Shown piece after piece: positions 1-64,000 of a DNA stretch of 64,000 nucleotides. The stretch spans positions 4,802,450 through 4,866,449 of the forward strand of contig NC_014962.1 of the NCBI RefSeq assembly GCF_000186345.1, in the 5' to 3' direction. The notes beneath the pieces were generated by a model. That model was not told where the DNA came from, did not search any database, and was given only the letters and a program-made list of their open reading frames with translations. Each line of letters starts with the position of its first letter. The first letter of the stretch is position 1. The stretch comes from Isosphaera pallida ATCC 43644 (lineage in GTDB: Bacteria > Planctomycetota > Planctomycetia > Isosphaerales > Isosphaeraceae). A program made the position numbers and the translations under genes.

Positions 1-1722
1 GACGAGGGAGGGGATATTGACCCCATTCCGGCCCTCGTCGAGTTTCAGCTTGACCCCATCCCGCTGCAGGAGCGAGGCTGGTTTCTGCCGGTGGTCGGCG
101 CGGTGGGGATCACGCTAATGAGCCTGGCGTTCGCCTCGATCCGTTCGGCGTTGGGCATGAAGCGGGCCAAACTGGCGGCCGAGGCGGCCAGCCAAGCCAA
201 AACCATCTTCCTCGCCGCCATCAGCCACGAACTGCGCACCCCGCTCAACGCCGTGTTGGGAATGACCCGACTGCTCTCCGATTCAACCCTAGAAACGCAT
301 CAACGCGAACAAGTCCGCGAGATTGAACTGGGGGCCGGACGCTTGCTCCGAGTCCTTAACGACTTGATCGACTTCACTGCCCTGGAAACTGGTCGGCTTC
401 ACTTGGACATTCGTCCGGTTCGGCTGCACGACCTGCTGGCCGAATCCCTGGCGTCCTCGCGGGAAATAGCTGCTCAGCGTGGTCTGGAGTTTCAGATTCA
501 CTTGCCAGCACGCGATTGGGTCCGGGTCGTAACCGATCCCACCCGCTTGGGTCAAGTGATCGACAACCTGGCGGGCAACGCCGTCAAGTACACCCTTAAA
601 GGGTCGATTGACCTGACCATCACCTTCGACCCGTTCCACCGTCAGGACACCCTTCCCGAGGAACTGGCGGAACGAGTGGCTCAGTACTCCTTGGCCGAGG
701 CGCGGCAAGCCGACCATCTGGCTCAGATGGTCATCCAAGTGCGCGATACGGGAGTCGGGATCGCTCCGGATCGCTTGGAGACGATTTTCCTGCCCTTTGG
801 CGGTTCAACCCCCTCCCTTGAAACCGGAGCGCGGCCCGCGGGATCGAGCCGGATTGGCCGCGGCACGACCAACAACGGCCTGGGTCTGGCGGTGAGCCGC
901 CGTCTGGTCGAACGCATGGGCGGCACCATTGAAGTCAGCAGCATCGTGGGCCAGGGTTCGGTGTTTACCGTGAGACTTCCCGTCGGTCTGTTCGAGGAAG
1001 CATGCTCCGAAGACCATTCCCTGATGGGCGAACCCGCGTTGGGAGGTTCGAACTCCGCCGAGGCCGCCCTGCTCGCGGCCACGACGGCGTCAGCCAACCC
1101 AACCGCCAACGGTCAAGCCGAGTCGTCCCCACCGAGCGAGGACGCCAACCCGGCGGCCGTGGTTCCTCCGGCGGTCAATCCCAACGAGTCGCCCCTACGC
1201 ACGGGCGAATTCGGCGTGACCGGCAATCGTCCGGTGGTCGATTTGCGCAGTCGCACCTTCGACCCCGAAATGGGGCGTCGCTTCCCTCTGGAAGTCCTGG
1301 TGGCCGACGATGTTGCGGTTAACCAAAAGCTGCTGGCCTCGATGCTGGAACGGTTCGGCTATCACGCCGATGTCGTGGCCGATGGACGTCAGGCGCTCGA
1401 CGCTCTGGCCGCCAAGTCCTACGACCTGGTAATGCTGGATATTCATATGCCGGTGATGGACGGCGTCGAGGCAGCCCGCCAGATTGCCCGCGCCTGGCCG
1501 GAGACCCGCCGGCCACGTTTAGTGGCCGTCACTGCCAACGCCCGCGGCGAGGAAAGCGCCGCCTGGATGAACGAGGGATTTGTCGATATCCTCTCCAAAC
1601 CAATCCAACCTCACGAATTGGCCGAAACCTTGGAACGCACGGGACGCTGGGCCCGCAAACGCCGCGCCACGCCCGAAGCCAGCGAAACCGACGCGCTGGT
1701 CAACGACAGTCCCGACAACTAA
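1..1722 (+). CDS. Hybrid sensor histidine kinase/response regulator (5' truncated)
   Basis: The frame is open from base 1, so the start and any sensor domain lie outside the window. Visible order: a short hydrophobic segment (bases about 91-135), a linker, a HisKA dimerisation domain with the phospho-acceptor His in SHELRTPLN (codon at 226-228), and an HATPase_c domain with an N box (QVIDNLAGNAVKYT), a DTGVGI G1 box and a GLGLAV G2 box. An Ala/Pro-rich linker follows (about 1020-1260), then a C-terminal receiver domain with the acidic pair ADD, phospho-acceptor Asp in MLDIHMPVMDG (1438-1440) and the conserved Lys in LSKPI. It should autophosphorylate on His and pass phosphate to its own receiver. 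No output domain is visible, so a separate phosphotransfer protein or regulator is expected. Signal unknown. The next gene is convergent, about 100 bases away. Confidence 0.95.
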   Translation, partial: DEGGDIDPIPALVEFQLDPIPLQERGWFLPVVGAVGITLMSLAFASIRSALGMKRAKLAAEAASQAKTIFLAAISHELRTPLNAVLGMTRLLSDSTLETHQREQVREIELGAGRLLRVLNDLIDFTALETGRLHLDIRPVRLHDLLAESLASSREIAAQRGLEFQIHLPARDWVRVVTDPTRLGQVIDNLAGNAVKYTLKGSIDLTITFDPFHRQDTLPEELAERVAQYSLAEARQADHLAQMVIQVRDTGVGIAPDRLETIFLPFGGSTPSLETGARPAGSSRIGRGTTNNGLGLAVSRRLVERMGGTIEVSSIVGQGSVFTVRLPVGLFEEACSEDHSLMGEPALGGSNSAEAALLAATTASANPTANGQAESSPPSEDANPAAVVPPAVNPNESPLRTGEFGVTGNRPVVDLRSRTFDPEMGRRFPLEVLVADDVAVNQKLLASMLERFGYHADVVADGRQALDALAAKSYDLVMLDIHMPVMDGVEAARQIARAWPETRRPRLVAVTANARGEESAAWMNEGFVDILSKPIQPHELAETLERTGRWARKRRATPEASETDALVNDSPDN

Positions 1723-1826
1723 ACCCCTCGACTCGACACACGGCAACAACCCCTCTTCCTAGATGAGATCGGGGAACGAGCGCAACGCGAGCGGGGTTGA
1801 GGACTGCGTGGCTGGCCCTGGTCGGT

Positions 1827-3509
1827 TCAGATCGCCTTGGGTTCGTCGGGGGTGTCAGGACCAGGAGCGTGTCCGAAGCGTTGGAGGACCAGTACCATGA
1901 CGGCGACTAGGGCGTAGCCAGCGGCCCAATGCCAGGGTGTCTGATACCAAGCGGTTTCAAGGCGTCCCTGCTGTGCGAGTTGGGCGACGATTGACCAGGG
2001 AGTGCCGATCGCCCCCGACGGCAGAGGGGAATGGATGACGCCGAACAACGCCAACAGTGCGGCCAGCAGAAAGGTGAAGGCTGCGGAGCGGGCCCGGCCG
2101 TCGATGAGGTGAACCAGCGCTGTGGCCCAAACCAGACCAGTCACAATGAAGCCGCCGGAGAGCACGGTCAGGGTTTGCAACGTGTGTTGGACGTTGGGTG
2201 GCAACTCAGCGAAGCTCTTGCCCGAAGCGGCCAGGACGTCGTTGGCGGGAATCAACGCCAGATAAGCCAAAGCGGGCAAACAGGCCAAGGCCAGCGCGGG
2301 GAAGTGTCTGCGGGGAATATGCTGATAGGAGGATGCTGTAATCTCCACGCCAACGAAAATTAGAATCGGAAAGATCGCCGGTTTGGGGATGATCTGGAAG
2401 ATGAAAGCGAAATAGCCCAACAGACCGGCTCCGCCCACGAACAGGGCGGTGGCCAGGGTGTAGGCGGCGCGTCCGCCCATCGCCTTGTAGGCGGGGTGGC
2501 CGATGTAGGGGGTGGATTGAATCACGCCGCCGAACAGGCCGGCGATCAGGGTAGCGGCTCCCTCTACGCCAATGATGGTGCCGGTGGGGTAGTCGTCGCC
2601 TACGGTCGCGGCGCTCTCGGCGCAGTCGATGCCGCCGACCACGGTGGCCAGCGCCAACGGCAGGGCGATTGGCAAATACAATAGCACTTCATTGAGGTTG
2701 GCAGCCTGGGCGATCCAGTCGAAAAATCCCGGCATTGGCCAGGGGAGGCGAAAGGCCAGTTGGGTGGTCAAAGCCGATTCGGTTGAGCCGGGCGCGGCGT
2801 ATCCCAACGCTCCCGCGCCGAGAATAACGGCGTAGTAGGCAGCACAGCCCACCACAAGACTTCCCAACGCGCCGGGAAGACCTCGCGGCAAAATCCAACG
2901 GGCTGTCAAGGCCGTCAAGATCAAGAAGGTGGCGGCCAGCCCCGCGACGGGGTGTTCCATAATCTCAAGAAGAGGTAAGAAGCTGATCAGAACCAGGGCA
3001 ATCGCCGCCAGCGAACCCAGCAACCCTGCGCGGGGGACGACCCGGCGAATCCAGCCGCTGAGCGTGGCGCAGGCCAGCTTGAACACCCCAGAGAGGAGCA
3101 TCAAGGCGATGCCGAGATGCCAGATGTGTTCAGCAGCGGCCCATTCCTCGAGGCCGCGTTGCCGCGCGTTGAGAAAGGCCGGCCCAAGAACCAGGAAGAC
3201 CATACCGAAGGTGCTGGGGGTGTCCAGTCCCAAAGGCATGGCGGTCACATCGCCGCGCCCCTTTCGCTTGGCCAATTGAAACGCCATGAAGGTGTAGATC
3301 AAATCACCAAACAGGACCCCCAAGGCGGTGCCGGGGATCATCCGAGTGAGGATGAATTCAACGGGCACCCCGAAGACACTGCTCAACAGGGTGGCCAGCA
3401 GGATCATGACCCCAATGTTATCGAGCATGAGACCGAAGAAGGCATTGAAGTCGCCGCGGGCCGCCCAAGAATAACGAAAGGAAGCCGAGGTCGAGGGGTC
3501 CGCCGTCAT
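1827..3509 (-). CDS. NCS2/AzgA-like xanthine-uracil family permease
   Basis: A 560-residue integral membrane protein with about 12-14 hydrophobic segments. The N-terminal motif GDVTAMPLGLDTPSTFG and the later ESAATVGDDYPTG segment resemble the paired substrate-binding half-helices of nucleobase:cation symporter-2 carriers of the AzgA branch. Likely role: uptake of a purine, pyrimidine or related compound across the inner membrane; the actual substrate cannot be read from sequence. ATG at 3507-3509 is preferred; a TTG four codons upstream (3521) is possible and neither has a clear Shine-Dalgarno sequence. It stands alone, convergent with the kinase gene and divergent from the cytochrome gene. 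Confidence 0.85.
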   Translation of the reverse strand: MTADPSTSASFRYSWAARGDFNAFFGLMLDNIGVMILLATLLSSVFGVPVEFILTRMIPGTALGVLFGDLIYTFMAFQLAKRKGRGDVTAMPLGLDTPSTFGMVFLVLGPAFLNARQRGLEEWAAAEHIWHLGIALMLLSGVFKLACATLSGWIRRVVPRAGLLGSLAAIALVLISFLPLLEIMEHPVAGLAATFLILTALTARWILPRGLPGALGSLVVGCAAYYAVILGAGALGYAAPGSTESALTTQLAFRLPWPMPGFFDWIAQAANLNEVLLYLPIALPLALATVVGGIDCAESAATVGDDYPTGTIIGVEGAATLIAGLFGGVIQSTPYIGHPAYKAMGGRAAYTLATALFVGGAGLLGYFAFIFQIIPKPAIFPILIFVGVEITASSYQHIPRRHFPALALACLPALAYLALIPANDVLAASGKSFAELPPNVQHTLQTLTVLSGGFIVTGLVWATALVHLIDGRARSAAFTFLLAALLALFGVIHSPLPSGAIGTPWSIVAQLAQQGRLETAWYQTPWHWAAGYALVAVMVLVLQRFGHAPGPDTPDEPKAI

Positions 3510-4017
3510 GGGCCGATCCAAAGGTTGATGGGTTCGAGGATTCGTGACAGAAGCCGGAGGAGAGCGATGGGGGCCGATCGAGCCGCCCCAACGCAGTTTG
3601 GTTCAGGTGGGATCGATGTGGAACCCGCGAGAGGACAGGAGAAGGCGCGTTGGGATGACGCCCGGTGTTAGCCTAGCCGACTTGTCGGTGGCGCTCAATC
3701 GGTTCCAAGTCGGCAAGGAGCATTCCAGTCCTTTCCCCGCCTCTCCACCTAAACGGAACGCAGGGGAAGCCCCCCCTTGCATCAACCGCCGGAGCGTCGT
3801 ATGGTGAAGAAAGCCGGTCCACCGAGAATCGGTCCGGGTTCCGACCTTTGACCGGTCGGCTCCACCATGAATCCCGCCCCATTCGGGTCCTTGCGACCCA
3901 ACGGTGTTTCGCCGTGGTCCAGCCAAGCGGGCGGTCGCGTCCGCCTCCATCCCACCGCCCCGCTTTAGTTTGTGGGTTGCCTTGTCTTCCCCGTGTTTCG
4001 ACTTGGGAGAATCGCGC
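3510..4017. other. Divergent intergenic region, no gene seen
   Basis: About 500 bases between the permease (minus) and the cytochrome (plus). Open frames here are antisense or extended shadows without coding character. Both promoters must lie here but I could not identify a convincing pair. Confidence 0.5.
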
Positions 4018-4500
4018 ATGCGCTCGAAATGGATCGCCGCCGTCGTTTCGTTGGCCGCTGTCGGCATGTTGGGGCTGGGGCTTTCCCAGGCCTCGTCGGT
4101 TTCGTCTACCCCCGTTCCGGTGGCGCTCGACGGCGATGGCCCGCTTCACGAGATCATGGAGGGGGTCAACAAGCAGAACAACACCCTCCGCAAGGGAGTC
4201 CGAACCGCCGTCGCCTACAAGAAAAGCTATGAAGAAGTGTTGGCCGCTAGCGAAGAGATGGTGAAGCTCGCCAAGAAAGCTCAGGAGGTCAAGGAGTACG
4301 CCGAAAAACTCAACAAGGTCAAGGAGTGGAACGACCTCTCCCAGAAGTTCACCGAGTCGGCCGAGCAACTTCTCACCATCGTCAAGGACAAGCAAAAAAC
4401 CCAGAAGGAAGCCAACGATCAGTGGAAGGCGATGGGCAAGACTTGCACCGACTGCCACAACGTCTTCCGAATCGACGAGGAAGATCCGTTCGGACGCTAA
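4018..4500 (+). CDS. Exported cytochrome c with C-terminal heme site (cytochrome c'-like)
   Basis: A 160-residue protein with a signal peptide (residues 1 to about 27, MRSKWIAAVV then a hydrophobic core) and one heme-binding CTDCH motif at residues 143-147, close to the C-terminus. A heme motif at the end of a mostly helical, Lys/Glu-rich protein is the layout of cytochrome c' and related four-helix-bundle cytochromes. It should be periplasmic. Function could be electron transfer or binding of a small gas ligand; sequence alone does not decide. ATG 4018 is supported by GGGAGA eight bases upstream and by the signal peptide; an upstream GTG (3904) only adds unrelated residues. A 14-base perfect palindrome follows the stop codon. 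Confidence 0.85.
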   Translation: MRSKWIAAVVSLAAVGMLGLGLSQASSVSSTPVPVALDGDGPLHEIMEGVNKQNNTLRKGVRTAVAYKKSYEEVLAASEEMVKLAKKAQEVKEYAEKLNKVKEWNDLSQKFTESAEQLLTIVKDKQKTQKEANDQWKAMGKTCTDCHNVFRIDEEDPFGR

Positions 4501-4503
4501 TCG

Positions 4504-4517
4504 CTCAACCGGTTGAG
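4504..4517. terminator. Perfect palindrome just after the cytochrome stop codon
   Basis: CTCAACCGGTTGAG is a perfect 14-base palindrome starting four bases after the stop. In RNA it can form a five-pair stem with a CCGG loop. There is no T-run after it, so a Rho-independent terminator is not established; it might be an RNA end-stabilising hairpin or an operator. Confidence 0.35.
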
Positions 4518-4755
4518 TCCGGTTCCACCAAAGACGTATCAACGTTTCAATCATTGCTCCCCAATTGACACCGACCGCTCCGCCCCGTCGCTCGCGTCCT
4601 GCTGGGATCGCGGCTGGCGGGGCGGTCGCGTGCGCCTCGCGTCGCGGCGTGTTGACCTCGCCATTGTGGGGTCGCTCGCGTTGGAGTGGCCGAACGCATC
4701 GTGGCGGCGATCGCCGTTGGATCTGTCCACCACGCCATGACACCCCACCCACGCT

Positions 4756-5634
4756 ATGCCTTCATCCCTTTCCTCGGCTTGGACCTTCGTTCTGGACTGG
4801 ACCGCTCCTCCGGATCGCCCCGCGCTTGATCTGGCTCTGGATGAAGCGTTACTCAACCACGCCACCGCCTTGGCCGAAGCCGAAACCAAAGTCGAAGCCG
4901 AGGTCCTGGTCCAACCCGGTTGTTCTTGCGACATCGCCCCGGCATCGAACGCCACGCCCACGCCACCACACCGTTGGGTTCGCCTCTGGAGCCGGCCCGC
5001 GGCGGTGGTGGTGCTGGGAGCGACTCGTCCGTTCGCCCGCGATGCTCGTCCAGAGCTTTGCCAAGCCGAAGGGGTGCCGATTCTGCGTCGTTCCAGCGGC
5101 GGAGGAACCGTCTTGCTAGGACCGGGAGTTCTCTGCGGCGCGATTGTCGCGCCGATTGGGGAGGATCCGGCCTACCGCGCGGTGGATCGGGCTCAGGTAA
5201 CGCTTTTGGAACGATTGGCCGAGGCGTTGCGTGGCTATCTTGATTCCGAGGCGCGATCCTCGCTGCGGGTCGAAGGATCGGGCGACTTGACCTGGCAAGG
5301 CCGTAAGTTCGCCGGCAGCGCGCAACGACGCACCAAGACCCACCTGCTGGTTCATGTCAGCGTGTTGACACCCGAGGCCGATCTCAACGCGATCGACCGC
5401 TACCTCCCCCTGCCCGACCGCGTGCCGGATCACCGCCGAGCGCGGAGTCACAACGAGTTCCTGACGGTTGCCCCAATCGACTGGGAACGATTGGTCTGCG
5501 CGTTGCTGGAGGCTTGGGCCGGCCCCCCGTCGCAACGGGCGTGGCTCGACCACCCTCCACCCGACGCCTTGGCACGGGCGGAAATGTTGGTGCGGGAACG
5601 ATTTGGACAACAGGATTGGATCGAACGGTTCTAA
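4756..5634 (+). CDS. Lipoate-protein ligase A family protein
   Basis: A 292-residue protein of the biotin/lipoate ligase fold. It shows the RRSSGGGTVLLGPG loop (from about residue 112) that binds the lipoyl or acyl adenylate, and DLTWQGRKFAGSAQRR, where Lys184 matches the conserved ligand-contacting lysine. These enzymes attach lipoate to lipoyl domains of 2-oxo acid dehydrogenases or of glycine cleavage H protein, or transfer octanoyl groups (LipM/LipL type). Which of these applies is not decidable by eye, so no symbol is given. It appears monocistronic; the gene after it is convergent. Confidence 0.85.
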   Translation: MPSSLSSAWTFVLDWTAPPDRPALDLALDEALLNHATALAEAETKVEAEVLVQPGCSCDIAPASNATPTPPHRWVRLWSRPAAVVVLGATRPFARDARPELCQAEGVPILRRSSGGGTVLLGPGVLCGAIVAPIGEDPAYRAVDRAQVTLLERLAEALRGYLDSEARSSLRVEGSGDLTWQGRKFAGSAQRRTKTHLLVHVSVLTPEADLNAIDRYLPLPDRVPDHRRARSHNEFLTVAPIDWERLVCALLEAWAGPPSQRAWLDHPPPDALARAEMLVRERFGQQDWIERF

Positions 5635-5689
5635 CGTGGCGTTTTCTACGTCGTCTCGTGATCAATTCCAACCGGCGGTTCATGTTACC

Positions 5690-6631
5690 TCACTCAGCGA
5701 AGCCCCGGTCGGACGCGAATTCCGACCGCTTCGAACCGCGTTGGGAAGAAGGCACCTTGACAACGACCATCTGACGACATTTGCAGCTGAAGATAGAGCA
5801 ACCGTTGTTGGTGTCCCAACAATCGGCGTGGTGAGGGGTGTGGCATTGTTGGCAACGCACATGGTCGCCTTGGATGGGTTCGCCGCAGAATTGGCAGATC
5901 GGAGGCTCGCGGTTCGACGTCTCGGCCGCGTCCCCCTCCAGCACCTTCACCCCGCGTCCCTGGGTCTGTTGAATCGCCTCCAGCAGACGGTCGTACAAGA
6001 GCAAGGCTAGTGTGGTGGTTAGGTCGAGCGCTTTGAAATTCTGATTAAGCGGACGGCCCACCTGCACCATTAACCGCTCAGGGTTGACGGTCACCAGCAG
6101 GTGGTGTCCCGAGGGAACCACGCTCAGCAACCGATCAAGGGCTTGTTGGACCTGGAGATCGGTCAGGAAGAGGTTCGCCAATTCAGGATCGTTGGCGGCC
6201 AGAATCCACGGAGGATCGAAATTGTAACGCTCGGCGATCGGGTGGTTGGCCAGATCGACTCGTCGGGTTCCCCGAGGCGGGTTGAAGGGCTGTTTGGAAT
6301 CCTTGTGAATCAGTTCCAGTCGCGTGGTCTGGGGATCGGCAAAACGCACCACCACCCGAGTTCGGCTGGGGCGGCGCTCGTTGGCCAATGCCGGTGCCAA
6401 GCCCACACGCACCAGAGCCTGGCCGTGGTGGAAGGTCACGATCGGCGGGTCGGAGATGCCGCGGGACTCGCAACGCCCTTGACGCTTGCGCGCCAAGGTC
6501 ATCAACGCCGAATAAAGGTTGGTCCCCCCCCCAAACAACATCCGCCAGATCAACGTCAGAATGGTCTTCACGACTTTGAAAAGGAGGAAGAGCCCCAACA
6601 AGACCAGAGCGATGGTGAACGCTTCGCACAT
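5690..6631 (-). CDS. Membrane-anchored protein with C-terminal RING-like zinc-binding domain
   Basis: A 313-residue protein. Residues about 5-33 form one hydrophobic segment, so it is probably anchored by its N-terminus. The middle (about 60-235) is an alpha/beta region I do not recognise. Residues 246-285 hold a cysteine/histidine array: Cys246, Cys249, Cys260, Cys263, His267/268, Cys271, Cys278, Cys283 and Cys285. This spacing resembles the bacterial RING-like family (Prok-RING) and treble-clef RING/FYVE-type domains that bind two zinc ions. The function in bacteria is unproven; a link to ubiquitin-like chemistry would be speculation. No partner gene (E1, E2 or ubiquitin-like) is visible nearby. 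It is convergent with the lipoate ligase. Confidence 0.8.
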   Translation of the reverse strand: MCEAFTIALVLLGLFLLFKVVKTILTLIWRMLFGGGTNLYSALMTLARKRQGRCESRGISDPPIVTFHHGQALVRVGLAPALANERRPSRTRVVVRFADPQTTRLELIHKDSKQPFNPPRGTRRVDLANHPIAERYNFDPPWILAANDPELANLFLTDLQVQQALDRLLSVVPSGHHLLVTVNPERLMVQVGRPLNQNFKALDLTTTLALLLYDRLLEAIQQTQGRGVKVLEGDAAETSNREPPICQFCGEPIQGDHVRCQQCHTPHHADCWDTNNGCSIFSCKCRQMVVVKVPSSQRGSKRSEFASDRGFAE

Positions 6632-7020
6632 CAGAGCCGGGTTCCGCCAAACGGGATGAAGAACGTGTTGGCCGACTGGAGAGTCTTGGGAGCCTTGCGG
6701 GCGGCTCGAAAGCCTAGAGTCGTAAAGAGATTCGCTCGCCGGCCTTCCAGTTTAGGAAATCGTCATCGGACCAAACATCCCGCACTGTCGCCGTCCCCAC
6801 CTCTAACCTTACTCCGTCCCACCGGTGCGTTCCGGCCTTGACGGTGTTCCCCGGGCGTTTCACGCTTGCGCTTTGCTCCTCCAACCCATGAGATGAGATA
6901 GGATGATCGGAGCCGACGTGACGCGACGCGACACCACAGTCCCGCCCAGAGACGCGGGATCGAGACGCTGGGCAAACGCTAAGTTAAGTTCAAACTTAAG
7001 TTCAAACGACGAGGGACGCG
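6632..7020. other. Divergent intergenic region
   Basis: About 390 bases between the RING-like gene (minus) and the DMT exporter (plus). The only distinct element is the 12-base tandem repeat close to the exporter start. Confidence 0.5.
6984..7007. repeat. Perfect 12-base tandem duplication upstream of the DMT gene
   Basis: TTAAGTTCAAAC occurs twice head to tail (6984-6995 and 6996-7007), ending 13 bases before the ATG at 7021 and just ahead of the GAGGGA ribosome-binding site. The junction creates the palindrome AACTTAAGTT. Could be an operator or a copy-number-variable 5' leader element. Confidence 0.6.
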
Positions 7021-8091
7021 ATGGTCAATGACGGTCAAGACGGGGCGTTCCAACCATGCGACCGCAACGCCCAGTTGGGGCAACCAATCGAGCCCGAGCT
7101 CGAGCTCGGTCCGAACGTCTCCAATGCGTCTGCGGCCCTTGCGACTTCCCGCGAGGCTCTCCAGTCAGCCGACACGGTCCGTTTTCAAGCCGACGCCCGC
7201 GCTTTGCGAACTGGGCGGCTTATGGTCGTCGCCGCCGCGGTCCTTTGGAGTATTTCGGGGGTCGCCACCAAGGCGATCGACCTCGACCCCTGGACCATCG
7301 CGTTTTTTCGAGGCGCGTGCGCTGGTCTGGTCCTTCTGCCGTTGGTACCACGCCAAGGACGGGTCGTTCGTCCCGCGATGCTGCCGATGATCCTCTGTTT
7401 CGGGGCGATGAGTGGTCTGTATCTGGCGGCGATCAAGGCGACGACCGCCGCCAACGCGATCTTCCTGCAATGCTCGGCCACCTTCTGGCTGATTCCGATC
7501 GGTTATGTTTTACTCGGCGAAAAGCCTGACCCCCGCGCCCTCGCCGGGATCGGCCTAGCAATGGCGGGCGTGGTGACAATCGTGGCGGCCAGCGTTGTTC
7601 AGGGAACCGGCGACCTGGTGGGGATCGCCCTGGGGATTGGCAGCGGCGTCGCCTACGCCGGGGTTGTGGTCAGTCTGCGGAGCTTCCGCGGCCTCGACCC
7701 CCTGTGGCTCAGTTCGGTCAACAACCTGGGCGGCGCGCTGGTGATCCTCGCGGCAGTCTGGCTCATCCAGGGTCCCATCGCCTGGCCCTCGCCCGCGATG
7801 CTGGTCGCCCTGACCACCTTCGGAGTCGTCCAAATGGCGATTCCTTATGTGTTGTTCGCTCGTGGTCTCCGAGTGGTTCCCGCCGCCGAGGGTGCCCTTT
7901 TAGCACTTTTGGAGCCTATCCTTTCACCGTTTTGGGTGTTCTTGTTCATTGGCGAGCAACCCGATGGGTTTTCTCTGATCGGCGGCGCGTGCCTCTTAGG
8001 CGGGATCGTTCTGCGTTACCTCCCTCTCCCGCGATGGTCGGAGCGTCGTCGCGGGGGTGTGGAGCGGATCGAACCGGAGTCACGGACCTGA
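7021..8091 (+). CDS. DMT superfamily (EamA-type) transporter
   Basis: A 356-residue protein. Residues 1 to about 65 are polar; then about ten hydrophobic helices in two similar halves (first helix near MVVAAAVLWSISG; second half begins near the GVVVSLRSF region), the plan of EamA drug/metabolite exporters. Likely exports an unknown metabolite across the inner membrane. ATG 7021 has GAGGGA five to six bases upstream, which supports keeping the unusual polar N-terminal extension; an internal ATG near residue 68 would give the more usual family length. A 12-base tandem repeat lies immediately upstream. Confidence 0.85.
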   Translation: MVNDGQDGAFQPCDRNAQLGQPIEPELELGPNVSNASAALATSREALQSADTVRFQADARALRTGRLMVVAAAVLWSISGVATKAIDLDPWTIAFFRGACAGLVLLPLVPRQGRVVRPAMLPMILCFGAMSGLYLAAIKATTAANAIFLQCSATFWLIPIGYVLLGEKPDPRALAGIGLAMAGVVTIVAASVVQGTGDLVGIALGIGSGVAYAGVVVSLRSFRGLDPLWLSSVNNLGGALVILAAVWLIQGPIAWPSPAMLVALTTFGVVQMAIPYVLFARGLRVVPAAEGALLALLEPILSPFWVFLFIGEQPDGFSLIGGACLLGGIVLRYLPLPRWSERRRGGVERIEPESRT

Positions 8092-8126
8092 ACCCAACGG
8101 CCGAGTCCTCTCCAGCTGGCCGGGAC

Positions 8127-9470
8127 TTAGCGTCCCCGCGCATTGAGCCAGAACCGGCGGGCGGCCACCGGAAAGTCGCCGAAGGTTTGGCATTCAAACC
8201 ACAAGGGATGGGTCAGGGTGCCACGTTCCGAACGTCCGTAAACCCTCACCCGAAACCGCAAAGGGGGCGGAGAAGCCGGGGAGTTGGGATCGTCGCGGGC
8301 GTGCTGATGTCGCTGGGTGTGGATCCGTCGCAGGATCGCCTCGGCCAGTCCCAGAGCCGAACGGGCTTGTGGATAAATTGGAGCGCCCCGGCGGGCCAGG
8401 CTCCAGGCGTTGAGGTCGAAACGGACCCAAGGGGAGGCCGGAGCCTCTGCGGCCTCCGGTTCGACTAAGCCGACTCGCCAACAGGCGTCCAGGTCATCCA
8501 GAGTTTGGCGGTCGAGCTCCACCACGACCCTCTCGGTGTGTCCAGCGTAAAGCGCAAACGAGGGCCAGGCGTCCCACCATCCCGAGCGTTCCGTCAGAGG
8601 GGCCACCAGCACCACCAACGCCGCCAAACGACCGACGGGAGCCAACACCCCTTCCGCTTCGGTCGCTCTTGGCGTCGCGGCCAACGGGGTGGAGGGCGTG
8701 TCCGTTTGAAAGCGGCCGGACTCGTCAACCCAGCCGAAAAGCACGACCGCCTGAATCGCCAGAGCAAAGTTCCAGATCAACACATTCGCGCTTTGATTCA
8801 GGCCGACGGGACCAAGGATCGCCAGCAGCGTCAAATGCATCAGCACGACGCCGATCAGCCCGAGGCGTCGGGTCGGCCCCGCGACCAGAGCCAGACCGCA
8901 CAACGCCTCCGCCGACGGCATCGCCCAGGCCGCCGCCTCACGCCACCAGGGGGCGATCGTCGGATCGCCCAGAGGGGTGACGCTCAAGAGATTCGGCGCA
9001 ATTTCGCGGACGAACCCCACATCCAGCTTGGAAAGCCCTGAGTGCACATACAGCGCCACCAAATACAACCGCGCCATCGCCAGAGCTTGAGGACGCGGCA
9101 GGGTGACAAACCAAAGGCAGCTCACCAGAAACTGGGTCATCCAGGGCTGGTTGCGGTTTTGGTCAGGAAGCAGTTGGATCAGACCAATCGCCAACGCGAG
9201 CGTTGAGGTGATCCGTCCGCCGCCGGTCCAGGCGAACCCGGCGATCGAAAGCAGTTGCAGCGCCAACAGTCCCAGACCCCACCACCCCGACGGATCGAAA
9301 TCCAGCCACGATGTGGTAAACCAGGGAACGCGCGGAGAATCCGCCGCGGTCCACCACAACGGCCGGGAGGCCAGCACCATGACCAGGGTGGCAACTCCCA
9401 AAACGTGTGGTTGGACTGTTTCAAGTGGTCTGCGGCCCAGGCGAGACGCGAAGAGGGCGGGGATCGTCAA
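8127..9470 (-). CDS. Multi-pass membrane protein (HTTM/DoxX-like), function unknown
   Basis: A 447-residue protein with about 8-9 hydrophobic segments in the first 300 residues and a soluble C-terminal part of about 150 residues. Sequence such as NQPWMTQFLV, YVHSGLSKLD and a late SANVLIWNF helix recalls HTTM (vitamin K-dependent carboxylase-like) and DoxX/MauE membrane proteins, but the match is by general appearance. The start is TTG (9468-9470), sharing bases with the TGA stop of the upstream hydrolase gene (TTGA), so translation is probably coupled. GGTGGAAG lies just upstream as a possible ribosome-binding site. Confidence 0.75.
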   Translation of the reverse strand: MTIPALFASRLGRRPLETVQPHVLGVATLVMVLASRPLWWTAADSPRVPWFTTSWLDFDPSGWWGLGLLALQLLSIAGFAWTGGGRITSTLALAIGLIQLLPDQNRNQPWMTQFLVSCLWFVTLPRPQALAMARLYLVALYVHSGLSKLDVGFVREIAPNLLSVTPLGDPTIAPWWREAAAWAMPSAEALCGLALVAGPTRRLGLIGVVLMHLTLLAILGPVGLNQSANVLIWNFALAIQAVVLFGWVDESGRFQTDTPSTPLAATPRATEAEGVLAPVGRLAALVVLVAPLTERSGWWDAWPSFALYAGHTERVVVELDRQTLDDLDACWRVGLVEPEAAEAPASPWVRFDLNAWSLARRGAPIYPQARSALGLAEAILRRIHTQRHQHARDDPNSPASPPPLRFRVRVYGRSERGTLTHPLWFECQTFGDFPVAARRFWLNARGR

Positions 9471-10285
9471 GCTTCCACCAATCGAAGCGCGAGAAAATTT
9501 TCAATGGTTTGACGGAAGAGAAGGGGATTCTCCACGTGGGGCAGATGTCCCACGCCGGGCAGGATCACCAGGCGGGCGTGGGGCAGCGCCTCGGCGAGTT
9601 CGCGGGCGGTCGCGGGCGGGTTGACAAGGTCGCGGTCTCCCGTGGCCACCAGAGCTGGCACCCGGATGCCAGCCAGCGCGGCGTCGCTTCCCTGATAGCG
9701 GTTGACGGCGCGGGCTTGGCGGATGAAGGCCTCGGGGGGTTGGGGGAAGGCATTGCGCTCGGCGAAGCGGATCAGCCCTTCGACGCCGCCGGCCACTTTG
9801 TAGTACTCCGGAGCGACCAACCAGGGCAGAGTGATCCGGGAAAACTCCCCTGGCTCGGTTCGACCCCGCATGATGATCCAGGATTCCATCAAGGCGCGTC
9901 GCCAGGGATCACCTCCCTTGTGAGTCGAGCAGAGAACCAGGCAACGGACCCGGGCGGGATGGCGAATCGCCAAACATTGGGCCACCAGGCCGCCCATCGA
10001 GTGACCCACCACGTCAGCGCAGGGAATCTCCAGCATAGCAAGCCAGGCGTTCACCTCGTCGGCAATCTCTTCGAGATCGTAATCGGTTTCGGCCCGCTGG
10101 CTGCGTCCCACGTCGCGGTAATCTAGCGCTAGGGCCCGGCGTCCATGATCAGCAAAATGACGCGAAGCAGCGCTGAAGGCCCGCGAATCGCCGCCCAGTC
10201 CACTGAGGAACACCACGGCCGGAGCGTGAGACGGCCCGTGATCCTCGTAATGCAGGGTAAACCGTCCCACCTTGGCCTGCGGCAT
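9467..10285 (-). CDS. Alpha/beta-fold hydrolase
   Basis: A 272-residue protein of the alpha/beta hydrolase family, of the sort annotated as 3-oxoadipate enol-lactonase-like or carboxylesterase-like. Nucleophile Ser96 lies in GHSMGG; the acid is probably in GDRD; the catalytic His is in GVGHLPHVE near the C-terminus. The oxyanion-hole HG motif is replaced by SGLGG at residues 28-32. No signal peptide, so cytoplasmic. Substrate unknown. The stop codon overlaps the TTG start of the following membrane protein gene, so the pair is likely co-expressed. A (GAATY)5 repeat sits 29 bases before its start. Confidence 0.88.
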   Translation of the reverse strand: MPQAKVGRFTLHYEDHGPSHAPAVVFLSGLGGDSRAFSAASRHFADHGRRALALDYRDVGRSQRAETDYDLEEIADEVNAWLAMLEIPCADVVGHSMGGLVAQCLAIRHPARVRCLVLCSTHKGGDPWRRALMESWIIMRGRTEPGEFSRITLPWLVAPEYYKVAGGVEGLIRFAERNAFPQPPEAFIRQARAVNRYQGSDAALAGIRVPALVATGDRDLVNPPATARELAEALPHARLVILPGVGHLPHVENPLLFRQTIENFLALRLVEA

Positions 10286-10313
10286 GGAGTTAAACCTCGC
10301 GTCCGGACCGGTC

Positions 10314-10338
10314 GAATTGAATCGAATTGAATTGAATC
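10314..10338. repeat. Pentanucleotide tandem repeat (GAATY)x5
   Basis: Five consecutive GAATT/GAATC units (T,C,T,T,C at the last position) begin 29 bases upstream of the hydrolase ATG, on the leader side of that gene. Such short repeats can change copy number by slippage. Confidence 0.65.
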
Positions 10339-10547
10339 GTTGAGGACGCAGCGCGCCGGTTGGCGGTGGCGATTGACTAAGCCACAGAACGCAAAGCGGG
10401 TCCCACGCGACCGAACCCGGATCCCCTTCTCCGACTCACTGAGGAATGACATCCACCATCCAACCGTACTCCAACCCCCGTTGGAGTTCGGGTGAACTCG
10501 CTAAAACCCGCCTCACTCCGACTTCATCCGCTTTCGAGACGAACCCG

Positions 10548-10576
10548 TTGACTTTCGGCTTGGTCGCCTTCATACT
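10548..10576 (+). promoter_or_regulatory. Sigma-70-type promoter of tRNA-Glu
   Basis: TTGACT (10548-10553), a 17-base spacer, then CATACT (10571-10576). The tRNA begins 14 bases further on, a normal distance for a stable RNA gene with a short 5' leader. Confidence 0.6.
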
Positions 10577-10590
10577 AAGAGCGTATCGAC

Positions 10591-10663
10591 GCCCCCATCG
10601 TCTAGTGGCCTAGGACACTGGATTCTCAGTCCAGGAACCGGGGTTCGAGTCCCCGTGGGGGTG
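10591..10663 (+). tRNA. tRNA-Glu (anticodon CTC)
   Basis: A complete 73-base cloverleaf. Acceptor GCCCCCA (10591-10597) pairs with TGGGGGT (10656-10662, one G-T pair); D stem GTCT/GGAC; anticodon stem CTGGA/TCCAG around the loop TTCTCAG, giving anticodon CTC; T stem CGGGG/CCCCG around TTCGAGT; discriminator G at 10663. It decodes GAG. CCA is not encoded. A promoter lies directly upstream. Confidence 0.96.
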
Positions 10664-10977
10664 CTTTCCACAATTCAAGGTCGCGTGCAGAAGCCGTTCG
10701 ATTCGAGCCGATATTGGCCCCTGCCTCATGGCCGACACGAAGCCGACACCAAACCTATGCCAATCTGTGTCGATCTTGGCACACCGCCCCGATTCAACTT
10801 ACGCTCGCTCTCAACCCCATTGGGGAACTCGATCCGTTCACCCTAATGGTCGTCGAAGAGGTGGACAAAGTCGCCTCGAAGGAAGCCGCCAAGTCGCCGT
10901 GCTCACGACGACTCGGATTCCGATCCGACCATTCAACTTGACTCACGACGCGACGGGGTGTGGTGTGGCGTGGCGTT
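10664..10977. other. Intergenic region after tRNA-Glu, no gene seen
   Basis: About 314 bases between the tRNA and the stop of the arginine decarboxylase gene (minus). Open frames here are short and without coding character. No integrase or attachment-site duplication of the tRNA 3' end was seen. Confidence 0.5.
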
Positions 10978-11523
10978 TCAGGGCAGCAAAACCGCTGCGC
11001 TAATCACCGTGGTCCAAAGCCCGTACTTGTTGCCCACCGCCCCTTTGGAGATTGACTTGGTCTCATAAAACAGGTCGGCGATCTTCCAAATCTCCCGCTT
11101 CTCGTCCCAGGAGCTTTCTGGGTCAAACTCGACCCCCATCACGGTCGCCAGCATTTCGGCGGCCAAATCCTCGGCGTAGTCAGCGGCGAGCTGTTCGGTT
11201 TGACCGTGGGCATGATGCTCGGAGAGATAGCCGAAGGTCGAGCGGTCCTTGGGAATCGCCACCCCGACGCTGGCCGACACCAGACGATTCGGCTCGGCGG
11301 TCGCACATTCACTCATCACCACGTGAACAATCTGGCCAGGCTTGAGTTGCTTCAGCCCCTCTTCGATGGTGATTTCCTCGCAGTGGGGGGGAAAAATGCT
11401 GGAGACGCGGACCAGATTGTAGCAGGCGATGTGGGCGTCGCGTAGCGCCATCTCGAAGCTGGTGAGCTTCTCGCGGTGGACGCCAACGCCTCGGGTGAAG
11501 AACAATTGTTTGGGAACGTACAT
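10978..11523 (-). CDS. Pyruvoyl-dependent arginine decarboxylase
   Basis: A 181-residue proenzyme matching the PvlArgDC family. The motif NLVRVSSIFPP (residues 36-46) contains the expected self-cleavage site between Ser41 and Ser42, which would leave a beta chain and an alpha chain whose Ser42 becomes the N-terminal pyruvoyl group. The GLKQLKPGQIVHVVMSE segment and the conserved acidic and Asn positions also fit the family. Reaction: L-arginine to agmatine plus CO2, the entry to polyamine synthesis. GGAGG lies 14 bases before the ATG, slightly far. No agmatinase or agmatine deiminase gene is nearby. Confidence 0.9.
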   Translation of the reverse strand: MYVPKQLFFTRGVGVHREKLTSFEMALRDAHIACYNLVRVSSIFPPHCEEITIEEGLKQLKPGQIVHVVMSECATAEPNRLVSASVGVAIPKDRSTFGYLSEHHAHGQTEQLAADYAEDLAAEMLATVMGVEFDPESSWDEKREIWKIADLFYETKSISKGAVGNKYGLWTTVISAAVLLP

Positions 11524-11872
11524 CGGGGTGTGTCATGCCTCCAGGCGATGAGGCTCGCGCCGAAAACCAAGTGGGACCAAGAACACGACAAGAAAACACA
11601 ACGATCCCATCGGGGTTACGGAGGTTCCGGTTGGTCGATGGCTCCGGGCATGATAGCCGCAGCAGGGGGGGGATTCAAGATCAACCCTTCAATCCACTGG
11701 TCGTTGTCGCCGTCGCCGCGCGTCCGCGTTTGGTGGCGTGAGAGCGTGGGGTTGCTTGACCTGGTCGCGGCGACGGAGAAAAGCTAAGCTAGGCTCCACG
11801 TTCCAGCGTCCGGACCGCCGTTGGTTGGACGGGACGGGTCCGAGTCGTTCCTGATGTCGAGGCCGCGTCGTC
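11524..11872. other. Divergent intergenic region, no gene seen
   Basis: About 350 bases between the arginine decarboxylase (minus) and a small hypothetical gene (plus). Nothing distinct was identified. Confidence 0.45.
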
Positions 11873-12196
11873 ATGGGTCGAAGAATGCCAAACCGTTTGG
11901 AGCTCCGGGCCGCCTACGAAGCCGCCGAGCGCCGCGCTCAGGAGCGTGCTACGCCACTGGAGCGGTCGCGCGGGCTCAATCGGCTGGCTGACGAGGAAAC
12001 CCAGCGCGCGCGAAATCTGGCCGGCTCCAGCACCCGCATGGTTATGGTCTGGGCAGTCTGCGACGCGGCAGGGCGCACCGTGGTCACGTTTCCCTACCGC
12101 GACAAGGCCAACGCCGAGGATCACGCCCGCGCCCTCAAGACCGCCGGCAGAGGAGCCCATTTCGTCCGCGCCCTCAAGCAACCAATCGAGAGCTGA
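11873..12196 (+). CDS. Small hypothetical protein
   Basis: A 107-residue soluble protein. Residues 1-50 are charged and helical (rich in Arg and Glu); residues about 57-105 look like a small alpha/beta unit (MVMVWAVCDAAGRTVVTFPY, then an Ala-rich helix and a final HFVRALK strand). I do not recognise a named family. GAGG about ten bases before ATG 11873 supports the start; a second in-frame ATG lies four codons on. An overlapping frame on the opposite strand looks like its shadow. Confidence 0.6.
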   Translation: MGRRMPNRLELRAAYEAAERRAQERATPLERSRGLNRLADEETQRARNLAGSSTRMVMVWAVCDAAGRTVVTFPYRDKANAEDHARALKTAGRGAHFVRALKQPIES

Positions 12197-12653
12197 GCGC
12201 GGGGCGGGTAGGTTGTTACCGTCGGGCCGACGCGGAGTTCCCTAACTCAGGTGGACGGTCAGTCGTCCCGGATCGCCCTTGATAGGACGCGGAGATCCTC
12301 CTAGTCGGCGGTCAATTCGGGATAGGTGGCGACGAGCTCCCGGTCATTCGTGATAGAGGTCGTGGAACATGTCGATCGGTTGCCCGTCACACCACAGCCC
12401 CAGCCAGAGCCTTTCAGCGCGCTCCGGCCTGGATCAACCGATCCAGATCGATTCGGACCCGCTCGCGTTGTTCAAGCAACGCCGGGTCGCGCCAGTCGGA
12501 AACGTCACCCACCACCCCAAAACGGCTCGGCCACGCCCTTCCCCGCCGGCGTGGACAACGCCGCCGCGACCGCCCCTCAGCGGCTGCGTCAAGGTCGTCA
12601 TGGCGCGCCTTCGGCGGCGGGGCGACCCGCGTACAAAAAAGTGTCATCATTGA
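12197..12653. other. Convergent intergenic region with possible decayed minus-strand gene
   Basis: About 450 bases between two converging genes. On the minus strand, coding-like text appears in different frames: a Glu/Arg-rich helix (LLEQRERVRIDLDRLI, about 12425-12485), then after a frame change a segment reading ERLWLGLWCDGQPIDMFHDL (about 12355-12415), then DRELVATYPELTAD (about 12300-12350). This could be one broken gene, but I cannot name its family. No intact gene is seen. Confidence 0.3.

Positions 12654-12661
<8 letters not shown>
12635..12661 (-). terminator. Rho-independent terminator overlapping the recQ stop codon
   Basis: Read on the minus strand: TGTCAT, an 8-base loop, ATGACA, one C, then six T. 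The stem (12656-12661 with 12642-12647) overlaps the TAA stop codon of the helicase gene (12654-12656). The stem is short and AT-rich but is followed directly by the T-run. Confidence 0.5.
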
Positions 12662-15551
<2,890 letters not shown>

Positions 15552-15963
15552 CGCGGCGGATTCCGTCTGACCATTGCTCGCCACGCCACCCACCCCGGCA
15601 CGCTCTGCCGAACCTTCCCCATCCTTACCGTCCGTTTTCTCCAACCAACGAACACCGTCTTCCTTGCGATCAGACGTCGTTCTGAACGGTTTACCGAGTG
15701 CCAGTGTACAAGGAACCAGTTTAGGGTGCTAGACGTTTGCTCGAAGCGTCAGGCCGTTCTGCTGGCAAACCAACCAGGCTCAGGCTGGTGAGTTGGTTGG
15801 AGTTTTTGACACCCAGAGCAGATTGAGTAAGTTAGGGTAGCCTCCAAGTCAGTTTGAGGCCATATCGCGCTTGGCCAGTCGGATTTGGGCCAGTGCTGGG
15901 CATAGGGCTGTTGGAAAGCAATCTGACTCCCAGTATACCCTCTCGTTCCCAAACGAGGATACG
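15552..15963. other. Divergent intergenic region recQ / methyltransferase
   Basis: About 410 bases. Base composition becomes AT-richer from about 15800, marking the left edge of the methyltransferase island. TTGACA at 15806-15811 is a possible -35 element for the methyltransferase, but no good -10 element follows at the right distance. Confidence 0.45.
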
Positions 15964-16896
15964 ATGTTGAAGGACGATATACAAGGAATCGTCTATTTTG
16001 GCGATAATTTGGACGTGCTCAGAAAGCTTCCTGATCAACTAGCTGATCTTATCTATATCGACCCGCCATTCAACACAGGAAAGGTTCAATCCAGGACTCA
16101 GATTCGCACTATTCGTTCTCAGGAAGGCGACCGTGTTGGTTTTCAAGGTAACAGATATCGAACCATCAAGGTCGGAACAACGGGATACTCAGATCGGTTC
16201 GATGACGGTTTTCTGAGTTTCCTTGAACCAAGGCTGATCGAAGCCTACAGGATTCTCAAAGATAACGGGACTTTTTATTTCCACATCGATTACAGAGAAG
16301 TTCACTATTGCAAATTGATGCTTGACCAGATCTTTGGACGCGAGTGTTTTTTGAACGAGGTGATTTGGGCATACGACTACGGAGCGAGGACCAAGTTGAA
16401 ATGGCCGCCCAAACACGATAACATCCTCGTCTATGTAAAAAACCCAGATAATTACGTTTTTAACTACGAAGACATTGACCGAATCCCGTACATGGCTCCC
16501 GGTCTGGTTGGACCTAAGAAGGCTGAACAGGGAAAACCTCCTACTGACACCTGGTGGCACACGATCGTGCCAACCAATGGGAGTGAGAAAACAGGCTATC
16601 CAACTCAAAAGCCCCTTGGCATTCTTCGCCGAATTGTTCGAGCATCCTCGCCTGTGGGAGGAATTGTTCTTGACTTTTTTGCTGGCAGCGGTACGACTGG
16701 AGCCGCTTGTCTCGAACTCAACAGACGGTTCATTCTTGTCGATAACTCAGTTGACGCACTGAAGGTGATGTCTAAGAGGTTTGATGGGATTTCTTCCGTG
16801 AACTGGGTTGACTTCGACCCGTTGCCTTACCAGACTTCTTTTCCGGCAACACGATTCTCAAAGTGGATTGGAAGCCAGAATGGATCACGAGGATGA
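15964..16896 (+). CDS. Site-specific DNA methyltransferase (N4/N6, beta class)
   Basis: A 310-residue amino-methyltransferase. The catalytic motif DPPF (residues 33-36, in YIDPPFNTGK) comes first and the SAM-binding motif FFAGSGTTG (residues 238-246) comes near the C-terminus: the beta-class order. It would methylate adenine N6 or cytosine N4 in a specific sequence. ATG 15964 is chosen because GAGG lies just upstream and the fold begins at once (GIVYFGDNLDVL). Codon use and composition are clearly AT-richer than the neighbours (26 of 60 bases are G/C in 16021-16080), a sign of horizontal transfer. A short open frame overlapping its 3' end may be the remnant of a partner nuclease. Confidence 0.9.
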   Translation: MLKDDIQGIVYFGDNLDVLRKLPDQLADLIYIDPPFNTGKVQSRTQIRTIRSQEGDRVGFQGNRYRTIKVGTTGYSDRFDDGFLSFLEPRLIEAYRILKDNGTFYFHIDYREVHYCKLMLDQIFGRECFLNEVIWAYDYGARTKLKWPPKHDNILVYVKNPDNYVFNYEDIDRIPYMAPGLVGPKKAEQGKPPTDTWWHTIVPTNGSEKTGYPTQKPLGILRRIVRASSPVGGIVLDFFAGSGTTGAACLELNRRFILVDNSVDALKVMSKRFDGISSVNWVDFDPLPYQTSFPATRFSKWIGSQNGSRG

Positions 16897-17098
16897 TCAG
16901 TCGATTCGAGACCAAAATGATAATTTTATGGCTCGTTTAGGTAGATCCCCGTTCAATGAGCACTGTTGCGTTATTTCAGAGCCAAAGTTATATGGGTATC
17001 TTTTGGCCACAAATCTCAGCACGCTGGAAAACTTGGAAACGACACATTTTGGCCGACCTTTCCGGCAAATCAACCGTCCGATTGCGGAGGGTCTCTGA
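16880..17098 (+). pseudogene. Short ORF overlapping the methyltransferase end; possible restriction-gene remnant
   Basis: A 72-residue frame starts inside the last codons of the methyltransferase (17-base overlap) and stops at 17098. Its composition is as AT-rich as the methyltransferase and it begins with a plausible hydrophilic N-terminus (MDHEDDQSIRDQ). The length is too short for any restriction enzyme. Further coding-like text (KEAFEILNRL) continues in another frame to about 17190. The position, directly after a methyltransferase, suggests a truncated partner gene, but no nuclease motif is visible. Confidence 0.35.
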
Positions 17099-17211
17099 AA
17101 GAAGCCTTTGAAATCTTGAATCGACTCTCGAATTGCACAACGCTGTTTGGATTATTCGTTCGTCGGAGTTCATTCGATTTCCTCCGAAACAAAGCGGAGG
17201 CGCGGAGTACC

Positions 17212-18891
17212 ATGCGTCGGGAACCGATCCCCAAACCTGGCGAGGAGTTCGTCGCGCCCCCCGGCGGCGCGGTCTGGTGGATCAAGCGCGACATGAGGTT
17301 AGCCGACAACGAGGCGCTGACCCGCGCGGTGGCTGAGCATTCGCTGGTGTTACCGGTCTTCCTGCACGAGCCGACCTTGTTGGCCCAGGCCGAGACCTCG
17401 GCGATGCACTGGGACGCTTGGACCCAGGCGCTCGCCGAGCTTCGGCGCCGGGTCCGCCGGGCCGGGGCGGAGATTCTGGTCGGCTGGGGCGAGGCGGTCG
17501 AGTCGTTCGAGGCGATTCGAGCGGTCTTTCCCTTCACGCACATCTACGCACATGAAGAGATCGGTGGCGCGTTCACCTTTCAGCGCGACCGGGCGGTGCG
17601 GGCCTGGTGCCGTCGTCGGGGAGTGACGGTGATCGAACGTCCCCAATCCTCGGTCCAACGAGGCGGGGTCGATCGGGACCGGATGGGGGAGTTGTGGCGT
17701 TCCCGGATCGTCGCGCCTCCCGCTTTGCCCGAGGTCGCCGCCATTCCGTTGACCAGCGAATTACGCACCTGGGCGGCGACGACCCCCACCGCCCCTCCTC
17801 AAGCCGAGGTGATCGGCTGGCGACGGCCTTCGGAGTGGCAGAACGTCAACGAGTCGTCGGCCTGGGCCACCCTGGATTCGTTTCTGGAGCAACGGGGGCG
17901 TGGCTATTCCGGCGGCATCTCTTCGCCCAACACCGCCTTCGAGTCCGGCAGCCGGCTCTCGGTCCATCTCGCCTGGGGCACTTTGAGTCTGCGTCAGGCT
18001 TATCAAGCGACCCAAGCCCGTTTGCGCGAACTGGAACGCGATCCAGCCGCCCACGACGCGACCCGCTGGCGGCGGAGCCTCCGGTCGTTCCTGGCCCGGC
18101 TCCATTGGCGCGATCATTTCATTCAGAGGCTCGAAACCGAACCGGAGATGGAGTTCCGTCCGCTCCATCCAGCCTACGACGCGCTGGAGGCCGAGGATGA
18201 CCCAGAGTTGCTCGAACGCTGGCGACGTGGGTTGACCGGCTTCCCGCTGGTGGACGCCGTGATGCGCTGTTTGGCCACAACCGGCTTTTGCAACTTTCGA
18301 ATGCGGGCGATGGCCGTCTCGGTGGCCTGCCACGCCTTGCGGCTGGATTGGAGGACGATCCACCCCCATCTCGCCGGGGTCTTCCGCGACTACGAGCCGG
18401 GCATCCACTTCAGCCAGTTGCAGATGCAGGCGGGCGTGGTGGGGATCAACACCATACGGTCTTATAACCCGTTCAAGCAGGCGCTTGACCATGATCCTGA
18501 CGCACGATTCATCACGCGTTGGATTCCCGAATTGCGCGACCTGCCCGCCGAGCGGATTCATAGTTTCGATCAGGACCCCCCCCGATCATCCGAAACCACT
18601 TATCCACCCCCGGTGGTCGATCATCGGACGAGAACCCGCGCGTGGGTCGAACGGCTTTATCAATTGCGTTCGACTCCCGAGGCCGAAGCGATCGCGGTAG
18701 AGGTCTGGCGTCGTCACGGCTCACGTCGTTCTCCGCATCCACGGCCACGCTCCAAATCACGACGACCCAGCGCGGCCGGCTCCTCCCCAACGCAGCCCCG
18801 ACGGCCATCCCGCCGCGCTGCGCGTCCCGACGACCCTCGTCAGGGTCGTCTGTTTTCGGCCGGTCGCTCCACGCCGGAGGAATCGGATTGA
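17212..18891 (+). CDS. Cryptochrome/photolyase family protein (FAD-dependent DNA photolyase)
   Basis: A 559-residue protein. N-terminal alpha/beta antenna-type domain (starts VWWIKRDMRLADNEAL, residues about 22-165), then an all-helical FAD-binding domain with GRGYSGG, LHWRDHF, GFPLVDAVMRCL and FQLQM-like FSQLQMQAG motifs. The segment TTGFCNFRMRAMAVSVACHALRLD differs from the TGW-HNR signature of class I CPD photolyases and fits a divergent bacterial branch. Role: light-driven repair of UV-induced pyrimidine dimers, or light sensing. ATG 17212 has GGAGGCGCGGAG upstream; the longer open frame before it is the AT-rich island. The last 60 residues are Arg/Pro/Ser-rich and probably disordered; part is encoded by a perfect inverted repeat. 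Confidence 0.9.
   Translation: MRREPIPKPGEEFVAPPGGAVWWIKRDMRLADNEALTRAVAEHSLVLPVFLHEPTLLAQAETSAMHWDAWTQALAELRRRVRRAGAEILVGWGEAVESFEAIRAVFPFTHIYAHEEIGGAFTFQRDRAVRAWCRRRGVTVIERPQSSVQRGGVDRDRMGELWRSRIVAPPALPEVAAIPLTSELRTWAATTPTAPPQAEVIGWRRPSEWQNVNESSAWATLDSFLEQRGRGYSGGISSPNTAFESGSRLSVHLAWGTLSLRQAYQATQARLRELERDPAAHDATRWRRSLRSFLARLHWRDHFIQRLETEPEMEFRPLHPAYDALEAEDDPELLERWRRGLTGFPLVDAVMRCLATTGFCNFRMRAMAVSVACHALRLDWRTIHPHLAGVFRDYEPGIHFSQLQMQAGVVGINTIRSYNPFKQALDHDPDARFITRWIPELRDLPAERIHSFDQDPPRSSETTYPPPVVDHRTRTRAWVERLYQLRSTPEAEAIAVEVWRRHGSRRSPHPRPRSKSRRPSAAGSSPTQPRRPSRRAARPDDPRQGRLFSAGRSTPEESD
18829..18850. repeat. Perfect 9-base-pair inverted repeat inside the photolyase tail
   Basis: Arms GACGACCCT (18829-18837) and AGGGTCGTC (18842-18850) with loop CGTC, followed by TGTTTT. 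It lies in codons for the basic C-terminal tail and resembles the hairpin core at 52814-52830. Confidence 0.6.
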
Positions 18892-19193
18892 GTGACGTAG
18901 GCATGGGGGAAGAGTAAGAAGATGATCCACAAACGCTCCGGCTTGAGGGGGGGCGGATCGAATCCGTTGAGGCCGGGCTCGCTTTTTTGTTGAAAATGGA
19001 ACGACTTGCAATCGCTCCGCTTGTCATTGACGATTTAACCCGCATATTGGATTGGGAACATCGAGGAGGGAGACGAGGTTCTCGGATTTCCAGAACACGA
19101 TGGTGTGTTCGGGAAGTCGGCATTGCTTCACATCCCGCAGGGCTGAGACCGGGAGGCCAACGGAAGGCGACCACGGTTGGGGAGTGTTCACCG
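18892..19193. other. Intergenic region photolyase / PEP-CTERM gene
   Basis: About 300 bases. Holds the terminator-like structure at 18937-18987 and the upstream region of the PEP-CTERM gene, in which no clear promoter was identified. Confidence 0.5.
18937..18987 (+). terminator. Terminator-like nested hairpin with T6 tract
   Basis: Outer arms CCGGC (18937-18941) and GCCGG (18971-18975) enclose an inner hairpin CGGAT-CGA-ATCCG (18953-18965). A run of six T follows at 18982-18987. Likely ends the photolyase transcript. The spacing between outer stem and T-run (six bases) is slightly long. Confidence 0.4.
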
Positions 19194-20186
19194 ATGAGGG
19201 ATCGGAATCCTAAGCGGAACACGGCGCGAGCGACCAGATGGGGCGTCGTGCCGCTTCTGGCATGGGCCGCGTTGGTCTGGTGCAACGGCGATCCCGCCCG
19301 CGCTGAACCGATCAACTTTTTCCCGACCGGCAACGCCGAACGGGACATGAGCCGGGAGCGCTTTCCAGATGTCGTGATTTTGATCGATAATCCCCGCTTT
19401 CCCAATCGTCCCACCAACGACGTGGCCCAGGCTCCCTTCATGACCGAAGAGAACTGGCTGACGGGATGGAATATCAAGGATTTGCGGTTTCTATACGACG
19501 TGGCGACCGACCGGATGGGAGTGGCGGTCAACTTCTTCAAAAACCCCGACGGCACCGCGATCAACATCGCGGGTGACGCCGACGGCGACGGCGACCCCAA
19601 CCGCTCCGACCCCCGCACTCTGTTGGCGGGCGGCATCGATCAGCCGAATTTTGGCGGGACCGAGAGCATCACCGTGGCGCTCGACCTGAATCAGGATGGC
19701 ATTCCCGACGTGGTGGCCGGCATTCCCGCGGAAAAGAACGGCGACGGCCTCAGTGCCTTCACCGTGGCTCGCTTCCGTCCAGCTACCGTGGGCGAGATCC
19801 AAGCCGGCATCGAACGCAGCTATGGCGAGCCCCTGTCGGCCAATATCGGCGAATTGACCTACGTTGGCACCCGCGACGCGCCCGACTTCCAATTCACAAT
19901 CGAAGCCTTTTCCACGTTGCCCGGCTATACGGTTCAAACTGACCCCGACGGCGTGCCGTTCCTCCAATTCGGGGTGCGTGCCTACGCAGGTAGTCTAGAG
20001 GACGTGGTCGCGGGCGAAGACCTGTTCTTCTTGAGAACCTCGCCCCAAATCATCCCCGAACCCACTTCGCTGTTGGTTCTGACGGTCCTGGGCAGCCTGA
20101 CTGCAGCCTGGAGCTTGACGCGCGGGAGGCGGCGCGGCGCATTCGCTCGACCCCTACTATCGGATCGGATGGTGGACGTCAACTGA
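19194..20186 (+). CDS. Exported PEP-CTERM sorting domain protein
   Basis: A 330-residue secreted protein. N-terminal signal peptide (residues about 15-38, ending near PARAEP). The middle has Asp/Gly/Asn-rich stretches (GDADGDGDPNRSD and DLNQDGIPDVVAG) like calcium-binding dockerin or EF-hand-type loops. The C-terminus is the classic sorting signal: IPEPTSLLVLTVLG, a hydrophobic helix, then RGRRRG. PEP-CTERM proteins are processed by exosortase and displayed on or released from the surface, usually with exopolysaccharide. Function of the body is unknown. ATG 19194 is supported by GGGGAG about ten bases upstream and the signal peptide. Confidence 0.88.
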   Translation: MRDRNPKRNTARATRWGVVPLLAWAALVWCNGDPARAEPINFFPTGNAERDMSRERFPDVVILIDNPRFPNRPTNDVAQAPFMTEENWLTGWNIKDLRFLYDVATDRMGVAVNFFKNPDGTAINIAGDADGDGDPNRSDPRTLLAGGIDQPNFGGTESITVALDLNQDGIPDVVAGIPAEKNGDGLSAFTVARFRPATVGEIQAGIERSYGEPLSANIGELTYVGTRDAPDFQFTIEAFSTLPGYTVQTDPDGVPFLQFGVRAYAGSLEDVVAGEDLFFLRTSPQIIPEPTSLLVLTVLGSLTAAWSLTRGRRRGAFARPLLSDRMVDVN

Positions 20187-20332
20187 GACGGAGGGTCATC
20201 ACGTCCCCTCTTCGACGAATGACGCAGGGTGGACGACGAGTCGAATCCCTTTCGCCCCGTCCGTCCACCCTGTCCATGTCTCGGCTTGCCGTAACGGGAG
20301 ATGAGATGACCCCGTTGCGACCGTTTGCCGGG

Positions 20333-23311
20333 TCAATGCGCTGGGCCGAAGAAGACCAGGTTGAAGAAGAGGCGCTGGGTGGCCGGACAGCAGGCACGGA
20401 AGTTAGGATCGTGGGTAAAACCCAACACATGACCTTTTCCTAACGCTCGCGCACTGAGGTAGGGCGTTTCTGCCATCAGGGCGACCGATTCGGGCCAGGC
20501 GAAGCCGCCGGCGATCAGTTCGTCGGCAGTCTTGAACCGCACCGGGGCCTCGCCCAACTCCTTGGGCGGCGTCGTGAGAATCAACCGCCCCTGATAGAGA
20601 ATCTCCAGTTCGGGGTCCAGTCCGAAGGTGGACCAGTGTTCGGGATCGACCGTGGCCCTCAAAAAGGTGCCCGGCACCTCGTCAGGGGGTTGGGCCGGGG
20701 CCTTGATCGCGTCGGGGTCGTCTGCCGGCCGAATCGTTTTCGCCTTGGCCGGTTTCTCCCGTTCTGTCCGCGTCTTGGTTTTCTGCTCCTCCTTTTGGTT
20801 TTGGTCCTTGTCCAAATCCGAATCCGATTCGCTCTCGTCGTGGGGTTTATCTGCTGCCTGGTGATCGTCCTGCTTGGTGTCGGTTTCGTCGTCTGGAAGT
20901 TCAGCCAGGGGAGGTTTGCGGACGACGCGACTGGCCAACAGATCGACGCCCTTGCCCGCGCCCCAGGCGGCGGCTCCTTGGACAAGGATCAGAGTGCCAC
21001 CCCGCGCGACCCACTCCTTGAGCTGGGCGACCCCGGAATCCCCTAGGTCGCGGGAGTAGCCTGCAGCGTCGCCGAGAATCACCACGTCGTAGCGGTCCAG
21101 ATCAAGACGGGTCAAATCGGCGGCCGAGACCCGCGTGGTGGGCCAGCCCCAAACCTCGTCGAACAAAAACCAGGTGTGGCCCACGAACGGACTGACTGGA
21201 CGATCCACCGCCATTGCCACCTTCGGCGGCTTGATCCACTTGACCTCCGGCCCACCCAGATGCGCGCCCTTCTCGACGTAGCCGGTGTCGGTGGCCACGA
21301 TCTCGACGCCCGTGGCTTCGTGAACCGCCAGCACAGTACGATAAAGCGCGTCGGGGTCGTTCTCGGCCACCTTCAGCGCGATTGTGCCGCGCTCGAATTC
21401 GCGCCCGTTGAGGGTGAAGGGTTGATCGACCACATGGGCGCGAATCCCTTCGCGCAACAGCAGAGGCAACGCCTGGGTCACGGCGTCGTCCCGAGGCGGA
21501 ATGAGGTAGGCCACCTTGGCCCGGGGCGGAGCCGGCATGGCCCGGAACGCTTGGGGTTCAATGGTGGCTGGATCAAGCGGCTTGAGCGACCAATCGGCGA
21601 TCTGAGTCTGGGAGACCGGCCGACAGGTCAAACCAGCGGTCATCGCCGGGTTCCAAGCGGTCAAGTCATAAAACCGGGGCGACAATCCCCGTTTGCGCCG
21701 TTCGGTCTCGCGTTGAACAAACTCGGGGTCCATTGGCACGTCGCGGTCCAGCAGCGCCCGCACAAGGCGTCCAGCCGGTTGGGCGACCGGCACGACTAGA
21801 CTGCCCGCGGGCCACTCGAACGCGTCTTCCCCTCCCTCAGCTTCGATCCGAACCGGCTGACTGAGAGTCTGGAGTTCGATGCCGTTGCGGGCGAGCATGG
21901 CGGCGAATCGGGCCAGACGAATCGGCCGCTTGGCATCGGCCACCACGAAGGCCGCCACCGGCCCCTTGCCCAGTTCAATCGCCTCGGAGCGGGCCTTGTG
22001 GAAGTCGGTCAGCAGCCGGACCTTGTCGGAGGCGACGGCCTCGATGGTCGCAAGAACCGACACATAATGATGCGAGACGGCTTCGGGAAAGGTCAAGCGG
22101 GTTTGGTCAAAGCGGTCGTAGATCAGGCCGCGAACTCCAGCCTGTTCCCAGAGGATGCCCAGGCCACCCTGCAGGGTGGGCCAGCTTGAGCCATAGCCAG
22201 GGAAGAAGTCGTCAAAGATCTCGCGGGTCGTGTAGGAGAAGCCGAAGCGGTCGAACCAATCGGCCTGAACCCGACCGATCCGGTCCCACCAACCCCGCTG
22301 GACGGCGGTGACCTGGGGATTGATCGGGTCCATCGGTGGGTTGAAGAAATAGGTGCTTTCGCCCCCCATTTCATGAACATCCACAAAGAGATGAGGTTGC
22401 CACTCCAGATAGGCGGCGACCTTGGCCCGGCTTTCGGGCTGGGTTTGGTTGAACCAGTCGCGGTTCATGTCGAAGCCGTAATGGTTGAGACGCCCGGGGA
22501 CGCCCCGGCGTCCCCGTTCCCAGGCCAGCGGTTCGCCTTGGGGGAACCGTCCGCGGTGCTCGCGGTAGGCCGCCAGGAACCGCATTCGCCCGTCGGGGTT
22601 TTGCAACGGGTCGAGGATCACCACCACCTTCTCCAGCCATTGACGGGTGGTGGCGCTTTGATCGGCCAGCAGGTGGTAGGCCGCCAGCGCCGCGGCGTCG
22701 GTGGGCGAGGTCTCGTCGCCATGAACCGAAAACGCTAACCAGACAATTGCCGGGTTGCGCTGGGCGATCTCCTGCGCTTGCTCGGCAGTGACGCGGCGCG
22801 GCTCGGCCAGGTCGAGGTTCTCGCGGCGGATCGCGTCGAGCCGTTCCAAATTGGCCTTCGAGCTGATGACCATATAGTTGAGCGAGCGTTTTTCGATCGA
22901 CTCGCCATATTGGACCCAGCGGGAGCGATCGGGAGCGGCTTGATGAAGCGCCTCGAAGTAGCGGACCAGATCGGCGTGGTCCAGCATGTCCTGGGCGTGG
23001 TCGTGGCCGACGACTGCTTTGAGGGTGGGAATAGCCGGATCGGCCTCGATCTCGGCCAACGGCAGCGCGGGGATAGGACGACTTCGGGGTGGCTCGTCGC
23101 GTGGACCCGCCCAGGCGAATCCTGTCGCGGTCGCGCCGGCGAGTCCCAGGCCGATCATGGTGGTCAGGAACGCCGTCATGATTGCCGCAATCGGGCGGTT
23201 GGTGGATTCGAGACAAGGGGCCAACCACGCGAATGCGTGGGAGCGGCGCCGGCGATTCGCAAGAGCGTCCGCTTTCCAAAGGGGGATGTCGAACGGTCGT
23301 GGGTCGATCAT
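20333..23311 (-). CDS. Exported M14-family zinc carboxypeptidase-like protein
   Basis: A 992-residue protein. N-terminal hydrophobic export segment (clear from the internal Met at 23179: MTAFLTTMIGLGLAG). The M14 carboxypeptidase domain follows: HGDE in SVHGDETS (about residues 195-198) supplies two zinc ligands, GFDMNRDW matches the conserved Asn-Arg substrate-binding pair, and DVHEMGG (about residue 310) carries the third zinc ligand. The C-terminal half contains a glutamine-amidotransferase-like alpha/beta region (VILGDAAGYSRDL) and a strongly acidic, Lys/Asp/Glu-rich low-complexity stretch (about residues 790-860). Probably a periplasmic or surface peptidase. Start uncertain between ATG 23311 and ATG 23179; neither has a good ribosome-binding site. 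Confidence 0.87.
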   Translation of the reverse strand: MIDPRPFDIPLWKADALANRRRRSHAFAWLAPCLESTNRPIAAIMTAFLTTMIGLGLAGATATGFAWAGPRDEPPRSRPIPALPLAEIEADPAIPTLKAVVGHDHAQDMLDHADLVRYFEALHQAAPDRSRWVQYGESIEKRSLNYMVISSKANLERLDAIRRENLDLAEPRRVTAEQAQEIAQRNPAIVWLAFSVHGDETSPTDAAALAAYHLLADQSATTRQWLEKVVVILDPLQNPDGRMRFLAAYREHRGRFPQGEPLAWERGRRGVPGRLNHYGFDMNRDWFNQTQPESRAKVAAYLEWQPHLFVDVHEMGGESTYFFNPPMDPINPQVTAVQRGWWDRIGRVQADWFDRFGFSYTTREIFDDFFPGYGSSWPTLQGGLGILWEQAGVRGLIYDRFDQTRLTFPEAVSHHYVSVLATIEAVASDKVRLLTDFHKARSEAIELGKGPVAAFVVADAKRPIRLARFAAMLARNGIELQTLSQPVRIEAEGGEDAFEWPAGSLVVPVAQPAGRLVRALLDRDVPMDPEFVQRETERRKRGLSPRFYDLTAWNPAMTAGLTCRPVSQTQIADWSLKPLDPATIEPQAFRAMPAPPRAKVAYLIPPRDDAVTQALPLLLREGIRAHVVDQPFTLNGREFERGTIALKVAENDPDALYRTVLAVHEATGVEIVATDTGYVEKGAHLGGPEVKWIKPPKVAMAVDRPVSPFVGHTWFLFDEVWGWPTTRVSAADLTRLDLDRYDVVILGDAAGYSRDLGDSGVAQLKEWVARGGTLILVQGAAAWGAGKGVDLLASRVVRKPPLAELPDDETDTKQDDHQAADKPHDESESDSDLDKDQNQKEEQKTKTRTEREKPAKAKTIRPADDPDAIKAPAQPPDEVPGTFLRATVDPEHWSTFGLDPELEILYQGRLILTTPPKELGEAPVRFKTADELIAGGFAWPESVALMAETPYLSARALGKGHVLGFTHDPNFRACCPATQRLFFNLVFFGPAH

Positions 23312-23982
23312 GGAAGGAGGAGTCTTTCCGAAGACATGAGCGGATCACAGGAGGAACGGGACGAAGATGGTCCGCCGGGATGGAAGCGACACGCTGGGGG
23401 TCGAACCCGATTTTGCTGGGGTGTCGAAATCCAGCTGAGTCGAGCCGAGCCGGAACCGGGCGGTCATCCTGCCCTCCGCGTCGATTTCACGCAAGGGCCG
23501 ACTCCGGAGCCGGAGCGATCGAAGGGGGAGCGAGGCCGATTGGTGTTGACGAATCTGGATTGATCGTGCGTCCACTCCACCCATGACCAATCCGCCGGAT
23601 GTCGTGTCGCGGCAAGGCGGAGCCATCGTCCCGGTCTTCAATTTTCAAAGGGGTCCGACGGGTCAAGGTGGGGAGCGGTCGTTGGCGAAGCCAGGTTCGT
23701 TGGCTAGAATAAGGCGGAAAGAGGATCGGGTCGCGGCGTCCGCACGAGTGGGATTGGTTCCTTGCCTGGATGTTCGACCGGGTCTTCTCCCACGGATCGT
23801 CTCACGCCGTTGGCAGGCCGTCCCCGCGAGGCCGCCACGGGTTGATGTCCCTTGGAGCGTCCGTCCCCCTGGCCTGAGTCGAGCCGGACCCGCCGGTCTT
23901 GGGCCGCTAGGCCCGCTTTCCGACCTCCCTTCTCCTCGATCACGACACTGATCGACTCGATCACGCGGGAACCCCACGAACG
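23312..23982. other. Long divergent intergenic region (671 bases)
   Basis: Between the peptidase (minus) and tatC (plus). Open frames on both strands are Arg/Pro/Ser-rich without coding character, so I call no protein gene. A promoter-like pair is at 23682-23710. The long distance from it to tatC (about 270 bases) leaves room for a leader or a small RNA, but I see no specific RNA structure. Confidence 0.4.
23682..23710 (+). promoter_or_regulatory. Sigma-70-like promoter upstream of tatC
   Basis: TTGGCG (23682-23687), a 17-base spacer, TAGAAT (23705-23710). The same -10 hexamer and spacing occur before the small basic protein gene at 57093-57121. It would give tatC a long 5' leader. Confidence 0.4.
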
Positions 23983-25017
23983 ATGGTCACCCAAGAGGAT
24001 TTGTTCGCCGAAGAGGAACAGATGGTCGCCATGAGTTTCGGCGACCACCTTGAAGAGTTGCGCGTTCGCCTGCTGCTGGCGATAATCGGCCTGTTCGTAG
24101 GGATGATCATCACCCTGCTACCGCCGCTCAATCTCGGCATGGCGATCATGCGCGCCATGCAGGAACCGGCTCAAAGCGCGTTGCAACGCCACTTCGCCCG
24201 CAGCGCCGCCGAACGCGCTCAAAACGCCGACGAAATGGCGGCGCGTCTGGAACCAATGACGGCGATCATCCCGGCCGATCAACTCATCTCCCAACTGCGT
24301 CTGATCGCTCCCTCGCTGAATTTGCCAGACCCCTCCACGTTGCAAGGGCGTTCCCTGGAAGTGGCGCTGGCCTATCCCGAGTCGGCCTTTATCAAAGCGG
24401 TTGCCCGCACGGTCGAACCCCGCAACGCGCTGATCTCGCTGTCGCCGCTGGAGACCGTCACCATCTTTTTAATGGTTTGCCTGGTGGCCGGCCTGGTGCT
24501 GGCTAGCCCCTGGGTCTTCCACCAAATTTGGGCGTTTGTCGCGGCTGGGTTGTATCGCCACGAAAAAGCCTATGTGAAAAAATTCCTCCCCTTCTCGCTG
24601 GGGCTGTTTCTCGCGGGGGTCTTTCTGTGCTTCTTCGTCGTGCTGCCGTTGACCCTGCGGGTGCTGCTCGAATTCAACGTTTGGTTAGGTGTGGAACCCA
24701 GTTTGCGTTTGAGCGACTGGATGGGGTTCGCCACTTTGCTGCCCCTGGTCTTCGGGATTTGCTTCCAAACTCCCCTCGTGATGCTCTTCTTAGCACGGAT
24801 TGGAGTCTTTACGGCTGAGCAGTATCGTTCCAAACGCAAGTTCGCCATCCTAATCATGGTGGTCGTGGCGGCGCTGCTGACCCCGGATCCGACCGTGACC
24901 AGCCAACTGCTTTTGGCGGCCCCGATGATCTGCTTGTACGAGGTCGGCATCATGCTGGTCGAGCGGGGTCAGAACCCCGGCCGGCTGGCCTCGGGTGGTT
25001 CGTCGATTGGAGGCTGA
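23983..25017 (+). CDS. tatC: Sec-independent protein translocase TatC
   Basis: A 344-residue inner-membrane protein of the twin-arginine export system, where it recognises the RR signal peptide. The N-terminus has the signature FGDHLEELRVRLL. Later helices (SPWVFHQIWAFVAAGLY, the FVVLPLTLRVLL region, LPLVFGICFQTPLVM and the last LLTPDPTVTSQLLLA) are typical. The periplasmic loop between helices 1 and 2 is about 100 residues (roughly 50-150), about four times the usual size, which accounts for the extra length over a typical 250-residue TatC. No tatA or tatB gene is adjacent. The CobA-HemD fusion gene starts 12 bases after its stop, so they are probably co-transcribed. Confidence 0.95.
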   Translation: MVTQEDLFAEEEQMVAMSFGDHLEELRVRLLLAIIGLFVGMIITLLPPLNLGMAIMRAMQEPAQSALQRHFARSAAERAQNADEMAARLEPMTAIIPADQLISQLRLIAPSLNLPDPSTLQGRSLEVALAYPESAFIKAVARTVEPRNALISLSPLETVTIFLMVCLVAGLVLASPWVFHQIWAFVAAGLYRHEKAYVKKFLPFSLGLFLAGVFLCFFVVLPLTLRVLLEFNVWLGVEPSLRLSDWMGFATLLPLVFGICFQTPLVMLFLARIGVFTAEQYRSKRKFAILIMVVVAALLTPDPTVTSQLLLAAPMICLYEVGIMLVERGQNPGRLASGGSSIGG

Positions 25018-25029
25018 GAGTTTCCCCGC

Positions 25030-26622
25030 ATGTCCGGTTCCCCTTGCAAGAAGGCGGACGCCCCGGTTGACTCGGCCCGCCCGCCGGTCTTGGTTCACCT
25101 GGTCGGGGCTGGGCCGGGTGATCCCGGTTTGTTGACCCTCAAAGGAGCCGAGGCGCTTCGCAACGCCGAGGTGGTGCTGTACGATCACCTGGCCCATCCC
25201 CGTTTGCTTGATCTGGCCCCCCCCTCCGCGATTCGGATCAACGCAGGTAAACGGGTGGGTCACTACGCGATGCAACAGGAGGCGATCGAGGCAGCCTTGA
25301 TCGAACACGCCCGGGCCGGTCGGCGGGTGGTTCGTCTCAAAGGGGGGGATCCTTATGTGTTTGGACGTGGAGCCGAAGAGGCACAGGCGCTCTTCGCCGC
25401 GGGGATTCCGTTTGCAGTGGTGCCGGGAGTGACCGCGGGATTGGGGGCGACCTCCTACGCCGGTTTGACGGCGACCCATCGCCAATTTGCCTCGGCGGTG
25501 GCGTTCGTCACCGGTCACGAACCGCCCTGGGCCTCGCCGCTGGATTGGCCGATTCTGGCCCGCTTCCCTGGCACCCTGGTCATCTACATGGGGTCCAGCC
25601 ACCTGGAAGCGATCCGCGACGTGCTGATCGCCCACGGCAAGCCGCCTGAAACCCCCGCCGCTGCCGTGCAGGCCGGCGCGCTGCCCCGGCAACGGGTGGT
25701 TCAGGGACGATTGGCCGACTTGCCCGAACTCTTTCGCGCCGCTGGTTTGGGCGCGCCGTGCCTGTTCGTGGTCGGCGACGTCGTGGGGTTGCGCGAGGCT
25801 CTGGCCTGGTACGAACGTCTGCCCCTGTTTGGGCGTCGCGTCGTGGTGACCCGTCCCCGCGCCGATCTCGCCGAGGCGTCGGCCTCGCTGGAGAGTCTGG
25901 GGGCCGAGGCGATCGCCGCGCCGATGGTCGAACTCGGCCCGGTCGAGCCTGGACCCGACCGCGACCGCCTCGATGACGCCCTAAGGCGCCTGGCCGGGGG
26001 TGGCTTCGATTGGCTGGTTCTTACCTCGGCTAACGGTGTGCGGTTCCTCGTCGAACGGCTCGACCAGTTGGGTCTGGACCTGCGGGCACTGGGGAGGGTT
26101 CGTCTGGCCGCGATCGGTCAGGCCACCGCCCGGACCCTCGGTGAATATTACCTTCGCCCCGACATCGCTCCTGAGTCGGCACGTTCTGAAGAGTTCGCCC
26201 AGGCGCTGCGGCCCCAAGTCGCCGGCTGCGCGGTGCTGCTGACCCGTGCCGACCGTGGGCGCTCGCTCCTGCCTGATCAGTTGGCCGAGGTCGCCCGCGT
26301 AGTCGAGAACGTGTGGGTCTATCGTCACCGCGATGCCGAGGCGTTGCCGCCCGGTCTGGCCGCGCGTTTGGAAACCGCCGAGGTGGATTGGGTGACGCTG
26401 ACCAGTCCGGCCACCGCCCGCCGTTTTTTCGAGTTGGTTCCTCCGACGGCCCGCGTCCACCTGGGCCGGACGATCCGTCTGGCGGCGATCAGCCCTCTGA
26501 CCGCTCAGGCGTGCCGCGACCTGGGCTGCGAGGTCGCCGCCGTTGCGGAGCCGTTTACTTGGGACGGTCTGATTCAGGCGATCATCGCCGCCGAGCGGAA
26601 GGCAACCGCGCCGTCCGACTAG
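25030..26622 (+). CDS. Uroporphyrinogen-III C-methyltransferase / uroporphyrinogen-III synthase fusion
   Basis: A 530-residue two-domain enzyme. Residues about 15-260 are a CobA/SUMT methyltransferase (VGAGPGDPGLLTLKG, then RLKGGDPYVFGRGAEE and VVPGVTAG), which adds two methyl groups to uroporphyrinogen III to make precorrin-2. Residues about 270-525 are HemD (starting FGRRVVVTRPRAD), which closes hydroxymethylbilane to uroporphyrinogen III. Having both steps in one chain places it at the branch of heme, siroheme and cobalamin synthesis. The purine-rich GGAGGCTGAGAG at the tatC end can serve as ribosome-binding site. The downstream gene is convergent, 10 bases away. Confidence 0.94.
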   Translation: MSGSPCKKADAPVDSARPPVLVHLVGAGPGDPGLLTLKGAEALRNAEVVLYDHLAHPRLLDLAPPSAIRINAGKRVGHYAMQQEAIEAALIEHARAGRRVVRLKGGDPYVFGRGAEEAQALFAAGIPFAVVPGVTAGLGATSYAGLTATHRQFASAVAFVTGHEPPWASPLDWPILARFPGTLVIYMGSSHLEAIRDVLIAHGKPPETPAAAVQAGALPRQRVVQGRLADLPELFRAAGLGAPCLFVVGDVVGLREALAWYERLPLFGRRVVVTRPRADLAEASASLESLGAEAIAAPMVELGPVEPGPDRDRLDDALRRLAGGGFDWLVLTSANGVRFLVERLDQLGLDLRALGRVRLAAIGQATARTLGEYYLRPDIAPESARSEEFAQALRPQVAGCAVLLTRADRGRSLLPDQLAEVARVVENVWVYRHRDAEALPPGLAARLETAEVDWVTLTSPATARRFFELVPPTARVHLGRTIRLAAISPLTAQACRDLGCEVAAVAEPFTWDGLIQAIIAAERKATAPSD

Positions 26623-26632
26623 CTCTCCCCTG

Positions 26633-27607
26633 TCATCGGGCCGCTTTGAGCAACGCCCCCCTCTGGGCCAGCTTTTGTTCGATCCGCAACCGCGCCAAGT
26701 GGTAGGTTTGACGGCACACCGCTTCATATTCGCCCGACCGTTGAACCCAAAGCAACGCCGTGAGATCGGTGGCCGGAGTCTGCCGCTGGGCCGGCGGCGG
26801 GTCGGTGGGCCACTTGGCCACCTCGGAGTCGGAGGACGGGAGGTCGAGACTTCGCTCCAGATGGCTGGGATCAACCAATCTGCGCCAGTCGCCGTAGACC
26901 GGGTTGGGCAGCACGAACCAGTCGTCGCCGAACCGCGTGGCGTGATCCCGGACCAGATCCTTGCGCCGCGTTTGTGCCCGCTCCTTTTGCTCTGCGGTGG
27001 CGGTTTTGAGGTCCAGACCGTGTTCGAAGCCGCCGGGAAAGTCGGTGAGCGAGTCGCCCAGCCAGGCGATCACGTCGTAACGTGCTTCGACGGCTTGGCG
27101 TCGGGCGAGCTTGTCGCCGGGTTCGACCTGTAAAAGCAGGTCCTCGGGACGATGGACCGCCACGCCCAGCCGTTTCAGGGTCGCCTCGGTGGCAGCGCGC
27201 TCATCGTCAGGACGGTTCGAGATATAAACGATGGCCACTCCCTTTTCGGCCAGCGTCAGGATGAACCCCCGAGCGCCGGGAACCAAGTCGATCTCCTCGA
27301 CATGCTTACGGACCCAGCCGGCCCAGCGTTGATCGTTGAAGGTGGCGTCGGCCAGGATCAGGCCGGCTTGAAACCGTGAGTTGTCGAGCACGGTTTCGTC
27401 CAAGTCGAGAACCACCGCCACCGGTTTGCCGTTAGGAACCTTCTGGGAAGACGCGACCGCCGCGACGAGGGAGCGGGGTTGAAGGGCGCGATCGCCGCCG
27501 GACCCCCACCACAGACCTGCGAAAAACACGCCCGAGAGCGCCACGACGCGGAACGCCAATAAGGCGAAGGAACGACCGGCGAACCATCGAACCGGGAGAC
27601 GAATCAT
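26633..27607 (-). CDS. Exported HAD-family acid phosphatase (class B/lipoprotein e(P4)-like)
   Basis: A 324-residue protein with an N-terminal hydrophobic segment (residues about 12-34, signal peptide or anchor). The HAD signature VVLDLDETVLDNS gives the nucleophile and acid Asp; ISNR supplies motif II, and WLGDSLTDF motif III. This matches the subclass IIIB acid phosphatases such as lipoprotein e(P4), which remove phosphate from nucleotides or other monoesters in the periplasm. ATG 27607 is chosen because the hydrophobic segment follows at once; a longer frame upstream is not coding-like. Last gene of the minus-strand cluster, 88 bases after the ABC permease; it may share its transcript. Confidence 0.85.
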   Translation of the reverse strand: MIRLPVRWFAGRSFALLAFRVVALSGVFFAGLWWGSGGDRALQPRSLVAAVASSQKVPNGKPVAVVLDLDETVLDNSRFQAGLILADATFNDQRWAGWVRKHVEEIDLVPGARGFILTLAEKGVAIVYISNRPDDERAATEATLKRLGVAVHRPEDLLLQVEPGDKLARRQAVEARYDVIAWLGDSLTDFPGGFEHGLDLKTATAEQKERAQTRRKDLVRDHATRFGDDWFVLPNPVYGDWRRLVDPSHLERSLDLPSSDSEVAKWPTDPPPAQRQTPATDLTALLWVQRSGEYEAVCRQTYHLARLRIEQKLAQRGALLKAAR

Positions 27608-27695
27608 GGAGGACACTCGTTTGATTTGAGGAATCGGAGGAAATCGAATTGGTGGAGAGGGAGTCAGACGAGTTCCACGGGGGGCGGACCATCGC

Positions 27696-28703
27696 TCATG
27701 GGTGACCATCGCGGGCGGCGCGGAGGCGTTCCTGGCGTCGTCGGTTCCATGCGGCCAGTTTGAGCAAGGCCGTGTCGGCCAGAACCCCGGCGAGGATGAC
27801 CAGGCCAATCACGGCGAACTCCAGTTGGCTGGGGAAGCCCATGAGGTTGATTGAATTGAAGAGCAGGCGAATGATCGCCACCCCGGCGACCACCCCCAGG
27901 ACCGATCCCTCGCCGCCTCGCAGGCTACATCCCCCGATGACCGCCGCGGCGATTGCGTAAAGCTCGTAAAAGTTGCCGAAGCCGGCCGGTTGCACCGAGT
28001 TGAGGTCCAGCGCGAAGAGCATCCCACCCAGACCCGCCGCGGTCGAGCAAATCACATAGGAAAAGATCACGACGCGCGGGGTGATGACGCCGCTATAGCG
28101 GGCCGCCTGTTCGTTGCGTCCCACGGCTTTGAGGTGGCGTCCGGCGACAGTCAGGTTGAGCAGAAAGGCCGCGGCCAGCGCCAGCGCCACCATGAGCAGG
28201 AAGGTGGTGGGGATATAGTAAACGGTCCCGCCGATCGGCAGATTCACCGAGCTTTTCACCAGGTCGCGCAGGCCGGTGAAGCCCTGGCCAAACCCCATTT
28301 CCTTATCGTCGGTGAACCAACGGGCCAGGCCCCGGTAACACAGCAGGCCGCAGAGGGTCACCACAAATGGCTGCAACTTCACAAACGTGATCAAAACGCC
28401 ATGCAACAGGCCAATCGCCGCACACGCCGCCAGCACCAAGGGAATTCCCACCCAGGGGGAGAGTCCCTGTTTGACCAAGAGCCAGGGCAGCAGGCAGGCC
28501 GACAGCCCGACCACCGAACCGATCGACAGGTCGATGCCGCCGCCGATGATCACAAATGCGGCCCCCAGGCTGATCACCCCGAACAACCCGATCCAGTTGA
28601 GCAGGTTCTTCACGTTGTAAGGCGTTAGGAAACTCTCGGTGTTCCAGGCGGTGGCCACCGTCACCAGCACCAGAGCCAGCAGAATGCCGAGGATTTTGGT
28701 CAT
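27696..28703 (-). CDS. Sugar ABC transporter permease (RbsC/XylH-like)
   Basis: A 335-residue inner-membrane permease with about 9-10 helices. The segment GAAFVIIGGGIDLSIGSVVGLSA is the hallmark of the ribose/galactose/xylose-type (CUT2) permeases; GVVAGVAIIRLLFNSINLMG near the end also fits. It forms the channel for the ATPase encoded just upstream. ATG 28703 begins the hydrophobic first helix (MTKILGILLALVLV); the longer frame upstream is non-coding. Gap to the ATPase gene is 97 bases. Confidence 0.92.
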   Translation of the reverse strand: MTKILGILLALVLVTVATAWNTESFLTPYNVKNLLNWIGLFGVISLGAAFVIIGGGIDLSIGSVVGLSACLLPWLLVKQGLSPWVGIPLVLAACAAIGLLHGVLITFVKLQPFVVTLCGLLCYRGLARWFTDDKEMGFGQGFTGLRDLVKSSVNLPIGGTVYYIPTTFLLMVALALAAAFLLNLTVAGRHLKAVGRNEQAARYSGVITPRVVIFSYVICSTAAGLGGMLFALDLNSVQPAGFGNFYELYAIAAAVIGGCSLRGGEGSVLGVVAGVAIIRLLFNSINLMGFPSQLEFAVIGLVILAGVLADTALLKLAAWNRRRQERLRAARDGHP

Positions 28704-28800
28704 GGGTTCGAGAAAGGTTGGTTGGGAGGGAGGAGGGTGAGACCAGTTGAACCTAGGCTCGGATGAGCTGATTCTCTTTCTTTTTCTTAAGGCAAGCCAA

Positions 28801-30461
<1,661 letters not shown>

Positions 30462-30465
<4 letters not shown>

Positions 30466-31610
30466 GGCGTTGAGAGGGGGTCGGGGGCCGGAGCCATTGC
30501 CGATTTGGCACGTTCGAGCTTCGATGTCAATTCGTTGCGGAACGCCTCGACCTGATCCCGACGGATCATGCGGGCCGGGATGTCCAGAACGCCTCCTTCG
30601 GGAAGGACCGAATCATCTCCCTTAACGAGTCCCGCCAGAATGCGAACCGATTCGTAGCCGTAGCGGTAGGGGTCTTGCACGATGGTGCCGTGGATCGCGC
30701 CGGCGGCGATACCGTCGAGGGTGTCCTGATCTTCGTCAAAGGCGATGATCTGGACCTTGCCGATCCGGTTGGCCTCGCGGGCCGCCTCCAACAGCTTGGG
30801 TGGGTTGTAGGCGAACAACCCCACCATTGCGCCGAGGTTGGGATACCGCGCCAAAGCGTCCTGAGCCAAACTCTTGGCCTGGGTGAAGTCAAAATTGTCG
30901 ATTCGGGTGTCCAGAATCGTGTAGCGTTCACCCTTGAGTTCCTGGCCGGGGGGATCGAAGCGTTGGGGGTCGGGGGAGCGGTCGAGCAGTTCGTCGATGA
31001 CGCCTTGGCGTCGCAACCGGGCGTTGGCTTGACCCAGACGGCCCACGAACAGCATCACGTCGCCGCCGTTGGGCAGGGCTTCTTTGACCAGACGTCCGCA
31101 CATCCGGCCGGCTTCGTAGTTATCCATGCCGACATAGGCCAGACGGGGGCTGTTGGGGGCGTCGGAATCCTGGGTGACGAGCTTGGCGTTGGCGGCGATT
31201 TCCTTAAGCAGGTCACCCTGGTTGTCGGGGTCGATAGGGGAGATCGCCACGCCTTTGACCCCGCGAGCCAGGGCTTCCTGGACCATGCGCTGCTGGTCGG
31301 CCACGCCGTTAGGGGGCATGAGGATCGAGACCTCGACGCCAAAATCACGCCCCGCGTCTTTGGCTCCGACCTCAGCGATGTTCCAGAACGAGGCGATGCC
31401 ATTGGTCACGTAAGCGACCTTGGGCAGGTTAGAGGAGACTCGCTCACCTCCCCCGCAACCCATGGTTCCTCCCAGAAGCGGCAGAATCACGCTCAGAATC
31501 GCTGGGAGCGCGACGCGGCCTACACCGGCGAAACGGGATGACCAACCGGCAACGCTTTCCGCGTGGGGCTGGGTGGAGGCGGTGTTTGGAGAGGGTGCGA
31601 CGTGAGCCAT
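30462..31610 (-). CDS. Sugar ABC transporter substrate-binding lipoprotein (RbsB-like)
   Basis: A 382-residue periplasmic-binding protein type 1. A hydrophobic export segment (about 32-50) ends at GTMGC, Cys52 being a possible lipid attachment site, although the lipobox is not canonical. The mature part begins [13 protein letters not shown], with [13 protein letters not shown] and [22 protein letters not shown] as in ribose-type binding proteins. It would bring a sugar or sugar-like ligand to the permease. The ligand is unknown, and no sugar kinase, isomerase or dedicated regulator lies next to it. ATG 31610 has GGAG about 11 bases upstream. First gene of the cluster. Confidence 0.92.
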
Positions 31611-31703
31611 TGGGCGCGCTCCGCGAGTGAGGCGAGGTTGGGCCGGAGGAACCGCATTCCCAGGCGGAGCGCGCCGGACCCAATCCACGGGGAGGGACTT
31701 GAT

Positions 31704-31732
31704 TTGCTACCCCGAACCGAACCGCTTCGCAA
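31704..31732 (-). promoter_or_regulatory. Possible promoter of the sugar ABC cluster
   Basis: On the minus strand: TTGCGA (31732-31727), a 17-base spacer, TAGCAA (31709-31704), about 95 bases before the binding-protein ATG. Weak -10 match, so only tentative. Confidence 0.3.
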
Positions 31733-31826
31733 GGGGGTTGTGGCTCAAGACACAATCCCGGTCCCGCTGGGTGACGCGACGCGGAGGCGGAGGCGGAGAG
31801 ACTGGATTTGCCATCGCACGCGGTCT

Positions 31827-32777
31827 TCAGGTTCGACGCGAATCGATCGGATTGGGCAGGGAGGCCGCGTTCACGCCGTCCGACAAGAGATAGACGACCG
31901 CCTCTTGGCGGGTCGTGGTCGGGGTCGCGTCCGGTTGAAACTCCTGCCCCTCGGGGTTGTCCGCGAGGCGGGCCGTGTAGCCTGCGGCGACAAGTTGGCG
32001 ATGGAGCGCCTGCGATTGGGCAGTCTGTTCGGGTTGGGTCGAGTCGCAGGTGAACTCGGAAAAAATGGCCCGCGGGGGGCGGGCGGTGAGGAAGCGTCCC
32101 AAACCAGCCAAAGCACGCGATTCGGCCCCCTCCACGTCGATCTTGATGAGATCGATTCGTTCGCAACCAAGCGCCTCGAGCAGGGCGTCCAACCGTCGGC
32201 CGGGGATGGTGACCGCGGCGTTGCCCTCCGATGAGCCGTCGGACTGGCTGGAAGGCGCAGCCACTGAGGCGGTGCCGGCGTTGTCGAAGTCGCCGGGACG
32301 CAGGATCAAGGGTTCGTCGCGGTCCCAGGCGGCGGCTTCGATCACACTGATATTGCTAAACAGATTGACTTCGATGTTGACTTTCAAGCGTTGGGCCATC
32401 TGAGGCGAGGCTTCGACCGCGTAAACCCGTCCCTCGGGTCCCACTGCCGAACTCGCCAGCAGCGTGTATTGGCCAATGTTGGCTCCAATGTCCAGAACGT
32501 GGTCCCCTGGCCGGATCATGCTCAAAAACCGCCGAGCGACCGGGGCTTCCCACGCGCCTCGAAAGTAAATGGTTCTGCCGATGAGGTCGTTCGGGTCGAT
32601 CCAGATTTGAGGATGATCGCCTATTTCGATTCGAGTTAGAATCAAGGATCGACGAAACTGAACACGTTTGAGATCCAGAAAATGGTGTTTGATCCGCCAG
32701 ACGCCTGGCAAACGCCCGAGTGCCGGCGAGCGGAACATCAAACGCGCCCAGCGACAAACCAGTTCGGGGTAAATCAT
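31827..32777 (-). CDS. FkbM-family SAM-dependent methyltransferase
   Basis: A 316-residue protein. The SAM-binding motif DIGANIGQYTLLA (about residues 95-107) and IDLIKIDVEGAE (about 215-226) are the two defining features of the FkbM family, whose members O-methylate sugars or polyketides. The N-terminal part (about 1-90) is extra. It follows a GT4 glycosyltransferase on the same strand (gap 67 bases), so a role in modifying a glycan or glycolipid is a reasonable inference. ATG 32777 is chosen because coding character begins there; no strong ribosome-binding site is visible. Confidence 0.9.
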   Translation of the reverse strand: MIYPELVCRWARLMFRSPALGRLPGVWRIKHHFLDLKRVQFRRSLILTRIEIGDHPQIWIDPNDLIGRTIYFRGAWEAPVARRFLSMIRPGDHVLDIGANIGQYTLLASSAVGPEGRVYAVEASPQMAQRLKVNIEVNLFSNISVIEAAAWDRDEPLILRPGDFDNAGTASVAAPSSQSDGSSEGNAAVTIPGRRLDALLEALGCERIDLIKIDVEGAESRALAGLGRFLTARPPRAIFSEFTCDSTQPEQTAQSQALHRQLVAAGYTARLADNPEGQEFQPDATPTTTRQEAVVYLLSDGVNAASLPNPIDSRRT

Positions 32778-32844
32778 TGTCGCGTTGTGTCCAAAAGGGA
32801 GGGAGAGAGGGGAAAGCAAGCGGCGAATCGTTCGGAACCCGCCC

Positions 32845-34149
32845 TCAGCGTGACGGGGGCGGCGTGAGTCGCCTGTAAAGGTCGATGGTTCGAGAAACCA
32901 TCGTTTCTTCGGAAAAGTGGGCGATGACTCGTTGACGGCCTTCCTGTCCCATGCGTTGGCGTCGTTCCGGGTCGCGCACCAGCGCCGCGAGCGCCTGAGC
33001 GAGGGCATCGGGGTCGTTGGGAGCCGCGAGGAGTCCGGTTCGTCCGTGCTGGATGACTTCGGGGATTCCTCCCACTTGGGTTCCCACTGTGGGCAATTCG
33101 GTGGCCATTGCTTCCAGCAATGCGTAGCCCAGGGTTTCGGCGCGTGAAGGCATCACGAACAGATCCAAGGCGTCTAGCACGGGTTGAACGTCCGCATGAA
33201 AACCCAAAAGGGTGACCTGGCTCTCGACCCCCAACCTCTGGGCCAAGCGGAGCAAGTCCTGCTCCAGCGGTCCCCGGCCCGCAATGACGAGTCGAAGGTC
33301 CGGCATGGATGGGTCGCGGATCAAACGCGCGAGCGCCTCGATGAGTAGATCGTGCCCTTTCTCGCGCGCCAAGCGCCCCATCGTGCCCACCAGCAGACTG
33401 GAGCTTGGGTCGTCGCCAGGAATCGCCAGGCGTCGCCGCGCGGTCAAACGGTCGCAACGCCGTTGGAAACGTCGGGGGTCGATGCCGTTGTGGATGACTT
33501 CGATTCGGTCCATCGGTAAATGGGTGCGCTGAGACCAAAGTTCGGCCGCGGATCGACTCACGGCAATCGCCCGGGTCAGCGCGTGGTTGCTGGTATGTTC
33601 AAAGCTTCGGTACCACCAATTTCGGCGTTGACCTTCCAGGTCGCAGGTGGGGTCGGTGTGAAAGGTTCCAAGAATGCTGGGAATCCCCGCCAGACGGCCC
33701 GCGATCGGAGCCTCCTCAGCTCCCGTGTTGTGAGTGTGAAACAGATCAAACGCGCTGACGTGCTTGAGCAATTGCGCCAAGCCAACCGCTTTGCGGGCTG
33801 CTCCAATTGTCATCGCCAGAGATCTGGGAAGACGAACCCGACGTGACTTGAGGAGAGGCTTAGTCGGTTGGGACGCCTCCGCGCGTTTGGGAGCCTCGTC
33901 CAACGACGAGGCGGCCAACGTAGGAGACAGCGCGTTCAACGGGTGGAACACAACCGGAAAATCCTCGTTCTCGTAGGGACCGCCGGGGAATCCGAACAAG
34001 TGGACTTCGAACTCTTTAGGATCGATCGCCTTGGCGATGGCCAGGACGGAACGTCCCGGCCCCCCCTGGCCGTTGCCTTCTTCGTATAACGCCAAGCGGG
34101 GACGACCCGGTGCCGTGCGGTTAGGTCCAATCCCGGCGGAACGTGACAT
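32845..34149 (-). CDS. Glycosyltransferase family 4 protein
   Basis: A 434-residue GT-B-fold glycosyltransferase. N-terminal acceptor domain begins RLALYEEGNGQGGPGRSVL (Gly-rich loop); HTHNTGAEEAPIAGRLAGIP and GTFHTDPT are typical of GT4. C-terminal nucleotide-sugar domain: VGTMGRLAREKGHDLLIEA, then the EX7E element in SRAETLGYALLEAMATELP. Uses an NDP- or UDP-sugar; acceptor unknown. Probably works with the FkbM methyltransferase gene just downstream on surface or capsule glycans. Divergent from the glycosylasparaginase gene (217-base gap). Confidence 0.93.
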   Translation of the reverse strand: MSRSAGIGPNRTAPGRPRLALYEEGNGQGGPGRSVLAIAKAIDPKEFEVHLFGFPGGPYENEDFPVVFHPLNALSPTLAASSLDEAPKRAEASQPTKPLLKSRRVRLPRSLAMTIGAARKAVGLAQLLKHVSAFDLFHTHNTGAEEAPIAGRLAGIPSILGTFHTDPTCDLEGQRRNWWYRSFEHTSNHALTRAIAVSRSAAELWSQRTHLPMDRIEVIHNGIDPRRFQRRCDRLTARRRLAIPGDDPSSSLLVGTMGRLAREKGHDLLIEALARLIRDPSMPDLRLVIAGRGPLEQDLLRLAQRLGVESQVTLLGFHADVQPVLDALDLFVMPSRAETLGYALLEAMATELPTVGTQVGGIPEVIQHGRTGLLAAPNDPDALAQALAALVRDPERRQRMGQEGRQRVIAHFSEETMVSRTIDLYRRLTPPPSR

Positions 34150-34354
34150 CGAGTGTGTTCCCGAGTCTTGCGGAGAGGATCGGGTCGATTTACCCTGATC
34201 GACGGTTTTCGAGTGGCCGCGGAAGGACCGGTCTCACGGCCGTCGCTTCTTGGCCGGAATTCTAGCGGTTCCTCCTCAGTTTGGAAAGTCGCCAGGTCAA
34301 TCCCATCATCCAGCTTGGGATGCGAACGCGAACACGGTTCTTGAAACTTTCAAG

Positions 34355-34369
34355 AAGGAGAATAGTTTG
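34355..34369 (+). promoter_or_regulatory. Strong ribosome-binding site fixing a TTG start
   Basis: AAGGAG (34355-34360), six bases, then TTG (34367-34369). No in-frame ATG or GTG lies at a sensible distance before the Tat signal peptide, so the Shine-Dalgarno sequence decides the start. Confidence 0.65.
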
Positions 34370-35560
34370 AGAAGCTCATCTGACATTCCATCCGTTGGGG
34401 GGCTTTCCCGCCGAGGATTCCTGGCGACCGCCGGGGTGGGATTGGCGGCCACTGCGATCGGAGCCCAGCCCAATCGCCCGGTGGGCGACCGTCGCCCACT
34501 AGTCGTCGCCAGCGGCAACGGTCTGGAGGCGGTCAAGGAGGCGATGAGGCTGATCAACGAGGGGGCCGACCCACTGGACGCGGCGATCGAGGGCGTGGCG
34601 ATTGTCGAGGCCGACCCCAACGACCGCACTGTGGGCTATGGCGGCATCCCCAACGAAGATGGCGTCGTGGAACTCGATTCGGCCGTCATGCACGGGCCAA
34701 CCCACTCCGGGGGCGCGGTCGCCGCGCTACGCAACATCATGCACCCCGCTGCCGTCGCCCGTCTGGTCATGAAACGCACCGACCATTGCCTCCTGGTCGG
34801 CGAGGGGGCGCTGCGGTTCGCTAAGGCTCATGGATTCAAGGAACAGGATCTGCTCACGGAGGAAAGCCGCAAAATCTGGCTTTACTGGAAGGAGGCCAGC
34901 AACCCCAAGGACGACCGCATCCCTCCACCCGACGACGAACTTGACCCGATCGTGAAGGAATTCTTCGGCATTCAAGCCGATGTGGACAAGCAACCCATCA
35001 ACAAGAACGATCCGGCCGACCCGGATCGGGATCAACCCCAGGCCAACGCGGCCGCAACCCGCAAGCGGCCGCGGTTCCCGCGCGACTACGGCACGATCCA
35101 CTGCTCGGCGCTGGACACCCACGGCGACCTCGGCTGTGTGACCACCACCTCGGGTCTTTATTACAAGATTCCCGGACGGGTGGGCGACTCGCCGATTTTT
35201 GGGGCGGGTCTGTTTTTGGACAACGCGATCGGCTCGGCGGGTTCGACAGGACGGGGTGAGGCCAACCTGCTGAACCTCTCCAGTTTCCTGATCATCGAGC
35301 AGCTTCGGATGGGCAAGCCTCCCAAGGACGCCGTGATGACCGCGTGCAAGCGGATTGTCGAACACAACGTGGTGCCCCGGTTGCGCGACGCCAAGGGTCG
35401 TCCCAAGTTCGACGTGAAGTTCTATTGCGTGACCAAGACCGGCGACTACGCCGGCGGCACCCTCTGGGCCGGCGGACGCATGGCGGTCCACGACGGCGAC
35501 AACGCCCGCCTGGTGGACTGCGAGCCGCTGTTCGATGAACCGCTCCAGGAGTGGGAGTGA
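34367..35560 (+). CDS. Tat-exported N4-(beta-N-acetylglucosaminyl)-L-asparaginase (Ntn hydrolase)
   Basis: A 397-residue protein with a twin-arginine signal (SRRGFLATAGVGLAATAIGA, residues about 14-33). The body is a glycosylasparaginase: SGNGLEAVKEAMRLI, VGYGGIPNEDGVVELDSAVM, and GRVGDSPIFGAG. Self-cleavage is expected before Thr243 (in YGTIHC), making it the N-terminal nucleophile. About 60 residues before Thr243 form a charged insert (PPPDDELDP through RKRPRFPRD) that would be the C-terminal end of the alpha chain. Cleaves the GlcNAc-Asn bond of glycopeptides, so it may help degrade glycoproteins in the periplasm. The TTG start has a perfect AAGGAG. Confidence 0.9.
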   Translation: MRSSSDIPSVGGLSRRGFLATAGVGLAATAIGAQPNRPVGDRRPLVVASGNGLEAVKEAMRLINEGADPLDAAIEGVAIVEADPNDRTVGYGGIPNEDGVVELDSAVMHGPTHSGGAVAALRNIMHPAAVARLVMKRTDHCLLVGEGALRFAKAHGFKEQDLLTEESRKIWLYWKEASNPKDDRIPPPDDELDPIVKEFFGIQADVDKQPINKNDPADPDRDQPQANAAATRKRPRFPRDYGTIHCSALDTHGDLGCVTTTSGLYYKIPGRVGDSPIFGAGLFLDNAIGSAGSTGRGEANLLNLSSFLIIEQLRMGKPPKDAVMTACKRIVEHNVVPRLRDAKGRPKFDVKFYCVTKTGDYAGGTLWAGGRMAVHDGDNARLVDCEPLFDEPLQEWE

Positions 35561-35624
35561 CATCGTAAGCCAGTCAACGAGCGAGCAATTGGGTCTAGTC
35601 ATGCTCGCCGGAGAATCGCGTCAT

Positions 35625-35646
35625 GTTGAATGGAACAAGATTCAAC
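35625..35646. repeat. Inverted repeat after the glycosylasparaginase gene
   Basis: GTTGAAT (35625-35631) and ATTCAAC (35640-35646) with an 8-base loop, 65 bases after the stop codon. Possible transcript-end hairpin; no T-run. Confidence 0.4.
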
Positions 35647-35769
35647 CTATCAGAACAAGCGTCCGGGAGTGGGCCCGGACAAGGCGGGTTACCGACCGTT
35701 TTCAATCAATCCGTCAGCTTCGAAAACCAAATCAACCAACCCGACAGATTCTCTATCTCCATACAATAA

Positions 35770-35789
35770 TCTCCATACTCTAATGGAGA
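35770..35789. repeat. Inverted repeat, 7-base arms
   Basis: TCTCCAT (35770-35776) and ATGGAGA (35783-35789) with a 6-base loop. Lies between the glycosylasparaginase and HEAT-repeat genes. Confidence 0.4.
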
Positions 35790-35841
35790 GCGTTGCCGTA
35801 GCTTCAGGGCGACTGATGCTGAAGATTCGACCAACTAACTT

Positions 35842-35856
35842 GTTAGAGTCTCTAAC
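35842..35856. promoter_or_regulatory. Operator-like perfect dyad upstream of the HEAT lipoprotein gene
   Basis: GTTAGAG-T-CTCTAAC, a perfect 7+1+7 dyad; an overlapping CTAAC-TT-GTTAG shares its left arm. It sits 38 bases before the candidate -35 element at 35895. Either a regulator site or an alternative hairpin. Confidence 0.4.
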
Positions 35857-35894
35857 CTATCGAACCGACAGGCTGTGTTCGGTTCAAGTTGGTC

Positions 35895-35922
35895 TTGTCA
35901 AGACGAGCGGTCGGGCTAGAGT
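35895..35922 (+). promoter_or_regulatory. Sigma-70-like promoter of the HEAT lipoprotein gene
   Basis: TTGTCA (35895-35900), a 16-base spacer, TAGAGT (35917-35922), about 80 bases before the ATG at 36003. Confidence 0.4.
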
Positions 35923-36002
35923 GGTCCGCGTCTGGTCTCGACGCTAAGAGAGACGGGATGGTGGCTTGGTCGAGCATGGGTTCGAAGAGGAGGCGGTCGG
36001 GC

Positions 36003-36884
36003 ATGGAGGTCAAGCTCGCCGGTGTCGAGAAAGGTCGTGGAACCAAGACGTGTCGATCGGCGTGGGCCATCGTTATGGTGTTGACGCTGAGCGCGACTGC
36101 GGGGTGCCAGGCGACCCGGGGGCGTCAGTTCGCCCGTTGGCTGGACAACGTGGCCAGTCCCGACCCGAATGTGCGGTACGCCTCCTACGAGGCGTTGGGG
36201 CGTCTGGGCGATGCGGCTCCGGCGGCCACCCGCTTCGAGGCGGTTCGTTTGTTGGCGTTGCGCTTGACCAATGGGGGCGAACCAGCTGCCTCCCGCGCGG
36301 CGTTGTGCCGCGCGCTTGGTCAACTTGGGGTGGAACCGCCCGGCAGCTCGAGCCCGGAAGTTCGCTCCCCGGTGGCCCGCAAAGCGATCCTCAAAGCGCT
36401 TGACGATCCCAGTCCGTTGGTGCGCGAGCAAGCGTGTCGGGCGCTGGGGCGGGTTGGCCAGCCGGAGGACGCCATTCGTTTGGCTCAAATCATGAATGTC
36501 GATCGCATCGGCGAATGCCGCTTAGCGGCGATCGAGGCCCTGGGCGTGTTGCGAACCCGTGACCCCCGAGTTCTGTCGTTGTTGGTGGAGGGCATGGAAC
36601 ACGAAGACCCGGCGATTCGCTTGGCTTCGGTGCAATCGTTGCGATCCATCGCCGGCCAAGACTTGGGATTGAACGCCGCCGATTGGAAACGCTGGCTGGA
36701 AGCCGGTGGACCAAACGGCCACAATGAAGCAGGGGGAACCGGCTCCTCCGCGTCGATGCTGGCCGGCAGCCAGACCACTCCCCCTCGCTCGTCGTTGGAT
36801 CCGGCCGTGAGACCAACCCACAGCGCGGCTGGAGCAGCGACGACCAACGAATCGCCCCCAGCTTCCCTTCCCCCGCTTCCCTGA
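36003..36884 (+). CDS. HEAT-repeat lipoprotein
   Basis: A 293-residue protein. Signal segment (residues about 18-34) ends at ATAGC, with Cys35 as probable lipid site (lipobox not perfect). Residues about 45-225 are helical repeats of HEAT type, each ending with motifs such as RYASYEALGRLGD, REQACRALGRVG, RLAAIEALGVL and RLASVQSLRSIAG, i.e. about four or five repeats. The last 70 residues are Ser/Pro/Thr-rich and disordered. Likely a periplasmic scaffold; no enzyme motif. ATG 36003 follows GAGGAGG by nine bases; ATG 35958 is an alternative with AGAGAG. mutS2 follows after 180 bases. Confidence 0.8.
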   Translation: MEVKLAGVEKGRGTKTCRSAWAIVMVLTLSATAGCQATRGRQFARWLDNVASPDPNVRYASYEALGRLGDAAPAATRFEAVRLLALRLTNGGEPAASRAALCRALGQLGVEPPGSSSPEVRSPVARKAILKALDDPSPLVREQACRALGRVGQPEDAIRLAQIMNVDRIGECRLAAIEALGVLRTRDPRVLSLLVEGMEHEDPAIRLASVQSLRSIAGQDLGLNAADWKRWLEAGGPNGHNEAGGTGSSASMLAGSQTTPPRSSLDPAVRPTHSAAGAATTNESPPASLPPLP

Positions 36885-37065
36885 ACCACGACCCCCGCAA
36901 CCCCCGCTTGGCGTTGTGTCCACCTTGTGAAGCGTGGCGGCCTTGCCCGCTCGTCCTGCCGGGGCGCGTGGGTGATGAATGGATGGGTTGGAGTCATGTC
37001 GTTGCTGGCTGGCCGAGCGGGGATGGTGAAACTTCCTCTTTCCTCCCCGACGGACCCGTGCCGCA

Positions 37066-39177
37066 ATGATCGACCCCCACTCGCTTGAGATTCTCGAATT
37101 CGACAAGATTCGTGGGTTGGTGGCCTCCTACGCCGCCTGTTCGCTGGGGAAAGCAGCGGCAATGGGCCTGACCCCGCTGGAAGACCTAGAGACCATCCGC
37201 CGTCGCCAGGCGTTGACCACCGAGATGGCCGAAGCGATTGCCTCGGGTCTGACACCACCATTTGGCGGGCTGAGGGATGTGCGCGCCCCGATTCGACGGG
37301 CCATGACCGGCGCGACCTTGACCGCCGACGACTTGTGCGAGGTGGCCGAAACGCTGCGAGCCGTCGGCCAACTCGACCAGTGGCTCGCCAAGATCGGCGA
37401 CCAGTTCCCCCGCTTGGGCGGTCTACGTGAGGGGGTCGGCGAATTCACCGGGGTGGTCGTGGCCATCGAAGGCTGTTTGGATAACCGCGGCCAGGTGCTC
37501 GACACCGCCAGCCGACGCCTCTCCAACCTCCGGCGGGAAATCCACCAAGTCGAGGAGGCGATCCAAGAGCAGCTGCGGCGGATGATCCGCTCCCCCGAGC
37601 TGCGCAAAATCCTACGCTATCCCAACTTCACGATGGTCGGCCACCATTACGTGTTGCCGGTCGCCAAGGAACACCGCGGCGAGCTTCTCGGCTCCGTCCA
37701 CCGCTCTAGCGCTAGCAACGAAACCGTGTTCATCGAGCCGCAGGCGATCGCCGAGAAATCGGCCCATCTGGCGTTCCTTCGGGCCCGGGAAGCCAAAGAG
37801 ATTCAGCGGATTCTGCGTTTTCTCTCAGCGCAGGTCGGCCAAGTGGGCGACGCCTTGCTCAGCACGCTGGAGAATCTGGGCGATCTTGATCTGATTCACG
37901 CTCAAGGACGTTACAGCCTCGATTTCCGCATGGCCCCGCCTGACTTCAACACTGATGGTCGGCTGGTCCTCAACAACGCGCGACATCCCTTGCTGGAAGA
38001 CTTGTTCCGCCGTCACCCCTACGAGCCCCCCCCTCGGGCTCTGGAGGTGTCCGCTCCGTTGTCGGTTTCGGATTCCGGTCCCGAAACGGCGACCGCTGCT
38101 GTGTCCGCGCCGTCTGCTGAGGCCGGCGGTGGCCACCCCGCCCCCGTGGTCGAACGACCCCGCCGAGTGGTGACCCCCATCAATCTCCACTTGGGCTTTC
38201 AGTTCTCCATCCTGGTTATCACCGGACCCAACACCGGCGGTAAAACCGTGGCGCTCAAAACCGTAGCGCTGCTGGCGGCGATGGCCCAGTGCGGTCTGCA
38301 CATCCCGGCGGGCCAGGGTTCGCAACTGCCGGTCTTCGACGACATTCTGGCCGACATCGGCGACGAGCAAAGTTTGGAGCAATCGCTCTCGACCTTCTCC
38401 TCGCACATTCGCCGGATCAGGACCATCCTGAGCCGAGCCACCCCACGCAGTCTGGTCATTCTAGACGAACTGGGGGCCGGCACCGACCCGACCGAGGGGG
38501 CGGCGCTGGGCCGGGCGATTCTGGATGAACTGGATTCAATCGGCTGCCTGGCGATCGTCACGACCCACATCGGCGACCTCAAAACCTATGCGTTCACCAA
38601 CCCCCGGGTCGAGAACGCGGCGGTCGAGTTCGACCTGGAAACCCTGCGACCAATGTACCATTTGACAATCGGCGACATCGGCCAGTCTAATGCGCTTCAG
38701 ATCGCCCGGCGTTTGGATCTGCCCGGTCACGTGGTGGACCGCGCGGCCCGTTACCTGGAACAGGGACGTGGGCCGGAACTTCCCGAGTGGGACCTGATCC
38801 AAGCCCTACGCAAAGAGGCCGAGGAGGCCCGCAAGGCAGCCCTTGAAGCTCAGGCCGAGGCCGAACGCCGCCGCGAGGCGCTGGATCGTAAGCTCGACGA
38901 CGTGCGGCGTCAGACCGAGAACGAAGCCAAGCTCGCCGACGCCCGCGCCCGCCTGCAGCCAGGAGACCGGGTGGTGGTCGAGCGTTTCGGTTACGATCGC
39001 CCGGGACGGGTGGTCAAGCTCGACCACCGCAAAAAGCAAGCTCAGGTCATGATTGGTCAGGTCAAGTGGGATGTTCCCATCAACGAACTCATCCCTCAAC
39101 TGGCCCGGACTCCCGACATACCCGACGACTCCAAGAAGAAAGGCCGCATCGACTACGCCGGACTCGATCGCCCCTGA
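37066..39177 (+). CDS. mutS2: MutS2 family protein lacking the Smr nuclease domain
   Basis: A 703-residue MutS2 homologue. Lever/clamp helices (about 1-280), an atypical Ala/Ser/Pro-rich insert of about 45 residues (about 325-370), then the ABC-type ATPase with Walker A TGPNTGGKT (Lys393) and Walker B LVILDELGAGTDPTEGAAL, the charged helical region (about 585-625), and a KOW-like barrel (PGDRVVVERFGYDRPGRVV). Typical MutS2 then has an Smr endonuclease domain of about 80 residues; here the chain ends 25 residues after the barrel. So it may act on branched DNA or stalled ribosomes without cutting. The last 25 bases overlap the 3' end of queG on the other strand. Confidence 0.93.
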   Translation: MIDPHSLEILEFDKIRGLVASYAACSLGKAAAMGLTPLEDLETIRRRQALTTEMAEAIASGLTPPFGGLRDVRAPIRRAMTGATLTADDLCEVAETLRAVGQLDQWLAKIGDQFPRLGGLREGVGEFTGVVVAIEGCLDNRGQVLDTASRRLSNLRREIHQVEEAIQEQLRRMIRSPELRKILRYPNFTMVGHHYVLPVAKEHRGELLGSVHRSSASNETVFIEPQAIAEKSAHLAFLRAREAKEIQRILRFLSAQVGQVGDALLSTLENLGDLDLIHAQGRYSLDFRMAPPDFNTDGRLVLNNARHPLLEDLFRRHPYEPPPRALEVSAPLSVSDSGPETATAAVSAPSAEAGGGHPAPVVERPRRVVTPINLHLGFQFSILVITGPNTGGKTVALKTVALLAAMAQCGLHIPAGQGSQLPVFDDILADIGDEQSLEQSLSTFSSHIRRIRTILSRATPRSLVILDELGAGTDPTEGAALGRAILDELDSIGCLAIVTTHIGDLKTYAFTNPRVENAAVEFDLETLRPMYHLTIGDIGQSNALQIARRLDLPGHVVDRAARYLEQGRGPELPEWDLIQALRKEAEEARKAALEAQAEAERRREALDRKLDDVRRQTENEAKLADARARLQPGDRVVVERFGYDRPGRVVKLDHRKKQAQVMIGQVKWDVPINELIPQLARTPDIPDDSKKKGRIDYAGLDRP

Positions 39178-40328
39178 TCCTCGGTTGGGGCAGTTGAAGG
39201 TCTGACGCCGTTGGCCGCAGCCAGCAGGGCCCGGGCGGTCGCGGACACCATCGGATCGGGGTCGTCGGCGAGCGCGGATGGCAGGTGGTCCTCCGCACGT
39301 CCTTGAATGTGCTGACATGCTTCTGCGATGAGGTGAATGGCGTTGCGAACCAAACCGCTTCGCTTGGCGCGGGTCATGGCGGTAGGTTTGAGGCGACGAG
39401 CGAGTTCGGCGGGCGGCAGCGCGACCAACTCCCGAAGATCGACCGGCGCAGTCCATTCGGGCAGCGGCTGCAACTCGTCGAGGGTTCCGCCTGGGGCCTT
39501 GCGGTTCCAGGGGCAAACCTCCTGGCATATGTCGCAGCCAAACAGCCAGCCATGAGGCGCGACTGGCTCCAGATCGCCATCGGGCAACCACGGCCCCTTA
39601 TGCTCAATAGTCCAGTAGGCGATACAACGTCGCGCGTCCAACACACCCGGCTCGGGAAACGCTCCGGTGGGACATGCTTCCAGGCAGCGGGTGCAACGTC
39701 CGCAGTGGTCGGTCTCGTGAGGTTGGTCGGGCGGAAGGTCCAGATTGGTCAGCAGTGCGCCGAGGAAGGTATAACTGCCCCAACGGGTGTTGATCAGCAT
39801 GGTGTTCTTGCCAATCCACCCCAACCCGGCCAGGCGGGCGAAGTCGCGTTCGGGCAGGGGCGCAGTGTCGGCCACGCCTCGGGCCGCGGCTCCTGGAACA
39901 CGGTTTTTTAACCACTGGGCCAGGCGATCGAGTCGTTTCCAGATCACCTGATGATAATCCCTGCCCCGAGCGTAGCGGGCCACACGCCCAGTGGGGGAAG
40001 CGTCCGACCGGGGAGGATCGGTTGGCTGGGCGGGAGAACCAAGGGGAGTTCGCGGGGCAGCGGCCTCGTCGCGGGGTCGATACGAGGCGGCCACCATCAG
40101 GATTGAACGAACCTCGGGCAACACGGAACGCGGGTGGCCGCGGGCTTGGGCGTGACGCTCCAGGTAGGTCATGCCGGCAGCTCGGCCTCGGGCCAGCCAA
40201 TCTAGCAAACGATCGTGTCCTGGAGCTGCGACCGCCGGGGCGATTCCCGCCAGGTCGAACCCCAATCCCAACGCCTGAGCCTTGAGTTCCGTAGCCAGCG
40301 CTGAAAGGTTATGATCGTCAACCGACAT
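39153..40328 (-). CDS. queG: Epoxyqueuosine reductase QueG
   Basis: A 391-residue iron-sulfur, cobalamin-dependent enzyme. The QueG core is clear: WIGKNTMLINTRWGSYTFLG and two 4Fe-4S cluster motifs, CGRCTRCLEACPTGAF and CDICQEVCPWN. It performs the last step of queuosine synthesis, reducing epoxyqueuosine to queuosine in the wobble position of tRNA. The C-terminal 60 residues are helical and HEAT-like. ATG 40328 lies inside the last codons of metF (11-base overlap), so translation is probably coupled. The queA gene for the preceding step is at 58715. Confidence 0.94.
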   Translation of the reverse strand: MSVDDHNLSALATELKAQALGLGFDLAGIAPAVAAPGHDRLLDWLARGRAAGMTYLERHAQARGHPRSVLPEVRSILMVAASYRPRDEAAAPRTPLGSPAQPTDPPRSDASPTGRVARYARGRDYHQVIWKRLDRLAQWLKNRVPGAAARGVADTAPLPERDFARLAGLGWIGKNTMLINTRWGSYTFLGALLTNLDLPPDQPHETDHCGRCTRCLEACPTGAFPEPGVLDARRCIAYWTIEHKGPWLPDGDLEPVAPHGWLFGCDICQEVCPWNRKAPGGTLDELQPLPEWTAPVDLRELVALPPAELARRLKPTAMTRAKRSGLVRNAIHLIAEACQHIQGRAEDHLPSALADDPDPMVSATARALLAAANGVRPSTAPTEDQGRSSPA

Positions 40329-41283
40329 GGGCGGTCAGGGTCAAACCGGACTCCACCGCGGCGGAGCGGGACGATTTGGAGTGGAAAACACTCGAATTCT
40401 TGATGCCGAGATTCTTGAAAATGCGCCGAGTGGCGTCCGACTTATTGAGCGTGTAGAAGTGGATGCCACGCACCTTGTTCTCCAGCAGGTCAAGGCATTG
40501 TTCAGTTGCAAAATGGATGCCCACCTCGTTCACAGCCTCGTCGTCGTCGCCACAGCGTTCCACCGCGCGGAGCAGCTTGGCGGGGAACCGCGCGCCCAGG
40601 GCGAGTTCGGCCATGCGGATCATGCCGGCCTTGGTCGAGATTGGCATGATGCCGGCGATGATCGGCACGGTGATGCCGGCGAGTTCGCAACGCTCGCGGA
40701 AGTCGAGGAAGTCGCGGTTGTCGAAGAACAGTTGGGTGCAGATGTAGTCGGCCCCGGCGTCCACCTTGGCTTTGAGATAATCCATCTCCTTGAGACGATT
40801 GGGGCAAGCGGGATGGCCTTCGGGAAACCCGGCGACCCCCACCCCAAAGCCTCGAGGGTCGGGCAGCTTGGTCCGGCTGCGGATGAAGCGGACCAGACCT
40901 TCGGCGTGGGCGAAGGCGTCTTGCTCGCGGCGATGATCCGGCATCGAGCGCGGGGGATCGCCGCCCAGAGCTAGAATGTTCTCAACCCCCGACTCGGCGT
41001 AACGGTCCAGGATCGCCGCGAGTTCCGCCTCGGTGTGGCAAACGCAGGTAAGATGGGACACAGCCGTGAGGTTGGTCTCGTGTTGAATGCGCAAGATCAA
41101 TTCGTGGGTCTTTTCCCGCGTTGTCCCTCCCGCGCCATAGGTGACCGAAACAAACGAGGGTTGGAGCGGCTCAAGTTCGCGGATGGTCACGAACAGCTCT
41201 TCCCAGGCGGCGGGGGTTTTGGGTGGGAAGAACTCGAAGCTGAAGGTGGTTGAGTGGCGGTCAAGGATGTCGCGGATGTGCAT
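40318..41283 (-). CDS. metF: 5,10-methylenetetrahydrofolate reductase
   Basis: A 321-residue FAD-binding TIM-barrel enzyme. FSFEFFPPKTPAAWEELF at the start is diagnostic; VTYGAGGTTREKTHELI, HLTCVCHTEAEL, NILALGGDPPR and DYICTQLFFDN follow in the right order. It reduces methylenetetrahydrofolate to methyl-tetrahydrofolate for methionine synthesis. ATG 41283 (MHIRDILD) is chosen as the usual start; ATG 41307 is an in-frame alternative. It overlaps queG by 11 bases. The link between a methyl-donor enzyme and a tRNA-modification enzyme may be only positional. Confidence 0.96.
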   Translation of the reverse strand: MHIRDILDRHSTTFSFEFFPPKTPAAWEELFVTIRELEPLQPSFVSVTYGAGGTTREKTHELILRIQHETNLTAVSHLTCVCHTEAELAAILDRYAESGVENILALGGDPPRSMPDHRREQDAFAHAEGLVRFIRSRTKLPDPRGFGVGVAGFPEGHPACPNRLKEMDYLKAKVDAGADYICTQLFFDNRDFLDFRERCELAGITVPIIAGIMPISTKAGMIRMAELALGARFPAKLLRAVERCGDDDEAVNEVGIHFATEQCLDLLENKVRGIHFYTLNKSDATRRIFKNLGIKNSSVFHSKSSRSAAVESGLTLTAHVG

Positions 41284-41724
41284 GATTGGGTCGTCCGTGG
41301 TCCGCATGCGGGGCAGTGACGGCTCCACGCTGGTCGCATCCGAGCCGGGGGTGTTCCCAACGCTATAGACTAGACACGCTCCCCGGCTCAATTCAAGATG
41401 ATGATGATGTGGTTGATTCGATTGCCGACGCCCGACATGTCCCCTCCACCCACCAAGCGAGGCTTCCAACGGCGTCCGCGCCTTGATCGGCTCGACACAA
41501 TCACATGACGCCACGAACGCCCTGAGTGGCGTTTCGTCCCGACCGATCCCTGCGGCCACTTCACTCCGGAACCGAAGGACGCGACCTCGTTGGCCGCCCT
41601 TCCTTCGGGGTTGAGGTCCACGCGCAAGTCTGACGCACCCCTCCGCATGGCGATCTGTGAAGCTGTCTTCGATCCGCGGGCCAGGGCGGCCCGCCGTGGT
41701 CGCAAACCCAGGCGACGGTGGCGA
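41284..41724. other. Divergent intergenic region metF / TetR regulator
   Basis: About 440 bases. Holds a promoter-like pair for metF at its left side. The rest is open on the plus strand as an extension of the regulator frame, but lacks clear coding character. The TetR protein may act on operators here; none was found by eye. Confidence 0.45.
41362..41391 (-). promoter_or_regulatory. Possible promoter of metF-queG
   Basis: On the minus strand: TTGAGC (41391-41386), an 18-base spacer, TATAGC (41367-41362), about 79 bases before the metF ATG. Confidence 0.4.
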
Positions 41725-42441
41725 ATGACCCCACTTGGAACCGACTCGACTCCTCCCGATCCCATTAAGACCAACAACGATGTCTCCGCCCCTGGCCCAG
41801 AACGCAATGCCGCGGGAGGATCGGGTACGTCCAACGTCACGGCGCAGGCGATCCTTCGAGCCGCCGCCAAGGTTTTCGCCAGAGTAGGCTACGACGCGGC
41901 GACCGTCCGCGAGATCGCTGCCGAAGCCAAGTGCGGCAAGCCCATGATCTATTACTACTTCAAAGACAAAGCCGGCCTGGCCCGCGAACTGCTGCTGGTC
42001 CCGATCCTAGAGTTGACCGCGCGGATCGAACAGTTGTTGGCCCAGCCTCTGGACCCAGTCGAACGATTGGAGCGAATCGTCGGCGCGATAGTGGCGCTGG
42101 ATCGCGACGACGACCTCGACCGGATGCGGTTTGCCTTCGCCACTCTGTTCAGTCCGCTCAATGCTGGGTTCCGCGATCAGATTGACAAGTCCTCCTGTCG
42201 CCTGATCGAGTTGGTCGATCAGGCGTGCCAGCCGTTGGTCGAGTCGGGTCGGTTGGACCCGTCGCGTCGGCCCCACCTGGTCGCGGCGATCCGGGGCATC
42301 ATCACGGTGCGGATGCTCGATTGGTTGTTCAGCAACCAGCCGTCGAGTCCAGAGTTGATCCGACGCGACCTGGAACTGCTGCTGTACGGTGGTTTGCGCT
42401 CCGAGCCCGAATCGGGCGATTCCCCCCCAATCGAACGGTAG
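41725..42441 (+). CDS. TetR-family transcriptional regulator
   Basis: A 238-residue protein. Residues about 30-80 carry the TetR helix-turn-helix (ILRAAAKVFARVGYDAATVREIAAEA, given here by its ends, then KPMIYYYFKDKAGL). The remaining helical part would bind an unknown ligand and form the dimer. ATG 41725 gives a 30-residue polar leader; earlier starts would add unrelated Arg-rich sequence. Divergent from metF, so it may repress metF-queG or only itself. No transporter or enzyme gene follows on the same strand that would suggest a target. Confidence 0.88.
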   Translation: MTPLGTDSTPPDPIKTNNDVSAPGPERNAAGGSGTSNVTAQAILRAAAKVFARVGYDAATVREIAAEAKCGKPMIYYYFKDKAGLARELLLVPILELTARIEQLLAQPLDPVERLERIVGAIVALDRDDDLDRMRFAFATLFSPLNAGFRDQIDKSSCRLIELVDQACQPLVESGRLDPSRRPHLVAAIRGIITVRMLDWLFSNQPSSPELIRRDLELLLYGGLRSEPESGDSPPIER

Positions 42442-42771
42442 CGGGTGACGACCGAGCGGGATTGACCAATTCGGCTCGACGCGCTACCCTGCCCAACGGC
42501 TCAGCCTCACCCCAAACATCTCGGGACCAGAGGTGGATGGATGAGGTGAAGGATTTGGTTCGGTTTGGTGCGGGACGCCCGGTGATCGCGTCAAGGATCG
42601 CGCCACCCCGACCCGAACTCAACTCGCTCCCACGCTCGACCTTGCCTCGTCCCATCGCGTCAAGTCGCGTCACCACCACGAGTCAGCCAGTCGACGGGAG
42701 GGGACGAGACGGCATAGCATAGGGTGGGATGAGACGGCACTCGTCAATCGCAACGGAAAGGACCTCCGGCG
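42442..42771. other. Intergenic region before the DUF3568-like gene
   Basis: About 330 bases with no gene seen. A short direct repeat GAGACGGCA occurs twice around 42705-42740 near the following gene. Confidence 0.4.
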
Positions 42772-43755
42772 ATGCTTCGATGGAACGACTTGGTTCGACG
42801 CCCCGCCGCGCCTTCAGGACCCGAGTTGGCCATTAGGTGGTGGGCCGTCGTCTGTCTTGGATTGACGGCGATTTTCGGAAGCCTCGCCGGATGCAACTCC
42901 TTGCCCGCTCCCTATGGAGGAGGGCTAACTTCGGGTCCGCATTTGGGGGTCATGGGGTACACGTACACCCAGGGACAGGGTTCCCAAGGCTTCGCCCAAC
43001 CGGCCCCTGTGGTCCGCGAGGCGGTGCTGGACGCGATGGCCGAATTGCGAATCGGCGACCTCCAGCAACGCGAAGTCAACGGGGTTCTGACCCTCTCGGG
43101 CATCACCGCCGACCGTCGCCTCGCCGAAGTGGCGATCGTCTCCCAGCCCGACTTCTCCCTGGTCAATGCCCGAATTGGCAGCTTCGGCGACCGCGTCCAA
43201 ACTCGAACCCTCTTCGACCACATCACCAACAAACTCAACGCCCGTGAGCGCTTGGCCAAAGCCCAACGCGGCCAGGACCGGAACAGCGACTCCCGGGACG
43301 AGTCCGAACTCGCTGACTCCCGCCCCAACCGGCAACGGAACCGGGTCGGCTACGACCCCCAAACCGATCGCGCCTCACGCTCCTGGGAAGACGAGATCGA
43401 TCCTCTGGACGACCCCAACGCCACGGACGACCTCGACGACCAGGACCGCGACCCCGAGTTCGACCAGCGCTGGCGACGCGCCCGCGACCTCGAATCACGC
43501 CCCCTCCCCCCTCCTACCGAGTCCGACGACATTTCAACGCGGCGAGACGACGATCTGGAGGCTCGCCCCCTGCCCCGTCCCGCCTCAGACGCGGCCACGT
43601 TGAAGTTGGGTGGCACACCCCGCGGAACCCAGCCTCGAACTGCCCCCGCCTCCTCGTCTCGCCAATCCCCCTGGATTTCCCGAGACGCGGTCTCCGACGA
43701 CGTCATGTTGCGCGACGTTTACGAAATGGGTTACCAGGAATCGCCGCGCCTCTAA
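42772..43755 (+). CDS. DUF3568-like lipoprotein with charged low-complexity tail
   Basis: A 327-residue protein. Perfect lipobox LAGC with Cys41 after a hydrophobic segment. Residues about 80-155 resemble DUF3568 (VVREAVLDAMAELRI, then a beta segment and ARIGSFGDRVQTRTLFDHI), a family often seen in planctomycete and deltaproteobacterial lipoproteins. Residues about 165-300 are rich in Asp, Arg and Pro and look disordered. Periplasmic or membrane-attached; role unknown. Start ATG fits the signal position. Confidence 0.75.
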   Translation: MLRWNDLVRRPAAPSGPELAIRWWAVVCLGLTAIFGSLAGCNSLPAPYGGGLTSGPHLGVMGYTYTQGQGSQGFAQPAPVVREAVLDAMAELRIGDLQQREVNGVLTLSGITADRRLAEVAIVSQPDFSLVNARIGSFGDRVQTRTLFDHITNKLNARERLAKAQRGQDRNSDSRDESELADSRPNRQRNRVGYDPQTDRASRSWEDEIDPLDDPNATDDLDDQDRDPEFDQRWRRARDLESRPLPPPTESDDISTRRDDDLEARPLPRPASDAATLKLGGTPRGTQPRTAPASSSRQSPWISRDAVSDDVMLRDVYEMGYQESPRL

Positions 43756-44207
43756 CTTCCTCTGCCTTAGCCGTGAAGGTCTCGGCGTTCCTATTCAAGT
43801 CAAGCCAAGCTGTCCACATTGGCTCGGTCCAACCTTGCCGGATCGCAGACAATCCTTCTAGAAGATCGGCCCAACATCCTTTACGTAACGCCTCAAGAAG
43901 TGGAACGTAGTTGGAGTGGCCGCCCGCGCTGAACCCTAAGCGGGATCGGAAACGACGCCTTCGGTGGTTGCGGCCGCCGTCGTGAGGCGGGATCGCGTTT
44001 GCCAGTCCGTCTCGGCTGGATGAAGTCGGCGGATTCCGCCGCTCGGCCAAGACCATCCTGCCGGCGTCCAACCACTCGGGTCGTGGAGACCGCCTACGCC
44101 GGGAAGCCTGGTCGGTGGCTCGAGTTGATCGGACGAAACCAGCTCCGTCAGCTTCGGTTCGGATCGGATCATGGAGAGCCGCCGTTCCTGATTGCGGAGT
44201 CGTGAGG
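43756..44207. other. Intergenic region before the kinase gene
   Basis: About 450 bases. A minus-strand frame of 192 codons (43703-44281) spans it and both gene edges but is Arg/Pro-rich, overlaps real genes at both ends and has no recognisable feature, so it is not called. Confidence 0.4.
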
Positions 44208-46277
44208 ATGCGCCCATCGATGGACCCGACCTTCGCGCTGACCCAATCTGAACGCGAGTTCGCCACGCGCAACGGCAGCATGGCGTGGCGTTCGGGGTCG
44301 TCCGCCGGTTGGTTGGAACGGAAGCCGCTGAGTAAGGGGGAAACCGACGCCGCCTCCCCCTGCCCTCCCTCCCCCGTCCCGCTGGACTGGTTCGACGACT
44401 TCCCACCCGATTTGACCCGACCCGATCGGATCGATTCCTCATGGCTTCAAGCCGAGGCGGAGGATTCCGGTCCCGACCCAGCGCTCGATGGCGGCGTCCC
44501 TGTCGCGTTCCCCGAGCGCGACCATCATGTCGGTTCCACGTCCCCCCGAGCAGCGCGGCGTGTGCCCGAGGTGCCTGAGGCGCTCCGCGACCATCCCCGC
44601 TACGAGATCCTCGCTCCCCTGGGCTTCGGCGGGATGGGAGACGTGTTTTTAGCCCGTCATCGGCTGTTGGGCCGCCGGGTCGCGCTCAAGGTGTTGCGGA
44701 CCGATTTGGTTCACACGCCCGCCCTGATGGATCGTTTCCACCGCGAGATGCGGGCCGCCTCCCGCTTGGGGCATCCCCATGTGGTCGCCGTCTACGACGC
44801 CGAGGAGTGGAACGGCGTGCGGCTCATGGTGATGGAATATGTCGAGGGGCGCACCTTGGGCCAGGAGGTTCAACGTCGCGGCCCCTTGCCGATCGCCGAG
44901 GTGATGGAGGTGGCGCGTCAGGCCGCCGAGGGACTGCAGCACGCCCACGAACTCGGGATGGTCCACCGCGACATCAAGCCGCACAACCTGATGAGGACCC
45001 CTGAAGGGATCGTCAAACTGCTCGACTTCGGCCTGGCCCGGCTGGTCAGCGAACACCCCTGTCTGAGCGACGCCACTGAAACCGGCGTGGTTCTCGGCTC
45101 GGTCGATTACATGGCTCCCGAACAAGCCCTCAACCCCCGCGAGGCCGACATCCGGGCCGATCTCTACGCCCTGGGATGCACCCTGTACCACTTGCTCGTC
45201 GGCCACCCCCCCTTCCCCGAAGGTTCGGCCTACCGCAAACTCAAGGCCCACGAATCCCAAACCGCCCCCGCTCCCGCCGCCCTAAGGCCGGAGGTCCCGA
45301 TCGGCCTGTCGGAGTTGGTCGTCTGGTTGATGGCCAAGAATCCCGCCGACCGCCCTTCCGATCCGGCGGCGCTGCTGAGTCTGCTGGACCGGGTTCGGGC
45401 TAACCCAGACGCCTCCCCCCGCCGCGCGGCTTCACCCACCCTCCCCCACCGCTTGAACCGCTGGTGTCGGACGATTCAACACCACCGCGGCGGCGTGGTC
45501 GCCGCGGCCGCCGTCCTCCTAGCGGGTCTCATCGGCTGGAGCGCCGCGCTAGACTCAAAGAGCAGCATGTCGAGTCACGTGTTGGTGTCTGCCTCGGCGT
45601 CCTCTCCGACGATCTCCGACCAGTCAGACTTCCCTCCCAACGCGGCCAACTCCGGGATCCCTGATGACCACCCCCCAGCGAGTCTCGCCGAACGCGGCGC
45701 GCACTCGGACACCCCTTCCTTACTGAACGACGCCGCATCACGCTTGTCCCCCCCTCGAACGGTCCAAACCCGCCCAGTGACGAATGATGTCGGTCAGATG
45801 GTGACGCTCGACTTCGTCGCGCCGGCGGACAGCGCCGAGAATGGGTTGCAACGCGAGGTCGGTCCCTCGCAAACCCACCCTGCTTCGGTCGCGGTCTCAG
45901 CTCCAGCCCCCTCCAAAGCGTTCGCCATCGACCTGACACCAGAACTTATGGCGTCGGCGCTGGATTGGCTGAGGTATCTGGGACTCGAAGTCGGCGACCT
46001 GCCGGAACGTCTGGCCGCAATGCCACGCGACCGTCGCGTGCTGATGCTAATCCTGCCGTTCGATCGGCAACGCCCCGGGCTCCCCCACGCCGATTCCGCC
46101 TCCAAGGATTCCTCTTCCTCATCGCCGGACTCTCCAAATCCCGTCCGTTCCTGGCCCCCCAACGCCCCCGAAGTGTCCCACCTGCCCTGCCACCGCGAGG
46201 GGAACAACCACTGGCGCGTAGCTCTCTTGCCCGATCGCGCAGAAATCCCCGCGCCCATCGCTCAGAATCGAAGCTAA
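44208..46277 (+). CDS. Transmembrane Ser/Thr protein kinase (PknB-like)
   Basis: A 689-residue protein. Disordered N-terminus (1 to about 125), kinase domain (about 132-395) with Gly loop GFGGMGDVFLA, ATP-binding Lys161 (VALKVL), catalytic HRDIKPHN (Asp255), LLDFGLAR and MAPEQA. Residues about 428-448 are a transmembrane helix (GVVAAAAVLLAGLIGW). The outer part is Ser/Pro-rich and ends with a small helical unit (DLTPELMASALDWLRYL). All catalytic residues are present, so it should be active. Substrates unknown. ATG 44208 has GGAG about ten bases upstream; 44220 is an alternative. Confidence 0.92.
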   Translation: MRPSMDPTFALTQSEREFATRNGSMAWRSGSSAGWLERKPLSKGETDAASPCPPSPVPLDWFDDFPPDLTRPDRIDSSWLQAEAEDSGPDPALDGGVPVAFPERDHHVGSTSPRAARRVPEVPEALRDHPRYEILAPLGFGGMGDVFLARHRLLGRRVALKVLRTDLVHTPALMDRFHREMRAASRLGHPHVVAVYDAEEWNGVRLMVMEYVEGRTLGQEVQRRGPLPIAEVMEVARQAAEGLQHAHELGMVHRDIKPHNLMRTPEGIVKLLDFGLARLVSEHPCLSDATETGVVLGSVDYMAPEQALNPREADIRADLYALGCTLYHLLVGHPPFPEGSAYRKLKAHESQTAPAPAALRPEVPIGLSELVVWLMAKNPADRPSDPAALLSLLDRVRANPDASPRRAASPTLPHRLNRWCRTIQHHRGGVVAAAAVLLAGLIGWSAALDSKSSMSSHVLVSASASSPTISDQSDFPPNAANSGIPDDHPPASLAERGAHSDTPSLLNDAASRLSPPRTVQTRPVTNDVGQMVTLDFVAPADSAENGLQREVGPSQTHPASVAVSAPAPSKAFAIDLTPELMASALDWLRYLGLEVGDLPERLAAMPRDRRVLMLILPFDRQRPGLPHADSASKDSSSSSPDSPNPVRSWPPNAPEVSHLPCHREGNNHWRVALLPDRAEIPAPIAQNRS

Positions 46278-46753
46278 GCCAATTGGGCGGTCGAATCGGT
46301 GACGCCGTCGTCGGCGTGCTTCTTAACTCGTCACCCTTTACATCATATCATCGAAGAATAAGAAAAGGTGCCAGTCAAAGTGGGCGGATCGCCGCGGGAT
46401 GGACCCGGAGGAATCGAGCAACCCTCTTGACGACTCTGAAAAGCGCCCCTTAGAGTAAACCGGCACCCGCGTGGAGCGTCTCCAACGGCCACGCGCGGAC
46501 CAATTCTCCTCGCGCAGTTCGACGTGCCGGATTCAACGCCGTTCGTCCTGGCCTCACCACTGCGACTCCATTCACCAACCTAGCTCAGGTCGCTCGACTT
46601 CGTTGAGCCCATCGCGTCGTCGGGATTCAGTCGTCCGCGTTTGACTGACGATGCAGGTCGCCAGCACGCCTTGCAACCACCTCATCGCCCGCTTTCTCAT
46701 CAAGCCATTTGTTTAATCATGCTTCGTCGCTCGTTTCGGCGGAGGATCGTCCG
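46278..46753. other. Intergenic region before the large TPR gene
   Basis: About 475 bases. Contains a promoter-like pair at 46427-46456. No gene is supported. Confidence 0.45.
46427..46456 (+). promoter_or_regulatory. Sigma-70-like promoter upstream of the TPR gene
   Basis: TTGACG (46427-46432), an 18-base spacer, TAGAGT (46451-46456), leaving a leader of about 290 bases before ATG 46754. Confidence 0.35.
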
Positions 46754-49714
46754 ATGATGACGCAAGGATTCCTCGCCCACTGGTCTATAATCCGGCCGTC
46801 AAGGAAGTGGGCTGCGGGTTGGGCGTCTCTCACCTTGCTGCTGGCGGGTTGCTTCGGATCATTCACCTTGGCGTGGTGGTCCGCCACGCCGGCCGCCGCG
46901 TTCCCGGCGGTTCCCGCACCCGCTCCCCTCCATGCCCAGGAGGAGGACACGGTGGTCCTTGACCCCGCGATCCGCCGCACCGATCGGGAATTAAGATTCT
47001 TGGACGGGTTGCGGGAGCGGGGTTACTTTGACCTAGCGATCGACTGGATCGAGTCGTTGCGCCAAGCAGGCGACACCCCGGAGGAACTTCGACAGGTACT
47101 CGATTACCAAACGGGCCTAACCCACCTGGACGAGGCCGGGCGGATCGCTGACACCGAACGCCAGCGCGACCTATTGGAGAAAGCGCGACGAAGCCTGGTG
47201 GCCTTCACCACCTCCTACCCCAAGCACCCCGAAGCGCCTGCGGCCCGCATTCAGTTCGCCCGCTTGATGATCCAACGCGGCGATCTCAACAAGTATCTGG
47301 CCGACGACGCCTCCACCGAGGATGACCGCCGCGACAAACTGACCTTGGCCCGGGAGTCGTTCCGCGACGCCCGCAAGGCGCTGGATGAGGCCATCGCGCA
47401 ACTCAGTGGTCAACTCAAAACCTTTCCGAAATTCATCGAGTTCGGCGATCCCCGCCGTCGGACCCGCGACACGTTGCAAGCCGCGTTGATGCAAGGGGAG
47501 TTTTTGCGGGCAACCGTCGATTACGCCGAAGGCCACACCCATCCCGAGAACGACGCCAAACGTCGGGAGCTGCTCGACGCAGCACTCAAGGGGTTTGAGT
47601 CATTGGCCAACCGCTATCGGACCCAGTCGATCGGGCTTTACGCCAAGATGTGGCAAGGCAAGTGCTACGAGGAGTCGGGTCGCTTGGGCGAGGCAATGGG
47701 ACTGTACAACCAACTTCTGGAGAACCGTGACCCCCGCCTGGGCGACCTCAACCGCAAGGTCGGCTACTTTCGGATCGTCGCCCTGGGCAAGCGCGGTGAA
47801 TACGCCCTGGCCGCCGACGAGGCCAACCGCTGGCTGCTAAGCCATCCAGCTTACGCTATGACGGTCGAGGGGTTGGGGGTCCAACTCCAGAAGGCCAAGA
47901 ATATGATCGCCCAAATGGAGGCGCAGAAGGACACCCTCGCCCGAACTGAACGGGACGCCGCTACCCGCGTCGTGCGCGACACCTTGCGCAACGTGGTGCG
48001 GGTCTACTCCCCGCACAAAGCCGAGGCGCTGGTACTGCTCCAAAAATACGACCCCAAGTCGGCGCTTCGGGCCGAAGAAGTGGCCAAGATGAAGTACGAC
48101 GAAGCCTCCTCCGCGGCGGAGGCGGCCATTCAAGCGGGCAACTTCCCTGAGGCGATCAACCTGCTCAAACACGCGATCAACCAGGCGTTCGTGGAAGGTC
48201 GGAGCAACACCTTGGAGGAACGCTCCAAGACCCTCGATCAAGCCAATCGAGCCCGTTATCTGCTGTCTTACGCCTATTACGCTAACGGCGATTTTTATGA
48301 GTCGGCGACTTTGGCGGAATTTCTCGCCCGCCGCTACCCAGAAAATGGCCTGGCGGCCAAGGCGACCGAGATCGGTATGGCGGCGCACATCGGCGGCTAT
48401 AACACAGTCAAGGTCGATCGCGCCTCCGACCTGAACCGCTTGCTGGCGTTTGCCTCGTATGTGGCGCAACGATTCGCCGATCAGGACCAGGGCAACGCCG
48501 CCCTCATGACGATCGGTCAAGTCGAGTTCGGCCGCGGCAACGACGAGGCAGCGATCGCCGCCTATGACAAGGTGGCCGACGATTCGGCCCGCAAGCCCGA
48601 GGCGATCACCCGCGCCGCGGCCGCCCGCGCGCGTCGCGCCGGTCAACTCCGTGCCCAAGGCCAAACCGCCGAGGCCGACCAACTCCGCGACCAAGCGATC
48701 AGCCAACTCCGTGGGGCCACCGCGCGTCTTCAAGCCGCTAACACCCCCTCCACCGACCCGGTGCGGATCGACGCGGCCTTGGTGTTGGCGGATTTATTGA
48801 TGAACGCCGGACATCCCGACGAGGCGCTCCAGGTGATCCAACCCCTGGCCCGCGACCTGACCGCGATCGCCTCGCCGCCGCCCCCAGTCCGCGACCGCGC
48901 CGTGAGGGTCATGGCCACCCTCATGATGGCCAACATCCAAACCGGGCGCACCGACGAAGCGCTCAAGAACATCGCGACGCTGGAACAATCTAACACCCCA
49001 GGCGACGTGATGGTGCGGCTTTACGTTCAACTCGGGCAATTGCTTGAAACCGAAATGAACGCCGCCCGCCAGCGCGACGACACTGCGAAACTCGCCCGCA
49101 TTCAGGGCGACTATCAACGTTTCCTCTCGGCGGTTGCCGCCAACGACGCAGCCAGCCCGGACATCCTTCAGTGGGCCGGCGAGGCGATGCTCGACCTGGA
49201 CATGAACGCCGAGGCGGTCGACGTCCTCACCCAGGCCGCCAACCGCCTCAAAGAACAGCGGGACGGCACCACCAACCTCGACGAATCCCAACGCCTCAAC
49301 ACCCGTTACGAACGCGCTTTGCTCAAACTCACCGCCGCCCTCCGCAAAACCAATGCCTTCGACCAAGCCGCGGCCACCCTCAAACCGCTGCTGGACCGCA
49401 GCCCGCCCCTGATGGAGGCGATGTTCGAGGATTGTCGGATCGCCACTGCTCAGGCCGCCGCCCGTCGCGGCAATTGGAACACTGCGCTCGCCAAGTGGGT
49501 CGAACTCACTGGGCGGCTTCGGGGTCTGAGACCACGCCCCCCCGAATATTTCGAGGCGTTCTACGAACTGGCCGAAGCCCAACGCCTCAAAGGGGACTCC
49601 GCCGAAGCCCGCAAGACCCTCTCCAGCATCCTCAAGCTCAACCGACGAACCATGAGCCCCGAGATGGCTAAGCGCTACGAAAACGCCCTCAACGCGCTAG
49701 GATCCGGCGGTTGA
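46754..49714 (+). CDS. Large exported TPR-repeat protein
   Basis: A 986-residue protein. N-terminal hydrophobic segment (about 22-50) contains a perfect LAGC lipobox (Cys33), but hydrophobic sequence continues past it, so a normal signal peptide ending near HAQ (about residue 64) is the alternative. The rest is almost all helical with TPR-like pairs (RYRTQSIGLYAKMWQGKCYE, then YLLSYAYYANGDFYESATLA, and others), roughly 15 or more repeats. Likely a periplasmic scaffold for protein complexes. ATG 46754 follows GGAGG by eight bases. A second, smaller TPR protein gene follows after 169 bases. Confidence 0.85.
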   Translation: MMTQGFLAHWSIIRPSRKWAAGWASLTLLLAGCFGSFTLAWWSATPAAAFPAVPAPAPLHAQEEDTVVLDPAIRRTDRELRFLDGLRERGYFDLAIDWIESLRQAGDTPEELRQVLDYQTGLTHLDEAGRIADTERQRDLLEKARRSLVAFTTSYPKHPEAPAARIQFARLMIQRGDLNKYLADDASTEDDRRDKLTLARESFRDARKALDEAIAQLSGQLKTFPKFIEFGDPRRRTRDTLQAALMQGEFLRATVDYAEGHTHPENDAKRRELLDAALKGFESLANRYRTQSIGLYAKMWQGKCYEESGRLGEAMGLYNQLLENRDPRLGDLNRKVGYFRIVALGKRGEYALAADEANRWLLSHPAYAMTVEGLGVQLQKAKNMIAQMEAQKDTLARTERDAATRVVRDTLRNVVRVYSPHKAEALVLLQKYDPKSALRAEEVAKMKYDEASSAAEAAIQAGNFPEAINLLKHAINQAFVEGRSNTLEERSKTLDQANRARYLLSYAYYANGDFYESATLAEFLARRYPENGLAAKATEIGMAAHIGGYNTVKVDRASDLNRLLAFASYVAQRFADQDQGNAALMTIGQVEFGRGNDEAAIAAYDKVADDSARKPEAITRAAAARARRAGQLRAQGQTAEADQLRDQAISQLRGATARLQAANTPSTDPVRIDAALVLADLLMNAGHPDEALQVIQPLARDLTAIASPPPPVRDRAVRVMATLMMANIQTGRTDEALKNIATLEQSNTPGDVMVRLYVQLGQLLETEMNAARQRDDTAKLARIQGDYQRFLSAVAANDAASPDILQWAGEAMLDLDMNAEAVDVLTQAANRLKEQRDGTTNLDESQRLNTRYERALLKLTAALRKTNAFDQAAATLKPLLDRSPPLMEAMFEDCRIATAQAAARRGNWNTALAKWVELTGRLRGLRPRPPEYFEAFYELAEAQRLKGDSAEARKTLSSILKLNRRTMSPEMAKRYENALNALGSGG

Positions 49715-49883
49715 GTTGCATCACCGTAAGTCGAATGTTTGAAAACACAAACAACGTTAGGGATGGATGGATCTCGAAGCCATCCGCCGGAACTGATTTC
49801 GATCTTGGTTCATGGTCCCTGGCCGATCCGAGATCGAGATCCAATCGAATCACCAAGACGATCCACCCGGGAGTCGCTCCACG

Positions 49884-50993
49884 ATGTTGATCCCGCAAAC
49901 CAACCGCGCGTCTCGCATTCGAACACGATGTTGGACGTTGGCGTGGCTGATGGCCGCGACCGTTGGCCCATCCACCCTGATGTGCCAGACCTGGGCCGAC
50001 GAGGTGCGTCTGATCCCCGGCTCCACCTTCAAAAGTCCGGCGGTGGTGAGCGGCCGGATCCGCGGCACGATCACCGAGGAGACCCCCGAGACCATCACCT
50101 TGAAGGTCGGCGGCCAAACGGTCGCCGTCCCGGTCGATCAGGTGGACCGCGTTACCTACGATCAAGCTCCCGCCTCGCTGACCGCCGCGGCCTCGCTCGC
50201 CCGAGGAAACAACCCGACCCGCGCCGCCGAGGAATTTCAAAAGGCGGCCAACGAAGCCCGCAACCAACCGTTGGTCCGTCAGGCCGCCCTGTTCGGCTAT
50301 CACAACCTCAACGCCCGCATGGCGCTCGGGGACCCGAACGCCGCCCCCGAAGCCATTCGCAATCTGGAGGGCTTCCTCAAGGAGTTCCCCAAAGCTCGTC
50401 AGCGGGGCGAGGCCCTCATCACCTTGATCCGCCTCCAAATCGCCATCGACGACTTCGACGCGGCGCGACGGAATGTTCAGGAACTTGGCGCGATCGCCTG
50501 GGCTACCGACCTGGCCAAGGTGTTCAACGCTCGAATCGCCGCCGAGTCCAACGACGCGGCCGCTCAAACCGCCGCGCTGAGTGATCTCGACTCCGTGATC
50601 GCTTCCAGCACGACCAACCCCGTCGTCAAACGGGACGCCCAGCTTGCTAAAGCGCAAGTCCTGGCCGCGGCCCGCAAGTTCGAAGAGGCCCGCCGAACCG
50701 TTGAGGAAGTCATCGCCGGAGCCGACCCTGAGGATGCCGCGACCCTGGCCGCGGCCCACAACACCCTGGGAGACTGCCTGATCGCAGAAAACCGCCCTAA
50801 AGATGCTCTTATGAACTTCCTTCACGTGGACATCCTCTATTCCAGCGAACGCGAGCAGCATGCCCGCGCCTTGGCGGCGATTGTCGCCCTTTGGAACACC
50901 CTGGGCAAACCCGAACGGGCCCGCGAAGTCCTCGGCAAACTCAAAAGCGAGTACCCCCAAAGCCCCTACACCGCCCAGGCCGAACGAGGCTGA
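49884..50993 (+). CDS. Exported TPR-repeat protein
   Basis: A 369-residue protein with a signal peptide (about 14-38, ending near TWADEV). Residues about 40-90 form a small beta domain (VSGRIRGTITEETPETITLKV, described here by its pattern of alternating Thr/Val/Ile) and the remainder is TPR-like helices (RGEALITLIRLQIAIDDFD, HNTLGDCLIAENRPKDALM). Probably periplasmic; same strand as the large TPR gene and likely related in function. GGGAG about ten bases before ATG 49884 supports the start. The ceramidase-like gene follows after 87 bases. Confidence 0.82.
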   Translation: MLIPQTNRASRIRTRCWTLAWLMAATVGPSTLMCQTWADEVRLIPGSTFKSPAVVSGRIRGTITEETPETITLKVGGQTVAVPVDQVDRVTYDQAPASLTAAASLARGNNPTRAAEEFQKAANEARNQPLVRQAALFGYHNLNARMALGDPNAAPEAIRNLEGFLKEFPKARQRGEALITLIRLQIAIDDFDAARRNVQELGAIAWATDLAKVFNARIAAESNDAAAQTAALSDLDSVIASSTTNPVVKRDAQLAKAQVLAAARKFEEARRTVEEVIAGADPEDAATLAAAHNTLGDCLIAENRPKDALMNFLHVDILYSSEREQHARALAAIVALWNTLGKPERAREVLGKLKSEYPQSPYTAQAERG

Positions 50994-51080
50994 TCGTTGT
51001 ATCATCCTCCAGTGTGCGTTCGTCACTTCAGATTCCACTGATGCTGACCTTGAAGTTTGAAGACGACGAGGAGGAGTTCC

Positions 51081-52640
51081 ATGAGGTCCCCACGTGGTTG
51101 GAATCGCTCGGTTCGCCGGCTCGGGTGGAGCGGTGGTTTGGTGTTGGTTCTGGCGATCGCCCGCTCGGAACCGGCGTTTGCCCATCGTCAACCGCCTGAC
51201 CCTGCGTCAGATGGGATCACCCTTCGAGCGGGCGCGGCTACCCTGGACATCACCCCGCCACTGGGAACCTCGATCAACGGCCATATGAACGACCGACGGG
51301 GAACCCTGCTCCACGACCCGCTGCAGGTTCGTGCCGTGACGCTGGAGGCGGCCAGTCCCAACGCCGCCGCGCCCCAGGTCAACCGAGTGGCGCTGGTGAC
51401 TGTGGACACCTGTCTCTTGTCCAACGGCATCGTGGAGGCGGTGCGGGACCGTTTGGCGCGCGACGCCGGATTCCCCCCCGAAGCTCTGGTGATCTCCGCC
51501 ACTCATACCCACTCAGGCGGCACCTTGGCTCCGGCGTTTCAAAGCCAACCCGACCCCTCCTACGTCGCCTTCGTCAGCCAACGCATTGGCGACGCCGTTC
51601 TGATCGCCTACAGCCGTCTGACGCCAGCCCGGATCGGCTGGGGGGTTGGAACCAACAATCGTCAGGTGTTCAACCGACGCTTCTTCATGAAGCCGGGAGT
51701 CGAACTGGTCGATCCCTTCGGCAAACCGGAACGAGTCAAAATGAACCCTGGCGTGGGATCGACTCAGGTGGAGCGTCCAGCCGGGCCGGTCGATCCCGAG
51801 GTTGCGGTCCTGAGAATCGACGCGGTCACGCCGGACCAAACAGCTCGACCACTGGCGGTTTACGCCAACTACCCGCTGCACTATGTGGGCGACGTACCGG
51901 GCAACGCCTTTTCGGCTGATTACTTTGGAGCCTTCGCCGCGCGGTTGAGTCGATTGCTCCAAGCCGACGATCCGGCCGACCATCCCCCCTTCGTCGCGTT
52001 GTTGTCCAACGGGGCTAGCGGCGACATCAACAACATCGACGTGATGGGACGGGTACGACCGTTGGAGGAGCAACGCCGTCCTCAACCGCCGTTCACCCAG
52101 ATTCGCCGGGTGGCCGACGACTTGGCCCAAGAGGTCCGCGCGACCTGGGAGAACATCGAGACAACCCGGACGCCACGGCTGGCAGCCTTGTCGGACACCC
52201 TTACTCTGGGCGTTCGCAAACCAAACCCCGATGAGGTCGAACGGGCGCGACGTCTGGTTCAACCGGCGCGGGATCAGGGACGGCCTCTCAAGACCCTGGA
52301 GGAAATCTACGCCGGGGAAACTCTGGATCTGACCACCTATCCCGACCAAGTCGAGGTGACGGTCTCGGCGGTGCGGGTGGGCGACGGCGTTCTGGTGGCG
52401 ATCCCCGGCGAGCCATTCGTCGAGATTGGCCTGGCGATCAAGAAACGCTCGCCATTCAAGTCCACCGTGATCGTTGGTCTGGCCAATGGCTACTACGGGT
52501 ATCTGCCAACCAAGTCGGATTTCGAGCTGGGCGGCTACGAGACCTGGCGGGCCAAATCCAGCTATCTGGAACCCGGCGCTGCGGCCAAGATTCAAGACGC
52601 GGTCGATCGGTTGCTGCAACGCTTGCATAGCGACGGCTAA
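51081..52640 (+). CDS. Exported neutral/alkaline ceramidase-like protein
   Basis: A 519-residue protein with a signal peptide (about 12-35, ending near AFAHRQ). The N-terminal domain of neutral ceramidase is recognisable: AATLDITPPLGTSINGHMND, then ALVTVDTCLL, SATHTHSGG with zinc-binding His residues, and LSNGASGDINN. Classic ceramidases are about 650-750 residues with a C-terminal immunoglobulin-like domain; this one lacks that part, as is common in planctomycete homologues. It may hydrolyse an amide-linked lipid or another ester/amide. ATG 51081 has GAGGAGGAG six bases upstream, stronger than the ATG at 51057. Confidence 0.85.
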   Translation: MRSPRGWNRSVRRLGWSGGLVLVLAIARSEPAFAHRQPPDPASDGITLRAGAATLDITPPLGTSINGHMNDRRGTLLHDPLQVRAVTLEAASPNAAAPQVNRVALVTVDTCLLSNGIVEAVRDRLARDAGFPPEALVISATHTHSGGTLAPAFQSQPDPSYVAFVSQRIGDAVLIAYSRLTPARIGWGVGTNNRQVFNRRFFMKPGVELVDPFGKPERVKMNPGVGSTQVERPAGPVDPEVAVLRIDAVTPDQTARPLAVYANYPLHYVGDVPGNAFSADYFGAFAARLSRLLQADDPADHPPFVALLSNGASGDINNIDVMGRVRPLEEQRRPQPPFTQIRRVADDLAQEVRATWENIETTRTPRLAALSDTLTLGVRKPNPDEVERARRLVQPARDQGRPLKTLEEIYAGETLDLTTYPDQVEVTVSAVRVGDGVLVAIPGEPFVEIGLAIKKRSPFKSTVIVGLANGYYGYLPTKSDFELGGYETWRAKSSYLEPGAAAKIQDAVDRLLQRLHSDG

Positions 52641-52809
52641 CCACGACCACAAGGAAATGCAACGAAGCGATTCGGTCTTAGGCTTTCGAGGCCGTCCCCG
52701 AAACCCCATCGAGGTCGAGGGGACGCGCCTGAACCATGCCCGCCACGGCGGAATGGAGTTTCCCAATCACCCCAAAGACGACGATTCCACAAGTAAGTCC
52801 GTGGCTCGA

Positions 52810-52833
52810 GGAACGACCCCGTAGGGGTCGAGG
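52810..52833. repeat. Palindromic element, copy 1
   Basis: GGAAC prefix, then arms CGACCCC (52814-52820) and GGGGTCG (52824-52830) around GTA. Related to copy 2 at 52914, with the second base pair of the stem G-C here and A-T there. Confidence 0.55.
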
Positions 52834-52913
52834 AAGCCGCCCGGCGCGCTCGCATCGGTGGAGTGGTTGGAGCGATGGCCGGTCCTATTCCCAGGGCGTC
52901 GCTCTAGGCTTTG

Positions 52914-52936
52914 GGAACAACCCTGTGGGGTTGGGG
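52914..52936. repeat. Palindromic element, copy 2
   Basis: GGAAC prefix, then arms CAACCC (52918-52923) and GGGTTG (52928-52933) around TGTG. Pairing is kept relative to copy 1 by a compensating change. Confidence 0.55.
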
Positions 52937-53058
52937 ATCACTTGGGACCATCTCATCCTCATCACATGATCTTCTGTCTTGAGGAGATCGGATCGGAGCC
53001 GCCCTCGGGATAAACTTGAACGATCTGGGTTGGTGTTGGCAAGCTTGGTTGGAGTGCA

Positions 53059-53847
53059 TCACTCATTCGAGTGGGCCCGGCGGCGGCGTTCAAGAGCGTC
53101 GCGGCAATGTTCGGCGAGTTTGAGGTCGATAAGTTCACGTTCCAAGGCGTCGAAGTCGTGATTGGGGTCGTCGAGGGAGCGGGCGACCTCATCCACCAGG
53201 AAGTCGGTGAATTTCTGACGGGCGAGGAAGACCTGTTTGCGGACCCATTCGGGAGTGACGGGCCGTCCCAGCTTGGCGGAGAGTCCCTGGGCCAGTTCAG
53301 CGGAGCGTTGCTGGGGGTGATCGGCCCGATACCTTAAGACAAGGTGGAGGTGGCGTCCTTTGCGACGGTCGTGGTCGGCCAGCGCTTCCCACGCCTTGTT
53401 CATTAGATCGGCCCGCCAGATGGCGAGGAACTCGGCGTCGGTGGCTAGCGAGGATGGGTCGAGGGTTTGGGGTTCGGGGGCCTCCTCCAATGGTCGGGCG
53501 ACCCGTCGGGCCTTGCGGCGGTGGTAGTCGATCATCAGATTCGAGAGAGCCGCTTTGAGCAGATGACGAAACTTGCCCCGCGTGGGGTCGGCTCGGCGAA
53601 AGTCCCCCCGTAGGAACCGCACGGTGAATTCTTGGAAGAGTTCGTCGGCGGCGTCCGGGTCGCGTAACGATACAGCCAAATATCGGTGAATCGCCGCCGA
53701 ATACCGTTTGAGGATTTGAAGTTGAGCCTCGCGGGCTTGGTCCGAATCAAGCTCGCCCGCCTGGGCCAGAACTGTCCACATCGTGGAGATCTGACTCAAG
53801 CGTTCGGGGTCGGTCCAATCCTCCTCGGGTGGGTCGGGAATCGTCAT
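53059..53847 (-). CDS. ECF-type RNA polymerase sigma factor (planctomycete type)
   Basis: A 262-residue sigma-70-family protein. Region 2 is recognisable: IHRYLAVSLRDPDAADELFQEFTVRFL and RGKFRHLLKAALSNLMIDYHRRKARR (described by family pattern). Region 4 is a longer than usual helix-turn-helix (AELAQGLSAKLGRPVTPEWVRKQVFLAR). The N-terminal 30 residues and C-terminal 45 residues are extensions. No anti-sigma factor gene is adjacent; the divergent neighbour is a membrane-anchored protein with no anti-sigma signature. ATG 53847 is used because the upstream open frame lacks coding character. Convergent with the ceramidase-like gene. Confidence 0.85.
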   Translation of the reverse strand: MTIPDPPEEDWTDPERLSQISTMWTVLAQAGELDSDQAREAQLQILKRYSAAIHRYLAVSLRDPDAADELFQEFTVRFLRGDFRRADPTRGKFRHLLKAALSNLMIDYHRRKARRVARPLEEAPEPQTLDPSSLATDAEFLAIWRADLMNKAWEALADHDRRKGRHLHLVLRYRADHPQQRSAELAQGLSAKLGRPVTPEWVRKQVFLARQKFTDFLVDEVARSLDDPNHDFDALERELIDLKLAEHCRDALERRRRAHSNE

Positions 53848-54172
53848 GGTCAGGTTCGACTCCGGGTCGGACACGGGGATCGTCGCCTTGAGAACGCATC
53901 GTGTCGGTGGAGTCAACGAACCGAACCGCCGCTCATCCCGACCAACCGATTTCAACGGAACGACCCCCGCTTGGCAACGTATCGCTTCCTGAACAGAGCG
54001 GTCGATCTTCGGCCCGGCGAGGTCGGTCAGCCCGATTCGATCCACGCCTGAGCCGAGATGTCCGAACCCTAGCCCCTGCCCCCTCAAGCCGTTCAACCCG
54101 TTCCCGGTTGCCTCAAACCCACCCGCAAGCGTGTCGCGTCGTGCTCTTGAACCTCTGAAGGAACCCGTTTCG
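53848..54172. other. Divergent intergenic region sigma factor / membrane protein
   Basis: About 325 bases. Nothing distinct was identified; promoters for both genes should lie here. Confidence 0.4.
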
Positions 54173-54925
54173 ATGAACGCCATGTGGAGCCGTTTGTTCA
54201 CGCTCAATTTCCGCGCGATGGACCAAGACGATTCGATTCCCAAAACGAATTCGCCGGCTACCGACGACGACCTGGCCAACCGTTTGGAACGTCTGGAACA
54301 GGCCCATCGTCGCTGGCGAACTTTAACTTTGGGACTCGGCCTGGGGGTCATGGCGCTGCTGGCGGACTCGGTCTGGACGCGGCATCGGTCCAGCGACGTT
54401 CTGGAAGCGCGGGAGTTGATTGTGCGCGACGATCAGGGCGTGATCCGGGCGCGGTTGAGTGTCGATGGCGACGACGGAGCCCAACTTGTGCTGCAAGACG
54501 AGCGGGAGCGTCCCCAGTTGCGGCTCCAAGGGCGGGCGGATCGCTCTAGCTATCTGGAGATGCTGAATCCCAGCGCCGGCGATTGCCGGCTGATTCTCGG
54601 AGCCGGTTCGGACGGCGTGGCCGGTTTGCACCTTTACGACCAGCACCACCTTGCGGCCACGTTGCGAACTGACCAGCAAGGCTCCGCCGACCTGCTCTTC
54701 ACGCCGCACCGATTTGGCGCGGCTCACTCGTTCGCCGCCGCGTCGGCGCGGACGGTCGATTCGACCGAGCCGCCGGCCCGATTGGCCCTGAACTGGAAAC
54801 CTCGGGCGAACCCCGACGCGGCCGGATCGCAGCCGGAAGCCTCCTCCCCGGAATTCTCCCAGAGTCCTTTCGTGATCGACGACGCCTTGGAGGAAGGCGA
54901 CTGGGCCGAGACCGTGTTAGAGTGA
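54173..54925 (+). CDS. Membrane-anchored beta-repeat protein, function unknown
   Basis: A 250-residue protein. Residues about 28-45 are a short coiled-coil-like helix, about 46-65 a transmembrane segment (LTLGLGLGVMALLADSV), so the rest is probably periplasmic. Residues about 75-185 are a chain of short beta repeats of about 25 residues (RARLSVDGDDGAQLVLQDE, RPQLRLQG, CRLILGAGSDGVAGLHLYD, TLRTDQQGSADLLF), the pattern of a beta-helix or beta-roll. The C-terminus is disordered. I do not recognise a named family. AAGGAA nine bases before ATG 54173 supports the start. Confidence 0.7.
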   Translation: MNAMWSRLFTLNFRAMDQDDSIPKTNSPATDDDLANRLERLEQAHRRWRTLTLGLGLGVMALLADSVWTRHRSSDVLEARELIVRDDQGVIRARLSVDGDDGAQLVLQDERERPQLRLQGRADRSSYLEMLNPSAGDCRLILGAGSDGVAGLHLYDQHHLAATLRTDQQGSADLLFTPHRFGAAHSFAAASARTVDSTEPPARLALNWKPRANPDAAGSQPEASSPEFSQSPFVIDDALEEGDWAETVLE

Positions 54926-55113
54926 CCAGCGCGTTGAGGGCGACGATGGGTGATTCAGGGTCGTGTCGCCGACCTTGGCTCAAGACCCGTGGCGGTGGAC
55001 CTCGGGGCCGCTGTCTTGCGAAGCAGCGGGGCGGAGCGTTAGGGTGAGCATCGTTTCGCCCGCCGCGACTCGCCTTGCGGCGGGGTTCCGCGCCCTCGTT
55101 CGAGTCCGCCCGC

Positions 55114-56244
55114 ATGTCGATGGCCTCCGCCGACAATCCCCCTCCCCCTTCCTCTTCCCTACCCTCTGGGGCCACCTACAAGGCGTCCGGCGTCGATTTG
55201 GACGTGTACGCCGAAACCATGTCGCGGTTGCCCCCACTCATGAGGCGCACCTACACCCCCAGGGTCGTCGAATGGCCCAACGGCTTCGCTGGGCTGTTCC
55301 GGCTCGACGACCGCGTGCGACTGCTCACCCGGAAATATCACGACCCCGTTTTGGTTTCCTCGACCGACGGCGTGGGCACCAAGCTCAAACTAGCCTTCGC
55401 CACTGGCCGGCACCACACGGTGGGCCGCGACCTAGTGGCGATGTCGGTCAACGACTGCCTGTGCGCTGGGGCTGAACCGCTGTTCTTCCTCGACTACATC
55501 GCCATGCCCCGCGACAACCCCGACCTGACCGCGTCGCTGGTGAAGGGGATCAGCGATGGCTGTTTGGAAGCCGAGTGCGCCCTGCTTGGCGGCGAAACGG
55601 CGATCCTGCCCGAGATGTACCACCCCGGCGAGTACGACCTGGCCGGGTTCTGTGTTGGCGTCGTGGAGCGCCGCTTCCTAATCGACGGCCGCGAGGTGCG
55701 GCAGGGCGACAAGCTGGTGGGTCTGGGGTCCACCGGTCTGCACTCCAACGGCTACAGCCTGGCCCGCAAGATCGTTTTCGAGATCGCCGGTCTGACGCCT
55801 GAGTCGATCGTGCCGGAATGGGGCCGCAGCGTGGCCGATGAGTTTTTGGAGCCGACCCGCATCTACGTTCGCGCGTTCAAGACGGTCCAACGCAGCTATC
55901 GGGTCAAACGCACAATCCACGCCATCGCCCACATCACCGGCGGCGGCCTGCTGGACAACCTGCCCCGGGTCTTGCCCCGAGGAGTCGAAGCGCGGGTCGA
56001 AACCGCCTCGTGGGAGATTCCCCCCGTCTTCCCTTGGCTCAACCGGGTCGGCTCGGTCCCCCCTGAGGAACAATACCGCGTCTTCAACATGGGGATCGGC
56101 CTGGTGTTGGTGGTCTCCGACTACTACGCCGAGGCGATCGCCCGCCGCATCCGCGAGGAGTCGGACACCCCCGCTTGGATCATTGGCGAACTCGTTGCCC
56201 ACCCCGAGGGTCCCGAAGCCTCTCCAAGAGTCCAACTGATTTGA
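55114..56244 (+). CDS. purM: Phosphoribosylformylglycinamidine cyclo-ligase (AIR synthetase)
   Basis: A 376-residue enzyme of de novo purine synthesis (fifth step, closes the imidazole ring with ATP). Key motifs: ATYKASGVDLDVYAE, VSSTDGVGTKLKLA, MSVNDCLCAGAEPLFFLDYIA, GGETAILPEMY and AHITGGGLLDNLPRVLP. Length is slightly above the usual 345 owing to a Pro/Ser-rich N-terminal tail. ATG 55114 is preferred; ATG 55120 is two codons on and neither has a strong ribosome-binding site. Stands alone; a decayed region follows. Confidence 0.95.
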   Translation: MSMASADNPPPPSSSLPSGATYKASGVDLDVYAETMSRLPPLMRRTYTPRVVEWPNGFAGLFRLDDRVRLLTRKYHDPVLVSSTDGVGTKLKLAFATGRHHTVGRDLVAMSVNDCLCAGAEPLFFLDYIAMPRDNPDLTASLVKGISDGCLEAECALLGGETAILPEMYHPGEYDLAGFCVGVVERRFLIDGREVRQGDKLVGLGSTGLHSNGYSLARKIVFEIAGLTPESIVPEWGRSVADEFLEPTRIYVRAFKTVQRSYRVKRTIHAIAHITGGGLLDNLPRVLPRGVEARVETASWEIPPVFPWLNRVGSVPPEEQYRVFNMGIGLVLVVSDYYAEAIARRIREESDTPAWIIGELVAHPEGPEASPRVQLI

Positions 56245-57090
56245 TGCAATCCTAATAAGTCAATCGTCTATCACCAAGTCGCAAGCGAATCCTGCGCGGA
56301 CTCCCTGTTCGACCGGACACTCATGGAGATCTTCCAGTACAGGGGAACCCTCCGCCTATTCTATCAATACTGCGAAGACCTGCACGCCCAGGTCATGATC
56401 GATGCGCGGGCCGCGATGGTCGGCTCAGCCAACTTCACCAACAAGGGTCTGGTTGCGACGGGTCGAAGCCCGTTGCGTCTCGAAGCGGGTGGTTCCCATC
56501 CGTAAAGTCGAGCCCGGACCGAACCCGACCCCATCCCCGGCGGTCCCGACCAGCGAACATGAGATCAGAACCGAACTGATCCGACGACTGCGCAAGGTCC
56601 CCAGCCGTCGCTGGGTTGAGGAGTGGTTCGGGTTGGCGAAGGAGTTGATTGACAAACTGCACCTGGAAACGTCCAATCCGCGTCGGGTCGTATCGATGCC
56701 GCGGGGTGAATTGGGGCTCCACGTCACGGTGGGCCATCGTGATGTGCTGACGGCGTTTCGTATCTGTCGCGGTGGCTCGGCCTCTCAGGACACAAGCCCG
56801 ACCTGGGACGCTTCGAGCCCCGTTCTGGTGAGCGACCCGGTGAGCGACCCGACGAAGCGAGTCTCCCCTGGTGGGCAAGCTTTGCCACCGAGTCGCCTCG
56901 TTCCCTGTTCAAGCCGCGGAGGACGGCGTGGTTGGCGGCCTGTCGGGAGGAATGGGAACGGTTCGCCCTGTCGCCGTATGCCCGGTCGCACCCGCCCCTT
57001 GTTCAACGCGCGATCACCGATCGGCGCTGTCAACAGGAGCTGCTCGCCGCCGCGTGGCCGACGACCAACGACGAATCGACGAGGAGTTGG
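56245..57090 (+). pseudogene. Decayed region with phospholipase D-like remnant
   Basis: No intact gene in about 850 bases, yet coding-like text appears in several frames. Bases 56265-56460 read as the end of a PLD/HKD domain: DLHAQVMIDARAAMVGSANF, where the usual HxK has become HAQ (Lys lost). After a frame change, about 56560-56770 encode RTELIRRLRKVPSRRWVEEWF and a following helix; another frame change leads to about 56755-57092, with ACREEWERFALSPYARSHPP and a TGA near 57091. It is best read as one or two broken genes. The second protein is not recognised. Confidence 0.5.
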
Positions 57091-57092
57091 TC

Positions 57093-57121
57093 TTGAAGGT
57101 TGGGCGCGGTCTCCCTAGAAT
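57093..57121 (+). promoter_or_regulatory. Sigma-70-type promoter of the small basic protein gene
   Basis: TTGAAG (57093-57098), a 17-base spacer, TAGAAT (57116-57121), about 100 bases before ATG 57225. Strong by spacing and by recurrence of the same -10 element elsewhere in the window. Confidence 0.6.
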
Positions 57122-57224
57122 GATAGTCTTTCCCGGATCGAGCCGTTGGAAGAGCCGCCGGATCGGCGTGCCCAGTCCAGTCGCCTTGGGAACCTCATGT
57201 TGCTCGTTTTATCGGACTCCCGCG

Positions 57225-57425
57225 ATGTCGATCGACAAAAGTTTGCGCAAAGGTGGTGGTCTCGGCGGTCAGCGCAACGTCCTGAAGCGGGCCGAACGGA
57301 TGGCCCTGTTGCAGGAGGATGGACGCTGGACCGAAAACCACGGTCCCTACAACCTTCCCAAGACCAAGTATCGCAAGCTCAAACCCGGCCAATCTGGCCC
57401 CAAGCGTCCCGAATCGGCCTCGTGA
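57225..57425 (+). CDS. Small basic protein of the PVC superphylum family
   Basis: A 66-residue, Lys/Arg-rich soluble protein (MSIDKSLRKGGGLGGQRNVL, then RAERMALLQEDGRW and YNLPKTKYRKLKP). The start MSIDKSL, the NVLxRAERMALL core and the LPKTKYRK segment match the small basic protein family reported from Planctomycetes, Verrucomicrobia and Chlamydiae. The function is unknown; the charge and size suggest a ribosome- or nucleic-acid-associated role, which is inference. The long open frame upstream of ATG 57225 is not coding. A good promoter lies about 100 bases upstream. There is no clear Shine-Dalgarno sequence. Confidence 0.88.
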   Translation: MSIDKSLRKGGGLGGQRNVLKRAERMALLQEDGRWTENHGPYNLPKTKYRKLKPGQSGPKRPESAS

Positions 57426-57630
57426 AGCCTGGCGTTCCAGCTGGACAGCACGATGGATCGTCCTGTGGCGTGCTGGCTTCCCGACGTCCGGGAGCAACCG
57501 TGTCCCAACGAACCGGATCGCCCCGACCTCCCGCCCATGACGCGACGCGGTTAGAGACCATCAGACGAGGCGTCACGGGCTCGAGATCGGTCGCGTTCGA
57601 GACCGCGACGCTCGAGGTGCCCACCTTGCT

Positions 57631-58557
57631 ATGACTTGGACGCTCGGCTTGGTCAGTCTGGCGGTGGTCGCCGCGAGCCTTTTGGGCGGGTTCCTGCCTC
57701 TGCGCGCTCGGTTAACCCATACGCGCATGCAGCTGTATCTCTCCGTCTCGGCGGGGGTGATGCTGGGCGCCGCGTTCTTCCACATGATGCCCGAGGCGAT
57801 CGAGCAATCTGGGTCCGCACACATTCTCAACTGGTCGGCGTTTGGGTTGATCACCCTCTATCTGGTTGAGCGTTTCTTCGCCTCGCATCATCACGAGGTG
57901 GCCGAAACCCCGGAGTCGGCGACGCCCTCCTCCTGTTTCAACGAGCCGGACCATCGCCATCACGCCTCTGGGATTCAGCACGATCCGCCTACCCCAGCCG
58001 TGAGCTTGCACTGGGGGGCCGCCGCGATTGGGCTGACGATTCATTCGTTGACCGGCGGGGTCGCCCTGGCCAGCGCCTTTGTCATTGGCGAGCAGGCCGG
58101 AGGCGGGTTGGGGAATGTCTCTTCGGTCGCCTGGGGAGTGGCTCTGGCAACCCTTTTACATAAGCCGGCCGACTCGTTGACGATCGTGAGCCTGATGCTG
58201 CGGGGCGGCATGAAACCGCTCACTGCGCACCTGGTCAACTTGGTGTTCGCGTTGATGGTTCCCCTGGGGGTGCTGTTCTTCTTCACGGGAATCCAGTGGT
58301 GGGGCCAGGCCGCGGGCAACGGGCCGGCCGCGGCGGTGTTGGCCTTCTCCGCGGGCACCTTCCTCTGCATCGGCTTGAGCGACCTGTTGCCCGAACTCCG
58401 GTTTCATGACCACGACCGGATCAAAATCTCCGTCGCGCTGCTGGCGGGGTTCGGCCTGATGGCCCTGACCGTCCTCTTCCACCAGCACGGCTCGACCAAG
58501 CCCGCTGCTCCAAGCGTCGTGAACTCGGATGCTGGCCACGCCGGACATACTCACTGA
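57631..58557 (+). CDS. ZIP-family metal transporter
   Basis: A 308-residue membrane protein with about eight helices. The ZIP signature region is visible: GLTIHSLTGGVALASAF (helix 4, with a His metal ligand) and ATLLHKPADSLTIVSL (helix 5, with His, Lys and Pro). The loop between helices 3 and 4 is His-rich (HHHE, HRHHASG), and the C-terminus ends HAGHTH, both typical metal-binding stretches. Likely imports zinc or another divalent metal. GAGG lies about 14 bases before ATG 57631, rather far. No Fur/Zur-type gene is adjacent. Confidence 0.9.
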   Translation: MTWTLGLVSLAVVAASLLGGFLPLRARLTHTRMQLYLSVSAGVMLGAAFFHMMPEAIEQSGSAHILNWSAFGLITLYLVERFFASHHHEVAETPESATPSSCFNEPDHRHHASGIQHDPPTPAVSLHWGAAAIGLTIHSLTGGVALASAFVIGEQAGGGLGNVSSVAWGVALATLLHKPADSLTIVSLMLRGGMKPLTAHLVNLVFALMVPLGVLFFFTGIQWWGQAAGNGPAAAVLAFSAGTFLCIGLSDLLPELRFHDHDRIKISVALLAGFGLMALTVLFHQHGSTKPAAPSVVNSDAGHAGHTH

Positions 58558-58714
58558 GTCCGTCGAGCGAGTAGGATGCACGCCGGGCGAAAACAATCCC
58601 CCGTTGGACCGGCACAAGGGCTTGGACAAGGGATTACCGATGACCGGCGGCGCGACATTTCCATCGCCGCCGGGGGGAACAACGCGCTCACCTCGCCCCG
58701 GAAGGGTCGTGTTT

Positions 58715-59842
58715 ATGCACATCTCCGAGTTCGACTTTGAGCTGCCGCCCGACCGCATTGCGCAATATCCCGCGGAACGTCGCGACCACGCGCGGTTGAT
58801 GGTGGTGGATCGTCGCGCCGGCACCATGACACACCATCGCTTTTACGAATTGCCAGACTTGTTGACGTCGGGCGATCTGCTGGTCCGCAATACCTCCAAG
58901 GTGGTCCCAGCCCGTTTGCTGGGTCGTCGGGAGGCGACTGGCGGGCGTTGGGAAGGGTTGTTTGTACGTGCCGAGGTCGATGCATCCGGCCTGGTTTGGG
59001 AGTTGTTGGCTCAAACCCGAGGCCACCCCCGTCCCGGCGAGTGGATCGTCATCAACCGCCGGTCCGATCTCGAACTCCCCACCGGGTCAACCGACCACGA
59101 ACATGAGGGGTTGCGACTCCAACTAGTCGGACGCGGCCCAGGGGGAACCTGGAAAGCCCGTCTCCATCTGCCCGACGGTCCAGCGACCGATCCCGACTCG
59201 GTCTGGACCCTTTTGGAACGGTTCGGCGAGGTTCCCCTCCCCCCCTACATTCGTCATGGACGCGAGGGAACCGGCGACCGCGACCGTTATCAAACCACCT
59301 ACGCCCAAACCCCAGGTTCGGTGGCCGCGCCGACGGCCGGATTGCATTTCACCCCCGAACTCTTCGAGACCCTGGAGCGTCGCGGGGTGGGAGTCGCCGA
59401 TCTCACCTTGCATGTGGGGATTGGCACCTTTCGTCCGTTGAATGTCGAAACAATCGAAGCGCATCACATGCACGCCGAAACGGCCCACCTGCCGTTGGCG
59501 ACAGCTCGGCGGCTCAACGAGTGTCGCGCTCGAGGCGGACGGATCGTCGCGGTAGGCACCACCAGCGCCCGCACTCTGGAACACGTGGCTCACCAGGTCG
59601 TCACCAAGACCGGGACGGTTGGCTTCGAATCCTTTGAGGGAGACGTGGATCTCTATATCAAGCCCGGCCACGAATTCTTGGGATTAGATGCCCTCATCAC
59701 TAACTTCCACCTGCCGCGTAGCAGTCTCATCGTGCTGGTGTCAGCCCTGGCGGGAGTGGAATTGATCCGGGACGCTTACCGGGTGGCGATCGCCGAGGGG
59801 TATCGATTCTACTCCTATGGCGACGCGATGTTCATTCGTTGA
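58715..59842 (+). CDS. queA: S-adenosylmethionine:tRNA ribosyltransferase-isomerase
   Basis: A 375-residue enzyme. MHISEFDFELPPDRIAQYP at the start and later YQTTYAQTPGSVAAPTAGLH, HVGIGTFRPL, GTTSARTLE and TNFHLPRSSLIVLVSAL are diagnostic of QueA. It transfers the ribosyl part of SAM to the 7-aminomethyl-7-deazaguanine base in tRNA, making epoxyqueuosine; QueG (39153-40328) does the next step. ATG 58715 has GGAAGGG eight bases upstream; the longer upstream frame is not used. The last 11 bases overlap the 3' end of uvrA on the other strand. Confidence 0.96.
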   Translation: MHISEFDFELPPDRIAQYPAERRDHARLMVVDRRAGTMTHHRFYELPDLLTSGDLLVRNTSKVVPARLLGRREATGGRWEGLFVRAEVDASGLVWELLAQTRGHPRPGEWIVINRRSDLELPTGSTDHEHEGLRLQLVGRGPGGTWKARLHLPDGPATDPDSVWTLLERFGEVPLPPYIRHGREGTGDRDRYQTTYAQTPGSVAAPTAGLHFTPELFETLERRGVGVADLTLHVGIGTFRPLNVETIEAHHMHAETAHLPLATARRLNECRARGGRIVAVGTTSARTLEHVAHQVVTKTGTVGFESFEGDVDLYIKPGHEFLGLDALITNFHLPRSSLIVLVSALAGVELIRDAYRVAIAEGYRFYSYGDAMFIR

Positions 59843-62800
59843 CGACATGCTTTCTGGTCATGCCAGCGCGATCGGTTCGAACGGTTCGACCTTGAGCGTG
59901 GGTCGGGGACTCCTCAATGGAGGCCGCGTCAGCCTGGTCCGGCACCACCATGTCGGCGATCATCCGGGCCATGGCCTTCATCATAAAACTCGAATCCTGT
60001 CGAGCGTTTTGGATATACGCTCGGGTCGCCTCGGACAGAAACCGGCGGAATGCCTCGGTTCGAACGTCGGCGGCCGAGTGGATTAAGATCGTGATCTCCC
60101 AGGCGGCAGGTGAAGGTTGAGTTATACTGATTCGTTCTGAATCGCATAGCACGGGCGGTCGATGTTCGGCGAAGGGAACTAGGTTGAGGTCTCGGGTCAG
60201 CTTGGCAAGATCGACGCCGCGTTTGGGCACGGTGAACTTGAGGGTCAGCACCCATTCGTGACCGGTCAGAGCACGGAGGAAGCCGCCGATGCGGACCACT
60301 GCGCGTTCGGCCCAATCGGTGGGTGGCAACTGGCCGCGCCCCAGGTCTTCGATGGCGTCCACCACCTCGGCCAAAGCCGCTCCCTCCCAACGAGGAGGAC
60401 GACCGGTGCGACCAACCCGATCGACCGTGTGCCAGCGTCGGCCGTCGAGTTCCCAAGGCGGGCGGGTTTGGCCAAGCTGAGCCTCTAGCGCCGCCTGCTC
60501 TCGACGCATTCGAGCCTGTTCCTCCAAACGGTTGCGGGCTTCGGCCTTCGGGTCGAACACCGGGCGTTCGGCGTGGGGCGATTCGCTCAGAGCCTTGGCC
60601 AGGAACAAGCCGGTGCGGCTGGCCTTGACTCGGGCGACCGCCTCGGGCGGTCCCTCGGCCACGATTGAACCGCCACGCTCGCCCGCCTCCGGCCCCAGGT
60701 CGATGATCCAGTCGGCGGTTTTGATCACGTCGAGGTTGTGTTCGATCACCACCACGGTGTTGCCCAGATCAGCCAGGCGATGCAACACCACGAGGAGTTT
60801 GCGCACGTCGTCGAAATGCAGGCCGGTGGTCGGTTCGTCCAAAATGTAAAGGGTTTTGCCGGTGTCGGGGCGGGACAACTCGGCGGCCAGTTTGATCCGT
60901 TGAGCCTCGCCGCCGGAAAGGGTCGTGGCCGACTGGCCCAGACGCAGGTAACCCAACCCCACGTCCGAAAGCGTCTTGAGAATGCGCTTGAGCCGGGGCA
61001 CCGCGTCGAACCACTCCAACGCCTCGTCCACGGTCATCTCCAACACGTCGGCGATGGTCTTGCCCCGGAAGGTCACCTTGAGGGTCTCGGCGGTGTAACG
61101 CTTGCCGTTGCAACGTTCGCAATCGACCCAGACATCAGGCAAAAAGTGCATCTCGATCTTAAGCCGCCCGGCCCCCTCGCATGCCTCGCAGCGCCCCCCG
61201 GCCTGGTTGAAGCTGAAGCGACGCGCGGTGTAGCCCCGCGCCCGGGCCAGCGGCGTCTTGGCGAAAACCTCGCGGATCAGGTCGAACGCCCCAGTGTAGG
61301 TTGCCGCGTTGGAGGTGGGCGTGAACCCAATTGGGGTTTGATCGACGCTGATAACTTTGTTGAGATGCTCCAGACCATCGATCCGCTCGTGAAGTCCGGG
61401 AGTTGGTTTGGCACGGTGGAGATGGCGGGCGGCCCCCTTCCACAACACCTCCTCGACCAGCGAACTTTTGCCCGAGCCGGAGACCCCGGTGACCACCGTG
61501 ACCACTCCCAGAGGAATGCGCACGTCGATGTCTTTGAGATTCTGATGGCGCACGCCGCGCAGCACGAGTTCCGGGGTTTGCCCAGGCGCAGCAGGTCGGC
61601 GGTTGGTGGGGACGGGAATCGCCTTGCGGCCCGCTAGGTAGTCGCCGGTGGGCGAGCCTTTGACCCGGCTGACCGAAGTGGGCGTTCCCGAAGCGACGAT
61701 GTGGCCGCCCTGTTGACCCGATCCAGGGCCAAAGTCAAACAAATGATCGGCTGATTGAATGATTTCTTTGTCATGTTCAACCACGACTAGGGTGTTACCC
61801 AGGTCGCGCAGGCGTTTGAGCGCCCCGAGCAGCCGGGCGTTGTCGCGGGGGTGCAGGCCGATCGTTGGCTCGTCCAGCACGTAAAGCACTCCGGTCAGTC
61901 CGCTGCCGATCTGCGAGGCTAAGCGGATGCGTTGAGCTTCGCCGCCGGAGAGGGTGGGGGTGGGCCGGGAGAGGGTCAAGTAGTCCAGACCGACCTCGAC
62001 AAGGAAGCCGACCCGGTCTCGGATCTCGCGGATGAGGTCGCCGGCGATCTTCTTGGCCTCCCGATCCGGCTTGTATCCCTTGACGAACTTGAGCAACTCG
62101 CTCAGAGGAAGGTTGCAAATGGCTTCCAGAGTCATTCCCTCGAAGCGAACCGCCGCCGCGTCGTCGCGCAGGCGTCCGCCCATGCAGCTTGCGCACAAGA
62201 CTTCGTCCACGAGGCCCTGCAATCGCCAGCGGTAGAAAAACGAGGTCCGCCCGGCCTGCTCGATTGCTGGGAAGAGTCCTTTGAACTGGAAGGCGAACCC
62301 TGGTTCAGGGGTGCCGTCGGGACCGTTTCCGGCGGGCACTTCGCGCCACTGGTCCGAGCCGTGCAGCAGCAGACGCCGCTGTGCCTCGCGGAGACGATTG
62401 ATTGGAACATCCAAATCGAGTCCCGAGTGTTCCAGCATCCGATCAAACAACCGGTTGGTTCCAGGTGCCGGCCAGCAGCGTACCGCGCCGCCGCGGATGG
62501 TCTTGCGGTCGTCGGGTACCAGGGTTTCCAGACTCGCTCCCTTCTGAACTCCCAGCCCCTGGCAGGCCGGACACCAGCCCAGCGGGCTGTTGAACGAGAA
62601 GTGGTGGGGTGTCAATTCCTCGAAGCCGCGTCCGCAGCTGGGACAGGTCCGATGCAGGCTGAACGACTCGACTTCGACCGCGACGGGTCGTTGTTCCCGC
62701 GTTCGTCCTGTCTCACTTGGCCGATCGCCGTCGGACACTTCGCGGGCCACCCTCACCACCCCTTTGCCCAAATCAAGCGCGGCCTCGACCGAGTCAGCCA

Positions 62801-64000
62801 GACGGCTTCGACTCTTGGGGGAGGCAATCACCCGATCGACCACGACCTCTAGCTCGTAACGCCGTTGATCCGACAGACTGGGCGGTTCCTCAAGGGGACA
62901 AACCACTCCGTCGATCCGCACCCGAGCAAACCCCGCCGCCCGCAGACGGTCCCACACCTCCTCCAACCTTTCGCCGTCCCGACGCTCAATCGGGGCCAGC
63001 AAAAGCAGGCGGCAGCCAGAGTAACGCGCCAGAATCTGGTCGATCACCTCGTCGGCTGTCTGGGTGCCGACCGGCACGGCGCACTTGGGGCAGTGGGGCA
63101 CCCCTAGGCGGGCATAAAGAATCCGAAGATAATCATAAATCTCGGTGACGGTACCGACTGTGGACCGAGGCGATTTGCTCGTGGTTTTCTGTTCGATGGA
63201 AATGGCGGGCGAGAGGCCGCTGATCCGTTCCACTCGCGGCTTTTGCAGTGGGGCTAGGAACTGACGGGCGTAGCTGGAGAGGCTTTCGACGTAGCGCCGC
63301 TGGCCTTCGGCGTACAAGGTGTCGATCGCCAGCGAGCTTTTGCCCGACCCGCTGGGACCGCTGCACACGGTCAGCGAGTCACGGGGAATGAAGGCGTTGA
63401 CGTGCTTGAGGTTGTGTTGTTCTGCGCCTTCGATGACGATGCCGCGGGTCGCGTCGGGCGTCGCGTCGCGTTGGGTTCGGCGCGACGTTGGGGCTGGGGA
63501 GGAACCGGAACCGCCCCGAGCGGCTTGCGTCGGACTGAGCGCCGCGGTTCGTTTGATCGCGTCGCGTCCTCGGGAGGTCTGCGAAGGCGACGAATCCGAA
63601 TTCGGACTCGTTGAAGGAGTCATGGAGCGGATGGCGGCCCGTTCCCACAGACGTTTGAGGGCACGCCCGGTATGGCTGGCGGGATGGTCGGCCACAGTCT
63701 CCGGAGGGCCGACGGCGACGACCCGGCCGCCTCCCGAGCCGCCTTCAGGGCCCAGGTCGATGATCCAGTCGGCGGTTTTGATCACGTCGAGGTTGTGTTC
63801 GATGACCACCACGGTGTTGCCGCGATCTACCAGGTCGTGCAACACGTTCAAAAGTCGGTGGACATCCTCGAAGTGCAACCCGGTGGTTGGTTCGTCCAGA
63901 ATGTAGAGGGTTCGTCCGGTGGCCTTGCGGGCCAGTTCGCGGGCCAGCTTGATCCGCTGGGCTTCGCCGCCGGAGAGGGTGGGCGAGGGCTGGCCGAGCT
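59832..64000 (-). CDS. uvrA: Double-length UvrA (tandem UvrA fusion), 5' part outside the window
   Basis: The frame is open from the stop at 59832 to the window edge (about 1388 residues visible, more beyond). In reading order: the end of a first UvrA copy (LSGGEAQRIKLA, ILDEPTTGLHF, then VVVIEHNLDVIKTADW); a linker of about 60 residues rich in Ser, Thr, Pro and Arg; a complete second UvrA with Walker A GPSGSGKSS, CPKC, the UvrB-binding region, CPSC and CPAC, LSGGEAQRIRLAS, a second Walker A GVSGSGKSS, CEAC and CERC, LSGGEAQRIKLAA and ILDEPTTGLHF; and a final region of about 247 residues (60575-59832) that is not part of normal UvrA. UvrA finds bulky DNA damage for UvrBC. In a fusion the two copies could act as a built-in dimer. 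Confidence 0.93.
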   Translation of the reverse strand, partial: LGQPSPTLSGGEAQRIKLARELARKATGRTLYILDEPTTGLHFEDVHRLLNVLHDLVDRGNTVVVIEHNLDVIKTADWIIDLGPEGGSGGGRVVAVGPPETVADHPASHTGRALKRLWERAAIRSMTPSTSPNSDSSPSQTSRGRDAIKRTAALSPTQAARGGSGSSPAPTSRRTQRDATPDATRGIVIEGAEQHNLKHVNAFIPRDSLTVCSGPSGSGKSSLAIDTLYAEGQRRYVESLSSYARQFLAPLQKPRVERISGLSPAISIEQKTTSKSPRSTVGTVTEIYDYLRILYARLGVPHCPKCAVPVGTQTADEVIDQILARYSGCRLLLLAPIERRDGERLEEVWDRLRAAGFARVRIDGVVCPLEEPPSLSDQRRYELEVVVDRVIASPKSRSRLADSVEAALDLGKGVVRVAREVSDGDRPSETGRTREQRPVAVEVESFSLHRTCPSCGRGFEELTPHHFSFNSPLGWCPACQGLGVQKGASLETLVPDDRKTIRGGAVRCWPAPGTNRLFDRMLEHSGLDLDVPINRLREAQRRLLLHGSDQWREVPAGNGPDGTPEPGFAFQFKGLFPAIEQAGRTSFFYRWRLQGLVDEVLCASCMGGRLRDDAAAVRFEGMTLEAICNLPLSELLKFVKGYKPDREAKKIAGDLIREIRDRVGFLVEVGLDYLTLSRPTPTLSGGEAQRIRLASQIGSGLTGVLYVLDEPTIGLHPRDNARLLGALKRLRDLGNTLVVVEHDKEIIQSADHLFDFGPGSGQQGGHIVASGTPTSVSRVKGSPTGDYLAGRKAIPVPTNRRPAAPGQTPELVLRGVRHQNLKDIDVRIPLGVVTVVTGVSGSGKSSLVEEVLWKGAARHLHRAKPTPGLHERIDGLEHLNKVISVDQTPIGFTPTSNAATYTGAFDLIREVFAKTPLARARGYTARRFSFNQAGGRCEACEGAGRLKIEMHFLPDVWVDCERCNGKRYTAETLKVTFRGKTIADVLEMTVDEALEWFDAVPRLKRILKTLSDVGLGYLRLGQSATTLSGGEAQRIKLAAELSRPDTGKTLYILDEPTTGLHFDDVRKLLVVLHRLADLGNTVVVIEHNLDVIKTADWIIDLGPEAGERGGSIVAEGPPEAVARVKASRTGLFLAKALSESPHAERPVFDPKAEARNRLEEQARMRREQAALEAQLGQTRPPWELDGRRWHTVDRVGRTGRPPRWEGAALAEVVDAIEDLGRGQLPPTDWAERAVVRIGGFLRALTGHEWVLTLKFTVPKRGVDLAKLTRDLNLVPFAEHRPPVLCDSERISITQPSPAAWEITILIHSAADVRTEAFRRFLSEATRAYIQNARQDSSFMMKAMARMIADMVVPDQADAASIEESPTHAQGRTVRTDRAGMTRKHVVNE
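60694..60764. repeat. Internal uvrA DNA repeat, second-copy side
   Basis: These 71 bases match 63751-63821 at 70 positions; the one difference is 60747 (C) versus 63804 (G). They encode the same stretch near the last Walker B in each UvrA copy. Confidence 0.8.
63751..63821. repeat. Internal uvrA DNA repeat, first-copy side
   Basis: Partner of 60694-60764 at an offset of 3057 bases, same orientation. See that entry. Confidence 0.8.

Follow-up and report, generated by a model that had tools for sequence, protein, structure and literature searches.

BOX elements, known from Streptococcus pneumoniae, are modular repeats in which differing end modules enclose variable internal modules, with terminal inverted repeats and predicted stem-loops, and the part of PMC3049150 consulted here reports that BOX, RUP, SPRITE and the IS elements of pneumococcus share a bias toward the gaps between convergent genes, which it takes as a mark of parasitic mobile DNA that the genome tolerates downstream of its genes. 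REPs, too, often lie between convergent genes (PMC1525189, in the part consulted), and another partial source, PMC3733652, gives GTAG and CGTC as the REP tags and reports REP families in Planctomycetes; Isosphaera is absent from the portion of that text consulted. For the Isosphaeraceae, the repeats mentioned in the consulted part of a comparative study (PMC5352709) are those of CRISPR and a tandem one within an isoamylase gene. Here we describe a repeat of Isosphaera pallida that is built, like BOX, from differing end modules, variable internal modules, terminal inverted repeats and predicted stem-loops. The likeness is drawn from architecture and location. The host is a G+C-rich planctomycete, unlike that of BOX, and boxB is shorter than the units of the Isosphaera repeat, which exceed 100 nt. 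We found no description of the family among the titles and abstract openings listed in the literature searched on Isosphaera and planctomycete repeats, REPs, MITEs and structured RNAs (most subscription journals lay outside that search), and within this literature it appears to be an undescribed family of a known modular kind.

Isosphaera pallida inhabits hot springs and has a G+C-rich genome, here 5,529,304 bases in two contigs. The window, by which we mean the whole stretch of 64,000 nucleotides that was analyzed, occupies positions 4,802,450 to 4,866,449 of the 5,472,964-base contig. An earlier note on this DNA had pointed to a pair of GGAAC-prefixed hairpins about 100 bases apart, and they are there, with GGAAC at 52810-52814 and 52914-52918, a spacing of 104 nt. 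Each proved to be the second hairpin of a two-hairpin core, which we modeled with R1, a covariance model of 63 positions seeded with 14 of 16 aligned copies (L007 and L009, whose upstream hairpin is weak, were omitted). Unit 1 has its core at 52778-52840 on the plus strand (R1 score 51.4 bits; window-wide E value 1.1e-10), with a first hairpin at 52786-52804 that is degenerate in the R1 alignment, with several non-pairs, and a second at 52814-52830 that reads CGACCCC-GTA-GGGGTCG with GGAA in front. The unit 2 core, at 52882-52943 on the same strand (59.7 bits, E 1e-12), has hairpins CCCAGGG-CGTCG-CTCTAGG at 52890-52908 and CAACCC-TGTG-GGGTTG, again preceded by GGAA, at 52918-52933. Both copies are among the 14 seeds; the next best match in the window has an E value of 0.61. 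A possible third unit, mostly lost and reduced to hairpin 2, may precede unit 1 by about 107 nt, at 52703-52720 (+), where core HMM positions 39-56 gave a weak match (E 0.011 over 651 bases).

Sequence outside the hairpins also belongs to the element. A right arm, of the type called B below, extends from 52927 to 53032 on the plus strand toward the terminal inverted repeat and was matched with an E value of 1.6e-6 over 464 kb by a profile made from eight other loci, the window excluded. The inner part of the terminal inverted repeat, positions 19-36 of an end model (R2) whose seeds do not include this copy, is recognizable at 53013-53030 on the minus strand (7.6 bits, E 0.0057 over 701 bases), and the right tip, expected near 53048, has decayed. 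The left arm of the window copy was not recognizable, and its terminal repeat is reduced to the inner part of one end. On the left lies a gene for a neutral/alkaline ceramidase-like protein (51057-52640, +; PF04734, E 1.2e-11) with its 3' end toward the element, and on the right a convergent gene with a sigma-70 region 2 match (53059-54351, -; PF04542, E 4.9e-6). When we searched named genomes for an empty site by way of the ceramidase, the only locus returned was from Verrucomicrobia, at 40% identity.

The earlier note had proposed a genome search for further copies, and such copies exist: with up to three mismatches, the hairpin-2 motif occurs at 14 places, seven on each strand, and its reversed control at none. 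Reading around these copies revealed the second hairpin upstream and a similarity that continued on both sides, such that the repeat unit spans 103 to 121 nt and carries two hairpins of the form CCCAGGG-CTTCG-CCCTGGG and GGAA-CGACCCC-GTT-GGGGTCG. In an element, two arms flank a single clear unit or a pair of them, and in some copies a third is partly preserved. The R1 search of the genome, which scored 150 of 4520 first-look candidates, gave at least 51 matches at E ≤ 1 and at least 32 at E ≤ 1e-3. The matches at E ≤ 1e-3, 18 of them on the plus strand and 14 on the minus strand, fall at 27 sites, and the 51 matches at E ≤ 1 include eight same-strand neighbor pairs spaced 103 to 121 nt apart. 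The copies are much decayed, with a median pairwise core identity of 57%; BOX, by comparison, has 125 copies (PMC3049150, in part), against at least 27 Isosphaera sites at E ≤ 1e-3. Thus, the suggestion that the hairpins belong to a dispersed repeat family held, and we consider it likely that those in the window are tandem units of a decayed noncoding mobile repeat scattered through the genome.

The arms are of two types, A and B, usually one of each per element and facing inward, and both end in TAGGCTGTNCTGACAATCANCCGGGTCGTTC. The inward-facing terminal repeat is TAGGCTGTNCTGACAATCA..., with the end sequence TAGGCTGT.... By eye, the exceptions to this arrangement are L058, both of whose arms are of type A, and L057 and L066, with a third arm type. 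R2, the 40-nt end model, was built from 21 seeds and gave at least 57 matches in the genome at E ≤ 1 and at least 27 at E ≤ 1e-3 (150 of 4300 first-look candidates scored); because only part of the first-look candidates was scored in each search, the R1 and R2 counts may be undercounts. Eight of the 36 non-seed R2 matches have an R1 match within 350 nt, and all eight face the core, where 0.19 would be expected (p 1e-11); the 350-nt distance was set with both lists already in view, and one of the eight belongs to an element whose opposite end is a seed. The remaining 28 of the 36 have no core nearby.

Six copies retain both ends. They measure 105 to 444 bp, against 67 to 637 bp for BOX in the consulted part of PMC3049150, and their arms are 74 to 81% identical over aligned columns when one arm is inverted. 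In all six, the arm score exceeds those of all 300 shuffles of one half, by a narrow margin in three (70.5 versus 66, 41 versus 39.5 and 132 versus 128.5). Profiles of the two arms, made from 10 A and 8 B sequences picked by eye, were run on 20 evenly spaced 20-kb stretches and returned one element already known and two further ones, in each of which the arms stand at opposite ends: L087 (arm A, 2e-5; arm B, 5.7e-9) and L083 (arm A, 8.6e-4; arm B, 0.0053). TA is present at both tips in three of the six two-ended copies, with differing bases outside, and no target-site duplication beyond TA was seen in any of the six. This fits a TA target without being proof of duplication. The family has the terminal inverted repeats of a MITE, in the non-seed ends as well as in the two-ended copies, and the differing end modules around variable internal modules that characterize BOX, namely arms A and B around one or two clear units.

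In being short, noncoding, extragenic and bounded by terminal inverted repeats, the Isosphaera repeat resembles RUP and other MITEs. RUP itself, according to part of PMC3049150, is a simple 107-bp unit with terminal inverted repeats like those of IS630-Spn1, whereas the Isosphaera element is modular and no IS630-type domain was found in its genome. The same source compares the terminal inverted repeats of BOX with those of ISSpn2; for the Isosphaera repeat we identified no IS with matching terminal inverted repeats. We searched the genome for three transposase families and found no match at E ≤ 0.001 to PF13358 (IS630-type) or to PF01609 (IS4/IS5-type) and a single domain of PF01797 (Y1_Tnp, RAYT-like), located away from the elements in an unrelated open reading frame. 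The 13 proteins encoded beside 12 of the 57 R2 ends include no transposase, and one of them has no Pfam match at all; like a MITE, then, the element is short and without a transposase of its own. One pair of ends 2.4 kb apart was considered as an autonomous element and rejected, as it encloses host genes (DUF362 and cyclase-like). We infer that the mobilizing enzyme has been lost or is unrecognized, loss of the partner being plausible because the copies are so diverged.

The elements have a marked preference for the ends of genes. Among 27 arrays, which are the loci at hand and not all sites, 25 have called genes on both sides (the other two lack a called gene on one side), and 16 of these lie between convergent genes, 8 between co-directional genes and 1 between divergent genes. 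In a background of 464 kb from the same genome, made up of the window and 20 stretches, 43 of 255 neighboring gene pairs are convergent, and 14,319 of the 81,485 intergenic bases (17.6%) fall between them, so that the preference of the arrays for convergent gaps over the intergenic background has a p value of 3e-7. Gene orientation was taken from a simple codon-score gene caller and not from the published annotation; in one case (L021) the core shares bases with the start of a called open reading frame, and L022 and L026, both counted among the 16 convergent arrays, look like segmental duplicates of each other. BOX and RUP are likewise enriched between convergent genes (PMC3049150, in part), and since BOX, RUP and REP all share the bias, the convergent-gap bias alone is no proof of a function at gene ends.

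Within the same taxonomic family, R1 at E ≤ 1e-3 found matches in 4 of 45 genomes, namely Isosphaera pallida itself, G004 (one match), G005 (four) and G022 (one). In a phylum-wide R1 search at E ≤ 1e-5, in which 18 candidates were scored per genome, Isosphaera pallida was the only one of 294 genomes with a match, and a phylum-wide pattern search found 5 of 392 genomes including its own, with single matches in the other four and two matches for the reversed control, which argues against wide spread at the exact level. G005, which belongs to another genus of the family, carries a sister repeat of five copies by pattern (L072-L076; control, none) with a core, ..CTTCGCCCTGGGCTTTAAGAACGACCC-TTTCAGGGTCGAGAAT, much like the two-hairpin core of Isosphaera. 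Its terminal repeat differs, reading ATTCAGCCGAAT.../...ATTCGGCTGAAT; the right tip stands at the same distance in four of the five copies by pattern and in the fifth by eye, and the inverted left tip was found in one of the five. Some of the sister copies have extra GC hairpins upstream.

A conserved core with changed tips between genera is the opposite of what a simple MITE would predict. On this basis, the core might be recognized by a host or transposition factor, or might be kept as an RNA element at 3' ends between convergent genes, with the ends being exchanged, so that the interior of a modular repeat would outlast its ends. That the conserved working part is the two-hairpin core instead of the tips, as two genera with similar cores and different terminal repeats would suggest, seems to us unlikely; should conservation across genera prove to lie in the core and not in the ends, this would offer a handle on how modular repeats spread.

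Several other explanations bear on the same data. The earlier note had read the hairpins as covarying, and the change it rested on, from G-C to A-T between the two window stems (CGACCCC/GGGGTCG and CAACCC/GGGTTG), is real. It took this as a sign of a structured RNA, and a structured noncoding RNA family or a 3'-UTR element (an mRNA stabilizer, a Rho barrier or a terminator), duplicated and kept at convergent gene ends, would be in keeping with the strong convergent 3'-end bias and with a core common to another genus with different tips. In an alignment of 28 of the 32 R1 matches at E ≤ 1e-3 (two without a locus were left out, as were L032, a near copy of L022, and L040, which is shifted), both hairpins are present in the consensus, 72.3% of the cells of helix 1 and 84.7% of those of helix 2 are paired, and sliding the 3' partners by one column lowers overall pairing from 78.6% to 58-59%. 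This drop indicates that the hairpins exist but is no sign of selection, because a structure derived from the consensus drops anyway. Against shuffles, the preserved pairing that the note expected in further copies is present but only marginally in excess (78.6% versus 77.2%, with 39 of 500 shuffles as high), and the covariation score was equaled by 51 of 500; for the 14 seed copies, pairing was 78.9% versus 78.5% (217 of 500) and the covariation score again fell within the shuffle range (225 of 500). Both sides have changed with pairing kept in 10 of 387 cells, one of which is the G-C to A-T change of the window; this favors an RNA on its face but is not above the shuffles (317 of 500). Thus, a single compensatory change between two repeat copies does not amount to RNA covariation, and most of the pairing is what decaying copies of one palindromic ancestor would show. 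RNA folding of 52700-53055 was no better than that of shuffles (z 0.03), DNA folding of two other copies gave z values of -1.52 and -1.48, and the region 52500-53200 contains no intrinsic-terminator-like site, against a mean of 0.8 in shuffles. Rfam found only tRNA in the window; at a loose threshold on seven loci, one tRNA exceeded its gathering score and three other matches fell below theirs, one of these three (Plant_U3, E 0.14) overlapping the L012 element, so that on the repeat itself no match attains the gathering score of an Rfam family. Mobile DNA is the better fit for copies that occur on both strands, carry inverted terminal repeats and in some cases are compact with two ends, and we regard an RNA or 3'-UTR element as unlikely.

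The earlier note had also raised the possibility of REP-like repeats, that is, of REP/BIME or REPIN sequences moved by a RAYT (TnpA-REP, HUH) transposase acting on hairpins of single-stranded DNA. The Isosphaera repeat does share with REP, BIME and REPIN repeats and with the terminal inverted repeats of TIRYT (PMC3733652, in part) a palindromic, extragenic and often clustered character, with opposite orientations at some loci, and its genome has one RAYT-like Y1_Tnp domain. GTAG or CGTC occurs only inside the hairpin-2 loop of some copies, including the first window hairpin, whereas the consensus, read by eye, shows no unpaired GTAG/CGTC end tag beside either hairpin; nor did we find a RAYT or TIRYT gene flanked by the ends of the repeat. 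The units, at more than 100 nt in an element bounded by terminal inverted repeats, compare with 20 to 40 nt for a REP, and a larger modular element with inverted terminal repeats speaks for a MITE- or BOX-like rather than a REP nature. In the strict sense, then, the REP assignment did not hold, and mobilization by a RAYT is in our view very unlikely. The Y1_Tnp domain lies at L050 (G000:C2:4939391-4939621, minus strand), in frame inside a 1077-residue stop-free stretch that has a weak match to a D12-type DNA methylase (E 9.5e-5) amid repeated peptide motifs (SGQDAHAPS, GARASRPY); the motifs resemble translated palindromes, and the locus is perhaps a RAYT with its repeats nested in a methylase gene. 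As for chance hairpins or a local tandem duplication without any family, GC hairpins are common in a G+C-rich genome, but the pattern GAACNACCC..GGGT occurs twice in the window, whereas 100 shuffles gave a mean of 0.05 and a maximum of 1, as the earlier note had maintained in setting chance aside. The copies elsewhere in the genome, with no reversed-control match, and the arm-B match outside the hairpins tell against it as well; this explanation is hardly credible, and we count it as already refuted.

We conclude that the element is probably a decayed, nonautonomous, modular transposable repeat, MITE-like and built in the manner of BOX. A transposase supplied in trans would once have spread it by acting on the terminal repeats, perhaps at TA-containing sites, and units may have been gained and lost through slippage or unequal recombination. 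The mobilizing enzyme would since have been lost, or gone unrecognized, while the copies drifted apart, and the hairpins would be a by-product of the palindromic build of the element. We propose that copies behind gene ends persisted because their insertion did no damage there; transcription from either side would place the hairpins in the 3' ends of both mRNAs, with no indication of a specific RNA function. Such a history would account for the window hairpins and would mean that BOX-like modular repeats are also present in a planctomycete, and within Isosphaera the family could be used to trace old transposition.

Three further inverted or duplicated sequences were encountered. The earlier note had linked to the window hairpins a dyad at 18829-18850, GACGACCCT/AGGGTCGTC. 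The dyad is present, as a 9-bp inverted repeat GACGACCCT-CGTC-AGGGTCGTC within a DNA photolyase gene (16966-18891), in the 3' end of its coding sequence, but it is not a family member, R1 with filters off giving no match there at E ≤ 1. L001 (G000:C2:3218089-3218109) fits the GGAAC-GACCC pattern and was dropped as a different inverted repeat, GCGACCCGAAGCG / CGCTTCGGGTCGC. Finally, the copies at G000:C2:3456463-3456526 (-) and 3462259-3462434 (+) are nearly identical, lie about 6 kb apart in opposite orientation and have similar flanks, which looks like an inverted segmental duplication.
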